From Gammaproteobacteria bacterium (GTDB taxonomy: Bacteria; Pseudomonadota; Gammaproteobacteria; Burkholderiales; Rhodocyclaceae): 64,000 bases of DNA. The DNA lies in NCBI GenBank assembly GCA_018824085.1, contig JAHJHI010000001.1, positions 30,875-94,874 of the forward strand. The letters run 5' to 3'. Both the position numbers and the translations under genes were made by a program. Position 1 is the stretch's first letter; every line of letters starts with the position of its first letter. This document shows, piece after piece, positions 1 to 64,000 of this stretch. The notes beneath the pieces are model-generated. The model searched no databases. It had not been told where the DNA came from and saw only the letters and a program-made list of their open reading frames with translations.

Positions 1-148
1 ATGACACACTAGGCAAGCCCTTGATACGCTCTTCCGTGCGAGTGAAATCCTTGTGCTGCGAGAAATTCTGCAGCGGCGTCTTTTTCAACAGGGCAGTTTG
101 TTTCGCAAACTCGATGAGTGCGGCTAGGCGTTCGTTTTTAATGTCCAT
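1..148 (-). CDS. Partial CDS (N-terminus only), unidentified protein; runs off left edge
   Basis: Manual translation of reverse strand from ATG (rc 146-148): MDIKNERLAALIEFAKQTALLKKTPLQNFSQHKDFTRTEERIKGLPSVS..., open to the window edge; begins about 12 bp after the stop of the upstream gene on the same strand. Confidence 0.55.
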   Translation of the reverse strand, partial: MDIKNERLAALIEFAKQTALLKKTPLQNFSQHKDFTRTEERIKGLPSVS

Positions 149-160
149 TAGATAGCTTTC

Positions 161-670
161 TTATTTGGCCATGAGCACGATAATTACCAGCACAACCAGG
201 CCGATGAGAATCCATTTAATGCCGGCACTTCCGGACTCAGTCGTAGTTTTGGCCTGGAATATAGTGCGCATCACACCGTATTTGAATTGGGCTTCGTACG
301 CTGTTTTACAGGCAGAGCACGAAAGATGCTGCACAACACCTTCAAGAGTAGAGACGAAATTGGGTGTTTTGCAGTTAGCGCAATCAACAACCACACGGTC
401 GGGTGCAACCGGAGGAGTCTGAATTACTGGCGCTTCAGGCACACACTCTTTCGGAAGTGACTTAACTGGAGGCGCGGGGGGCAGAACCACTCCTTCAGAT
501 AGTCTCCGAACAAGCTCATCAACCTCAGCCTTCAATGCACGTGCTTTCGGGCGGTCGCGATGCCCTAACTCGTATTGAATAACTTTGAGTGCTTTTAAGT
601 CACTGCGTGCCGTTGAAATCAACTCTTGAATCTGTTCGATTCCATGCTTAAAATAAGGGCGATAGCGCAT
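161..670 (-). CDS. Hypothetical protein: N-terminal helical region, CxxC..CxxC zinc ribbon, C-terminal TM helix
   Basis: 169 aa ORF; motifs CANCKTPNF...LSCSACKTAYE; hydrophobic tail WILIGLVVLVIIVLMAK; low-GC region. Confidence 0.7.
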   Translation of the reverse strand: MRYRPYFKHGIEQIQELISTARSDLKALKVIQYELGHRDRPKARALKAEVDELVRRLSEGVVLPPAPPVKSLPKECVPEAPVIQTPPVAPDRVVVDCANCKTPNFVSTLEGVVQHLSCSACKTAYEAQFKYGVMRTIFQAKTTTESGSAGIKWILIGLVVLVIIVLMAK

Positions 671-765
671 GTTGTTGCTTTGATTTTAACTAATTAGTAA
701 AACAAGCGGTGTTTCGCATTCTACAAAAAACACGACTATCAAACATTCCAATCACGTGCAATAGC

Positions 766-982
766 CGAACCGCCCCGAGGCTGGTTGGGGTAAGTCAGGC
801 GGCGACCTCGGACGCCTGGCGGCCGCAGCCGGTGGAACTGAGCAGGCAATGGTGGTTGAACAAGGACACCCATTCAAGTGTTGCCAGTTCTACCACCGCC
901 TCCGGGGTCTTCCACGGCGCACGGCATGAATCATTCGGCTTTGTACAACCCGTTGACGGTCTCGGCCAGAGCGTTGTCACCC
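766..982 (-). mobile_element. IS3-family insertion sequence remnant (3' end of transposase OrfB, frameshifted)
   Basis: Reverse strand reads GDNALAETVNGLYKAE-stop in one frame, continued in another by RAPWKTPEAVVELATLEWVSLFNHHCLLSSTG, the classic IS3 OrfB C-terminus; IR-like GAACCGCCCCGAGG at 767-780 just beyond the CDS end. Confidence 0.75.
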
Positions 983-1007
983 CACCCTTCTGAATGGAGA
1001 GCAGGCG

Positions 1008-1457
1008 ATGCGATTCATCATCACGGCGCAGTCCGATCCGGCGAACCGGAGCGCCGAGCAGACGGACGAGTTCGATGCCGAACTGTTCAAGGCCTATATG
1101 CGCTTCAACGAAGAGATGCACACCGCCGGGGTGCTGGTGGCGTCCGAAGGTCTGAATCCGGCGGCGCAAGGCGCGCGGATTGCTGTTGCGGACGGGAAAC
1201 GCTATGTCGTCGATGGTCCGTTCGCAGAGTCCAAGGAGCTGGTCGGCGGCTTCTACATCATCGAGGTCACGTCTCTCGATGAAGCCATCGGGTGGGCGCT
1301 GCGCGCGCCCTGCGGCCTGGGTACGGACGACATTCTGGAAGTGCGCCAACTGACCGGTTCGGACGACCTGCCGGCTGATCTTCTTCAGCTCATCGAGGAA
1401 GCCGCGCCGACCTGGAGTGCCGATACCTGGCAGTCGCGCAGCCGCGAGGCGCGTTGA
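1008..1457 (+). CDS. YciI/DGPF-domain protein
   Basis: MRFIITAQSDP...; DGPFAESKELVGGFYIIEV motif. Confidence 0.85.
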   Translation: MRFIITAQSDPANRSAEQTDEFDAELFKAYMRFNEEMHTAGVLVASEGLNPAAQGARIAVADGKRYVVDGPFAESKELVGGFYIIEVTSLDEAIGWALRAPCGLGTDDILEVRQLTGSDDLPADLLQLIEEAAPTWSADTWQSRSREAR

Positions 1458-1502
1458 AGCGTTCCGATCCGTCCGGCATCTTCGCCTTCGAGGAGAACCA
1501 TC

Positions 1503-1988
1503 ATGGTCACACCCGCAAAGAACACCGTCTGTCTTTGGTTCAACGGCGGTGCAGAGGACGCGGCGCGGTTCTACGCCGCCACCTTTCCCGATTCCTTCGT
1601 CGGCAACGTGTATCGCGCGCCGGCTGACTATCCATCCGGCAAGGAAGGCGATGTGGTGACGGTGGCGTTCACCGTCATGGGCATCCCCTGCCTCGGGCTG
1701 AACGGCGGGCCGGCCTTCCCGCAGACCGAGGCATTCTCCTTCCAGGTGGCGACGGCGGATCAGGCGGAAACCGACAGGCTGTGGAACGCCATCGTCAGCA
1801 ACGGCGGCCAGGAAAGCGCCTGCGGCTGGTGCCGGGACCGCTGGGGCCTGTCCTGGCAGATCACGCCGGTGGCGCTGATGAACGCCATCGCCCACCCCGA
1901 CCCGGCGACGGCGAAGCGGGCGTTCGAGGCGATGATGGGCATGACGAAGATAGACATCGCGGCGATCGAGGCGGCGGTGCGCGGCTGA
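1503..1988 (+). CDS. VOC/PhnB-like (3-demethylubiquinone-9 3-methyltransferase-type) protein
   Basis: NTVCLWFNGGAEDAARFYAATFPDS...GLSWQITP pattern. Confidence 0.85.
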   Translation: MVTPAKNTVCLWFNGGAEDAARFYAATFPDSFVGNVYRAPADYPSGKEGDVVTVAFTVMGIPCLGLNGGPAFPQTEAFSFQVATADQAETDRLWNAIVSNGGQESACGWCRDRWGLSWQITPVALMNAIAHPDPATAKRAFEAMMGMTKIDIAAIEAAVRG

Positions 1989-2187
1989 ACCGCATCGGTC
2001 CGGGCCAGACCACGCTGTGGACCGCCCGATCGGTGTTGCCCGCCGTTTTCCAGGGCCTTTATGATGCGCACATCGCTTCAGCGGCCGCCGTCCGATACGG
2101 GTGCGGCCGTGCTGCGCTTCTGACTGCACGCCGTCGGCCCGGTCGCACAGACCGGTGCCGCGGTTCGGCTCACCCGGGAGTTCGCGC

Positions 2188-2562
2188 ATGGGCGTTCTTG
2201 ACGATCACAACCGCCTGCACACTTATGGCGACAGCCTCGGCCCGCCGACAACCGTCGTCGGCGTTTCCGCCCGGCAGGCGATCGAGGCGAACAGGCGCCC
2301 GCTCGATGCGGGCGCGCAGGGCGCGTCTTCCGGTCGGACACTTCACGGCAAGGAGCACCTCAAACTGGCCGTGGGCGGATTGATGATTTCGGTGGTCTTC
2401 GCGCTGGCTGCCTGGATCGTAGGCGGCATCGGCGCGGTGGCGCTCGGCTTGCTCGCGGTCATCTCCGGACTGTTCAGCGCCTGCTTTCTGGTCGCTGCGC
2501 TGATCAGCGCAGCGAAGGCCACGGCATCCCGCGGGCGTGGTGGCTCGTCACCGGGGCCCTGA
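2188..2562 (+). CDS. Small membrane protein of unknown function
   Basis: MGVLDDHNRLHTYGD... with two predicted TM segments; start chosen at internal ATG. Confidence 0.4.
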   Translation: MGVLDDHNRLHTYGDSLGPPTTVVGVSARQAIEANRRPLDAGAQGASSGRTLHGKEHLKLAVGGLMISVVFALAAWIVGGIGAVALGLLAVISGLFSACFLVAALISAAKATASRGRGGSSPGP

Positions 2563-2565
2563 GGC

Positions 2566-2970
2566 GTGACGCGACCTCCCCCTGCTTCGGTATCCGGCAC
2601 CCGGGTGCGCCCGGCCTTCACCGAACACCTGAACGAGGTGTTCAGGGCGTTCGGCGCCATCGACGCACGACGCATGTTTGGCGGCTACGGCATCTACCAT
2701 GAAGGCGTCATGATCGGCCTGGTCATCGACGAAACGCTCTATCTGAAAACCGACGCCGGCACGCATGAGCGCTTCCAGGATGCCGGTGCCGAACCCTTCC
2801 GGTACGAAAAGCGTGGCGAGACGGTCGTTACGTCCTACTACTCGATGCCGGTCGATGCGTTTGACGATCCGGATCTGGCCCGGAGCTGGGCGAGTGTTGC
2901 GTATGAAGCGGCGCTGAGAACCAGGCAGCGTGCACCGAAGCGCAAACGGAAGTCCGCAAAGGCAGACTAG
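2566..2970 (+). CDS. TfoX N-terminal domain family protein
   Basis: FGAIDARRMFGGYGIYHEGVMIGLVIDETLYLKTD. Confidence 0.85.
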   Translation: MTRPPPASVSGTRVRPAFTEHLNEVFRAFGAIDARRMFGGYGIYHEGVMIGLVIDETLYLKTDAGTHERFQDAGAEPFRYEKRGETVVTSYYSMPVDAFDDPDLARSWASVAYEAALRTRQRAPKRKRKSAKAD

Positions 2971-3009
2971 GCACGCTGCGGTACGCGGAGCGACGGGTAC
3001 CGATTACCC

Positions 3010-3242
3010 TCCCCTTTCAAGCGTGTGCGACGGCACGCAGGTTTCGCCCTCGCCGCATACCTGTGCCGCGCCGGCGATGAGTCAGGCCAGCATCGGCCGC
3101 TTCGAGCAGTAGCCGGCCTCAAGTCCGCGAGCCCAGGCCCCGTACTGCGCCTCGTCGACGAACAGGTCGTGGCCGTTCGTTGCCAGCGCGATTACGCAAC
3201 TGAAGGGGCATGCACCCCGCATCGCGTTCGCCCGCCCGCCTG
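3010..3242 (-). pseudogene. Degenerate fragment of an ArnT/PMT-like (GT39/GT83) glycosyltransferase N-terminus
   Basis: Reverse strand: CVIALATNGHDLFVDEAQYGAWARGLEAGYCSKRPMLA-stop(3082-3084)-LIAGAAQVCGEGETCV; resembles the DLFFDEAQYW..GYFSKPP..AWLIA..CG family pattern, with an in-frame stop. Confidence 0.5.
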
Positions 3243-3647
3243 TGATCGCTTCCGCTCAGCCCGCACCCCGGCGGGGTTCGCAAGCCCCGAAACTACAGAG
3301 AGGTCGGCCGTGAAGTCGCTGCAGGTTGTCATCGTGATGAATGCGCCTGTCAAGACCGACCCGACATTCGGAAGCCTGCATCCCGTTGAAGCAGTACCCG
3401 GCACGAAGGCATGTTTCTCTGCTCATTGCGGCTGCCCCGCGGTGTGTGATCCGCTCGAATCCGGTCACGTACCGGGCTTCGGGAATCGGCAGCCGTCGAC
3501 CGCGCAGACTACGGGTACCAAGCAAGGCTGGACGTGGCGCGGGGGCTCGCCCGGCATGCTGCTCCAGTCACACATTGCATTCGCGCGGAGTCCAAACATT
3601 CCAGAGCGCACGATTCCGCCGCTCGATCTTGAGAAAGGACTTTCACG

Positions 3648-4055
3648 ATGAAAACGTACGATGTTCAATCCGTTTCCCTGCACGTATCCCGGGAACAGGC
3701 TTTTGCCTTCATTTCGGACGCGCGGTGCCTGCCCCGCTGGACCAGCGCCTTTGCAGCCGTGGACGGAAAACGGGCATTGATGAGGACCCCGGCAGGCGAA
3801 GTGCTCGTCGATCTTGAAGTACACGCGTCCTCTGATACGGGTTCGATAGACTGGGCCATGACCTTTCCCGACGGAACGTGTGCCGGTGCGTACTCGCGCG
3901 TTGTCGAGCTTGGCCCCGATCATTGCGTCTACACGTTCGTCCTCACGCCACCGCCCGTCGCTCTGGAACAGCTCGAAGGAACGCTCGAAGTGCAGTCCGG
4001 GATTCTCGCGGGGGAACTGCGTACGCTGAAGGACGTGCTCGAACATGCCCGATGA
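3648..4055 (+). CDS. SRPBCC-family (polyketide cyclase/START-like) protein
   Basis: 135 aa; VSLHVSREQAFAFISDARCLPRWTSAF; overlaps next gene. Confidence 0.7.
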   Translation: MKTYDVQSVSLHVSREQAFAFISDARCLPRWTSAFAAVDGKRALMRTPAGEVLVDLEVHASSDTGSIDWAMTFPDGTCAGAYSRVVELGPDHCVYTFVLTPPPVALEQLEGTLEVQSGILAGELRTLKDVLEHAR

Positions 4056-4899
4056 CCAGCAGACGGATCTGAACGCACTGGCTGCGCTCGCGCGGAAAGG
4101 CGATCGCGACGCACTGGAAGTGCTCGTGCGCGCCATTCAGAAGGACGTGTACAACCTCGCAGTGCGCTTTCTCTGGCATCCGCAGGATGCGGAGGACGCC
4201 ACGCAGGAAATACTGATCCGCATCATTACGGGCCTGGCCACCTTCGAAGGACGAAGCCGGTTCCGCACATGGGTCTACCGCGTGGCCAGCAACGCCTTGC
4301 TGACGCAAGGCAGGAAACGGATGGAGCAGGCGGCGCTGTCCTTCGACGCATTCGCCGAAGCGCTGGCCGACGGCCTGGCCCCTGGCACACCCGAACCGAG
4401 CTCGAGCGCCTCTGATGATCCCGCTGAAGCCCTCATGCTCGAAGAGGTCAAGGTCGGCTGCACCCATGCGATGCTGCTCTGCCTGGACCGCGACCACAGA
4501 CTTGCCTACATACTCGGCGAAGTGCTCGATCTCGACCATGGCGAAGGCGCGGACATTCTCGTCATTACGCGCGCAGCGTTCCGCAAGCGGCTGTCACGTG
4601 CCACTCAGCGCATCACTTCTTTCATGACCGGGCATTGCGGCCTCATTGATTCCGGCAATCAATGCCGGTGCAGGCTCAAGATCGGATGCGCCATCAAACG
4701 GGGACACGTTCGCCCGGAAGCCCCCCTGTTCGCACAGTCCCTGACGCATGCACAGCGTTTTCCGGAGGTGCTCAGAACCATCCGCCAGCTCGAACAGGGG
4801 CGCCGGGCTGCGGCGCTGTACCGGTCTCATCCCGATCTGGCGCCTTCGACGCCGTTCAACACCTGGCTGAAGCAGCTCCTGACGTTCGAATCCGGTTGA
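4045..4899 (+). CDS. ECF-type RNA polymerase sigma factor with Cys-containing C-terminal extension
   Basis: Sigma-2 region DAEDATQEILIRIITGLATFEGRSRFRTWVYRVASN; sigma-4 region; C-terminal CGLIDSGNQCRC. Confidence 0.85.
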   Translation: MPDDQQTDLNALAALARKGDRDALEVLVRAIQKDVYNLAVRFLWHPQDAEDATQEILIRIITGLATFEGRSRFRTWVYRVASNALLTQGRKRMEQAALSFDAFAEALADGLAPGTPEPSSSASDDPAEALMLEEVKVGCTHAMLLCLDRDHRLAYILGEVLDLDHGEGADILVITRAAFRKRLSRATQRITSFMTGHCGLIDSGNQCRCRLKIGCAIKRGHVRPEAPLFAQSLTHAQRFPEVLRTIRQLEQGRRAAALYRSHPDLAPSTPFNTWLKQLLTFESG

Positions 4900-5069
4900 G
4901 GTCCGACACCTTCCTCAGGCGTCTGCCCTGCCAAAAGCACCGGACAGACGCCCGGAATCCGTTGCGGATGGCTGACCTATGCAATGGTCTCCAGGGCAGG
5001 CCGCGTGTCCAATTTCGTCCTCGTGCGGATGATTCCCGTACCCGCCGGACGGCAGGCGTCAGGCGTGCG

Positions 5070-6716
5070 TCACATGCCGTTGTAGATCGGCCCCTCACCG
5101 CCTTGCGGCACCGTCCAGTCGATGTTCTGCGTCGGGTCCTTGATGTCGCAGGTCTTGCAGTGCACGCAGTTCTGCGCGTTGATCTGCAGACGCGGGCCGT
5201 CCGGTTCCCGCACGATTTCATAGACGCCCGCCGGGCAGTAGCGCTGCTCCGGCGCATCGTAGGCCGCAAGGTTCACGCTGATCGCGACCTGTTCATCCCC
5301 GAGCTTCAGATGACAGGGCTGGTCTTCCTCGTGGTTCGTGTTCGACAGGAACACCGACGACAGGCGGTCGAACGTGAGCACGCCGTCCGGCCTGGGGTAG
5401 TCGATCGGCGTACAGGCGGCGGCCGGCTGCAGCGCCGTGTGGTCGGCGTCGTTGCGCAGCGTCCACGGCACGTTGCCCTTGAACAGCAGTTGCTCCGCAC
5501 CATAGAGCAGGGAGCCGAGCCACAGCCCGCGCTTCATGTACGGTTTGAAGTTGCGCGTGCGGTACAGCTCCTCGCGCAGCCAGCTTGCGCGGAACGCCGT
5601 GGGGTAGTCGGCGAGCGCGTCACCGGCGCGCCCGGCGACGATGGCGTCGACGGCCGCGTCGGCGGCCAGCATGCCGCTCTTGATCGCCGCGTGGCTGCCC
5701 TTGATGCGCGCCGCGTTCAGGAAGCCGGCGTCGTCGCCGATCAGCGCGCCGCCCGGGAACACGAGCTTCGGCAGGCTTTGCAGGCCGCCGGCCGCAATCG
5801 CCCGCGCGCCGTAGGACACGCGCGTGCCGCCTTCGATGTGTGCGCGGATGGACGGATGCGTCTTGTAGCGCTGGAACTCGTCGAACGGCGACAGGTGCGG
5901 ATTGCTGTAATTGAGTCCGACGACGTAGCCGATGGCCACCAGATTGCCGTCGAGGTGATAGATGAAGCCGCCGCCATAGGTTGCGTTGTCCATCGGCCAG
6001 CCGGCCGTGTGCACGACGAGACCGGGCCGGCTTTGCGCGGCCGGCACTTCCCACAACTCCTTGATGCCCAGGCCGTAGCTCTGCGGATCGACGCCGTCAC
6101 GCAGGTCAAAGCGCTGTTCCAGCGCCTTGCCCAGATGCCCTCGACAGCCTTCGCCGAACAGCGTGTATTTCGCGCGCAGCACCATGCCGGGCTGGAAGGC
6201 GGGGCCGGGCGTGCCGTCGCGCGCAACGCCCATGTCGCCGGTGATCACGCCGGCCACGGCGCCGTCGTCGTCGAACAGCACGCTGGCGCCCGCGAATCCG
6301 GCATAGACCTCGACGCCCAGCGCTTCCGCCTGTTCGCCCAGCCACTTCACGACATGGCCGAGGCGAACGATGTAGTTGCCGTCATTGCGGAAGCTGTCCG
6401 GCAACAGGGCGTGCGGCACTTCCCGCGCGCCGGTCGCGGACAGGAAGAGCACGCTGTCCCGCGTGACCGCCGTGTGCAGCGGCGCACCGGTGCTCGCCCA
6501 CTCGGGCAGCAGCTCGGTCAGCGCGCGCGGGTCCATGACGGCGCCGGACAGGATGTGCGCCCCGACTTCGGACGCTTTCTCGATGACGCATACCGACAGT
6601 TCGATGCCGGCTTTGAGCGCCTGTTGCCGTGCCCGGATCGCTGCCGCGAGCCCGGCCGGCCCGGCGCCGACCACCAGCAGGTCAAACTCCATGGAGTCGC
6701 GTTCGATTTCACTCAT
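5070..6716 (-). CDS. Electron transfer flavoprotein-ubiquinone oxidoreductase
   Basis: FAD motif VVGAGPAGLAAAIRA; C-terminal 4Fe-4S CVHCKTCDIKDPTQNIDWTVPQGGEGPIYNGM. Confidence 0.97.
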   Translation of the reverse strand: MSEIERDSMEFDLLVVGAGPAGLAAAIRARQQALKAGIELSVCVIEKASEVGAHILSGAVMDPRALTELLPEWASTGAPLHTAVTRDSVLFLSATGAREVPHALLPDSFRNDGNYIVRLGHVVKWLGEQAEALGVEVYAGFAGASVLFDDDGAVAGVITGDMGVARDGTPGPAFQPGMVLRAKYTLFGEGCRGHLGKALEQRFDLRDGVDPQSYGLGIKELWEVPAAQSRPGLVVHTAGWPMDNATYGGGFIYHLDGNLVAIGYVVGLNYSNPHLSPFDEFQRYKTHPSIRAHIEGGTRVSYGARAIAAGGLQSLPKLVFPGGALIGDDAGFLNAARIKGSHAAIKSGMLAADAAVDAIVAGRAGDALADYPTAFRASWLREELYRTRNFKPYMKRGLWLGSLLYGAEQLLFKGNVPWTLRNDADHTALQPAAACTPIDYPRPDGVLTFDRLSSVFLSNTNHEEDQPCHLKLGDEQVAISVNLAAYDAPEQRYCPAGVYEIVREPDGPRLQINAQNCVHCKTCDIKDPTQNIDWTVPQGGEGPIYNGM

Positions 6717-6850
6717 GTGCTTCGCTTCTTTCCGCTTGATTCGCCTGCGCCACGCCGGCGCCCACTGCGATCAGAACAGACCGGCGTTGCTACGCAAAGC
6801 CCGGCGCGGCTTATCGGTTCATAACGCCCCGAAAGCCGCACCGGCCGGTG

Positions 6851-7714
6851 TCAGCCCTTGCCACCGGCGCGCGCGAAGATGCCGGCCACTGCGTCCTTCA
6901 GGTCGGCCGGCAGCACGACCACCTTGGCGTTCGGCGATTCACCCAGCTTGTTCAGCGCAGCCACGTACTTTTCACCCAGCAGATACATCATCGGCAGTTG
7001 CTGGTCGCCGAGCGAAGCCATGACCCGGCGGATCGACTCCGCGCTCGCTTCGGCCAGCGTCACCTGCGCGGTCGCGTCGCGCTTGGCGGATTCCAGCCGC
7101 GCTTCCGCTTCCAGGATCATCGACTGCTTCTGCCCTTCCGAGCGCGTCACCATCGCCTTGCGTTCGCGCTCGGCGCTCGCCTGCTGTTCCATCGCGCGCT
7201 GCATGGAATCGGACGGATTGATGTCCTGGATTTCCACCGATTTCACCGTCAGGCCCCAGTCGATCGCCTCGTCGGCGATGCTCTCGCGCAGCCGCACCTT
7301 GATCTTGTCGCGGCTCGACAGCGCCTGGTCGAGATCCATTTCGCCGACGATGGAACGCAGCGTCGTCATGATGAGGTTGCGGATCGCCTCGGTGAAGTCG
7401 GTCACGCCGTACACCGCCTTCACCGGGTCGGTCACCTTGATGAAGGCCACCGCATTGGTGCGGATGACCGCGTTGTCGCGCGTGATCACCTCCTGCTCCT
7501 GCACGTCCAGGATGATGTCCTTCGTGACAACACGGTAGGCCACGTCATCGAGATACGGAATGATGATGTTGAGTCCCGGCAGCAGCGTGCGCAGGTATTT
7601 GCCCATGCGCTGCACCACCCATTCTTCGCCCTGCGGCACGATGCGCAGCCCCTTGGCAAGCGTGACGACCGCGAACGCCAGCAGCGCGATGACAACGACC
7701 AGACCTGAACTCAT
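6851..7714 (-). CDS. SPFH/Band 7 (stomatin/QmcA-like) protein
   Basis: VPQGEEWVVQRMGKYLRTLLPGLNIIIPYLD. Confidence 0.95.
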   Translation of the reverse strand: MSSGLVVVIALLAFAVVTLAKGLRIVPQGEEWVVQRMGKYLRTLLPGLNIIIPYLDDVAYRVVTKDIILDVQEQEVITRDNAVIRTNAVAFIKVTDPVKAVYGVTDFTEAIRNLIMTTLRSIVGEMDLDQALSSRDKIKVRLRESIADEAIDWGLTVKSVEIQDINPSDSMQRAMEQQASAERERKAMVTRSEGQKQSMILEAEARLESAKRDATAQVTLAEASAESIRRVMASLGDQQLPMMYLLGEKYVAALNKLGESPNAKVVVLPADLKDAVAGIFARAGGKG

Positions 7715-8169
7715 GCTGTTCCTCCCGTATTGACCCGACCCACCTTGAGCAGGCTGCCCTCGACCGACAGCACCTTCACCCGTTCTCCGACCGCCATCGC
7801 TTCGTCACCGATGCAGTCCCACACATCGGTGCCGAGCAGCGGTTTCTGAAAGCGCACCTGGCCACGCCCGAACGGCGTCACTTCGCGCACCACCAGCCCG
7901 ACCTCTCCCAGCACGTCGTCCGACATGCCGCTGCGCGTCTCGTGCTGGTCTGCGCGGAATACGCGGAACCAGAAGAACACCAGCGCGCACGACAGCACGG
8001 TCCACAGAGCCACCTGCAGCGTGAGCGTCAGCCCGGGCATGGTCGCCAGCAGCAGGCCGATGCCCAGGGCACCGACACCGAACCACACCAGCACCATGCC
8101 GGGCACCGCCAGTTCGGCCACGATCAGCGCCAGCCCGGCCACCAGCCAGTGCCACCATTCGATATCCAT
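7711..8169 (-). CDS. NfeD family protein
   Basis: TM-rich N-terminus, C-terminal OB-like domain; overlaps stomatin gene by 4 bp. Confidence 0.9.
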   Translation of the reverse strand: MDIEWWHWLVAGLALIVAELAVPGMVLVWFGVGALGIGLLLATMPGLTLTLQVALWTVLSCALVFFWFRVFRADQHETRSGMSDDVLGEVGLVVREVTPFGRGQVRFQKPLLGTDVWDCIGDEAMAVGERVKVLSVEGSLLKVGRVNTGGTA

Positions 8170-8209
8170 GCGTAATCCCCGCGTCAGGTCCGGACCGCAG
8201 TGTAGCCTT

Positions 8210-9136
8210 TCAGCGACCGCAATCGCCGAGCGCCATCAGGTGGGCGGCCACGGCGCCGCCCAGCGTATCGAGCCGATAGCCGCCCTCCAGCGTCGACACG
8301 ATGCGCCCCTGCGCGGACGCTTCCGCGATGTCCCGCAACTCGTGCGTGAGCCAGCGGTAGTCCGATGCGTCGAGCCGGACGTCTGCCAGCGGGTCTTCGA
8401 CATGGGCGTCGAACCCGGCCGACACCAGCAGCAGTTGCGGCCTGAACGCGCGCAGCGCCGGCAGGCCGGTGTCGCGCCAGTGGCGGCGGAACGCCTCGGC
8501 GCCGTCACCGGCGGCGAGGCGCATCGGCACATAGCCGGCGCGCTCGGGGAAATCACCCAGCGGGTAGTAGGGATGCTGGAAGCTGTCCGCCATCAACACC
8601 CGCGCGTCGCGCCGGAACATGCTTTCGGTGCCGTTGCCGCGATGCACGTCGAAATCCGCGATGGCCACGCGCTCGACACCATGGCTGGCGAGTGCATGCG
8701 CAACGCCGATCGCTGCATTGCCGTAAATGCAGAAACCCATCGCGTCGCCCGCGCGCGCATGGTGGCCGGGCGGACGGGTGGCGCAGAACGCCGCTGTTGC
8801 GCGGCCGCTCATCACCAGATCGACCGCATGCACGACGGCGCCCGCCGCACGCGATGCCGCCGCCAGCGAACCGGGCGACATGACGGTATCCGCGTCGAGG
8901 GCGTGCACGCCACTGGACGGCGCCGCGCGCTCGACCGCATCCAGATAGTCCGCATGGTGCACCCGTGCCAGCTGTTCCCGGCTCGCGCGCGGTGCGTCGA
9001 CCCGCTGCCAGGTCCGCGCCAGCCCGCCGGCCGCCAGCGCTTCGAGCACGGCTTCGAGGCGCGCGCGCGATTCGGGATGGCGGGGCCCGGGCTGGTGCTC
9101 CAGACAGTCGGCGTGGGTGACGAGCGCGCATTTCAT
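8210..9136 (-). CDS. Histone deacetylase family protein
   Basis: HPESRARL, RPPGHHA, FDVHRGNGTE, SAGFDAHVEDPLA motifs; start at ATG 9136. Confidence 0.93.
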   Translation of the reverse strand: MKCALVTHADCLEHQPGPRHPESRARLEAVLEALAAGGLARTWQRVDAPRASREQLARVHHADYLDAVERAAPSSGVHALDADTVMSPGSLAAASRAAGAVVHAVDLVMSGRATAAFCATRPPGHHARAGDAMGFCIYGNAAIGVAHALASHGVERVAIADFDVHRGNGTESMFRRDARVLMADSFQHPYYPLGDFPERAGYVPMRLAAGDGAEAFRRHWRDTGLPALRAFRPQLLLVSAGFDAHVEDPLADVRLDASDYRWLTHELRDIAEASAQGRIVSTLEGGYRLDTLGGAVAAHLMALGDCGR

Positions 9137-9271
9137 GTGCGCAGTGTAAGGGGAGCCGGTTTCTCCGCGCGCCGCCGTCTGCGCGCAGCGGGAAAGTCGC
9201 CAGCGCGGAGCGGGAGGATTTCCCGAAGGCCTTCGCATTAGCATGCGTTTTTGAACAGTCGGGACAGCAGC

Positions 9272-10624
9272 ATGAGTCTGCGCTTCAGACTCACCCTCAT
9301 CATCGGCTCGCTGATGACCTTGCTGGTCATCGTGGACAGCGTACGCAGACTCTACGACGCCCACGACGACGCGATTGCCGAGATGGATTCGGTCGCCCTG
9401 CTCGCGCACGCCCTGCTGCCCAGCGCGCTGTCGCCCCCGCCGCCCGGCATGAGCGCAGAGACGCTGCTTTCACACATTGAACTGACACGACACCTGAGCA
9501 CGCTGCGCCACCTCACCGTCGAGATCCACGCGCTTGACGGCCGTCTGGTGCAGACCTCGCGCGCCCTGCCCCAACCGGCCGCCCCGGCGGCACTCGGCTG
9601 GATGGGTGACCGCCTGCGCAGCAAGGCGCCACTGCGCAAGGACATCCTCGTGGGCGAGCGGGTCATCGGCTACTACCTGCTGGTGCCCAACGCCGACGAC
9701 GAATTGCGCGAGATATGGGCTGACTACGTGAAGCAGACGTCGATGGTGGTCGCCATCGGCCTGATTGCCTGCGCACTCGTTTTCTGGGCCGTCGGACGCG
9801 CGCTGCATCCGCTCGGCAGCGTCATGCGCGCGCTGTCGGCGATCGGCGAGGGGCGACTGGACGCGCGGCTGGACAACGTCGGGCCGGGCGACCTGCTGCC
9901 GCTGTCGAATTCCTTCAATGCGATGGCCGCGACGCTGGAAATCGCGGTCAACGAGCGCGCCCGGCTGCTGCGAAAACTGATCACGCACGAAGAGGAAATA
10001 CGGCAGTCGCTCGCGCGCGACCTGCACGACGAACTGAGCCCGTACCTGGTCGCGATCCACCCGCACGCGCGCCTGCTGGCCGACGCCTGCAACGAGCGCC
10101 CGGAACTGGTCGAGCACCGCGACGCGGCGCGCTGGATGTCGGACCAGGTCGGCCACCTGCTGCGCCTCGTGCGCAACCTGCTGGAGCACCTGCGTCCGCC
10201 GGACATCGAGGAACTGGGCCTGAAGCATGCGCTGACGGAACTCGGCACGCAGCGCAGCCGGGGGCATGACCGCGCCCAGGTCGTGTTCCACCTCGACGAC
10301 TCGCTGGAGCGACTGTCGCCGATGCATGACATCACGCTTTACCGCATCGTCCAGGAATGCCTGACCAATACCGTCAAGCACGCTCGCTGCACCCGCATCG
10401 ACATTTATCTGGATATCGACGAAGCGGCCTCGCGCGTGGTGCTGCGCGTGACCGACGACGGCGCACCACTGCCGCACGCACCGCCGGACAGCGGCTTCGG
10501 GCTGGTCGGCATGCGCGAACGCGCCCTTGCGCTGGGCGGAGACTGCCAGGCCGGTCCGCGCAATGGCGACGGCTGGGAGGTCACCGCCTGGCTGCCACTG
10601 AAAACCTCGCTACAGGAAAAATGA
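9272..10624 (+). CDS. Sensor histidine kinase, HisKA_3/NarX-type (MoxY-like sensor region, HAMP)
   Basis: RDLHDELSPYLVAIHPHAR phosphoacceptor, HAMP, HATPase GFGLVGMRERALALGG; TTG alternative start at 9251. Confidence 0.92.
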   Translation: MSLRFRLTLIIGSLMTLLVIVDSVRRLYDAHDDAIAEMDSVALLAHALLPSALSPPPPGMSAETLLSHIELTRHLSTLRHLTVEIHALDGRLVQTSRALPQPAAPAALGWMGDRLRSKAPLRKDILVGERVIGYYLLVPNADDELREIWADYVKQTSMVVAIGLIACALVFWAVGRALHPLGSVMRALSAIGEGRLDARLDNVGPGDLLPLSNSFNAMAATLEIAVNERARLLRKLITHEEEIRQSLARDLHDELSPYLVAIHPHARLLADACNERPELVEHRDAARWMSDQVGHLLRLVRNLLEHLRPPDIEELGLKHALTELGTQRSRGHDRAQVVFHLDDSLERLSPMHDITLYRIVQECLTNTVKHARCTRIDIYLDIDEAASRVVLRVTDDGAPLPHAPPDSGFGLVGMRERALALGGDCQAGPRNGDGWEVTAWLPLKTSLQEK

Positions 10625-11307
10625 TGACGCCGAACACTGCCATCCGGGTTCTACTTGTCGACGACCACGCAGTCGTCCGTGCCGGCTACCGGCGCTTCCT
10701 CGAGCACAGCCGGATCATGGAGGTCGTCGGCGAAGCAAGCACCGCCGACGAGGCTTACCAGCAGTTCCGCCTGATGAAGCCGGACGTCGTGGTGATGGAC
10801 ATTTCATTGCCCGGCGCGAGCGGCATCGAAGCGGCGCGCCGCATCCTCGCGCTCGACGGGCGGGCCCGCGTGCTCATCTTCTCGATGCACGCGCAGCCGG
10901 CCTTCGCGCGCCAGGCGCTGGAAGCGGGCGCCATCGGCTTCCTCACCAAGGACACCGAGCCCGAGGCGCTGGTGCAGGCCGTTCAGGCCGCCGCCCACGG
11001 ACGGCGCACATTGAGCCCGCGCGTGGCGGAACTGCTCGCGCTCGACAACGTGATGCCGGACGAACGCCGGCTCGACGTGCTGACGCCGCGCGAATTCGAA
11101 ATCTGCCGCTTGCTGCTGGCCGGCATGTCGGTGGACGAGATCGCCGACGCGCTCAAGCTCAGCCCGAAGACGATTTCCAACCGCATGAGCGAAATCCGCC
11201 AGAAGCTCGACGTGCGCAGCGACGTGGAACTGGTTCGCCTGGCGACCGCCGCCGGGCTGGTGCCCTGGGCGGCGCGGCCCGACGTGTCCGGCGAATCGGT
11301 CGCCTGA
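10621..11307 (+). CDS. NarL/LuxR-family response regulator
   Basis: VLLVDDHAVVRAGYRRFLE; LuxR HTH LTPREFEICRLLLAGMSVDEIADALKLSPKTISNRMSEIRQKL; overlaps kinase stop. Confidence 0.95.
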   Translation: MMTPNTAIRVLLVDDHAVVRAGYRRFLEHSRIMEVVGEASTADEAYQQFRLMKPDVVVMDISLPGASGIEAARRILALDGRARVLIFSMHAQPAFARQALEAGAIGFLTKDTEPEALVQAVQAAAHGRRTLSPRVAELLALDNVMPDERRLDVLTPREFEICRLLLAGMSVDEIADALKLSPKTISNRMSEIRQKLDVRSDVELVRLATAAGLVPWAARPDVSGESVA

Positions 11308-11314
11308 TGTCACC

Positions 11315-14300
11315 TCAGCGCGGATCGAACTGGTAGCTCAGGCTCAGCCAGATGCCGCGCCGAGCGCCCGGCGCCAGGAAATTGGCACTCAGCCAGTCGC
11401 TCGAATTGTGGTTGAAACCGTCCGGGCCAATGGCGCCGTGGATCGACGGCGAGAACGGATTCACGCCGAGACGGCCGGCGCTGAAGTATTCCTTGTCGAG
11501 CACGTTGTTGATGCGCATGCCGAACGTCCATTCCGGCGTGAGCTTGTAGCTGGTCTGGAAATTGAAGACGACGTGGCCCGGAACGGAACCCTTGTTCCCG
11601 GTCGGCTGCAGACTGACCATCTGCGTTCCGGTGATGACGCCGCTGCCGTTGTAGGTATTGACCGGCACCTGCCGCACGACACCTTCCCTGTGCTCGTTGT
11701 TTTCGTTGCCGCGTACATAGGCGGTCGAGTGCGCGATCGCCGTCACCCCGACCGTCCACCGGTCAGTCACGTCATAGCTCAGCGTGGCGTTCAGGTTGTG
11801 CAGCGGAATGCCGGGCATGCGATTGCCCGGCTTGACGCGAATGCGTCCGACCGGTTCGTCCCGGTCGTAGATGCACTGGCCGGATGCGTTGCAGTACGGC
11901 TCAAGCGTCGCACTGCTGTTGTCGTTCGACGCCATGATGAAGGTGTCCTGGAAGGTGGCGTCGGTCAGCGCGTAGTTCAGCCGCACGCGTGCCTTGCCCA
12001 GCCGGGCGGAAATGCCGGCTTCGATGCCCTGCCGCCGCGTATCGCCGATGCTGTCGAAGAAGCTGCGGTTGCCCGGATAGGTCACCAGATAGATGTCGTC
12101 CTTCAGATTGGTGCGATAGGCGCCCAGATTCCACTCGATGTTCTCGCCCCAGCTGCCGCGCATGCCGAAGTCGATCGTCTCCGCGCGGATCTGCGGCAGG
12201 TAGGGATCACCCGACAGCGTCGAGGGCAGCGAACATGAGCGGTTTTCGAGCAGGCCTTTCTCGATGTACTTGTTGCCGCCCATGCTGACCGGCGTGCGGT
12301 CGAGCGCGCAGCCCAGTTCGATGACCGACGGCGTGCGCGCGCCGCGCGCCCAGTTGCCGTAGATGTTCAGGTCCGGTCTGGCCTGCCAGGCGCCGCCGAC
12401 GGACGGATTCAGCGAACGATAGGTGAACGCTTCGGTTTCCGCGGGATTGACGACGCGCGCCAGGTCCGGCACGCGATAGCCGGTGGCCGGGCAGACGCCA
12501 TCGACGCAGATGTCGTAGAAGTTCGGATAGGCCTCGTACTGGGACAGATCGAATACCGTGAAGCCGTGACTGCGCGATGCCAGCACGTTCCTGACCCGGG
12601 TGTGGTTGAAACGCACGGCGCCGGTCAGATGCACCGTCTCGACCGGGCTCCAGGTTTCGCTGGCGTACAGGCTCTTGGTGATCGAGGTGCCGGCGAAATC
12701 GTTGTTGCGCACTTCCTCGTCGGCCGCCGCGTACTGATCCAGTATTTCGTCCGGCGCCAGGTAGGCATTGCGTTCGGCGTCGAGCAGTCCGAGCATCTGG
12801 CCGCTGCCATAGCTCGCCTTCGCGCTGTCGATCGAGGCGCCGACCATGAACTTGTGGCGATCCAGGTTCCAGTTCAGCTGCATCGATGCACCGAGCACGA
12901 GCTGTTCGATCCGCGTCCGGGTCAGCACGGCCGTCGGGACGCCTTCGACGACGCCGGGACGCGTCGTGCCGAAGCCGTCGGTGACCAGCACGCCGCCGGT
13001 GACCGGATCGCGCTGGGTCAGTTCGCCCTTCTCGGATGTGACGTCCCGCGTCTGCGAGGCGGCGCATTTGTCGCCATTGAGGGGATTGATCACCATGACG
13101 GCATGCTTCACGCCGTCCGGCGTGTAGAAGAAGTTTCCCGTCATGCCGCCCAGCACGTCGACGTCGCCCGCCGGTACACGGGGGGCGGATCCACCGACCC
13201 ATACGGCGTTGTAATACGCAGGTTCTCCGTTTGAATAGGCGGTGGTTTCGCCCGGATTCACGGTGGTGAATCCGGATGCCTGAGGGCCATAGAAGAGGTA
13301 CTGGTGGTAGTTCTTCCAGATCGTGAACTCGCTGATCGCATGCGCGGCGTAGTCGTCCGGAAGGTCGGCGTTGAACGCGCCGGCCGGCAGCAGGGACGGA
13401 TCGGCGACGCCGTTATTGACGTAATCCATCAGGAAGTCCAGGAATTCCGGATACGCCGGCGAGAACCAGTCGTTCGGGTCGAACGCGACGACGTAGTAGT
13501 CGGGCAGGCCGTACTTGTTGGTGCTGTTGTACAGGCAGGTGTACTCCTCTCCGGGATCGAGCTTGCGCCGCGCGTAGTCGCCCCTGTGCTCGGTATAGAC
13601 GTCGGCGCCCAGTGCACGGCGATCGCTGTTGCGCCGATATACCTGACCGGTGATCGTGAAGTTGTCATTGACGATGAAGCTGCCGGACAGCTGCAGTTGC
13701 AGCAGCCGGTTCTTCGTCGTGTCCGGCGAGGTGAACACGCCGTTGCGGTCCTGCGCGTACATCTGGCCGGGAATCAGGCCATTGCCGACGAGGTCGTTCC
13801 AGACATAGAGCGAGCTGAGATTCAGGTCCAGCCGGTCGCTGCGGTAACTGCCCTTGCCGAACACCTGGTTTACCTTGCTCGGCGAATTGTCGCGCCAGCC
13901 GTCCTCGACGAAGAAGTTGCCCGCACCGAACAGGCCCGCGCTGCCGTTGTTCCAGCCGCCGGACACCTGCAGCTGGTTGCGGCCGAAAGCGCCGGTGAGC
14001 AGTTCGGCGTCGACGCCCGGACTGTCGAAACCGCTCTTGGTGCGCATCGAGAATGCGCCGCCCAGCGTACCGAGGCCGAAGATGGGGTTGGAGCCCGGAA
14101 AGACGTCGAATCCCGACAGCGCGTTCATCGGAATCATGTCCCAGTTCACGACGTCACCGAACGGCTCGTTCACGCGGATGCCGTCGATGAACACCGACAG
14201 GCCCTGCGGCGTGCCGAGTTGCGGACTCGCGGTGAAGCCGCGGTAATTCACGTCCATCTGGAAGGGGTTGCCCTGATAGTCATTCACATTGACCGACTGC

Positions 14301-14881
14301 ATGGTCGAATTCAGCAGATCGGCAATGCTCACCGAGTGGGCGTTGCGAATGTCTTCCGCGGTGAGGCTCTGCACATTGCCCGGAATCTCTTCCTTCGTCA
14401 GCCCCAGCCCCGGAAGCGGCCCGATCTCGTGGAAGCGCCTGGCGCGCACCTTGATCTCTTCAAGCCGATGCGCGGACGACGTCTCGTCACCCAGCGCCGG
14501 CAACGGCTGCGGCGCGGCCCTGCGCAAGGTGTATCCGCCCGCGTCATCGACGCGTATTTCCAGCCCGCTGCCCTGCAGTGCTGCAGAGAACGCGTCGCGT
14601 ACCGAAAAATTTCCGCGCACGCCGGTGCTGCGCTTGCCGCTGACCAGCGAGGGATCAAACGTGAACATCACGCCGGCACGGCGCGCGACGCGATTGAGCG
14701 CGTCGCCGAGCGGCCCCGCCGCGATGTCGTAGTGACGCACCGGGTCATTGCGCGTCGCCTCGGCCAGTTCGAGCCTGAGCGCATCGGCCGCCGCCAGCGT
14801 GCTGCCTGCCACCAGCCCGAGCATGACTGCGCCGAGCACCTTCCTGCCGGTGCCCGCACCGGTATCTGCTGACCTCCTCAT
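11315..14881 (-). CDS. TonB-dependent receptor with N-terminal secretin/TonB (STN) domain
   Basis: Signal peptide, STN-like domain, plug SVSIADLLNSTMQSV..DVNYRGF, C-terminal LSYQFDPR. Confidence 0.95.
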   Translation of the reverse strand: MRRSADTGAGTGRKVLGAVMLGLVAGSTLAAADALRLELAEATRNDPVRHYDIAAGPLGDALNRVARRAGVMFTFDPSLVSGKRSTGVRGNFSVRDAFSAALQGSGLEIRVDDAGGYTLRRAAPQPLPALGDETSSAHRLEEIKVRARRFHEIGPLPGLGLTKEEIPGNVQSLTAEDIRNAHSVSIADLLNSTMQSVNVNDYQGNPFQMDVNYRGFTASPQLGTPQGLSVFIDGIRVNEPFGDVVNWDMIPMNALSGFDVFPGSNPIFGLGTLGGAFSMRTKSGFDSPGVDAELLTGAFGRNQLQVSGGWNNGSAGLFGAGNFFVEDGWRDNSPSKVNQVFGKGSYRSDRLDLNLSSLYVWNDLVGNGLIPGQMYAQDRNGVFTSPDTTKNRLLQLQLSGSFIVNDNFTITGQVYRRNSDRRALGADVYTEHRGDYARRKLDPGEEYTCLYNSTNKYGLPDYYVVAFDPNDWFSPAYPEFLDFLMDYVNNGVADPSLLPAGAFNADLPDDYAAHAISEFTIWKNYHQYLFYGPQASGFTTVNPGETTAYSNGEPAYYNAVWVGGSAPRVPAGDVDVLGGMTGNFFYTPDGVKHAVMVINPLNGDKCAASQTRDVTSEKGELTQRDPVTGGVLVTDGFGTTRPGVVEGVPTAVLTRTRIEQLVLGASMQLNWNLDRHKFMVGASIDSAKASYGSGQMLGLLDAERNAYLAPDEILDQYAAADEEVRNNDFAGTSITKSLYASETWSPVETVHLTGAVRFNHTRVRNVLASRSHGFTVFDLSQYEAYPNFYDICVDGVCPATGYRVPDLARVVNPAETEAFTYRSLNPSVGGAWQARPDLNIYGNWARGARTPSVIELGCALDRTPVSMGGNKYIEKGLLENRSCSLPSTLSGDPYLPQIRAETIDFGMRGSWGENIEWNLGAYRTNLKDDIYLVTYPGNRSFFDSIGDTRRQGIEAGISARLGKARVRLNYALTDATFQDTFIMASNDNSSATLEPYCNASGQCIYDRDEPVGRIRVKPGNRMPGIPLHNLNATLSYDVTDRWTVGVTAIAHSTAYVRGNENNEHREGVVRQVPVNTYNGSGVITGTQMVSLQPTGNKGSVPGHVVFNFQTSYKLTPEWTFGMRINNVLDKEYFSAGRLGVNPFSPSIHGAIGPDGFNHNSSDWLSANFLAPGARRGIWLSLSYQFDPR

Positions 14882-14960
14882 GAGCCTCGCCTTTTTGTTG
14901 TGTGGTCGCGGGCAATGACGAAGGACGGCGGCGAAAGTACAGCGCGCGCAAAAAAAAAGA

Positions 14961-15965
14961 TCAGCGTCGGTCGATGCGGACGATGTAGGGCGTGAAGCGG
15001 GTGACGCGCAGTGGCAGGTTCGCGCTCAGGGCGGCGAGCGCCCGGTCGGTGTCGTCGAGCGGAAACACGCCGGACACCGACAGTCCACGCAACGCTTCGG
15101 CATCGTAGGAGAAGGCGCCGCGACGATAGCGCTCGAGTTCGGCAAGCACTTCGGCGAGCGGGCGGTCATTGACCGCCAGCACGCCGTCGCGCCAGCCGGT
15201 GAGCGTGTCGATGTCGACCGCTTCTGCGTCAGTCACGCCGTCGCGCGTGATCAGGGTTGCTTCGCCGGCGCCAAGTGTCACGCAGGCATCGGAGGCCCGG
15301 CTGCACGCTTCGACCGTCGATTCGATCACGGCCACGGTCGTGGCGACGGCGTCATCCCGGACGATGTACTGCGTGCCGAGCGCACGCGCGGTGGCGTGCC
15401 GGCTTTCGACGACGAACGGGCGTTGCGGATCGGCCGTCACCTCGACCAGTATTTCGCCTTGCTGCAGCACGATGCGGCGCTCCGAGCCGTCATAGCGCAC
15501 GTCTATCGCCGAATCGGTGTTGAGCGTGACGCGGCTGCGGTCAGCCAGCGTGATCGTGAGCCGCTCGCCCGGCACCGTGCGGTGATCGGCCAGCAGATAG
15601 CGAGCGGTCTGTGTCTGCAGCGCCAGCCAGCCGCTTGCCGCAACGGCGCAAGCCAGCATCAGCCCGCCGGCCATACTGCGGCGGCGCCGACCGGCACCCG
15701 ACAAACCTGTATCCAGCGCGGCCTTGCCCGCCTGCGCATCGACCTGTCCGAAACGTGTCCAGATCTCGTCGATGCGCCCGTAGGCCAGCCGGTGCATCGG
15801 GTCGGCGCACAGCCAGTCCTGCAGCGCCGCGCGCACCTCGGACGGGCAATCGTCGTCCTGCGCCTTCAGGTACCAGTCCGTCGCCTGCGCAACGATTGCC
15901 GCGGACGGCGCATCGTCGCCCCGGCGACCTTCCGGCTGTGTGGACGTGAGTGTCGCGTGCCGCAT
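14961..15965 (-). CDS. FecR-family anti-sigma/sigma regulator
   Basis: Acidic N-terminal domain, TM, VPGERLTITLADRSRVTLNTDSAIDV. Confidence 0.92.
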   Translation of the reverse strand: MRHATLTSTQPEGRRGDDAPSAAIVAQATDWYLKAQDDDCPSEVRAALQDWLCADPMHRLAYGRIDEIWTRFGQVDAQAGKAALDTGLSGAGRRRRSMAGGLMLACAVAASGWLALQTQTARYLLADHRTVPGERLTITLADRSRVTLNTDSAIDVRYDGSERRIVLQQGEILVEVTADPQRPFVVESRHATARALGTQYIVRDDAVATTVAVIESTVEACSRASDACVTLGAGEATLITRDGVTDAEAVDIDTLTGWRDGVLAVNDRPLAEVLAELERYRRGAFSYDAEALRGLSVSGVFPLDDTDRALAALSANLPLRVTRFTPYIVRIDRR

Positions 15966-15968
15966 GCG

Positions 15969-16481
15969 TCAGCCGTGCAGCACGCGGTAGCACTGCATCA
16001 GCACCGCCGCCAGATACTGCTTGACCATGCTGACAGACACGCCAAGCCGGGCCGCGATATCGGCGTGCGGGACACCTTCGAGGCGATACATCAGGAAGGC
16101 CTGGCGCGGCTTCGGGGGCAGCATCTCCAGCATGGTCGCCAGCGCGGCTAGCGTTTCCAGCGCGGCCTGATGTTCTTCCGCGGACGGCGCCGCAACGTCC
16201 GGCGCGTGCAGCGCGATGGCGGCCAGATAAGACTGTTCGAGCTTGCGCCGGCGCAGGTGGTCGATCAGCAGGCGCCCGGCGGTCGTCGTCAGGAAGGCGC
16301 GCGGCTCGCGCAGTTGCGCAAGCCCGTCACTCTGCATGACGCGCACGAAGGTGTCCTGCGCCAGATCGGCGGCATCCGAGGGGCAGCGGAGCTTCTTGCG
16401 CAACCAGCCGAAGAGCCATCCGTGATGGTCGATGTACAGCTCCCTGACGAGACGCTGACGGACGGGATGTTCGATCTGCAT
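15969..16481 (-). CDS. FecI-type ECF sigma factor
   Basis: LYIDHHGWLFGWLRKKLRCPSDAADLAQDTFVRV; LPPKPRQAFLMYRLEGVPHADIAARLGVSVSMVKQYL. Confidence 0.95.
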   Translation of the reverse strand: MQIEHPVRQRLVRELYIDHHGWLFGWLRKKLRCPSDAADLAQDTFVRVMQSDGLAQLREPRAFLTTTAGRLLIDHLRRRKLEQSYLAAIALHAPDVAAPSAEEHQAALETLAALATMLEMLPPKPRQAFLMYRLEGVPHADIAARLGVSVSMVKQYLAAVLMQCYRVLHG

Positions 16482-16597
16482 GGCGGGGATCGGAGGGCGG
16501 GCGCGGCGCGTTCGGCGATGGCCCGATTCTCGAAAGCGCCTTGCCGCTTGTACAGGGAAAAGCTCCCTCGTCCATGCCGCGCAAAGGTGCCGGCGGC

Positions 16598-17371
16598 TCA
16601 GGCGCCCGCGCGCTGCCTCGCCTGTTCGAACAGGCACACGGTGGCCGCCATCGCGACGTTGAGTGATTCCGCAGCACCCGGCATCGGAATGATGACCGGG
16701 TGTGTCGCGAGCGCGCTCAGTGCCGGTGACAGGCCCGCGCCCTCATTGCCGAACAGCCACGCGACCGGGCCCCGCAGGTCCAGCGCGTAGAGCGATTCAC
16801 GCGCGTCCAGGCGGGTGGCGACGATCTTGCCGGCGTGATCCGCCAGCGCAGCCGCCACATCGCAGTGCTCGCGGATGTCGAGTCCGAAGTGCGCGCCCTG
16901 CCCCGCACGCAGCACCTTGGGGCTCCAGGCCTGCGCGCAGCCGGTGGTCAGCAGCACGTCGCGCACGCCCACCGCCCAGGCGGCGCGCAACAGCGTGCCC
17001 AGATTGCCGCTGTCCTGCACGGCGTCCAGCACCAGACAGTCGCCGCGCACCGGGGTGTCCGGCGGCGGGGGAATGTCGATCAGTCCGAGCAGGCCGGTCG
17101 GCGTGTCACTCGGACTCAGTTCGTCGAACAGCGCGTCGCCGAGCAACAGTACGTCACCCGGGCCGGTCAGCAGCGCAGCGATCTCCGGGTGATGCAGCGC
17201 GCGCTCCGCAACGATGGTCTGGCGCGGCCGCACGCCCGCTTCGAGCGCGCTGCGGTACAGGTGGATGCCGTCGATGAGCGTGGCCGACGCGTTGCGCCGC
17301 TCGCGCGACGAGGTGGCGAGGCGGCGCAGCTGCTTGAGCTGCGGGTTGTCACGCGACTGGATCTGCTTCAT
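16598..17371 (-). CDS. TrmH/SpoU-family RNA 2'-O-methyltransferase
   Basis: MKQIQSRDNPQLKQLRRL...LDAVQDSGNLGTLLRAAWAVGV...LFGNEGAGLSPAL...IPMPGAAESLNVAMAATV. Confidence 0.95.
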   Translation of the reverse strand: MKQIQSRDNPQLKQLRRLATSSRERRNASATLIDGIHLYRSALEAGVRPRQTIVAERALHHPEIAALLTGPGDVLLLGDALFDELSPSDTPTGLLGLIDIPPPPDTPVRGDCLVLDAVQDSGNLGTLLRAAWAVGVRDVLLTTGCAQAWSPKVLRAGQGAHFGLDIREHCDVAAALADHAGKIVATRLDARESLYALDLRGPVAWLFGNEGAGLSPALSALATHPVIIPMPGAAESLNVAMAATVCLFEQARQRAGA

Positions 17372-17835
17372 CCGGCCACCAGCAGGCGACCGGCGGTGGC
17401 CAGCGCAATGGTGACGAAACCCAGCAAGGTATTGAGCGCAACGAGCTTGCGGATCTGCGCGAGCGCGGCACCGCCGGCCGGCCAGTCGGCGGCGTCGACG
17501 GCGCGCAGCAGGCGCTTGTACGGTGCGAAATACACGTGCATGAAAATGAGCATCATGCCGAGGCCGACGCCGAACATCAGATGCCAGTGCACCGGGGCAT
17601 TCTTCATGCCGACCGCCAGCATCATCGCCAGGCCGGTGGCGAAGGTGGCGATGACGGCGGCCCACACCCACGGGAAGAAGCGACCGAACACACCGCGCCA
17701 GAGCCTGAGGCGTGCCGGCGGTTCGAGTTCCAGTGCGGCGACCGGACGCAGGCAGACGTAGGCGAAGAACATGCCGCCGACCCACAGCGTGATGGCTGCG
17801 ACATGGAGAAAGAGCAGGACGGGAGTGAGTGTCAT
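17368..17835 (-). CDS. CopD-family integral membrane protein
   Basis: LLFLHVAAITLWVGGMFFAYVCLRPVA and four TM segments. Confidence 0.8.
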   Translation of the reverse strand: MTLTPVLLFLHVAAITLWVGGMFFAYVCLRPVAALELEPPARLRLWRGVFGRFFPWVWAAVIATFATGLAMMLAVGMKNAPVHWHLMFGVGLGMMLIFMHVYFAPYKRLLRAVDAADWPAGGAALAQIRKLVALNTLLGFVTIALATAGRLLVAG

Positions 17836-17862
17836 GGTCGGGAGGAGGTCCGGAAATGAAGA

Positions 17863-17890
17863 AGCCCGCACATCGCGTGATGCACGGGCT
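17863..17890 (-). terminator. Rho-independent-type terminator downstream of ahpF
   Basis: Reverse strand AGCCCGTGCATCACGCGATGTGCGGGCTTCTTCATTT: 6 bp AGCCCG/CGGGCT stem plus inner CATCA/CGATG pairing, then T-rich tract. Confidence 0.6.
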
Positions 17891-17913
17891 CCGATGTTAA
17901 CGCGAGCGGCGCG

Positions 17914-19488
17914 TCAGGCCGGCGCCGATGTGCGAATCAGGTGATCGAAAGCGGAAATGGCCGCCTTGGATCCTTCACCCATCGCGATGACGATCTGCTT
18001 GTACGGCACGGTGGTCACGTCGCCGGCGGCAAAGACGCCCGGCGTCGACGTTTCGCAGCGCGCATCGACCTGGATCTCGCCGTACTTCGTCAGCTCGATC
18101 GAACCCTTGAGCCACTCGGTGTTCGGCACCAGACCGATCTGCACGAAAATGCCCTCCAGCTCGACGGCATGCGACGCGCCGCTTGCGCGGTCCGTGTACT
18201 TCAGCGCGTTCACCCGGCCGTCCGCACCGCCCGTCACTTCCGTGGTCTGCGCCTGCAGGATCACCTTCACGTTCGGCAGGCTCAGCAGCTTGCGCTGCAG
18301 CACGGCGTCGGCGCGCATCTGCTTGTCGAATTCCAGCAGCGTGACGTGACCGACGATGCCGGCCAGATCGATCGCCGCCTCGACGCCCGAATTGCCGCCA
18401 CCGATCACCGCCACGCGCTTGCCCTTGAACAGCGGGCCGTCGCAGTGCGGGCAGTAGGCCACGCCCTTGTTGCGGTATTCGCGCTCGCCCGGTACATCCA
18501 TTTCACGCCAGCGCGCGCCGGTCGCGAGAATGACGGCGCGCGACTTGAGCTGTCCGCCGTTGGTCAGGTGCAGCGTGATCAGGCCGTCGCCCGACTCTGC
18601 CGCCGGAATCAGCTTGTCGACGCGCTGCAGCGCCATCACATCGACGTCGTAGCTCTTCACATGCTCTTCGAGCGCGGCGGCAAGCTTGGGCCCCTCCGTC
18701 TCCTTGACCGAAATGAAGTTCTCGATGCCCAGCGTGTCCATCAGCTGGCCGCCAAAGCGCTCGGCGACGATGCCGGTGCGGATGCCCTTGCGCGCGGCGT
18801 AGATGGCCGCCGCCGCGCCGGCCGGGCCGCCGCCGACAATCAACACGTCGAACGCAGCCCTGGCGCTCATCTTCTCGGCGTCGCGCTTTGCCGCACCGGT
18901 ATCGACCTTGCCCAGTATTTCCTCGATGGTCATGCGCCCCGCCCCGAACAGCTCGCCATTCAGGAACACCATCGGCACCGCCATCACCTGGCGGTCGTCG
19001 ACTTCCTTCTGGAACAACGCGCCGTCTATCGTGACGACCTTGACGCGCGGATTCAGCACTGCCATCAGGTTCAGCGCCTGCACCACGTCCGGGCAGTTGT
19101 GGCACGACAGCGACATGAACACTTCGAAGTTGTAGTCGCCGTCGAGCGACCTGATCTGCTCGATGATGTCGTCCGGCACGCGCGGCGGGTGGCCGCCGGC
19201 CTGCAGCAGCGCGAGCACCAGCGACGTGAATTCATGGCCGAGCGGAATGGCTGCGAAGCGCAGCGACATGTCGCCGCCCTGGCGGTTGATCGCGAACGAC
19301 GGCACGCGCGCGACGGCGTCGCTGTCCGGCGTCAGCGAAATCTTGTCCGACAGTCCGGCGATGTCGTCCAGCAGCCCCCGCAACTCACGCGCGGCGTCGC
19401 TGTCGTCCAGCGTGGCGCTCAGTTCGATCGGGTACTGCAGCTTTTCGAGGTAGGCCTTCAACTGGGCCTTGAGGGAGTCGTCCAGCAT
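17914..19488 (-). CDS. ahpF: Alkyl hydroperoxide reductase subunit F
   Basis: [52 protein letters not shown]. Confidence 0.97.
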
Positions 19489-19528
19489 GATGTGCTCGGC
19501 TTTCCAGAAGACAGGGGATGCAGAAAAG

Positions 19529-19572
19529 AAAACACCCGGGCCGGCGCGTCAGGCACCTGACCCGGGTGTTTC
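19529..19572 (-). terminator. Terminator/attenuator-like branched hairpin between ahpC and ahpF
   Basis: AAACACCCGGG..CCCGGGTGTTT stem enclosing inner GTCAGG-CA-CCTGAC; on the minus strand followed by TTTTCTTTTC. Confidence 0.65.
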
Positions 19573-19589
19573 AGCGAAGCGGTGCTCGC

Positions 19590-20153
19590 TCAGATCTTGC
19601 CGACGAGGTCCAGCGACGGCGTCAGCGTGTCCGCGCCTTCTTTCCACTTGGCCGGGCAGACCTGACCCGGATGGCTGGCGACGAACTGGGCAGCCTTGAG
19701 CTTGCGCAGCGTTTCGTTCATGTCGCGGGCGATCGCGTTGTCGTGGATTTCGGCGGTCTTGATGACGCCTTCCGGATTGATGATGAAGGTGCCGCGCAGC
19801 GCCAGGCCCTCTTCCTCGATATGAACGTCGAAGGCGTGCGTGAGCTGGTGCGTCGGATCGCCGACCAGCGGGAACTTGGCCTTGCCGACGGCCGGCGAGG
19901 TTTCGTGCCACACCTTGTGCGAGAAGTGCGTGTCGGTCGTGACGATGTAGATCTCGGCGCCGGCCTTCTGGAACTCGGCGTAGTTGTTCGCTGCGTCCTC
20001 GACTTCGGTCGGGCAGTTGAACGTGAACGCGGCCGGCATGAACACGATCACCGACCATTTGCCCTTCAGGCTTTCGTCAGTGACGGTGATGAACTTGCCG
20101 TTGTGGAAAGCGTTGGCCGTGAAGGGCTGGACGGTGCTGTTGACGATGGGCAT
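19590..20153 (-). CDS. ahpC: Alkyl hydroperoxide reductase subunit C (peroxiredoxin)
   Basis: MPAAFTFNCPTEVEDAANNYAEFQ; VCPAKWKEGADTL. Confidence 0.97.
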   Translation of the reverse strand: MPIVNSTVQPFTANAFHNGKFITVTDESLKGKWSVIVFMPAAFTFNCPTEVEDAANNYAEFQKAGAEIYIVTTDTHFSHKVWHETSPAVGKAKFPLVGDPTHQLTHAFDVHIEEEGLALRGTFIINPEGVIKTAEIHDNAIARDMNETLRKLKAAQFVASHPGQVCPAKWKEGADTLTPSLDLVGKI

Positions 20154-20218
20154 CTCGAGGTCCTTTGTCGTGGGTTGGGGGATGAAAGCCGCAATGATAG
20201 GGCGAAACGTCCCGTTTG

Positions 20219-20235
20219 TTTAGACTTGATCTAAA
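20219..20235. promoter_or_regulatory. Candidate operator in ahpC promoter region (inverted repeat)
   Basis: TTTAGA-CTTGA-TCTAAA, perfect 6 bp arms, about 65 bp upstream of ahpC start. Confidence 0.35.
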
Positions 20236-20247
20236 AAAGTTCCGGCC

Positions 20248-21255
20248 TCACGGAAACATGTACGCACGCCGCTTCGTGATGGCCACGAGCGACAGCATGA
20301 CGGGCACCTCCACCAGCACGCCGACGACGGTGGCCAGCGCCGCGCCGGAATGCAGCCCGAACAGTGAAATGGCGACGGCAACCGCCAGTTCGAAGAAGTT
20401 GGATGTCCCGATCAGGCACGCAGGTGCCGCGATGCCGTACGGCAGCTTCATCATCCGCGCAGCGAAGAAGCCGAGCGCATAGATGCCGTAGGTCTGCAGC
20501 ACCAGCGGTACGGCGATCAGCGCGATGACGAAGGGCTGGGCGACGATGGTTTCCGCCTGAAAGCCGAACAGCAGCACGACGGTCGCCAGCAGACCGATGA
20601 TGGACCAGGGCTTGAGCGCCGCCACGAAGTGCGCCAGGGCCGTACCGCCGCCCAGGGCCTGGCGCGTGAGCACTCCCGCCACCAGCGGCAGCACGACGTA
20701 GAGCGCGGTCGACAGCAGCAGCGTCTCCCAGGGCACAGCGATATCGGTCACGCCGAGCAGGAAACCCGCGATCGGCGCGAAGGCGAACACCATCACCAGA
20801 TCGTTCACCGATACCTGCACCAGCGTGTACGCCGCGTCGCCCTTCGTCATCTGGCTCCACACGAACACCATGGCCGTGCATGGCGCCACGCCGAGCAGGA
20901 TCATGCCGGCGATGTATTCCGACGCCGACTGCGGATCAACCCAGGGCGCGAACAGGTGCTGGAAGAACAGCACGCCGAGCGCAGCCATCGTGAATGGCTT
21001 CACCAGCCAGTTGATGACCAGCGTGAGCACCAGACCCTGCGGCCGGCGCCCGACATCGCGCACGGCAGCAAAATCGATCTGGATCATCATCGGATAGATC
21101 ATTATCCAGATCAGCACCGCCACGACCAGATTGACGTGCGCCACTTCCAGCGCGGCAACCGTCGCGAAAAAACCAGGCACGATCATGCCGAGGGCAACGC
21201 CCGCGACGATGCCCAGCCCGACCCACAGGCTGAGCCAGCGTTCAAAAATTCCCAT
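20248..21255 (-). CDS. acr3: ACR3-family arsenite efflux permease
   Basis: Multi-[37 protein letters not shown]. Confidence 0.95.
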
Positions 21256-21264
21256 GATGTGGCC

Positions 21265-21756
21265 TCAATGTGCGGACAGGTCGCGAGCCGTCTGTTGCAG
21301 CGTCGGCGCCTGCAACCGTTCGTCCGGCAGCGCCACCAGTTTGTCGAGCCGGCGCCGGATCAGCGCAAGCGTGTCGCGGAAGGCGGCGAGCTTCGCCGCA
21401 TCGTCGCCGGACGTGGCCGACGGATCGGCATACCCCCAGTGCGCCGTGGCAGGGTGCCCCGGCCATACCGGACAGGCTTCGCCCGCGGCGCCGTCGCATA
21501 CCGTGATGATCAGGTCCATCTGCGGCGCACCGGGCACCGCGAACTCGTCCCAGGCCTTGCTGCGCACGCCGGCAGTATCCACGCCCGCTTCCGCCAGCGC
21601 CTGCAGCGCAAACGGATTGACCTTGCCGCTCGGCTGGCTGCCTGCCGAGAAGGCGCGGAAGCGTCCGCTTCCCAGATGATTGAGCAGACATTCGGCGAGC
21701 ACGCTGCGCGCCGAATTGTGCGTGCACAGGAACAGCACGTTGACCGGATGGCTCAT
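21265..21756 (-). CDS. arsC: Arsenate reductase (low-molecular-weight phosphatase/thioredoxin type)
   Basis: VNVLFLCTHNSARSVLAECLLNHLG; HWGYADPSA. Confidence 0.93.
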   Translation of the reverse strand: MSHPVNVLFLCTHNSARSVLAECLLNHLGSGRFRAFSAGSQPSGKVNPFALQALAEAGVDTAGVRSKAWDEFAVPGAPQMDLIITVCDGAAGEACPVWPGHPATAHWGYADPSATSGDDAAKLAAFRDTLALIRRRLDKLVALPDERLQAPTLQQTARDLSAH

Positions 21757-21757
21757 G

Positions 21758-22234
21758 TCAGCAGCACCCCGAGCCGGAGGACTTGACGCCGAACGGCAGC
21801 GGCTTGCCGCGCGTGACCGGCGCCTTCGGCTCACAACTCGCCGCGGCGGTGCCGGCCGCTTCGTTGAACACCGGAATGTCGCCGAGCGTATGGAAGTGCT
21901 CCCACGCAATGCCCTGCGGATCGGTCACCCAGTGCTTTTCGCTGCGCGCGTAGCAACAGGTGGTTTCGCCCTCGTCCAGCAACGCCAGGTCAGCCGCGCC
22001 GGCACGCGACTTCATTGCCGCAAGTTCGCCGGCGTCGTCTGTCTGTATGCCGAGATGGTCGATGCCCGATGCGTGGCCGCGTGTCGAGATCGCGAAATTG
22101 ACCGGCGGATCCTCGATCATCCACTTCGCGTAGTCGGCTTCGCTGCGGGTTGGCGCGGCATCGAACAGCCGGTTGTAGAAGGCGATGCTCTTTGCGAGAT
22201 CGTCGACGTGGAGGTGGACGTGAAAGCGCTTCAT
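21758..22234 (-). CDS. arsI: ArsI/CadI-family VOC metalloenzyme
   Basis: MKRFHVHLHVDDLAKSIAFYNRLF, GIDHLGIQ, TTCCYARSEKHWVTDPQGIAWEHF (His/His/Glu plus vicinal Cys pair). Confidence 0.88.
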   Translation of the reverse strand: MKRFHVHLHVDDLAKSIAFYNRLFDAAPTRSEADYAKWMIEDPPVNFAISTRGHASGIDHLGIQTDDAGELAAMKSRAGAADLALLDEGETTCCYARSEKHWVTDPQGIAWEHFHTLGDIPVFNEAAGTAAASCEPKAPVTRGKPLPFGVKSSGSGCC

Positions 22235-22247
22235 TCGGGTTCTCCGG

Positions 22248-22571
22248 TCAGCAGTTGGTGCAGGAAGGCGCGGCCTCGGCACAGGGCGTGCCACGGCAGC
22301 AATTCTCGGTCAGGTAGGCCATCAGGTCGCCCATGCAGGCGTAGTCGGCGCGATAGATCAGGTTGCGGCCCTCGCGCGACTGCATCAGCAATCCGGCATT
22401 CGTCAGTTCCTTCAGATGAAAGGACAGGCTGGTCGGTGCGACAGCCAGCGCGGCGGCCAGCGCGCCCGGTGTCATCCCTTCCGGGCCGGCGACGACAAGT
22501 GCCCGGAAGACACGCAGGCGCACTTCCTGGGCAAGCGCGGCAAGCGCGCGGATGACGTTCTGTTCATTCAT
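22248..22571 (-). CDS. arsR: ArsR-family transcriptional repressor
   Basis: wHTH: GMTPGALAAALAVAPTSLSFHLKELTNAGLLMQSREGRNLIYRAD; C-terminal CC-x4-C-x6-C-x2-C. Confidence 0.93.
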   Translation of the reverse strand: MNEQNVIRALAALAQEVRLRVFRALVVAGPEGMTPGALAAALAVAPTSLSFHLKELTNAGLLMQSREGRNLIYRADYACMGDLMAYLTENCCRGTPCAEAAPSCTNC

Positions 22572-22572
22572 T

Positions 22573-22595
22573 ATTCAATAATAATTGAATTATTG
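22573..22595. promoter_or_regulatory. Candidate ArsR operator
   Basis: ATTCAAT-AATA-ATTGAAT (22573-22590) overlapping CAATAAT-AATTGA-ATTATTG (22576-22595), immediately upstream of arsR start in a very AT-rich patch. Confidence 0.65.
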
Positions 22596-22659
22596 GATTG
22601 TGTGAAGCGACACTGCGCGTCCGGCCCCTGTCGCCGCAATTCCGCTACGCTGCCGCGCA

Positions 22660-23036
22660 TGACGTCCGAACCATCCATCCCGCTCGTGCTGGTCAGGCCA
22701 CGGCTGTACATCGGTGACCGCATCGCCATCGGCCCGGGCAAGATCGACCTGCTGCGCCAGGTGGCCGACACCCGTTCGATCAGCGCCGCAGCGCGCGCGA
22801 TGGGCATGACCTACAAGCGCGCGTGGCTGCTCATCGACTCGCTGAATCAGGGATTCGGTCGTCCCGTCGTCGAAGCATCTTCCGGCGGGCGCGGCGGCGG
22901 CGGCGCGCGGCTCACACCGCTTGGCGACAGCCTGATCGAGGCTTACACAAGGCTTGAACGCGCGCTGTCCGGCACCTGCGCGGCGGAGCTGGATGCGCTG
23001 CGCGCACTGGCGGAGATGTCGATTGCGCGCGACTGA
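22660..23036 (+). CDS. ModE-type N-terminal wHTH regulator without molybdate-binding domain
   Basis: KIDLLRQVADTRSISAAARAMGMTYKRAWLLIDSLNQGFGRPVVEASSGGRGGGGARLTPLG; no MOP/TOBE region. Confidence 0.88.
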
Positions 23037-23076
23037 GCGAGCGTTATATCCTTTATGTCAACACGCCACCCCGGTC

Positions 23077-23865
23077 ATGGCCCGCATGCTCAGATTGCTG
23101 CTCAGACTCGCCTTGCTGTGCCTGCCGGCCTTCGCCCAGGCCGCGGATGTTCCGGCCATCGCGGCGGCGGCCGACCTCAAGTTCGCGCTGACCGATCTCG
23201 CGCAGCGATTCGAGAAAGACACCGGCCGGCGCGTTCGCCTGAGCTTCGGCTCGTCCGGCAATTTCACGCAGCAGATCGAACAGGGCGCGCCATTCGAACT
23301 TTTCCTCAGCGCCGACGAACAGTTCGTGTTCCGTCTGGCTGACCGGGGCCTGACGACCGACCGCGGCGTGCTCTATGCGATCGGCCGGCTGGTGCTGTTC
23401 GCGCCCGCCGGCTCGGCCCTGCGCCCGGACGAGGACATGAAGGATCTGCGCGCGGCGCTGGCCGACGGGCGCCTGCGTCGTTTCGCCATTGCAAACCCTG
23501 CCCACGCGCCGTATGGCCGCGCCGCGCGCGCCGCGCTGCGCCACGCCGGGCTGTGGGACGACATCGAACCCCGGCTGGTGCTCGGCGAGAACGCCGCGCA
23601 GGCCACGCAGTTCGCCGCGTCCGGCGCAAGCCAGGGCGGCATCGTGCCGTTGTCGCTGTCAAAGGCGCCGGAAGTGGCCAGCCTGGGCACCTTCGCGCTG
23701 ATCCCCGCGCAATGGCATGCGGACGAGCCGTTGCGCCAGAGAATGGTGCTGATGCGCGGCGCCGGCGCCACCGCGCGCGCCTTCCACGATTACCTGCAGC
23801 AACCGGCCGCGCGTGCGCAGCTTGCCCGTTCCGGTTTCACGCTGCCGGACGAGCGCAGCCACTGA
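23077..23865 (+). CDS. modA: Molybdate ABC transporter substrate-binding protein
   Basis: Signal peptide; VPAIAAAADLKFALTDLAQRFEKDTGRRVRLSFGSSGNFTQQIEQGAPFELFLSAD. Confidence 0.95.
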   Translation: MARMLRLLLRLALLCLPAFAQAADVPAIAAAADLKFALTDLAQRFEKDTGRRVRLSFGSSGNFTQQIEQGAPFELFLSADEQFVFRLADRGLTTDRGVLYAIGRLVLFAPAGSALRPDEDMKDLRAALADGRLRRFAIANPAHAPYGRAARAALRHAGLWDDIEPRLVLGENAAQATQFAASGASQGGIVPLSLSKAPEVASLGTFALIPAQWHADEPLRQRMVLMRGAGATARAFHDYLQQPAARAQLARSGFTLPDERSH

Positions 23866-24539
23866 TGGACTGGGCCGCCATCGTCCTGTCGGCGAAGCTG
23901 GCCGCCGTCACGCTCGTCATCCTGATACCGATGGCCGTGGGCGTCGCGCGCTGGCTTGCCGTCACGACGAATCGCGCCAAGCCCTGGCTGGAGGGCCTGC
24001 TGGCACTGCCGCTGGTGCTGCCGCCCACCGTCGTCGGCTACTACCTTCTGGTCGCAATGGGCAACCGGTCGGCGCCCGGACGACTGTTCGAATCGCTGAC
24101 GGGGCACACGCTGGCGTTCAGTTTCAGCGGTCTGGTGCTGGCGTCCATCGTTGTCAACGTGCCGTTCGCCGTTCAGCCGGTACAGCGGGCGTTCGAATCC
24201 ATCGCGCCTGAAATACGCGAAGCGGCGCAATGCTGCGGCCTCTCCTTCTGGCAGGCCATGTTCAGGATCGAATTGCCCCTCGCCTGGCCCGGCATCCTGT
24301 CGGCCTGTGTATTGACGTTCGCGCACACGCTGGGTGAATTCGGTGTCGTGCTCATGGTGGGCGGCAACATTCCGGGCGAAACGCAGACGGTGGCGATTTC
24401 GATCTACGACCGCACCCAGGCCTTCGACCATGCATCCGCCGGCGCGATGGCGGCCGCGCTGCTCATCGTGTCGCTGGTGACCATCGCGGTCAGCTACGGT
24501 CTGGTCGAACGCTTGATGCGGCGCCGGCGCAGCGCATGA
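23865..24539 (+). CDS. modB: Molybdate ABC transporter permease
   Basis: ALPLVLPPTVVGYYLL; EIREAAQCCGLSFWQAMFRIELPLAWPGI; start overlaps modA stop (TGATG). Confidence 0.95.
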   Translation: MDWAAIVLSAKLAAVTLVILIPMAVGVARWLAVTTNRAKPWLEGLLALPLVLPPTVVGYYLLVAMGNRSAPGRLFESLTGHTLAFSFSGLVLASIVVNVPFAVQPVQRAFESIAPEIREAAQCCGLSFWQAMFRIELPLAWPGILSACVLTFAHTLGEFGVVLMVGGNIPGETQTVAISIYDRTQAFDHASAGAMAAALLIVSLVTIAVSYGLVERLMRRRRSA

Positions 24540-25621
24540 CGCTCGCGCTCGATCTGCGCCACGGCGCGCCGCGGCTGGATTTCCACGCCGAACTGCCGAC
24601 CGGGCGCATCACGGCACTGCTCGGCCCCTCGGGCAGCGGCAAGACATCGATATTGCGAGCGATCGCCGGCCTCATCCGGCTTGAAGGCGCGGACATCCGC
24701 CTTGGAACCGATGTCTGGAACGACGACCGGACGCACCGACCCACGCGCGAGCGCTCGATCGGACTGGTGCCGCAGCAATACGGCCTGTTCCCGCACATGA
24801 GTGCGCTGCGCAACGTGGAAACCGCACTTGGCAACCTGCCGCCGGCACAGCGCAGCGAACGCGCGCATGCGGCGATCGAACTGGCCCACGTCGCCGGGCT
24901 GGAAGCGCGCTATCCGCATGAACTGTCCGGAGGACAGAAGCAGCGCGTCGCGCTGGCCCGCGCCATCGCACGCCAGCCGGCCGTGCTGCTGCTCGACGAG
25001 CCGTTCTCGGCGGTCGACCGCAGCACGCGCAAGCGGCTATATGTGGAATTGCGTCGCCTGCACGGGCAGTTGCAGAACACCATCGTGCTGGTCACGCATG
25101 ATCTCGATGAAGCCGCGCAGCTCGCCCATCACCTGTGTCTGATCCGCCATGGCCGCCTGCTGCAGTCCGGCCCGACCGGTGACGTGCTGACCCGTCCGCG
25201 CAGCGAGGAGTCAGCCCGCCTGCTGGACATTCCGAACGTTTTCGACGGTCGTGTGGAAAGACTGAGCGACGGCAACTGCCTCCTGCACTGGGGCCCGCAT
25301 GCGTTGCGCGTGCCCTGCCCTGACGCCCCGGATGGCGCGCGCATCCGCTGGGCCGTGCTGCCGTCAAACGTCCTGCTCGCGCGCCCCGACAAGCCCTGGG
25401 AAAGCCATCTCGAAAACCCGGTTCCGGCGCAGGTACTGGAGGTGATCGAGCTGGGCGGCGAAGCCGTCGTGCGGGTGAAGGTGTTCGGCCTGGACGACTG
25501 CATGCTGCAGCTGCGCCTGCCGATGCGGGCGATCCGGCGCTATCACGTCGCACCCGGTCATGCGATCACGATCTGCCTGCGCTCCGCGGACATCGTGCCG
25601 CTGCTCGACAGCGGGGACTGA
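24536..25621 (+). CDS. modC: Molybdenum ABC transporter ATP-binding protein
   Basis: GPSGSGKTS Walker A, LSGGQKQRVALARA, C-terminal TOBE-like domain. Confidence 0.96.
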   Translation: MTLALDLRHGAPRLDFHAELPTGRITALLGPSGSGKTSILRAIAGLIRLEGADIRLGTDVWNDDRTHRPTRERSIGLVPQQYGLFPHMSALRNVETALGNLPPAQRSERAHAAIELAHVAGLEARYPHELSGGQKQRVALARAIARQPAVLLLDEPFSAVDRSTRKRLYVELRRLHGQLQNTIVLVTHDLDEAAQLAHHLCLIRHGRLLQSGPTGDVLTRPRSEESARLLDIPNVFDGRVERLSDGNCLLHWGPHALRVPCPDAPDGARIRWAVLPSNVLLARPDKPWESHLENPVPAQVLEVIELGGEAVVRVKVFGLDDCMLQLRLPMRAIRRYHVAPGHAITICLRSADIVPLLDSGD

Positions 25622-25628
25622 AGCTGCG

Positions 25629-26195
25629 TCAGAAGTCTGGCGCGCACTGCGCCACTGGCGCGAAGCTGCGCCGATGTATGGGTGACGGACCGTGCGCCCG
25701 CAGCGCGGCCAGATGCTCCGGCGTCGGATAGCCCTTGTGGCGGGCAATGCCGTACAGCGGATACTGCTCGGCAAGGCGCAGCATTTCGTGGTCGCGATCG
25801 GTCTTTGCCAGTATCGACGCTGCCGAAATTGCGGCTTCAAGGGCATCGCCGCCAACGACGGCCCGCGCCGGCATCAGCAGGCCCGGCGGAATCCGGTTGC
25901 CGTCGATCAGTACCTGCGTCGGTTGCACGGCGAGCGCTTCGATCGCGCGTCGCATCGCCAGCATGCTGGCGTGCAGGATGTTCAGGCGATCGATTTCCTC
26001 GACGCTGGCAACGCCCACCGCCCAGGCCAGCGCACGCTCGCGAATCAGCGGCGCCAGCGCTTCCCGTTTTTTCTCCGACAGCTTTTTCGAATCCGCCAGA
26101 CCGTCGATCGGGCGTGCCGGATCGAGAATCACGGCGGCTGCGTAGACCGGTCCGCACAACGGCCCGCGACCCGCTTCATCCACACCCGCAATCAT
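25629..26195 (-). CDS. rnhB: Ribonuclease HII
   Basis: [24 protein letters not shown]. Confidence 0.97.
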
Positions 26196-27349
26196 GGCGC
26201 CGCCGCCGGAAGGTGCGCCAGGATGGCCGCCGCGGCGCGGCTCGCGGTGTCGCAGCGCAAGGCGGTGTGTATGCGCTCGAAATGCTCCAGCTGCGTGGCT
26301 CGCGCAGCCTCGTCGCCGAGCAGCGCATCCAGCGCGTCTGCCAGCTTCAGCGGCGTGGCATCGTGCTGCAGCAGTTCGGGCACCACGGCGCTGCCTTCCA
26401 GTATGTTTGGCAGTCCGACCCAGGGCTGGTAGGCCATGCGCTTCATGATCTGCCAGGACACCGGATGCATGCGGTAGGCGATGACGTGCGGCGCGCGGCA
26501 CAACGCGGCCTCCAGCGTGGCCGTGCCACTGGCGACGAGCGCGGCATCGCAGGCCATCATCGCGTCACGGGCATGGCCGAACAGGATGGAGATCGGCAGG
26601 TCGGTGGCCTTGCGCTCCCACAGCGCATGCTCGAACAGCTTGCGTGTTTCGCGCGTGGTCAGCGGCACGAGGAAGCGCAGCGCCGGGTGACGGTCGTGCA
26701 GCTCGCGCGCCGCGTCGATCCAGGTGGCCGCGTTATAGCGCAACTCGGACTGGCGGCTGCCCGGCAGCAAGGCCACGACGCGTGCGCTGGCGGGAAGTGC
26801 CAGCCGCTCACGCGCCGCCTGGCGCTGCGGCGCGGGCGAGATCTCGTCGGCGAACGGGTGTCCGACGTAGCTCACCGGCACGCCCGCCTTTTCGTACAAC
26901 TCGGGTTCGAACGGGAACAGACAGAGCATGCGCGACACGCTGCGTGCGATGCCCTTGATCCGTCCACCGCGCCAGGCCCAGATCGACGGACTGACATAGT
27001 GGATGGCCGGTATGCCCGCATCGCGCAGGTTCCGCTCCAGCCACAGGTTGAAGTCAGGCGCGTCAACGCCGATGAAGGCCGCCGGGCGCGCTGCCAGCAG
27101 CCGCTGCAGCAGTCGCTTGCGGATGCCCGACAGCTCGCGGTAGTGACGCAGAACTTCGACGTAGCCGCGAACCGACAGCTTCTCCGCCGGCCACCAGGCA
27201 TCCAGCCCGGCCGACGCCATGCGCGGGCCGCCGATGCCGACGAAATCGATATCGGGTCGCGCGCTGCGCAGCGCTTTCATGAGGTGTGCGGCCAGCTGGT
27301 CGCCGGATGCTTCCCCGGCGACCATGGCCACCGTGATGCGGGAGGCCAT
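26192..27349 (-). CDS. lpxB: Lipid-A-disaccharide synthase
   Basis: [31 protein letters not shown]. Confidence 0.97.
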
Positions 27350-28128
27350 TATCGGATGATGCCGCGTCCGCCGGAGGCAAGAAAGTCTGCGAGCAGGCCA
27401 ACCTCGGGCACGCTTTTCGCCGCATCTGCGACGGCCTGCTTTGCGTCCTCGAGCGACAGGCCCTCGCGATACAAGGTCTTGTAGGCGCGCTTGATGGCCG
27501 TGATGGCTTCACTGCTGTAGCCGCGCCGACGCAGTCCTTCGCTGTTGATGCCGTGCGGCGTGGCCGGCACGCCGTTGGCGAGCACGAATGGCGGCACGTC
27601 CTGCAGCACGCTGGAATGCACGCCGCAGAAACTGTGAGCCCCTACGCGGACGAACTGATGAACCCCGGTGAAGCCGCCGAGAATCGCCCAGTCGCCGATA
27701 TGGACATGCCCGGCCAGCGCGGTGTTGTTCGCCATGATCGTGTGGCTGCCGACCTGGCAGTCATGGGCCACGTGCACATAGGCCATGATCCAGTTGTCGT
27801 CACCGACGCGCGTCACGCCGACGTCCTGCGTGGTGCCGCAATTCATCGTCACGTATTCGCGCACGGTGTTGCGGTCGCCGATTTCGAGTCGGGTCGGCTC
27901 GCCTGCGTACTTCTTGTCCTGCGGCGCACCGCCGATGGAGCAGAAGGGGTGGAACACGTTCTCGCGACCGATGCGCGTATGCCCGTCGATGACGACGTGC
28001 GGATGCACTCGCGTGCCCTCGCCGATCTCGACGTGGGCGCCGATCACGCTATAGGCGCCGATCTCCACGCCATCCGCGATACGGGCGGTCGGCGCGACGA
28101 TGGCGGTCGGATGGATGACGGAGCCCAT
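27349..28128 (-). CDS. lpxA: UDP-N-acetylglucosamine acyltransferase
   Basis: Hexapeptide repeats; [36 protein letters not shown]. Confidence 0.97.
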   Translation of the reverse strand: MGSVIHPTAIVAPTARIADGVEIGAYSVIGAHVEIGEGTRVHPHVVIDGHTRIGRENVFHPFCSIGGAPQDKKYAGEPTRLEIGDRNTVREYVTMNCGTTQDVGVTRVGDDNWIMAYVHVAHDCQVGSHTIMANNTALAGHVHIGDWAILGGFTGVHQFVRVGAHSFCGVHSSVLQDVPPFVLANGVPATPHGINSEGLRRRGYSSEAITAIKRAYKTLYREGLSLEDAKQAVADAAKSVPEVGLLADFLASGGRGIIR

Positions 28129-28562
28129 CAGGTCGGGCGCACCGCACAGAGCAACTCGGTTTCGGCGACGACATTGCCGTCGACGACCGCGCGCGCCGCG
28201 TACTTCCAGATGCCGCGCATGTTGCGGATCAGATCGACTTCGAGAATGAGCTGGTCGCCCGCCATCACCGGTTTCTTGAACCGTGTGTTGTCGATGCCGC
28301 ACAGGTAATAGACGGAGTCCTTGTCGGGTGTCGTACCCAGCGTTTCAAAGGACAGGATGGCCGCAGCCTGCGCCAGCGCTTCCACGATCAGCACGCCCGG
28401 CATGACCGGGTGGTTCGGGAAGTGGCCGGGGAAAAACGGCTCGTTGATCGATACGTTCTTCAGCGCACGGATGTATTTGTTCGCTTCGACATCGAGCACC
28501 CTGTCCACCAGCAGGAAGGGAAAACGGTGCGGCAGCGACTTCAGCACCTCGTGTATGTCCAT
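28128..28562 (-). CDS. fabZ: 3-hydroxyacyl-ACP dehydratase FabZ
   Basis: [36 protein letters not shown]. Confidence 0.97.
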
Positions 28563-28572
28563 GGATTTCAAT

Positions 28573-29613
28573 TCAGTCTTCCTTGATGCTTTGCAGTGAT
28601 GCAAGTTGGCGCTCGAGCGTGCGCACCCTGTCTGCCAACGCGTCGAGCTGACGCAGGCGGGCGAAATTGCGGGACCATTCACGATGTTCCATGAAGGGCA
28701 CCGAGCCGGTATAGGTACCGGGCGAAACGATGGATTTCGTCACCAGCGTGGCGGCTGAAACCATCACGTCATCGGCGATTTCCAGATGGCCGACAATGTT
28801 GGCGGCGCCGGCGATCATGCAGCGCCGGCCGATACGGGTGCTGCCCGCAACGGCGCAGCAACCGGCCATCGCGGTATGCTCGCCGATGTGCACGTTGTGT
28901 GCGATCTGTATCTGGTTGTCCAGCTTCACGCCGTCACCGATCACCGTGTCGTCCAGTGCGCCCCGGTCTATCGTCGTGCTGGCGCCGATCTCCACATCGT
29001 CCCCGATGAGTACCCGCCCGATCTGCGGAATCTTCACCCAGTGCGCCTCTGCATCCCGTGCAAAGCCGAAGCCGTCCGCTCCGATGACGGCACCGGAGTG
29101 GATGATGCCGCGCACCCCGACAACGCAGCGCGGATAGATGACAACCCGCGGATACAGGCGAGTGCCCGCGCCGACAACGCAGTCATCGCCCACGTTCGAT
29201 CCGGCGCCGATGATCGCGCCGTCCCCGACGACCGCACGGGCCCCGATCACCGCGCCGGCACCGATGTGGGCACCGACGCCGATCTGCGCGGTTTCATGCA
29301 CCGACGCACCAGGCTCGATGCCGGCTGCCGGCACCACTTCGGGATTGAGCACCTGCGCGACGCGCGCAAAATACAGGTAGGGATTGCGGATGCGGATGTG
29401 CGGCCTGAGCAGCCCGTCCCCATCGCCCGGCGACACGATCACGGCGCCCGCCGCGCTCGTCGCCAGTGCGCCCCTGTATCTGGGATTGGACAGGAAGGCG
29501 ATCTGGCCTGGCCCGGCCTTATCCAGCGACGCGACCTGCTCGATCAGCAAATCCGCGTCGCCGTGCAGCTCGCCCCCCAGCCGGGCGACCAGGTCGCCAA
29601 GTCGGGCTGGCAT
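28573..29613 (-). CDS. lpxD: UDP-3-O-acyl-glucosamine N-acyltransferase
   Basis: Hexapeptide repeats; [29 protein letters not shown]. Confidence 0.97.
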
Positions 29614-29620
29614 GATCTTC

Positions 29621-30142
29621 CTACTTGCTCGCCGGCGGATCGGCCAGCGCCTTCAGTACCTTCTCGGTGATGTCGATGCGCGCGCTGCGATACACCACTT
29701 CCTGGAAGATGATGTCGTACTTGTCCGCCTCGGCGATGACCTTGATCGCCTTGTTGGCTCGATCAAGCACGCCGGCAAGCTCTTCGTTGCGACGCTGGTT
29801 GAGGTCTTCGCGATACTCGCGTTCCCGGCGTTGCATCTCCCGCGTCAGATCGTTGAACTCACGCTCCTTGGCACGGCGATCGCTGTCCGACAGCGTCACG
29901 GCGTTCTTTTCCATGTTCTGCTGCATGCCCTGCAGCTGCTTGGCGAGCTTTTCGAGCTCCTGGCTGCGTTTCTCGAATTCCTTCTCGAGTTTCTTTTGCG
30001 CCCGCACGGCCGGTGCAGCCTCGCGCAGAATGCGCTCCGTATCGACGAAACCGATCTTGAAATCGGATTCGGCGCGCGACGAAGTGCTGACGCCGAGCGA
30101 CAGCAGTGTGAGCAAGACGATTGATAGCGTGCGCAAGGACAT
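29621..30142 (-). CDS. skp: OmpH/Skp periplasmic chaperone
   Basis: Signal peptide; FKIGFVDTERILREAAPAVRAQKKLEKEF; coiled coil. Confidence 0.92.
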   Translation of the reverse strand: MSLRTLSIVLLTLLSLGVSTSSRAESDFKIGFVDTERILREAAPAVRAQKKLEKEFEKRSQELEKLAKQLQGMQQNMEKNAVTLSDSDRRAKEREFNDLTREMQRREREYREDLNQRRNEELAGVLDRANKAIKVIAEADKYDIIFQEVVYRSARIDITEKVLKALADPPASK

Positions 30143-30171
30143 ACTCGACCTGTTTTCTGGGTGTTTCCGGA

Positions 30172-32466
30172 TCAGAACACGTTACCCAACTGGAACTGGA
30201 AGCGCTGAAGGCGATCCAGCGGGTCCTTGTTCAGCGGCTGGGCGATACTGAATTTGAGCGGTCCCATGGGCGAACTCCAGCCCACGGAAAGGCCAGCACT
30301 ATAACGCAAATCCCCGAGATTCAAGGTCTGGTCACTACTCCAGACCTGACCGGCATCGACGAACGTACCCAGGCGCAGCGTCTTGTCCTGTCCCATGCCG
30401 GGGAAGGGAAACAGCAGTTCGGCATTGGCCACGACACGGCGATCACCGCCGATCGAGCTTTCAAGGATGTTGCCGGCGGCGTCACGGTCACGCTCGCCGA
30501 GCGATGCCGTCTGGAAACCGCGCACCGAACCGATGCCGCCCGCGTAGAAATTCTTGTAGAACGGCAGCGGCTTGCCGCCATAGCCCTTGCCATAGCCGAT
30601 TTCGCCATTCAGTGACAACACGAAATCGCCGAACAGCGGGAAGAAGCGCTGGTGCTGATAGGACGCCTTCGCATAGCGCAGCGACCCGCCTGGCAAGGCC
30701 AGTTCGGCATTCACGCGCTGATAGGTACCTGTCGTCGGATAGATGAAGCTGTCACGCGTATCGCGCGACCAGCCCACGGTGCCGACCAGCGACGTATTGG
30801 TGTCGCCGAATTCGCTGACGAAATTCTTGTAGCGCTGCGGACTGTCGTCGTACACATCGATCGAGGTCTGGTCGACGGCCAGACCGAAATTGATGCGGTC
30901 GTCCTCCTCGATAGGGAAACCCCAGCGAAGGCCCGCACCGATCGACGACGTGCGGTAGTTGCCGATGTTCAGGCTCGTCGGATCGACATTGCGCAGATAG
31001 ACGTCAAAGCCGCGCGAAATGCCGTCCGGCGTGTAGTACGGATCGGTGAACGACAGCGCGTAGGTCTTGTTGATGCTGCCGCTGTTCAGGCTCAGCGACA
31101 GCGCCTTGCCGCTGCCGAACAGGTTCTGCTGCGACACCGACGTCGACAGGATCAGGCTTTCCGAACTGGAAAAACCTGCGCCGAACATCAGGTTGCCGGT
31201 CGGCTTCTCCTTGACCGTCAGGTTCACATCGACCTGGTCGGTCGAACCCGGCACGGCTGGCGTCTCCACCGTCACGCCGTCGAAGTAGCCGAGGCGGTCC
31301 ACCCGGTTGCGCGAGCGCGTGATCTTCGCTCCGTCGTACCAGGCGCCTTCCATCTGGCGGAACTCGCGGCGGATCACCTCGTCACGCGTCTTGCTGTTGC
31401 CCTGGACGTTGATGCGGCGCACATAGACGCGGCGGCCCGGATCGACGAACACGGTGAAGGACACCGTGCGATTCGCCTTGTCGGGCTCCGGCACCGCATT
31501 CACGTTCGCGAAGGCGTAGCCCTCGTTCGACAGGCGATCGTTGATCGCCTTCGTCGTTTCGGTCAGGTTGCGGCGCGAGAACTCGTCGCCGGTCTTCAGC
31601 TTGACCAGCGGACGCAGTTCCTCTTCCGGCAGCAGCAGATCACCCGACAGCTTCACGCTGGATACCGTGTACTTCTCGCCCTCGCTGATCGAGATCGTGA
31701 TGTAGATGTCCTGCTTGTCCGGCGTGATCGACACCTGGGTCGAATCGACGTTGAACTCCAGATAGCCGCGATCGAGGTAATGGCTGCGCAGCGTTTCGAC
31801 ATCCGCGCCGAGCTTCTGGCGGGAATACTGGTCGTTCTTCGTATACCAGGTCAGCCAGCCCGGCGTCGTCAGCGTGATCAGCTTGAGCAGTTCCTTCTCG
31901 GAGAACGCCTTGGCACCAACGATGTTGATCTGCTTGATGTGGGCGACCTCGCCCTCGTCGACCTGGAAATTGATGCCGACCCGATTGCGTTCGAGCGGCG
32001 TGACCGTGGTCTTGATCTCGACCGAATAGCGGCCGCGAGACAGATACTGGCGCTTCAGTTCCTGCTCGGCGCGATCCAGCACGCTGCGGTCGAAAATACG
32101 TGATTCGGCCAGGCCGAAATCACGCATGGCCTTCTTGATCTGTTCCTTGTCGAATTCCTTCATGCCGACGAATTCGAGCGAAGCGATCGCCGGACGTTCT
32201 TCGACGACGACGACCAGCACGTCACCCTCGACCTCGATCCGCACATCCTTGAAGAACCCGGTCGCGAACAGCGCCTTGATGGCCTCGGCAGCCTTGTCTT
32301 CTGTAAAGCTCTCGCCGACGCGGATCGGCAGGTAGTTGAAGACGGTACCGGCCTCGGTGCGCTGGATGCCCTCGACCCGGATGTCGCGGACGACAAAGGA
32401 ATCAAAAGCGTGGGCATGAGCCGACAGCAATCCCGCGATCAGGGCGGGCACTAGAAACTTGCGCAT
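30172..32466 (-). CDS. bamA: Outer membrane assembly factor BamA
   Basis: POTRA repeats and C-terminal beta barrel with FQFQLGNVF end. Confidence 0.97.
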   Translation of the reverse strand: MRKFLVPALIAGLLSAHAHAFDSFVVRDIRVEGIQRTEAGTVFNYLPIRVGESFTEDKAAEAIKALFATGFFKDVRIEVEGDVLVVVVEERPAIASLEFVGMKEFDKEQIKKAMRDFGLAESRIFDRSVLDRAEQELKRQYLSRGRYSVEIKTTVTPLERNRVGINFQVDEGEVAHIKQINIVGAKAFSEKELLKLITLTTPGWLTWYTKNDQYSRQKLGADVETLRSHYLDRGYLEFNVDSTQVSITPDKQDIYITISISEGEKYTVSSVKLSGDLLLPEEELRPLVKLKTGDEFSRRNLTETTKAINDRLSNEGYAFANVNAVPEPDKANRTVSFTVFVDPGRRVYVRRINVQGNSKTRDEVIRREFRQMEGAWYDGAKITRSRNRVDRLGYFDGVTVETPAVPGSTDQVDVNLTVKEKPTGNLMFGAGFSSSESLILSTSVSQQNLFGSGKALSLSLNSGSINKTYALSFTDPYYTPDGISRGFDVYLRNVDPTSLNIGNYRTSSIGAGLRWGFPIEEDDRINFGLAVDQTSIDVYDDSPQRYKNFVSEFGDTNTSLVGTVGWSRDTRDSFIYPTTGTYQRVNAELALPGGSLRYAKASYQHQRFFPLFGDFVLSLNGEIGYGKGYGGKPLPFYKNFYAGGIGSVRGFQTASLGERDRDAAGNILESSIGGDRRVVANAELLFPFPGMGQDKTLRLGTFVDAGQVWSSDQTLNLGDLRYSAGLSVGWSSPMGPLKFSIAQPLNKDPLDRLQRFQFQLGNVF

Positions 32467-32485
32467 TGGGGGATTCAGCTGGCAG

Positions 32486-33844
32486 TCAACCGAAAAGGCG
32501 ATTGATATCGTTATAGAAGGCAAAGGCCATCAGCATCAGCAGCATGGCCAGACCGATCTGTTGCCCGATCTCCATGATCCGCTCGGACACCGGACCGCCC
32601 TTGATCACTTCGATCGTATAGTACATCAAGTGTCCACCGTCCAGCAGCGGGATGGGCAGCAGGTTCAGCACCCCCAGACTGATGCTGATGAGCGCGATGA
32701 ACTTGATGTAGTGGCTCGCGCCCATGCGGGCTGACTGCCCCGCGTAGTCGGCGATCGTGACCGGTCCGCTGAGGTTCTTCCAGGACAGTTGTCCGGTGAT
32801 CATGCGCCCGAAGGCCTTCAGGCTGAACAGCGCGGTATCCCACGTCTGGACCACGCCCAGCGTGAAGGCATCAAGCACGCCGTGCTGCACGGTGACGAAC
32901 AGCCTGTCGCGCAATGCCAGATCCGGTTCCGGCGTCACGCCCAGCCGGCCGAACACCTGTCCGCCCTCCTCGACCTGCGAAATGTCCGCCGTCAGATCAA
33001 GCGTCTCGCCATTGCGGAGTACGCGCAACGGCACCGACTTTCCGCCGCGCTCGCGCACCACGCCGACCATCGTGCTCCAGTCCTCCATGGGCTGACCATC
33101 GATCGTCACGATGCGGTCCCCGACCTGCACGCCTGCCCGTTCTGCGGCGCTGCCCGCCTCTATCGTGCCGATGACGGCAGGCACCGCGGGCCGGAACAGC
33201 ATCAGGCCGGCGCGTTCCATCAGCGAGGCATCAACGTCGCCTCCCAGTCCGGACATGTCGATCCGGCGCACGTTGATGTCCTGGCGCTCGTTGATGGTTT
33301 CCAGCGTGATGACGCCGCGCTCGACGGCGGCTTGCGCAACGTTCCAGCGCAGGTCCTGTGCCGACGCAACCGGTTTGCCGTTGATGGCCCGCACCAGTTC
33401 GCCTTCCGTCACACCGGCCACCGAGGCGGGCGTGCCGGTTTGCGGCGCGGCGAGCAGTGGCCGCAACTCGTCCATGCCGTAAATGAACAGCGCCCAGTAG
33501 ATGACGATGGCGAGCAGGAAGTTGGCGATCGGGCCGGCTGCAACGATGGCGAACCGGCGCCATACGGTCTGTCGGTTGAAGGCGCGATGCAGTTCATCCG
33601 GTGCAACGCTGCCTTCGCGTTCGTCGAGCATCTTGACGAAACCGCCGAGCGGAAACAGCGCGAGCACCCACTCAGTCGCATCGGGACCGTATCGGCGCAG
33701 CAGCAGCGGTCTGCCGAAGCCGATGGAAAAGCGCAGCACCTTGACACCGCACAGGCGTGCCACGCTGTAGTGTCCGAATTCGTGAACGGTGATGAGGATG
33801 CCGAGCGCGAGTGCGAAAGCTGCAAGGTAGAAAAGCGGATTCAC
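32486..33844 (-). CDS. rseP: RIP metalloprotease RseP
   Basis: [15 protein letters not shown]; two PDZ regions; [14 protein letters not shown]. Confidence 0.96.
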
Positions 33845-35001
33845 GTTCGGGCCTCGACAATGCGTTGTGCCACGGCACGTGCAGCGGCATCCGCCGCGAA
33901 CACTTCGTCGAGCGTGCGGGCGGGCTGGTCAGGCAGCGTTTCAAGAGTGGCGGCAATCACATCCGCTATGGCACGAAAACCCAGCCGGCGTTCCAGGAAA
34001 GCCGATACCGCAACTTCGTTCGCCGCATTCAGCACCGTCGGCGCACCGCCCGCCGCACGCAGCGCCTCGAAGGCGAGCGCCAGACACGGGAAGCGAGCGA
34101 AGTCGGGACGCTCGAACACAAGATCGGCGGCCGCTGCGAGGTCAAGCGCACTGACACCGGAATCAATGCGGTGCGGCCAGTCGAGCGCATGGGCGATCGG
34201 TGTGCGCATGTCGGGATTGCCCATCTGCGCAAGCACCGAACCGTCGACGTACTCAACCATGGAGTGCACGATGCTCTGCGGATGGATGACGACATCGATC
34301 GACTCGGCAGGCGTGTCGAACAGCCAGTGCGCTTCGATGACCTCGAGGCCCTTGTTCATCATCGTCGCGGAGTCGACGGAAATCTTGCGGCCCATGTCCC
34401 AGTTCGGATGCGCGCAGGCCTGCTCCGGCGTTACGTGATCCAGCGCATCCAGCGGGCTGCTCCTGAACGGGCCTCCGGACGCGGTCAGCAGGATGCGCCG
34501 CACGCCCGCACGCCCTTTGACCGGCATGCACTGGAAGACCGCATTGTGTTCGCTGTCGATCGGCAGCAGCGTCGCACCATGCGCGTGGACTTCATGCATG
34601 AACACGCCACCGGCCATCACGAGCGCTTCCTTGTTGGCGAGCAGGATGCGTTTGCCGCTGCGTGCCGACGCGAGGGTCGGGCGCAGGCCGGCGGCACCGA
34701 CGATAGCCGCCATGACAGTATCGACTTCAGGCAGTGACGCGATGAACTCCAGCGCCTCGATGCCATGCAGCACCTCGGTTCCGACCCGTCCGGCAAGCAG
34801 AGCGCGCAGTTCGCCGGCGGCAGCGTCGTCCGCAACCACCGCATAGCGCGGCGCGCAGGACAGGCATTGCCCGGCAAGCTTGCGTATCTGTCGGTGGCCC
34901 GACAGTGCGACGACTTCAAAGCGCTCCGGATGACGTGCCACGACATCCAGCGTACTGACGCCGATCGATCCGGTCGCGCCGAGTATGGACAGTTTCCGCA
35001 T
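33841..35001 (-). CDS. dxr: 1-deoxy-D-xylulose-5-phosphate reductoisomerase
   Basis: [35 protein letters not shown]. Confidence 0.97.
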
Positions 35002-35837
35002 CAGGACGGCGTTCCCGCAAACAGGTGAAGCAAGGCGAAGCCGATCAGCGGCAAGGTGGCCGTCAGGCTGTCTATCCGGTCAAGAATGCCGCCGTGGCCC
35101 GGCAGCAGCTGGCTGCTGTCCTTCATGCCCGCCTGACGCTTCATCATCGATTCGAACAGATCGCCAACGATGCTGACCGCCGTCAGCACGAGCAGAACCG
35201 CAGCCCATGTCATCGGCGCCGGCGTCTGGTCGGGCGGAAAAAGCCAGGGCTTGATGGCCAGACCGTAGAGCTGGACTGCCACCACGGCACCGGCGGCGCC
35301 CTCCCAGGTCTTGCCCGGGCTGATGGCCGGTGCCAGCTTGTGACGCCCCAATGCCCGGCCCGTGAAATAGGCGGCGATATCGGCGATCCACACGACAGCC
35401 ATGAGCAGCAGCAACGGCAGCAGTCCCTCGGCGCGCAGCTGTATCAACGCGAGGGCCGGCGGCACCAGTACGACAGCGCCGGTCAGCATGAGCAGACCAC
35501 GCGCCGGACGACCTCCGCGCCACATCCACAGCGGCACGGCGAGCAGCCAGAACAGGATGGCCAGCACATGCATCGACGAGAGCCAGCCCCGGACGTCGGG
35601 CACCGTGCCGGCTCCGTCGAAAGCGCAGCGGGCAGCCGCTGCCACGACGAGAAAGGTCACCAGCCCCGACACGATGGAACCGACGCGGCCAAGCCCGGCG
35701 AGACGCCCCCACTCCCAGCCCGCCAGACCGAGAATCAGCGCAACCAGCCAGGACCACGCGGCCAGATCCAGCCACCGCAAAGCGGCAGACAGGCCGGCGA
35801 GCAGGACTATGGCCGTCAGTACCCTTTGTTTAAGCAT
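35001..35837 (-). CDS. cdsA: Phosphatidate cytidylyltransferase
   Basis: [55 protein letters not shown]. Confidence 0.96.
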
Positions 35838-36615
35838 GCCGCCCGACCGCGCCGAGCTCAGCCGCCGCGGCGGCTTGCACCTGTTCGCTGGTGCGCCCGA
35901 AACGGCGTTCGCGCTGCTGGAACGACGTGATCGCGGAGTCTATCGCCGCGCCGTTGAATTCAGGCCACAGGCTGTCGGTGAAATAGAGTTCGGTGTAGGC
36001 GAGTTGCCACAGCAGGAAATTGCTGATGCGCTGCTCGCCGCCAGTGCGGATGAACAGGTCCGGCTCCGGCGCATAGGACATCGCGAGATGCGGCGTCAGA
36101 TCCTGTTCGGCGAAACCTGAACGTTGCTCCGGATGCGCCTGCAGCATGCGCTCGCACGCCTGCATGATGTCCCAGCGGCCGCCGTAGTTCGCCGCTATCG
36201 TCAGGTTCAGTCCGGCATTGCCTTCGGTCAGCGATTCGGCGTTGCGGATGAGTTCGACCAGACGCGGCTCGAATCGGGACAGATCACCGACGACGCGCAG
36301 GCGGATGCCGTTCTCATGCAGGCGCACGACTTCTTCTTCGAGCGCCCGCACGAACAGCTGCATCAGGAAATTGACTTCCTCGGCCGGCCGGCGCCAGTTC
36401 TCCGAGCTGAAGGCGAACAATGTGAGATAGCCCACGCCGCGCTCGGCGCAGCGCGACACCACGGCACGAACGGCCTCCACACCCTTGCGATGTCCGGCAA
36501 CGCGCGGCATGAAACGGCGGCGCGCCCAACGGCCATTGCCATCCATGATGATCGCAATGTGCCGCGGAACCGGGGAGTCGCCGCTGTCGCGCAGCTTACT
36601 GGAACGGGAGGACAA
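35830..36615 (-). CDS. uppS: Undecaprenyl diphosphate synthase
   Basis: [32 protein letters not shown]. Confidence 0.97.
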
Positions 36616-36630
36616 AATGTCTATCCGCCC

Positions 36631-37188
36631 TCAGACCGCCATCAGATCTTGTTCTTTTTGGGCGAGCATCCTGTCGACTTCCGCGATGGTGCGGTCAGTC
36701 AGCTTCTGCACCTCGTCCTGTGCCCGACGCTCGTCATCCTCGGAGATCGTCTTCGCCTTGACGCCTTCCTTCAGCGCATTGTTCGCGTCACGCCGCAGGT
36801 TGCGCACGGCAACGCGCGCGTTCTCGGCTTCACCGCGCACGACCTTTATCAGCTCCTTGCGCCGCTCTTCGGTCAGCGCAGGCATCGGCACGCGGACGAT
36901 CTCGCCCATGGCGGACGGATTGAGGCCAAGGTCGGAGTCGCGGATCGCCTTCTCGACGACCGGCAGCATCTTCTTTTCCCAGGGCTGCACGCCGATGGCG
37001 CGCGCATCGATGAGCGTCACATTGGCCACCTGCGACAGCGGCACCATGGAACCGTAGTAATCGACCTGGATGTGATCAAGGATGCCCGTATGCGCACGCC
37101 CGGTGCGCACCTTGCCGAAGTCGACTTTGAGCGCCTCCAGCGTCTTCAGCATCTTCTGCTCGGTGGTGTTCTTCAACTCGGGGATCAT
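36631..37188 (-). CDS. frr: Ribosome recycling factor
   Basis: [31 protein letters not shown]. Confidence 0.97.
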
Positions 37189-37264
37189 GACGTCGCCTCT
37201 TGTTGGAAGTTGCGGCCGCGCTGCTGCAGCCGGTTGAGCAATGACAAGTGGAACCCGCGCTCCA

Positions 37265-37978
37265 CTATATATGGACCAGCGTGCCCTCGTCTTCGCCGAG
37301 CACGACCCGCTTCAGTGCGCCGGCGTTGAAAATGCTGAAAACCTTGATCGGCAGTTGCTGATCGCGGCACAGCGCAAGTGCCGTGGCGTCCATCACCTTG
37401 AGGTCGCGGCTGATCGCCTCGTCGAAGCTGATGCGATCGTAGCGCGTCGCGCCCGGATCCTTCATCGGGTCGGCGCTGTAGACACCGTCGACCTTCGTCG
37501 CCTTGAGCACGATTTCAGCCTCGATCTCACGCCCGCGCAGCGCGGCAGCGGTATCCGTCGTGAAAAACGGATTGCCGGTGCCCGCCGCGAAGATGACGAC
37601 CTTGCCTTCTTCGAGGTAGCGGATTGCCTTGCCGCGGATGTAGAACTCGACGACCGGTTCGATGCTCAGTGCCGACTGCACGCGTGCGGCAACGCCGGCC
37701 TGACGCATCGCGTCGCCCAGCGCCAGCGCATTCATCACCGTCGCCAGCATGCCCATGTAGTCAGCCGTCGCGCGGTCCATGCCGGCGGCACCGCCGGCAA
37801 CACCGCGGAAAATGTTGCCTCCGCCGATCACAACCCCGACTTCGACGCCGAGTTCCCGGACTTCCGATATCTCCGCAACGATGCGGGCGAGCATGTCGCG
37901 GCTGATGCCATAGTCGTCATCGCCCATGAGGGCTTCGCCCGACAGCTTCAGAAGGATGCGGCGGTAGGCAACGGTCAT
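37265..37978 (-). CDS. pyrH: UMP kinase
   Basis: [29 protein letters not shown]. Confidence 0.97.
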
Positions 37979-37987
37979 GCAGATTCC

Positions 37988-38887
37988 TTAACGGTTCGCT
38001 GCGGCGGCAGCTGCCTGCGCAGCCACTTCAGCGGCAAAATCGTTCGCTTTCTTCTCGATGCCCTCGCCCACCACGTACAGCGTGAAGCTGGCGATGCGTG
38101 CCGAACGGGCCTTGAGCAATTGCTCGATGGTTTGCTTGCCGTCTTCCGCCTTGACGAAAACCTGACCGAGCAGCGTGACTTCCTTCAGGAACTTCTGCAC
38201 GGAGCCTTCCGCGATCTTCTCGATCATCGCATCCGGCTTGCCGGCTTCGCGCGCCTTTTCGATCGCGACGCGACGTTCCGCCTCGATCAGATCGGCCGAC
38301 ACGCCGGTCGAGTCGAGCGACTTCGGCTTGGATGCGGCGATGTGCATCGCCAGATCCTTGGCCATCGCTTCGTCGCCGCCGACGAGATCGACCAGCACAC
38401 CGATCTTCGAGCCGCCATGCACGTAGCTGGCAACCTTGCCTTCGGCCTGTATGCGCACGAAACGACGGATCGTCATGTTCTCGCCGATTTTGCCGACCAG
38501 TGCTGCGCGGGTCGATTCGACCGTACCGTCGCCCAGCGGCAGCTGCGACAACGCGTCGACATCAGCCGGATTCTTCTCGGCGATCAGACAGGCACAGCCA
38601 TTGACCAGCGCGAGGAAATCGTCATTCTTCGCAACGAAGTCCGTTTCGCAATTCACTTCAATCAGCGAGGCGAGCTTGCCGTCGTCGGAAATGAACAGGC
38701 CGACAATGCCTTCAGCCGTCACGCGGGCTGCCGCCGTGCTCGCCTTGTTGCCGAGCTTCACGCGGAGGATTTCTTCCGCCTTCGACAGGTCGCCGCCAGC
38801 TTCGGTCAGCGCCTTCTTGCATTCCATCATCGGAGCATCGGTCTTCTCACGAAGCTCCTTGACCATTCCTGCGGTGATTTCCGCCAT
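37988..38887 (-). CDS. tsf: Elongation factor Ts
   Basis: [33 protein letters not shown]. Confidence 0.98.
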
Positions 38888-38956
38888 GCTAACTCCTGCC
38901 TGTGTCTGAAAAACGCTGGAACACCGGGCGGGCGCTGTCGCGCCCGACCGGCCGGA

Positions 38957-39727
38957 TCAGGCTTCCTGCGCGCCCTCGCCTGCTGTTTCACCTTCGACCT
39001 CGACGAATTCGTCGTCGGACTTCAGCTGGGCAACCAGATCCTGGGCGGCGCTGTTGCGGCCTTCCAGGATCGCGTCCGCCACGCCGGAGGCGTACAGACG
39101 GATGGCGCGACTGGAGTCGTCGTTACCCGGGATGACGTAGTCGACGCCGAGCGGGGAATGGTTGGTATCAACCACGGCAACGATGGGGATGCCCAGCTTG
39201 CTCGCCTCGGTGATGGCGATCTTGTGGTAGCCGACGTCGATGACGAACAGCGCGTCCGGCAGGCCGGCCATGTTCTTGATGCCGCCGATGCTCTTCTGGA
39301 GCTTGGTCAGTTCGCGCTGCAGCACGAGCGCTTCCTTCTTCGGCATGCGTTCCATGCTGCCGTCCTCGACGAGCTGCTCGAGATCCTTCAGGCGCTTGAC
39401 CGACAGCTTCAGCGTCTTGAAGTTGGTCAGCATGCCGCCGAGCCAGCGCTCGTCGATGTAGGGCACGCCCGCGCGCTGCGCTTCTTCAGCGACGATTTCA
39501 CGCGCCTGACGCTTGGTACCCACCATCAGGATGGTGCCCTTGTTGGCCGACATGCGACGGATGAACGTCATCGCCTCGGCGTACTTGGCAACCGTCTTTT
39601 CGAGGTTGATGATGTGGATCTTGTTGCGATGGCCGAAAATGAAGGGGGCCATCTTGGGGTTCCAGAAGCGGGTCTGGTGTCCAAAATGGACACCCGCTTC
39701 CAGCATTTCGCGCATGGATACGGACAT
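38957..39727 (-). CDS. rpsB: 30S ribosomal protein S2
   Basis: [45 protein letters not shown]. Confidence 0.98.
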
Positions 39728-39997
39728 TCGAGTCTCCGAACAGGGTTTGACCTCCGCCCGGCCGTGTTCGCAACCGGAAATACCGGCTACGCACCCTATC
39801 GGTTCAGCCGCGAAACAACGCGGCACCGGGCGTGTGGATTTGTCTGACGCACCCGTTATGGGCGCTGGAATCAAACAGCCCAAGATTGTAGCAGCCGCAA
39901 TGCAACAAACTCAAGTCGCGCAGATGACGGACGTTTGCCGCACGCAGTGGCTTGGGCTAACCTCTTCCCTCTTCAAGCCAAGTCAAAGAGCCTTTTC

Positions 39998-40816
39998 ATG
40001 AGCGTCACCATCAAGACCGAGGACGAGATCGCAAGCATGCGCATTGCCTGCCGGCTCGCTTCGGAAGTCCTCGACTACATCGAACCGCACGTCCAGCCCG
40101 GCGTCACGACCGGCGAGCTGGACCGCCTGTGCCACGACTACATGGTCAATGTGCAGCAGACCATCCCGGCGCCGCTGAACTACGCACCGCCTGGCTACAG
40201 CCCTTACCCGAAGTCGATCTGCGCGTCGGTGAACCACCAGGTCTGCCACGGCATACCGGGCGAGCGCGCTCTCAAGAAAGGCGACATCGTCAATCTCGAC
40301 ATCACCGTCATCAAGGACGGCTTTCACGGCGACACCAGCCGCATGTTCATCGTCGGCGGCGAATCGACGAAGCAGGCCAGCCGTCTGTGTAGCATCACCT
40401 ACGAATGCCTGTGGGTGGGCATCGCCCGGGTGCGCCCGGGCGCGCATCTGGGCGACATCGGCCACGCGATCCAGCGGCACGCGGAAAGCAACGGCTTTTC
40501 CGTGGTGCGCGAATTCTGCGGGCACGGCATCGGCCGCAAGTTTCACGAAGAGCCGCAGGTGCTGCACTACGGCAAGGCGAACACCGGCATGGAACTGAAG
40601 GAAGGCATGATCTTCACGATCGAGCCGATGGTGAATGCCGGCCGTGCCGCCGTGTCGGAACTGCCGGACGGCTGGACCATCGTGACGCGCGACCGCAGCC
40701 TGTCTGCGCAGTGGGAGCACACGGTGCTCGTTACCTCCGACGGTCATGAAGTGCTGACGGTATCGGCCGGCAGCCCGCCGCCGGCGCTGACCGGTGACGC
40801 CGCCCGGGCCGCCTGA
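39998..40816 (+). CDS. map: Type I methionine aminopeptidase
   Basis: NHQVCHGIPGERALKKGDIVNLDITVIKDGFHGDTSRMF; GHGIGRKFHEEPQV. Confidence 0.97.
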   Translation: MSVTIKTEDEIASMRIACRLASEVLDYIEPHVQPGVTTGELDRLCHDYMVNVQQTIPAPLNYAPPGYSPYPKSICASVNHQVCHGIPGERALKKGDIVNLDITVIKDGFHGDTSRMFIVGGESTKQASRLCSITYECLWVGIARVRPGAHLGDIGHAIQRHAESNGFSVVREFCGHGIGRKFHEEPQVLHYGKANTGMELKEGMIFTIEPMVNAGRAAVSELPDGWTIVTRDRSLSAQWEHTVLVTSDGHEVLTVSAGSPPPALTGDAARAA

Positions 40817-40819
40817 TCC

Positions 40820-43402
40820 GTGGATGCCGCCGTCTGCTCCGACGCGCTGCGCGGCCTCGTCACGTCGCTGAAAGGCGAACTCGCGGCCACGCAGCAGACG
40901 CTGCGCGAGAACTTCGAACGGGACGGTCACAGCCTGCGCCTGCTGCGCGGGCGGGCACGTGCCGTTGACCACGCGCTGCGCCGCCTGTGGGCGGCGGTCG
41001 GCATTCCGCGCAGCGCGACGCTGATCGCCGTCGGCGGCTATGGCCGCGGCGAGCTCTACCCGTCGTCCGACGTGGACCTGCTGTTCCTGATGCCGCCCAA
41101 GGTGTCGGGCGACACCGAAGCGCGGCTTGAACAACTGGTCGGGTTGCTGTGGGACATCGGACTGGACATCGGCCACAGCGTGCGCTCCGTCAGCCAGTGC
41201 GCAGACGAGGCATCGCGCGACATCACGGTGGAAACGACGATGCTCGAAGCGCGCATGCTGGCGGGCTCGCGCAAGCTGTTCCAGACGCTGACCGGTGCGC
41301 TCGCGGCGCAGCGCGATCAGGGAGCCTTCTTCAAGGCCAAGCGGCTGGAGCAGGACGAACGCCATCAACGCTTCCAGGAAACGCCGTACAGCCTGGAGCC
41401 GAATTGCAAGGAAAGCCCCGGCGGCCTGCGCGATCTGCAGGTGATCCAGTGGATCGCGCACGCCAGCCATCTTGGCGCAAGCTGGGCCGAACTGGCCGCG
41501 CGCGGCCTCGTCACGCCGGAGGAATCCCGCCAGCTCGGCCGGGTCGAGCGCTTCATGCGCGACACACGCGTCCGGCTGCACCTGATCGCGCGTCGCCGCG
41601 AAGACCGCCTGATCTTCGATCACCAGGAGGCCCTGGCGAGCGCCTTCGGCATGCACGCAACGCCGACTCGGCGGGCATCCGAAGTGTTCATGCAGCACTA
41701 CTACCGCCACGCCAAGACGATCACCCAGCTCAACACGATATTGCTGCAGAACATGTCCGCGGTCATCTTCCCGACCGACGACAGCGCGGCAAAGCCGATC
41801 AACGAGCGCTTCCAGTCCAGCCGCGAACTGCTGGACGTGGTGTCCGAAGACGTTTTCGAACAGACGCCAAGCGCCATTCTCGAGTGCTTCACGCTGCTGC
41901 AGACGCACAGCGAACTCAAGGGCATGACGGCCCGCACGCTGCGCGCACTGTGGGGTGCGCGCACACTGATCGACTCGAATTTCCGGCGTGATCCGGTCAA
42001 CCGCGCCCTCTTCCTGTCGCTGTTCCAGCAGACACGGGGGCTGGTGCACGAAATCCGCCGCATGAACCAATACGGCATCCTCGGCCGCTACCTGCCCGCG
42101 TTCGGGCGCATCGTCGGCCAGATGCAACACGACCTCTTCCACGTCTATACGGTCGACCAGCACATCCTCCAGGTCATGCGCAACGTTCGCCGCTTCACGA
42201 TGGCGGAGCACGCCCATGAGTACCCGTTGCTGTCGCGCCTGATCACCAGCTTCGATCGGCGCTGGCCGCTCTACCTGTCTGCGCTGTTTCACGACATTGC
42301 AAAGGGGCGTGGCGGCGACCATTCCCAGCTGGGCATGCGCGACGCGCGGCTGTTCTGCCGCCAGCACGGCCTTGGCGCAGAAGACGGCGATCTCGTCGTG
42401 TTCCTCGTCGAGCATCACCTGTCGATGTCGTCCGTCGCACAGAAACAGGATCTGTCGGATCCGGACGTCATTCGCGCGTTCGCGGACGTCGTCAAGACAG
42501 AAAGACGACTCACCGCGCTGTACATCCTGACCCACGCCGACATCCGGGGCACCAGCCCGAAGGTGTGGAACGCATGGCGGGGCAAGCTGCTGGAAGACCT
42601 GTACTTCGCGACGATGCGGGTGCTTCAGGGGGGTGACGCCCGGGCCGCCGACGGAACGGACCGGCAGGAAGAGGCACGCCACCTGTTGCGCTATTTCGGC
42701 TTGCGCGAGGGCGTGGAAAACAACTTCTGGTCGCGCCTGGACACCGTCTATTTCATGCGCCACGAGCCGGACGAGATCGCCTGGCATACGCGCATGCTGT
42801 ATTTCCAGGTGGATGCGGCCGCGCCGGTCGTGAAGGCCCGCCCGAACCATGTCGGCGACGGACTGCAGGTCATGGCGTACGCACCGGACCAGCCCGACCT
42901 CTTCGTGCGTCTGTGCGGCTTTTTCGGCCGCCTCGGCTACAGCATCGCCGACGCCAAGATCCACACCACGACCGACGGACACGCACTCGACAGCTTCATA
43001 CTGCTCGATCCGAACGGCCACCTGAACTCGCGCGACATGATCGCGCTGATCGAATCCGGCCTTGCCGAGCGGCTGCAGGCCGCCGCGCCGGTGGAACAAC
43101 CGTTGACTGGCCGCCTGTCGAGGGAGGTGCGCCACTTTCCGATCACGCCGGAAGTCCTCATCAAGCCGGACGAGCGCAGGCAGCATCACATCATGCACGT
43201 CACGGCCGCCGACCGCCCCGGCCTGCTGTACTCCATCGCCCGAGTGCTCGCCGCCCATCACGTCAACCTCCACACCGCAAAGATCACCACGCTGGGCGAT
43301 CGCGCAGAGGACGTTTTCCTGATTTCGGGAGAAGCGCTCGCGAAGAGCACGACGCTGATCCGCCTCGAGCAGGAGTTGCTCGCTGAACTGGCCATCTCCT
43401 GA
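40820..43402 (+). CDS. glnD: [Protein-PII] uridylyltransferase GlnD
   Basis: GGYGRGELYPSSDVDLLFL nucleotidyltransferase; HD domain; two ACT domains; GTG start. Confidence 0.97.
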   Translation: MDAAVCSDALRGLVTSLKGELAATQQTLRENFERDGHSLRLLRGRARAVDHALRRLWAAVGIPRSATLIAVGGYGRGELYPSSDVDLLFLMPPKVSGDTEARLEQLVGLLWDIGLDIGHSVRSVSQCADEASRDITVETTMLEARMLAGSRKLFQTLTGALAAQRDQGAFFKAKRLEQDERHQRFQETPYSLEPNCKESPGGLRDLQVIQWIAHASHLGASWAELAARGLVTPEESRQLGRVERFMRDTRVRLHLIARRREDRLIFDHQEALASAFGMHATPTRRASEVFMQHYYRHAKTITQLNTILLQNMSAVIFPTDDSAAKPINERFQSSRELLDVVSEDVFEQTPSAILECFTLLQTHSELKGMTARTLRALWGARTLIDSNFRRDPVNRALFLSLFQQTRGLVHEIRRMNQYGILGRYLPAFGRIVGQMQHDLFHVYTVDQHILQVMRNVRRFTMAEHAHEYPLLSRLITSFDRRWPLYLSALFHDIAKGRGGDHSQLGMRDARLFCRQHGLGAEDGDLVVFLVEHHLSMSSVAQKQDLSDPDVIRAFADVVKTERRLTALYILTHADIRGTSPKVWNAWRGKLLEDLYFATMRVLQGGDARAADGTDRQEEARHLLRYFGLREGVENNFWSRLDTVYFMRHEPDEIAWHTRMLYFQVDAAAPVVKARPNHVGDGLQVMAYAPDQPDLFVRLCGFFGRLGYSIADAKIHTTTDGHALDSFILLDPNGHLNSRDMIALIESGLAERLQAAAPVEQPLTGRLSREVRHFPITPEVLIKPDERRQHHIMHVTAADRPGLLYSIARVLAAHHVNLHTAKITTLGDRAEDVFLISGEALAKSTTLIRLEQELLAELAIS

Positions 43403-43475
43403 GCGCGGGATCGCCACGTAACGGGCGGAGCGTTCTTTTTTTCCATCCGGCCCGCAACCACCGTTACCGGCCGGC

Positions 43476-46124
43476 ATGCACGGGATTCCACCGGTGAGCT
43501 TTGCCACACAGAACGCCAACACCACGTCGCCCGCCGTCAGGGCGCAGCCGCTGCTGCTGGCCGCGCTGGCGCTCCTGCTCGGACTGGGTCTGACGGCTTA
43601 CGTGGCGCGCAACGAGACCGAGCAGGCCTATCAGCGCCAGCGCAACGAAGCGGCGGCACACGCCGGGCTCGTTCGCGCCCGGCTCGAAAGCGAGATCAAC
43701 AGCGCCGCCCATCTGTCACTGGGTCTGGTCAGCTATATCGCGGCCAATCCGGGCTTCAGCGCCACCGACTTCGAACGGGTCGCCGAGCGGATGGTTGCCT
43801 ATGGCCGGCACCTGCGCTCGATCGGTGTCGGGCCGGACAACGTGCTGCGCTACGTCTACCCGCTGGCCGGCAACGAGAGGGCGATCGGCCTGAACTACAT
43901 GGAAACCCCGTCGCAGCGCGACACCGTGCTGCGGATGATGCAGAGCCACCGCATCGTGGTTGCCGGCCCGCTCGAGCTCGTGCAGGGCGGCATAGGCCTG
44001 ATCAACCGCTTTCCGATCTTTCTGCGGCCCGAGAGCGGCCAACCGGAGCGCTACTGGGGGCTTGCCTCCGTCGTGCTCGACTTCGATTCGCTGCTCGACG
44101 CAAGCGGTTTGAAAAACACGGACTCGCTCGTCAGCTATGCGCTGCGCGGACGTGACGGCCTGGGCGCCGACGGTGACGTCATATTCGGTCCGGCCGAGCT
44201 GTTCGACGCGGAGCCCGTGCTGCTCGACGTCGTGCTGCCGGACAGCGCGCGCTGGCAACTCGCCGCCGCACCGCCCGGCGGCTGGCGCACCGGTCTGGAC
44301 GACTTCCGGGTCCGGGCCATCTGGTCCGCCGGCGTCCTCGTATCGATCGCGATTTCCGGCCTGCTTTTCATCGGACAGCTGCAGATCCGGCGCATCCAGG
44401 CGCGTGACGCAGAGCTGTCTCTGGCGGCGAGCGTCATCCAGAGCTCCAACGAAGCCATCATGATCACCGACGCCGGCGACCGCATCGTCGCGGTCAACCC
44501 GGCCTTCAGCACGCTCACCGGACACTCGCGCGACGAGGTGCTTGGCCGGCTGTCGGCCGACGTGATGTCGGGCCCGGGCGCAAGCGACAGTCCGTTGTCG
44601 CTTGCGCAGCGCATCGCAGCCGACGGGTTCTGGTCCGGCGAGCTGGAGGACACGCGCGCCAATGGCGAAACCTATCCCAAGCTGCTCAGCGTGTATCCGG
44701 TGCGCGACGCACACGGCAACATCGCGAACTACGTCCATTCGTTCAGCGACATCAGCGAACGCAAGGCGGCGGAACAGAAGATCCATCACCTCGCCCATCA
44801 TGACGCGCTGACCGGACTGCCCAACCGCATGAACCTGCAGGAACGCATGGAGCAGGCCATGGCACAGGCGCAGCGCCATGAAACGATGATCGCCGTGATG
44901 ATGATCGACCTCGATCACTTCAAGGACATCAACGACACGCTGGGTCATCACGTCGGCGACGCCCTGCTGGAAGAGGTGGCGCGCCGGCTGCTCGGCTGCG
45001 TGCGCCAGAGTGACGTCGTGGCGCGACTTGGCGGCGACGAATTCGTCGTGCTGGTGACCAATCTTGCGTCAACTCAGGTCGCCGCCGCCGTCGCCGAGAA
45101 GATTGTTGCGACCCTCGGCGCACCGTACCAGATCGGCGAGTACCGGCTGCATTCGACACCCAGTGTCGGCATCGACCTGTATCCGGTCGACGGCTCGACC
45201 GTCGACGCGCTGCTGCGCAATGTGGACACCGCCATGTACCACGCCAAGGCGTCCGGCCGGAACAACTACCAGTTCTTCAACGACAGCATGGCCGCCAATG
45301 TGAGCGAGCGCCTCGCACTGCAGAGCAGCCTGCACCAGGCCATCGCGGGCCGCCAGTTCGTCCTGCACTACCAGCCGCAGATCAACACCGCCGACGGACG
45401 CGTCATCGGTGTCGAGGCGCTGGTGCGCTGGAACCATCCGCAGCGCGGCCTCGTCGGTCCGGACAAGTTCATACCGATCGCCGAGGAAAGCGACCTCATC
45501 ATCCTGCTCGGAGAATGGATCCTGCAGGAGGCCTGTCGCCAGCTCAGCATCTGGCGGGCGGCCGGATTGCCGCTGGGCATGGCGGTGAACCTGTCAGCAC
45601 GGCAGCTGCGATCGAAGAACCTGCTGCGGCAAGTGCGCGAAGCACTGCTCAAGTACGACTTTCGCCCGGGCGACCTGGAACTCGAAATCACCGAAAGCGT
45701 CGCGATGGAAAACCCAGAGGGCACGGTGCTGATGCTGAACCAGCTGCGCGAGCTGGGCATCGAACTGGCGATCGACGACTTCGGCACCGGCTATTCGTCG
45801 CTCAGCCACCTGAAGCTGATGCCGTTGCAGCGCCTGAAGATCGACCGCTCCTTCGTGAAGGACATCGAAACCGATCCCGACGACGCGGCCATCTGCGCGG
45901 CCACCGTCAGCCTTGCCCACAACATCGGCCTGAGCGTCGTGGCCGAGGGCGTCGAGACCGAAGCCCAACTGGCCTTCCTCGGTCACCTCGGCTGCGAAAC
46001 CGTACAGGGCTATCTGTTCAGCCGGCCGCTGCCGGCGGCCGAGGCGGAAGCCTGGATCCGCCAGCGCATGGCCGCTCAGTCATCGGCGCCCGCGTCGACA
46101 CCGGGAAACAGCACGTCGGTGTAG
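43476..46124 (+). CDS. CHASE-PAS-GGDEF-EAL c-di-GMP turnover protein
   Basis: CHASE-like periplasmic region; [48 protein letters not shown]. Confidence 0.95.
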
Positions 46125-46609
46125 CCAAAGCGGCTGAAATCGGTCACCCGCATCGGATACAGGATGCCATCGAGATGATCGCACTCGTGCTGGACCACCC
46201 TGGCGTGAAAGCCGTCCACGGTCCGGTCGATCAGGTTGCCGTCCGGATCGCGCCCGCCATAGCGCAGACGGCCGTGCCTGGCGACGACGCCACGCAGACC
46301 GGGCACCGACAGGCAACCTTCCCAGCCCTCCTCCATGGTGTCGCCCAGCGGCGTCAGCACTGGATTGACCAGCACCGTGAACGGCACGACCGGCGCGTCC
46401 GGATAGCGCGCCGATGGCGAGCCGCCGAACACGACGACGCGCAGGTCGACGCCGATCTGCGGAGCCGCCAGCCCGGCGCCGTCGGCGGCGTGCATGGTGT
46501 CGACCAGATCCGCAACCAGCGCCTGCAGCGCCGGCGTGCCGAACTCGGTGACCGGCTGGCAGACGCTCAGCAGACGCGGATCTCCCATGCGCAGGATTTC
46601 GCGTATCAC
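46076..46609 (-). CDS. def: Peptide deformylase
   Basis: [28 protein letters not shown]. Confidence 0.95.
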
Positions 46610-47355
46610 GGGCAGGCTCCGCCGATGCAGAGCTGTTCGAGCACGCGTCGCGTGCGCGTCATCGCCTCCTGCAGCATGTCCTCGATGGCCGACATGCGGA
46701 TGCCGTGTTCCGACTCACCGCGTCCCGCCGCGTGGTTCACGACAACATTGATGGCCGCGTAGGCCAACCCGGCTTCGCGCGCAAGCACCGCTTCGGGCAT
46801 GCCCGTCATGCCGACGACGTCGGCGCCGTCACGCTCGAGCCGGTTGACCTCTGCCGCCGTTTCGAGCCGAGGCCCCTGCGTGGCGGCATAGACGGCGCCA
46901 TCCACCACTGCTTCGCCGGCCCGTGCCGCAGCCGCCAGCAGCGCCATGCGCAGATCGCCGTCGTAGGGCTCGGTGAAGTCGATGTGCCTGACCTGCCCGT
47001 CGTGACCGTCAAAGAAGGTGCTGTGGCGCCCCCACGTGTAGTCGATGATCTGATGCGGCACCACCAGCGATCCCGGCCCGAGGTCGGCGCGGATGCCGCC
47101 GACCGACGCGACCGACACGATGTGGGTCACGCCGGCAGCGCGCAGCGCGGAAATGTTCGCCCGGTAGTTGACCCGATGCGGCGGAATCGTGTGCCCGTAG
47201 CCGTGCCGGGCGATGAATGCCAGCTCGCGGCCGGCGAGGCTTCCAAGCGTCAGCGGACCGGAAGGTTCGCCGTAAGGCGTGCGCACGACTTCGCGCCTTG
47301 CGACGTCGAGGTTGGCAAGCTGGGTCAGTCCGCTGCCTCCGATGATGGCCAGCAT
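46606..47355 (-). CDS. S-methyl-5'-thioinosine/thioadenosine phosphorylase family
   Basis: [53 protein letters not shown]. Confidence 0.92.
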
Positions 47356-47531
47356 TGATGTGCTCCATAAGGTCGAACGCGCAAGTCTAGCAGCCGCGAA
47401 ATGGCCGGCGCACCGGCTGCGCCCGGACGGACGGTACCGCCCCGCCGCAACGGCACGGAGTGAACGAGCGCCGGTCTGTAATCAACGGCATGCTAAACTC
47501 GCGTGTTTATCTTTTGCGTCGCACCATTCCA

Positions 47532-49346
<1,815 letters not shown>

Positions 49347-49379
49347 TCGCAGGCGTCCCTGCCGCAGTTCGTGAAAAGG

Positions 49380-49404
49380 AGCGCCCTTGGCGCTCTTTTT
49401 TTTT
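49380..49404 (+). terminator. Rho-independent terminator downstream of typA
   Basis: GAGCGCC-CTT-GGCGCTC perfect 7 bp stem followed by 8 T. Confidence 0.93.
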
Positions 49405-49454
49405 CGCGTCGCCGGAGGAATGCGACGGAAAGATGGACCCGACGCCCGCCGGAT

Positions 49455-49973
49455 CTATACGCTAGCCAACGAGGTTGCGCCGCCCGGCATGCACACGCGC
49501 GCGTAGGCCGCCTGCAGCACGCGCGCGTCGTTGCTGGCACGGTGACGCGTCGTGCGAAGTTCGTCGGCCACCCGACGCTTGACGTCATGCCAGCGCGCGG
49601 CCTGCTCCTCGGTCAGCAATTCGCGCAGGCTGCGCAAGTGAAAGCGTGGCACCGTCCCCGCTTCGTCATAGAGGCGGGACAGCCACGCGTAGTCGTTGCC
49701 CCAGGCGTCGCTGAACACGTCCTGTCCACGCAGGGCATCATCGAGGTGGCGAATCACCTCGGCGATCGGCTTGCCGCGTGACATCAGCAATTCGCGCGTG
49801 ATGTGATGGACCGATTCGGCGCTGTTGTCCCAGTGCCGCCAGGCCTCCGGCGGGCGCACCAGGCAGCACACGGTACGGCCATCCGCAAGTACGCAACCCA
49901 CCTCTATCGGGTAACTGCCCGCACCGAAACCGGATGCCTCGATATCGAGAAAAACCGGTAGGGCGTCGGCCAT
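49455..49973 (-). CDS. 3'-5' exonuclease/RNase T-like (DEDD) protein
   Basis: LPVFLDIEASGFGAGSYPIEVGCVLADG; HRASNDARVLQAAY. Confidence 0.85.
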   Translation of the reverse strand: MADALPVFLDIEASGFGAGSYPIEVGCVLADGRTVCCLVRPPEAWRHWDNSAESVHHITRELLMSRGKPIAEVIRHLDDALRGQDVFSDAWGNDYAWLSRLYDEAGTVPRFHLRSLRELLTEEQAARWHDVKRRVADELRTTRHRASNDARVLQAAYARVCMPGGATSLASV

Positions 49974-49976
49974 CGC

Positions 49977-50522
49977 TCAGTCCTTCAGCGCGTAGATGGC
50001 GGGAAGATTGCGCCAGGCGCCGCGCACGTCCATGCCGTAGCCGAAAACGTAGCGGTCAGGCAGTTCGAGGCCGACGAAGTCGGCGGTGATGGGTTTCGCG
50101 CGGCCGATCTGCTTGTCGGAAAACACGGCCGTCAGGCAGCGCTGCGCGCCCGCATCAAGCATGTGCCGATGGATCGCTGCAAGCGTGATGCCTTCATCGA
50201 GAATGTCGTCCAGCACCAGCACGGTGCGCCCTGCCACCGGCAAGCGCGGCTCGCTGATCCAACGCAGGTCGCTGCCGCGCGTGTCGTCACCGTAGCGCGT
50301 GACATGCAGATAGTCGAAGTCGAGCGGGAACGCGAGGCGCGGCAACAGATTTCCGGTAAAGACCACGGCACCGCCCATGACGGACAGCACCAGCGGATAG
50401 CTGTCGCCAAGCGCAGTCGTGATATCGACGGCAAGCCGGTCAATCGCCGCGTCGACCTCGGCCGCGCTGCAGATCAGCTCGGCGCCGTCGAGCAGCGCCT
50501 GCGCGTCATCCCGCCGGCTCAC
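49977..50522 (-). CDS. Hypoxanthine-guanine phosphoribosyltransferase family
   Basis: [22 protein letters not shown]. Confidence 0.92.
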
Positions 50523-51433
50523 GCGACGTTCGCATCCGGTGCATTGCCATCCAGCGCCGCGTTGCGGCGGCCTTCCTGCTCGTCCATCCAGGCGGAAAAC
50601 TCGGCGCCCACTTCCGGATGCTTGCGCGCAAGCGCAACCGTCGCCTGCAGATAGCCAAGCTTCGAACCGCAGTCGTAGCGGGTGCCCTTGAACGGATAGG
50701 CCAGCACCGCTTCATCGGCAAGCAGCGCGGCGATCGCGTCCGTCAGCTGCAACTCGCCGCCGGCGCCCGGCGTCAAGGCGCGCAGGTGGTCGAAGATGCG
50801 CGGCGTGAGCACGTAGCGGCCGACGACGGCCAGCGTGGACGGCGCATCTTCCGGCTTGGGCTTCTCGACGATGCCTGTGACACCGTAAAGACCGCCCACA
50901 TCCGCATCCGTGCTGACGATGCCGTAGCTGCCGGTCTGGCTGCGCGGCACCTGCTGCACGCCGAGGATGGAGCGGCCGAAGCGCTCGAAAATGTCCGTCA
51001 TCTGCTTCAGGATGGGGGGATCGCCATCGATCAGGTCATCTGCCAGCACCACCGCGAACGGTTCGTCATTGACGACCGGCGCCGCGCACAGCACCGCATG
51101 GCCAAGGCCCAGCGGCTCGGACTGACGGATGTAGATGCAGTTCACATGCTTCGGCACCGTGTTGCACAGTGCCAGCAACGCCTTCTTCTGCTTCATTTCG
51201 AGCTCGTGTTCGAGCTCGTAAGCCTTGTCGAAGTGGTCCGCGATCGAACGCTTGGTGCGCCCGGTGATGAAGATGAGATCGGTGCAGCCCGCCGCCACGG
51301 CCTCTTCCACCGCGTACTGGATCAGAGGCTTGTCGACGACCGGCAGCATCTCTTTCGGATTGGCCTTGGTCGCCGGCAGGAAGCGACTGCCCAGGCCTGC
51401 GACGGGGAAAACTGCTTTTCGCAATGATTTCAT
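50519..51433 (-). CDS. galU: UTP-glucose-1-phosphate uridylyltransferase
   Basis: [40 protein letters not shown]. Confidence 0.97.
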
Positions 51434-51437
51434 TGTT

Positions 51438-54634
<3,197 letters not shown>

Positions 54635-54662
54635 GAATCCCCATTCCCGTTAGCTTGTGCAT

Positions 54663-57600
54663 TCAGACGCTGAGCGCTTCGTCGCGCAGCTTCAGTGCCT
54701 GTTCCATGTCGACCTCGACAACGCGCGAGCACCCCCGCTCCTGCATCGTGACGCCGACCAGCTGTTGCGCCATTTCCATCGTGATCTTGTTGTGGCTGAT
54801 GAATACGAACTGCGTGGCCTGCGACATGCGTTTGACCATTTCGCAGAAACGCTCGGTATTCGTGTCGTCCAGCGGTGCATCCACTTCGTCCAGCATGCAG
54901 AACGGCGCAGGATTGAGCTGGAACAGCGCAAACACCAGCGCCGTCGCCGTGAGCGCCTTCTCGCCCCCGGACAACAGCTGGATGGACGCATTGCGCTTGC
55001 CCGGCGGCTGCGCGAACACCTGCAGCCCGGCGTCGAGAATCTCGTCGCCGGTCATCACCAGGCGCGCTTCGCCGCCCCCGAAAAGCTCCGGAAAGATGCG
55101 CCCGAACTCGGTATTGACCCGATCATACGTGTCCTTGAGCTGAGCACGGGTTTCACGGTCCATGCGGCGGATGGCGTCCTCCAGCGTATCGATCGCCTGA
55201 CGCAGGTCGAGCGACTGCATGTCGAGATAGCCCTTGCGCTCGGACGCCTGCGTCAATTCCTCCAGCGCCGCGAGATTCACCGCGCCGAGCGCGGCGATGT
55301 CGCGTCCGAGCCGACTGATTTCACTGCCGAGCGCGCCCTCGCGCACCTTCTCCTGTTCGCCCTCGGCCAGCAATGCGTCGAGCCGGCCATCCGTCAGTTC
55401 GATTTCGGCCAGCCGCTGCGTGTACTGCTCGGCGTTGAGCAGTGCCGCCTGCTGCTTGAGCTTCATTTCAGCCAGCCGTTCGCGTGCCGGCGCAAGCAGC
55501 CCGTCTGTCTGCGCGCGCTGTGATTCATGCTCGCGCAACTGCGTCGCCAGCACCTCCTGCGCATCGCGGCAGGTTGCCAGCACCTGTTCGCGCTCGCGCC
55601 TGCGGTCCAACGCCTGCTGCAACGTGGCGTCTATGGCCCGCTCGTCGATCTGCGCGAATTCGTCGCGCCTGAGCGCCAGCTCCAGTTCGCCGTTCTCGAG
55701 CTGGGTCCGCGCGATGGCCAGATTGTTCGCCAGATCGGTGAGCCGGCTCGCGCACTCACGCTGCGAAAACCCGGCTTCCTGAACCTCCCGCGCCGCGGCC
55801 TGATCCGCGAAGCGTGCTTCGCGCAATGCGCCATCGCTGCTCTTCTGCGCCTCGAGTGCGGCATCCAGCCGGGCACGCTGCGCTTCGATCAGCTCACGCG
55901 CACGTTCCATTTCCGTGTCGGCGCGTTCGTGATGCGCACGTTCGGTCTGCTCCGCCTGATCGAGTTCGGCGCGGTCGCGTTCGATCGCCGCACGCTTCTC
56001 GTCGAAGCGCGCCACCGCCTGCGCCAGTTTGAGCTGTTCAACCTGTGCCGCATGCGCCGCCTGCGTCAGCGATTGCTGTTCGCGCCGTGCCGCCGCCAGT
56101 TCCTCGCCGGCATCGTGCAATCCCTGCTCGGCTTCGTGCAGCGCTTCGCGCGCCATGGCGAGCGCCGCATCCGCCGCGTCGATATCGCGTCCGAACTGTT
56201 CGATGTCGCGCGCGCGCTCCAGCACGCCGTGCGTGCGCGCATCCGGCGCGTACAGCGTCAGCGACGCGCCATGCACAAGCCGCCCGGCACGGTCGATGCG
56301 CGGTGCGTCCGGTGCGCCGGTGTACGGCGGCTCGTGCGATTCGACCGCCACGACGGGCCCCAGCCAGAGGTCGAGCAAGGCGTGCCAGCGCGCATCGGTC
56401 GCGCGCGCACGCTGCCGCAGACTGCCTTCCAGGAGCGAAGCTCTGCCACCGTCGCCCCCCGGCAATGCCAGCGTGATGCTCTGCGGCGCCGTTGCGCCGC
56501 TGCACGCGGCTGCCAGAACCTCCGCCGATCCGGCGTCCAGCGCTCCGAGACGTTCGCGCAGCACCGCTTCCACCGCCAGTTCCCAGCCGGCGTCGACTTG
56601 AAGGCTGTGCCACAGCGGGGCCGCGCCGTCCAGACCGAGCGCGCTCAGCCAGGGCGCCAGCTTGCCGTCGTTCTGCGTCTTGCGCTGCAGCTCGACCAAG
56701 GCATCGCGGCGCGCCCGCGTCTCCGTCAGCGCGCGGGTCGCCGCGCGCTCCGCGTCCTGCGCCGTGCGCACCCTTGCCTGCCACTGCGGCACGGCGCCCT
56801 GCGCCGCATGTACGCGCTGCTGCGCGGCCTCGGCCGCATCACGCAGTTCGTCGAGTTGCGCCTGCGCAATGTCCAGCGCCTCGCGGTCGGGCTCAGCCAG
56901 CTGCGCAACGTCCTGCTCCAGACGCGCGCGCCGGTTTGCCAGCGCGTCCAGCGTGCGCAGCGCGTTGGCCCGATGCGTCTCTTCCACCTTGAGTTGCTGC
57001 TCGGCCGCCGACAGTTCGCGCCGCACGGCGCTCGCCTGCTGCTCGGCCTCGCGCCAGGCGGCTTCCGCCTCCGGCAGCAGCGCGGCCGTGGTTTCATGGC
57101 GCGCCTGCGCCTGTTCGATGCGATGTTCGGCGTGTTCGGCCAGCGTCTGCCAGCGCGCGGTATCCGATTCGATGCCTTCGATGCGAGCGCGCCAGTCAGC
57201 GACATCCGTGCCCAGCTGCGCGATGCGCGCATCCAGCTTGTGGCGGCTGTCGAGCGCGCGGCGCAGGTCTTCTTCCAGCCGCGACGCGTCGGCATTGACT
57301 GCGTACAGCGCCGCCTGCGCGGCATGCACGGCCTCCGACGCGCCAAGATGTTCGGCCCGCACGCGCTCCAGCGCCGCCTCGTGATGGCGCAGCGCGGCCG
57401 TGTCGCGCTCGATGCCGTTCTCGATCTGACCGGATTCGAATGCCAGCGCCTGTGCCTCGGACGCAGCCGCGCGCTGCTTCATCGCCCACAACAATGCCTG
57501 GCGCTCCGTCAGCCGGCGACTCAGCTCGTTGTGACGCGCCGCCACCTCGGCCTGCTTCTGCAGCCGCTCCATGCGAGCGCCGAGTTCGCCGACGATGTCG

Positions 57601-58184
57601 TCCAGCCGGGTCAGGTTGTCGCGCGCGTCGTCGAGCCGGCCCTGCGTCTCGCGCCGCCGCTCGCGGTACTTCGTGATGCCGGCCGCCTCTTCCAGGAAGG
57701 CACGCAACTCATCGGGACGCGCCTCGATGATGCGGGTGATCATGCCCTGCTCGATGATGGCGTAGGCGCGCGGTCCGAGTCCGGTGCCAAGGAAGACGTC
57801 GATCACGTCGCGCCGGCGCACGCGTGTGTTGTTGATGAAGTAGTCGGATTGCCCGTCACGTTCCAGCACCCGCTTGACGGCGATCTCCGCGTATTGCGAC
57901 CACTGGCCGGCCGCCCGGCCCTGAGCGTTGTCGAACACCAGCTCCACGCTGGCGCGCCCGACCGGCTTGCGCGTGCCCGAACCGTTGAAGATGACGTCGC
58001 TCATCGCGTCGCCGCGCAAGGCGGACGCACGCGATTCGCCGAGCACCCAGCGCACCGCATCGATGATGTTGGACTTGCCGCAACCGTTCGGCCCGACCAC
58101 GCCGACCAGCTGCCCTGGCATCTGGATGGTGGTCGGGTCGACGAAGGTCTTGAAGCCGGCGAGTTTGAGTTTGGACAGTCGCAC
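54663..58184 (-). CDS. smc: Chromosome segregation protein SMC
   Basis: MRLSKLKLAGFKTFVDPTTIQMPGQLVGVVGPNGCGKSNIIDAVRWVLGE; LLSGGEKALTATALVFALF; long coiled coils. Confidence 0.98.
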   Translation of the reverse strand: MRLSKLKLAGFKTFVDPTTIQMPGQLVGVVGPNGCGKSNIIDAVRWVLGESRASALRGDAMSDVIFNGSGTRKPVGRASVELVFDNAQGRAAGQWSQYAEIAVKRVLERDGQSDYFINNTRVRRRDVIDVFLGTGLGPRAYAIIEQGMITRIIEARPDELRAFLEEAAGITKYRERRRETQGRLDDARDNLTRLDDIVGELGARMERLQKQAEVAARHNELSRRLTERQALLWAMKQRAAASEAQALAFESGQIENGIERDTAALRHHEAALERVRAEHLGASEAVHAAQAALYAVNADASRLEEDLRRALDSRHKLDARIAQLGTDVADWRARIEGIESDTARWQTLAEHAEHRIEQAQARHETTAALLPEAEAAWREAEQQASAVRRELSAAEQQLKVEETHRANALRTLDALANRRARLEQDVAQLAEPDREALDIAQAQLDELRDAAEAAQQRVHAAQGAVPQWQARVRTAQDAERAATRALTETRARRDALVELQRKTQNDGKLAPWLSALGLDGAAPLWHSLQVDAGWELAVEAVLRERLGALDAGSAEVLAAACSGATAPQSITLALPGGDGGRASLLEGSLRQRARATDARWHALLDLWLGPVVAVESHEPPYTGAPDAPRIDRAGRLVHGASLTLYAPDARTHGVLERARDIEQFGRDIDAADAALAMAREALHEAEQGLHDAGEELAAARREQQSLTQAAHAAQVEQLKLAQAVARFDEKRAAIERDRAELDQAEQTERAHHERADTEMERARELIEAQRARLDAALEAQKSSDGALREARFADQAAAREVQEAGFSQRECASRLTDLANNLAIARTQLENGELELALRRDEFAQIDERAIDATLQQALDRRREREQVLATCRDAQEVLATQLREHESQRAQTDGLLAPARERLAEMKLKQQAALLNAEQYTQRLAEIELTDGRLDALLAEGEQEKVREGALGSEISRLGRDIAALGAVNLAALEELTQASERKGYLDMQSLDLRQAIDTLEDAIRRMDRETRAQLKDTYDRVNTEFGRIFPELFGGGEARLVMTGDEILDAGLQVFAQPPGKRNASIQLLSGGEKALTATALVFALFQLNPAPFCMLDEVDAPLDDTNTERFCEMVKRMSQATQFVFISHNKITMEMAQQLVGVTMQERGCSRVVEVDMEQALKLRDEALSV

Positions 58185-58472
58185 GGGTCAGCGGCAGGCG
58201 GAAAGAGGTCTGGCTGGAAAAAGGCGGGCGGATGGCGCCCGATTGGGTGCGGATGATAGCACCGGGGCCACTCCCCGGCCTTCGCCGGGGAAACTGCATG
58301 CCCTCGTTCGACCGTCCGGGCGTTGGTCCCTCTGCGTTTGCGGACTGCGGTTGACGCAGCGCATCGAACGCCCCCGCTCGCGCGCGCAACCTTAGAATGG
58401 CGCTTCCGTCGAAAGAACCGTCATGGCCTTGACCATGGAAGGCTTTCATCCTTGCACTCACGTGGGGTGAAA

Positions 58473-59384
58473 ATGAGCACGCCTTTCATTTCTCTGTGCC
58501 CGGAGATCACCCGGGCCAACGCGCTGAATCTGATGGACTGGCTGGAGGACGAGAACGTCATCCGCTATCTGAGCGATTCGCGCCATGTCTCCCGCCACAT
58601 CGAACAGGTCGTCAGCCGGGTCCATCTACCCGTCCTGACCCATCTGTTCAACCAGGGCGGCCGCTTCTTCATGGCCTGCGACCGGCATGACCAGCCGGTC
58701 GGCTTCGTCCGCCTCGTGAAGACCGGCGCGGACTGCGAAATCGTGCTGGTCATCGGAGATCGCGACAACTGGGGCCGCAAGCTCGGCGCCAGCGCGCTGC
58801 GCGAAGGCATGAAGCTCGCCTTCTTCGACATGCGGGCCGAGAAGCTCATCGCCAGGATTCACGCGGATAACGCGCGCTCGCTGAAGGCCTTCCTGCGCTG
58901 CGGCTTCCTGCTCGAAAGCGAAACGCCGACGCTGAAGTCATTTGCGATGAGTTCGGAGCGCTATCTGCAGCGCCTGCGCGAAGACACGGTCGATGACCCC
59001 TCCGGGATCTACGTCACCGAAATAGACCAGGCCCGGCTCCGGAACCTGATTGCACTGGAACTGGGTCCGGAGGTGGTTGATCTGGAACACGAGGTCGAGC
59101 GCGCCATCGTCGTCGACCCGCATCAGGTCGGACGAGACGTGGTCACGATGAACTCGCGCGCCGTGCTGCATCTGGACGACGAGAAAGTCGAAGTGGCGCT
59201 GGTCTACCCGCAGGACGCGGACGGCAGCGCAGGAAAGCTGTCGGTGTGCTCCGGCGTTGGCACCGCGATCCTCGGTTACAGGGAGGGCGATTGCATCGAC
59301 TGGCGTATGCCGCACCGGACCCGGCGCATCCGGATAGAGCGCGTGCTTTACCAGCCGGAAGCGGCAGGCGATTTCCATCTGTAG
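58473..59384 (+). CDS. Fusion: N-terminal GNAT acetyltransferase domain and C-terminal Rnk/GreA-C-like domain
   Basis: GNAT: GRKLGASALREGMKLAFFDMRAEKLIARIHADNARSLKAFLRCGF; Rnk-like: IYVTEIDQARLRNLI...VVTMNSRAVLHLDDEKVEVALVYPQDAD...VLYQPEAAGDFHL. Confidence 0.88.
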   Translation: MSTPFISLCPEITRANALNLMDWLEDENVIRYLSDSRHVSRHIEQVVSRVHLPVLTHLFNQGGRFFMACDRHDQPVGFVRLVKTGADCEIVLVIGDRDNWGRKLGASALREGMKLAFFDMRAEKLIARIHADNARSLKAFLRCGFLLESETPTLKSFAMSSERYLQRLREDTVDDPSGIYVTEIDQARLRNLIALELGPEVVDLEHEVERAIVVDPHQVGRDVVTMNSRAVLHLDDEKVEVALVYPQDADGSAGKLSVCSGVGTAILGYREGDCIDWRMPHRTRRIRIERVLYQPEAAGDFHL

Positions 59385-59945
59385 GTCCGCGTAGCAGCGG
59401 ACCGGGGGCGAGCATGCGGCAACACCGCGTGGATAGCGTTGCGGGGTTCGGAACCAGGCGCCTTAACCTCTCCCGGGCTCCTCGCCGTCGAAGACCGCCC
59501 CGCGGCGCATCAATTTATCGCCGGGGAGCCATTTCGCTCGCCACTGCATTGCAGTTCTCCTCGGCGTCTTTGAAAGCCATGAAAGCAAGCTGACCGCGAT
59601 GATCATCCCGTCAGCCCGTCATTGCTTCGCCCCCTCATCTCTTGTTGGACAGTCAGCCCCGGAAGCGCCTGTTTCCGCCGCAAATGACGGCCCTCTGCCG
59701 CCCTCGCCGGCGGAGCACGACGATTGCCGCCTACGCCCTCATCCTCAAGAAAATCAGGAACTTCGCCCGACATGAGAACGTAACAGTGCACATGGCCGGC
59801 CTCAAGAACACGAGCCGATGCGCGTTGGCGACCGCTCGCCGAAAGTCAAGGCGACTCGACTCATCCTTACGGATGAATGTCACCTCCGCAAATTCCAATT
59901 ACATAGCTTTCCGTTGTCATTTGAGTAAGCGCATGTTTCAACTCT

Positions 59946-59958
59946 TGGCGTAACGCCA
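59946..59958. promoter_or_regulatory. Palindrome upstream of type I secretion operon
   Basis: TGGCGT-A-ACGCCA perfect palindrome, 18 bp before the annotated ATG. Confidence 0.3.
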
Positions 59959-59976
59959 CGGTGATCAACCGTCTGA

Positions 59977-62208
59977 ATGCGCGGACATACGGAAAGCAAA
60001 GCCTTGACCCATCAACAGTCCGCCGCTGTTCACCCAGCCCCGCCAAGCACTGCCGTTCGCCCGGGCTTCAGCGGTCTGAAGTGCCTTGCATTGGTCGCTC
60101 GCTTCCTTGGCTGCGCGGCCGATGCGGAGCAGATCCATCACCAGCTCGGCCTCAGCGGCCGGCCGGTAACCGCCGACGACCTGATCCGTGCCGCCCGAAG
60201 CCCGTCGCTGAAATCGCGAGCGGCGAAGTTCGAGCCATCGTCCGGCGGGCTCAAACGCCTCGGCAGCGGCACACTGCCCTGCATCCTTGAAACCCGCACC
60301 GCCGAAGTCGACGCAACCGAACCCGCGGCCGAGTTTGTCGTGCTGGCCCGCATCGAAGGCGACAAGGCGCTCATTCACGATCCGCAGGAAGAGCGCCCGG
60401 TGCTGTTGTCGGTGGAAGAACTGGCAGCCCGACTGTCCGGCCGTGCCGTACTGGTCACCTCCCGTGCCCAGCTGGCGAGCGCCCTCGCCCGCTTTGATTT
60501 CACCTGGTTTGTGCCTGCGGTCGTCAAATACCGGCGCCTGCTGGCCGAGGCGCTGGTCGCGTCTTTCGCCCTGCAGATCTTCGCGCTGGTCACGCCGCTG
60601 TTCTTCCAGGTGGTCATGGACAAGGTGCTGGTGCATCAGGGCCTGGCCACGCTGCAGGTCATCGGTGTCGGCCTGCTGGCGACCGTGCTGTTCGAATCCG
60701 TGCTGTCGGCGCTGCGCACCTATGTTTTCGCGCACACCACCAGCCGCATCGACGTCGAACTGGGCGCCCGCCTCTTCCGCCACCTCCTCGGTCTGCCGCT
60801 GGCCTACTTCGAGGCGCGCCGCATCGGGGATTCGGTCGCGCGGGTGCGCGAACTGGAAAATATCCGCAATTTCCTGACCGGGCCAGCCCTCACCTCTGTG
60901 ATGGATCTGCTGTTCACCTTCGTCTTTCTCGCCGTCATGCTCTGGTACAGCGTGCCGCTGACGCTGCTGGTACTGGCCTCGCTGCCGCTGTACGCACTGC
61001 TGATGGGCTCTGCCATGCCGGCCTTCCGCCGCCGGCTGGACGAAAAATTCGCGCGCGGCGCGGAAAACCAGGCCTTCCTGGTCGAAGCCGTCTCCAACAT
61101 CCAGACGCTGAAAGCCGGCGCGACCGAACCGCAGGCAATACGCCGCTGGGACGAACAGCTCGCCGCCTACGTCGCCTCCAGCTTCCGCGTGACGAAACTG
61201 GCCGCCTTCGCCGGTGAAGGCATACAGCTCATCCAGAAGCTGGTCACCGTCGGCATTCTGTGGCTGGGTGCCTACCAGGTCATGGACGGCGCAATGACGG
61301 TCGGCAGCCTCATCGCCTTCAACATGCTGGCGGGTCGCGTCGCCCAACCCGTCCTGCGTCTCGCCCAGTTGTGGCAGGAACTTCAGCAGGCAGGCATTGC
61401 GGTCGCGCGGCTGGGCGACATCCTGAACACGCCGACCGAAACGCGGGCCGCGAGTCGCACGCAGTTGCCGGCGCTGCGCGGCGACATCGAATTCGATCAG
61501 GTGCGTTTCCGCTACCGGCCCGACGGCTCGGAAGTGTTGCGCGGCATCAGCTTTCATCTGCGCGCGGGTGAGGTGCTCGGCATCGTCGGCCGCAGCGGCT
61601 CCGGCAAGAGCACCGTGGCCAAGCTGGTGCAGCGCCTGTATGTGCCCGAGCGCGGGCGGGTGAAGGTCGATGGCGTCGATCTGGCTTTGGCCGACCCCGC
61701 CTGGCTGCGCCGGCAGATCGGCGTCGTGCTGCAGGAAAACCGCCTGTTCGCCCGCAGCGTGCGCGACAACATCGCGCTGGCCGACCCCGGCGCATCGATG
61801 GACGCCGTCGTCCAGGCCGCCAAGCTGGCCGGGGCGCACGAGTTCATCCTTGAACTGCCGGAAGGTTACGACACCCTGGTCGGCGAACAGGGCTCGACGC
61901 TGTCGGGCGGGCAGCGTCAGCGCATCGCCATCGCGCGCGCCCTGATGACCAACCCGCGCGTGCTCATCTTCGACGAAGCGACCTCGGCCCTCGACTACGA
62001 ATCCGAACGCATCGTGCACGACAACATGCGCTTCATCTGCAAGGGGCGCACCGTCATCATCATCGCGCACCGGCTGTCGGCGGTACGCGATGCCCACCGC
62101 ATCATGGTGATGGAAGCCGGCGAAATCGTCGAACAAGGCAGCCATGCCGAACTGCTCGCCGCACCGGGCGGGCGTTATGCGCATCTGCATGCACTGCAGG
62201 CGGGGTGA
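59977..62208 (+). CDS. Type I secretion ABC transporter (HlyB-like, inactive C39-like domain)
   Basis: FDFTWFVPAVVKYRRLLAEALVASFALQIFALVTPLFFQVVMDKVLVH; GRSGSGKST; LSGGQRQRIAIARAL; catalytic Cys/His positions of C39 not conserved. Confidence 0.96.
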   Translation: MRGHTESKALTHQQSAAVHPAPPSTAVRPGFSGLKCLALVARFLGCAADAEQIHHQLGLSGRPVTADDLIRAARSPSLKSRAAKFEPSSGGLKRLGSGTLPCILETRTAEVDATEPAAEFVVLARIEGDKALIHDPQEERPVLLSVEELAARLSGRAVLVTSRAQLASALARFDFTWFVPAVVKYRRLLAEALVASFALQIFALVTPLFFQVVMDKVLVHQGLATLQVIGVGLLATVLFESVLSALRTYVFAHTTSRIDVELGARLFRHLLGLPLAYFEARRIGDSVARVRELENIRNFLTGPALTSVMDLLFTFVFLAVMLWYSVPLTLLVLASLPLYALLMGSAMPAFRRRLDEKFARGAENQAFLVEAVSNIQTLKAGATEPQAIRRWDEQLAAYVASSFRVTKLAAFAGEGIQLIQKLVTVGILWLGAYQVMDGAMTVGSLIAFNMLAGRVAQPVLRLAQLWQELQQAGIAVARLGDILNTPTETRAASRTQLPALRGDIEFDQVRFRYRPDGSEVLRGISFHLRAGEVLGIVGRSGSGKSTVAKLVQRLYVPERGRVKVDGVDLALADPAWLRRQIGVVLQENRLFARSVRDNIALADPGASMDAVVQAAKLAGAHEFILELPEGYDTLVGEQGSTLSGGQRQRIAIARALMTNPRVLIFDEATSALDYESERIVHDNMRFICKGRTVIIIAHRLSAVRDAHRIMVMEAGEIVEQGSHAELLAAPGGRYAHLHALQAG

Positions 62209-62209
62209 T

Positions 62210-62290
62210 GAGACCCCCACGCTCACTTCGTTCACTGCCCCCCGAGGGGGCTGCGCTAGCCCTTGGGGCGGCCCGGCGGGCAGCGCGGAA
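62210..62290. repeat. Intergenic palindromic GC-rich repeat of a type recurrent in betaproteobacteria
   Basis: CCCCCACGCTCACTTCGTTCACTGCCCCCCGAGGGGGCTGCGCTAGCCCTTGGGGCGGCCCGGCGGGCAGCG; stems GCCCCC-CGA-GGGGGC and GGGCT-GCGCT-AGCCC. Confidence 0.6.
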
Positions 62291-62298
62291 CCTCTGAC

Positions 62299-63732
62299 AT
62301 GTCGACAATACTGATTCGCCACCTTCCCGCACTGTTCGCCCGTTACTGGCAGGTCTTCCGTGCCGCCTGGACACAACGCAAGGATCTGCAGTCGCCCGCG
62401 CGCGGCACGCTGGAACGCCAGTTCCTGCCCGCCGCGCTCGAACTGACCGAAACCCCTGCGCCGGCAGCCCCCCGCGCCATCATGTGGGCGCTTGTGGCCG
62501 CGCTGGTGGTCGGGTTGCTGTGGTCCTGGCTGGGGCGGGTGGACATGGTGGCCGTGGCCTCCGGCAAGGTCATATCCGCCGACAAGACCAAGCTGGTGCA
62601 GCCGGCCGAAACCGCCGTGGTCCGTCGCATTCACGTCAGCGATGGCCAACATGTCGAAGCGGGACAATTGCTGGTCGAACTCGAAGCGGCCGCCACGGCC
62701 CCCGAAGCCGAAACAGAGCGTGCGCAGCAGGCCCTCAACGCCGCCCGGCTTGAGGCCGCCCGCTACGCGGCACTGACCAGTGCCGGCCAGGCCAGACAAG
62801 CCGAGGTAAGACTGCCCGCCCTGACCGGCATCCACCCCCACGATCTGCGAGCCGAACAACGCGCCGCACAAAGCCAGTACCTGGAACATCGGGCTCGCCT
62901 CACCAGTTTCGACGCCGAAATCAGCCGCCGCAGCGCCGAGCTGGCCGCCTCGCGCGAACTGGTGCAGAAGCTCACGGAAACGCTGCCCATCGCCCGCTCC
63001 CGCGCCGAAGACTACAAAAGCCTCGTCGAGCGCAACTTCGTGTCGCGCCACGGCTATCTGGAGCGCGAACAAGTGCGTATCGAACAAGAGCGCGATCTTG
63101 GCTACCAGCACGCGCACGCCCTCGAACTGATGGCAGGCATCGAAGAAGCCCGCAGCCGGCGCGCCGCACTCATCGCCGAATTCGAACGCAATGCCATCGC
63201 CGCACAACTCGAAGCACAGAAGCGCGCCAACCAGCTCGAGCAGGAACTGATCAAGGCCCGCACACGCGAAGTGCAGCAGAAACTCATCGCCCCGGTCGCC
63301 GGCACTGTTCAGCAACTGGCCATCCACACCGAAGGCGGCGTGGTAACCGAAGCGCAACCACTGATGGCCATCGTGCCGGACGAACAGCAGGCCGAAGTCG
63401 AAGCCGTGCTGGAAAACCGCGACGTCGGTTTCGTCCAGCCCGGCCAGCGCGCAGTGATCAAGGTCGAAACCTTCCCCTTTACTCGCTACGGAACGATAGA
63501 GGGCGAAGTCGCCTTCGTTTCGCAGGACGCAGTGGCGGACGAAAAGAAGGGCTTGGTATTCCAGGCGAGGGTCAGACTCAAGCGCGCGGAATTGAAGGTG
63601 GATGAGCGCATCGTGCCGCTGTCGCCGGGCATGGCCGTGACCGCCGAAATCCACACGGGCAACCGCAGGGTGATCGAGTACTTCCTGGATCCGATCCGAA
63701 AGACAGTCAATGAAAGTTTGGGGGAAAGGTGA
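62299..63732 (+). CDS. Type I secretion membrane fusion protein, HlyD family
   Basis: IMWALVAALVVGLLWSWLGRVDMVAVASGKVISADKTKLVQPAETAVVRRIHV; coiled coil; GMAVTAEIHTGNRRVIEYFLDPI. Confidence 0.95.
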   Translation: MSTILIRHLPALFARYWQVFRAAWTQRKDLQSPARGTLERQFLPAALELTETPAPAAPRAIMWALVAALVVGLLWSWLGRVDMVAVASGKVISADKTKLVQPAETAVVRRIHVSDGQHVEAGQLLVELEAAATAPEAETERAQQALNAARLEAARYAALTSAGQARQAEVRLPALTGIHPHDLRAEQRAAQSQYLEHRARLTSFDAEISRRSAELAASRELVQKLTETLPIARSRAEDYKSLVERNFVSRHGYLEREQVRIEQERDLGYQHAHALELMAGIEEARSRRAALIAEFERNAIAAQLEAQKRANQLEQELIKARTREVQQKLIAPVAGTVQQLAIHTEGGVVTEAQPLMAIVPDEQQAEVEAVLENRDVGFVQPGQRAVIKVETFPFTRYGTIEGEVAFVSQDAVADEKKGLVFQARVRLKRAELKVDERIVPLSPGMAVTAEIHTGNRRVIEYFLDPIRKTVNESLGER

Positions 63733-64000
63733 ATCTGAACGACCTCAAGGTGCAGGCGATTTGGGCGGCCGATACCCAGTCTGGGCGCGACGCCGCCGTC
63801 GATGTCTCGGCGGTGGACATCACGCTGGACAACCCGCTACGGGTCAAAGACGCGCTTACCATCGCCAACCCTGTGGGGAACAATGCGAGCAGCGTTGGCG
63901 GCGGCACGAACGTCAGCGCGGAAGACGGCCAGAGCACCCATGTGTCCACGCTGACCACCGGGGCCACCCTGGACGTGACCGTGCTCGGCGTCGGCAACGT
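63729..64000 (+). CDS. Partial CDS, GTG start, candidate secreted protein; runs off right edge
   Basis: Not in supplied ORF track; GTG overlaps hlyD stop (GTGA); manual translation MNLNDLKVQAIWAADTQSGRDAAVDVSAVDITLDNPLRVKDALTIANPVGNNASSVGGGTNVSAEDGQSTHVSTLTTGATLDVTVLGVGNV with no stop. Confidence 0.6.
   Translation, partial: MNLNDLKVQAIWAADTQSGRDAAVDVSAVDITLDNPLRVKDALTIANPVGNNASSVGGGTNVSAEDGQSTHVSTLTTGATLDVTVLGVGN

Follow-up and report, generated by a model that had tools for sequence, protein, structure and literature searches.

What do the two genes at the left edge of the analysed DNA encode, and do they belong together? The window, as we call the whole stretch of 64,000 nucleotides, carries at this edge a gene for a 169-aa protein, followed by the first codons of an open reading frame that leaves the window. 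Since window base 1 corresponds to C49:30875 on a 94,874-bp contig, 30.9 kb of left flank could be read. A first-pass annotation of the window had suspected a large effector in the partial protein. In agreement with this, the complete reading frame encodes 1544 aa comprising a helicase and a nuclease (Table 1). As described in that annotation, the two genes lie on the same (minus) strand, about 12 bp apart and in AT-richer sequence. The GC content was 0.49 for the 169-aa gene and 0.543 for the helicase gene versus 0.68 for both flanking core genes, and the short gap suggests that the two genes may be co-transcribed. GC3 values were 0.62 (helicase), 0.46 (169-aa gene) and 0.87-0.88 (flanking core genes); the difference between the first two indicates that the helicase and small-protein genes may differ in origin.

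The dip in GC content to about 0.49-0.58 was confined to about contig positions 26,000-32,000 (500-bp bins). This tract consists of the two genes (5.2 kb) and short flanks with core-like GC on either side. The flanking core genes are nitronate-monooxygenase-like and ETF-QO-like (named by eye). The first-pass annotation had placed the locus at the right-hand edge of an island; a larger island was not borne out because core sequence is back about 300 bp past the helicase stop codon. The transposase scar reported to adjoin the genes was found as an IS3-like remnant at window about 760-990, of which about 843-978 gave an 83% match to C28:21646-21780 in the same genome.

In G675, the only same-genus genome compared, the flanking core genes are about 0.83 kb apart, versus 9.85 kb in the genome studied here (G000). 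The GC shift and the empty site in G675 demonstrate that the two-gene cassette was horizontally acquired, as previously supposed. No such helicase was detected in G675 and 14 further genomes of the same bacterial family, and neither a target-site duplication nor flanking repeats could be convincingly identified at the cassette. The nearest helicase (L046:5202-9851; 95% amino acid and 91% nucleotide identity) is encoded on a proteobacterial MAG contig, where it lies alone between coaBC and dut (gene names by eye) with nothing else inserted. Its homology to the window copy is limited to the helicase ORF, beginning 3 bp before the start codon. The GC content of this gene (0.546) matches its surroundings (0.556), which makes a donor of that composition plausible. 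At the G675 site, L136:9200-10030 holds a repeat array (GTTGGGCATCGCTGCGCTCACCCCAACCTAC) where G000 carries the 9.85-kb insertion. YCII-like, glyoxalase-like, TfoX-like, SRPBCC-like and sigma-factor-like ORFs (by eye) at window 1008-4899 are also missing from the G675 site, and the ORF cluster to which they belong probably reflects a separate acquisition or a loss from G675.

Table 1. Features of the cassette, its surroundings and the related partner proteins.
Feature	Position	Strand	Remarks
Small-protein gene, 169 aa	window 670-161	-	N-domain, zinc ribbon and C-terminal transmembrane anchor
N-domain, residues 1-60	window 491..670	-	leave-one-out profile, AF2, homologues
Putative zinc ribbon, C97-x2-C100 ... 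C118-x2-C121	window 308..385	-	weak Pfam zinc-ribbon matches below cutoff
C-terminal hydrophobic helix, about residues 150-168	window 167..223	-	sequence; AF2 helix 151-168
Intergenic gap, 12 bp, stop to next start	window 149..160	-	
Helicase-nuclease start, first 49 codons	window 1..148	-	ORF exits left edge
Helicase-nuclease, complete ORF, 1544 aa	C49:31022-26388 = L003:12389-17023	-	left-flank contig sequence
Helicase-nuclease motifs	residues: Walker A 427-434; DEASQ 1114-1118; motif VI region 1345-1352; Vsr-like nuclease 1402-1495		
IS3-family transposase remnant beside cassette	window 739..993		family named by eye
9.85-kb segment missing from G675 site	C49:26090-35943		
Remainder of 9.85-kb segment	window 671..5069		normal-to-high GC; no counterpart at G675 site
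J-like partner proteins	L162:7790-8359 and L166:9483-10040		N-domain and DnaJ-like domain

Pfam matches to AAA_11 (61.1 bits) and AAA_12 (49.7 bits; cutoff 27 for both) identified the 1544-aa protein as an Upf1-like SF1 helicase. Its C-terminal nuclease matched MTES_1575 (109.2 bits, cutoff 38.2), a Vsr-type PD-(D/E)XK nuclease (PMC3710099). The earlier view that neither family could be named holds for the N-terminal domain of the small protein, which has no Pfam family, but not for the helicase. In an alignment of 14 relatives, the Walker A lysine, the Walker B DE and the nuclease E/D...E-x-D residues were invariant or nearly so, and the nuclease residues E1403, D1429, E1443 and D1445 were kept in 13-14 of the 14 aligned proteins. 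Judged by these conserved catalytic motifs, the helicase-nuclease is intact. Distant matches were obtained with the Hhe, ProA, PDC-S37 and Mokosh models of PADLOC and NCBIfam; the ProA equivalog of NCBIfam gave 206.8 bits, under its cutoff of 1500.

Relatives of the helicase occurred in 27 of 300 genomes of the order, the own genome included, and are spread across phyla. With no similarity threshold, 426 plasmid records matched the helicase, 25 of them with a coverage of at least 80%. The phage records contained no match to the helicase family or to the N-domain of the small protein. In a BREX-1 locus of Acinetobacter a relative immediately follows brxL, and on a plasmid of Sphingobium another is preceded by restriction genes. 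Further relatives were located directly downstream of Wadjet I JetC and JetD in Chromobacterium piscinae (L049:3021-12470), near PDC-S02/HEC-06-like genes in Bacillus, adjoining a type-I-REase-like helicase in Halanaerobium and, in Variovorax WDL1, ahead of PDC-S14. The surroundings of many other relatives are ordinary genes. On two Variovorax plasmids, short ribbon-helix-helix-like ORFs (L166:4786-4986 and L168:4729-4926) overlap the helicase start. We know of no phage assay for this helicase family. From domain content, relatives and context, the helicase-nuclease likely acts in defence. This supports the link to defence raised in the first-pass annotation. Apart from the partner, no recognisable defence gene was found among the cassette's own neighbours. 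A housekeeping or mobile-element helicase serving nucleic-acid repair or RNA turnover would fit the many relatives among ordinary genes and the RNA roles of Upf1-like helicases in eukaryotes (PMC11090510). It is highly improbable in view of the patchy distribution (27/300 order genomes, 0/15 near relatives), the plasmid carriage, the defence neighbours, the nuclease fusion and the relation to Hhe.

The 169-aa protein had been described as a zinc-ribbon/transmembrane protein, which is correct but missed the informative N-terminal domain. The C-terminal helix is predicted to be a tail anchor, which would place the N-terminus in the cytoplasm. Except for a weak N-terminal match to DruH3, no family for the protein was found in Pfam, NCBIfam and PADLOC. 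Single-sequence structure prediction of the whole protein was poor outside the N-domain and the anchor. Weak matches in L007, L037 and L041 contain stop codons and were rejected as chance.

The first 60 residues, referred to as the N-domain, matched the N-termini of long helicases on a Xanthomonas plasmid and in two other genomes. A four-member profile (A3) yielded four further helicase loci, and three others were retrieved with a profile of nine members (A4). Additional N-domains were found in Rhizobium gallicum, Agrobacterium vitis and Methylobacterium aquaticum (one each). The consensus RPYxxxSIxELExLF..L..ELxxRxTxRAxxLxxxV is common to these N-termini of SF1 helicases. Leave-one-out profiles recovered 12/12 core members with E values of 8e-9 to 3e-19 (Z=1e5), and the N-domain of the window protein scored 52.3 bits (E 1.7e-13). 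It displays the three helices and the invariant R, EL, R and L positions of the family (alignment A5), and AlphaFold2 with a 10-row alignment predicted a three-helix bundle (mean pLDDT 91.5). The N-domain profile gave no significant match to PDB sequences, and Foldseek returned nothing at E <= 0.001, as expected for a three-helix bundle of 60 residues. Low-scoring matches in L143-L149, L160, L161 and L165 were dismissed as chance. Without a Pfam family, and as checked against limited libraries and literature, the N-domain is apparently undescribed.

All 15 confident instances, a modest sample from about 1,970 genome slots (overlapping searches) and the plasmid set, were associated with SF1 helicases, 12 of them as fusions and three as separate adjacent proteins. 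Nine fusions involve MkoC-like Upf1 helicases, assigned by PADLOC in L043, L044 and L045 and by sequence resemblance, Pfam or annotation in L150, L154, L163, L164, L174 and L175. UvrD-like helicases carry the domain in L152 and in L153, which is broken by a frameshift. L151:8386-13284 is a genuine Hhe, scoring 2133.7 bits with the NCBIfam model (cutoff 2000); the model starts at residue 118, after the N-domain, and the N-domain precedes DUF4011 (127 bits). The helicases of L150, L164 and L175 are apparently truncated or broken as well, and such truncated or frameshifted N-domain helicases suggest frequent inactivation. As later members were retrieved with profiles of earlier ones, the bias towards helicases could in part be inherited from the seeds. 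Apart from the small protein, however, Mokosh-like fusions alone served as seeds, and no profile extended beyond the N-domain; recovery of Hhe-type, UvrD-type and separately encoded pairs is therefore independent evidence.

The three separate N-domain proteins (window, G956 and a Variovorax plasmid) are all encoded beside this helicase family. In the window the partner gene lies upstream of its helicase. In G956, whose helicase is 41% identical to that of the window over its length, the helicase stop overlaps the partner start (ATGA). In Variovorax paradoxus CP063168.1, a partner ORF of 186 aa follows about a dozen bp after the helicase; the gene table of this plasmid lists no feature for it. 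The G956 and Variovorax partners are 36% alike over their full length and both end in a DnaJ-like domain (G956: Pfam DnaJ 32.3 bits, cutoff 27.8), in contrast to the zinc ribbon and membrane helix of the window protein. Their HPD motif is altered to HPE and HPS, and the domain may therefore not activate DnaK. In a tree of 44 proteins, the window helicase and the G956/Variovorax pair fell into separate supported clades, requiring at least two changes. The pairing of helicase and partner thus arose at least twice or was often lost. We tentatively propose, at somewhat less than even chances, that the N-domain serves defence helicases as a hitherto undescribed docking module that moves between cis (Mokosh-like, Hhe and UvrD-like fusions) and trans (small adaptors with variable tails, either zinc ribbon with membrane anchor or J-like), with the adaptor tail setting the cell location or host factor of the same kind of helicase-nuclease.

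Co-occurrence of the pair across genomes, raised in the first-pass annotation, was confirmed in so far as this kind of pair recurs in at least two other genomes, in a different clade; most relatives lack the partner. It was absent from the flanks of nearly all named relatives, including the 95% identical L046 helicase, so that the pair is not conserved in all relatives. An N-domain was not detected in the 25 other helicase-carrying genomes either. A small membrane gene upstream of the helicase therefore does not accompany all relatives, as had been considered, and the partner is regarded as accessory. The helicase-nuclease might even be a complete single-gene defence system and the 169-aa gene an unrelated upstream acquisition. 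This would explain the stand-alone relatives, the sharp start of homology in L046 with coaBC directly upstream, and the unequal GC3 of the two genes. It is nevertheless unlikely, because in 15/15 confident instances the N-domain is either part of an SF1 helicase or encoded right next to one, and because two more pairs with the same helicase family emerged from N-domain and partner searches conducted without a helicase query. The tight coupling to the nuclease gene (12-bp gap; ATGA overlap in G956) and the common N-domain with a variable C-terminal module would also suit a regulator or antitoxin-like restraint under which the helicase-nuclease stays inactive, held at the membrane, as long as the cell is not infected. 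The 25 genomes with a helicase and no detectable N-domain protein, however, indicate that the nuclease is not obviously toxic alone, and fusion of the N-domain to the helicase in 12 cases likewise makes such a restraint improbable.

On balance, we consider it fairly probable that the locus is an acquired anti-phage cassette composed of a helicase-nuclease effector and an accessory adaptor, which would bind the helicase and hold it at the membrane. The helicase-nuclease, capable of acting alone, would load on phage-derived nucleic acid (DNA or RNA), move along it at the expense of ATP and cleave it. The N-domain of the small protein would dock to the helicase, the putative zinc ribbon may be in contact with nucleic acid, and the C-terminal helix would tether the complex at the inner membrane, the entry site of phage DNA. 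An interaction is suggested by the Rosetta-stone argument, since the domain is fused to helicases elsewhere and encoded beside one here. We infer docking, tethering, anti-phage activity and substrate alike.

Hhe and other large helicase-nucleases of the Upf1-like kind are regarded as defence systems made of one protein. An N-domain common to Hhe, Mokosh-like and UvrD-like helicases and to separate adaptors beside a helicase-nuclease family points to a common principle of docking or targeting, can serve as a query in the search for more such systems and raises the question of whether membrane tethering or J-like coupling alters what such helicases attack. Hhe (DUF4011; NF042953, PDLC02194) resembles the window helicase in its Upf1-like SF1 core followed by a C-terminal nuclease region, and its model matched best at residues 1083-1496. 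In contrast to Hhe, the window helicase lacks DUF4011 (Pfam), reaches 147.5 bits against a cutoff of 2000 and has a separate small partner. The best PADLOC match was PDC-S37 (189 bits), covering the helicase and nuclease region in two stretches, the best at 916-1342 of 1550; as a genuine Hhe scores 964 bits with this model, the window family is an outlier rather than a typical member. Mokosh (MkoA/MkoC) shares the SF1 Upf1 core, and many N-domain fusions are MkoC-like. However, the window nuclease is of the MTES_1575 Vsr type and not PLD, the MkoC match of the window helicase stops at position 963, and the N-domain fusions match MkoC only to about 950 of 1136.

In Druantia III DruH-DruE, too, helicase-nuclease and partner are distinct proteins (PMC13192584, PMC13316683), but DruE is an SF2 helicase. 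The DruH3 profile gave weak matches from 6/12 N-domains (window protein: positions 7-52; best E 1.7e-4). The match to DruH was not full-length but restricted to residues 12-59 (E 0.003), and none of the DruH-like loci examined carried an N-domain; they failed to confirm the link, which we regard as a lead only. In CoCoNuT systems (PMC11090510), the UPF1-like helicase CnuH/CnuE occurs with nuclease and accessory parts fused or in trans and with Vsr-like effectors. The window system is similar in its UPF1-like helicase with fused or separate parts and its Vsr-like nuclease. It differs in that no McrB GTPase is encoded beside the helicase gene, and the N-domain does not feature in the consulted passages of that paper. 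The cassette is apparently a variant of the known Upf1-like helicase-nuclease defence, distinguished by an apparently undescribed shared N-terminal domain.
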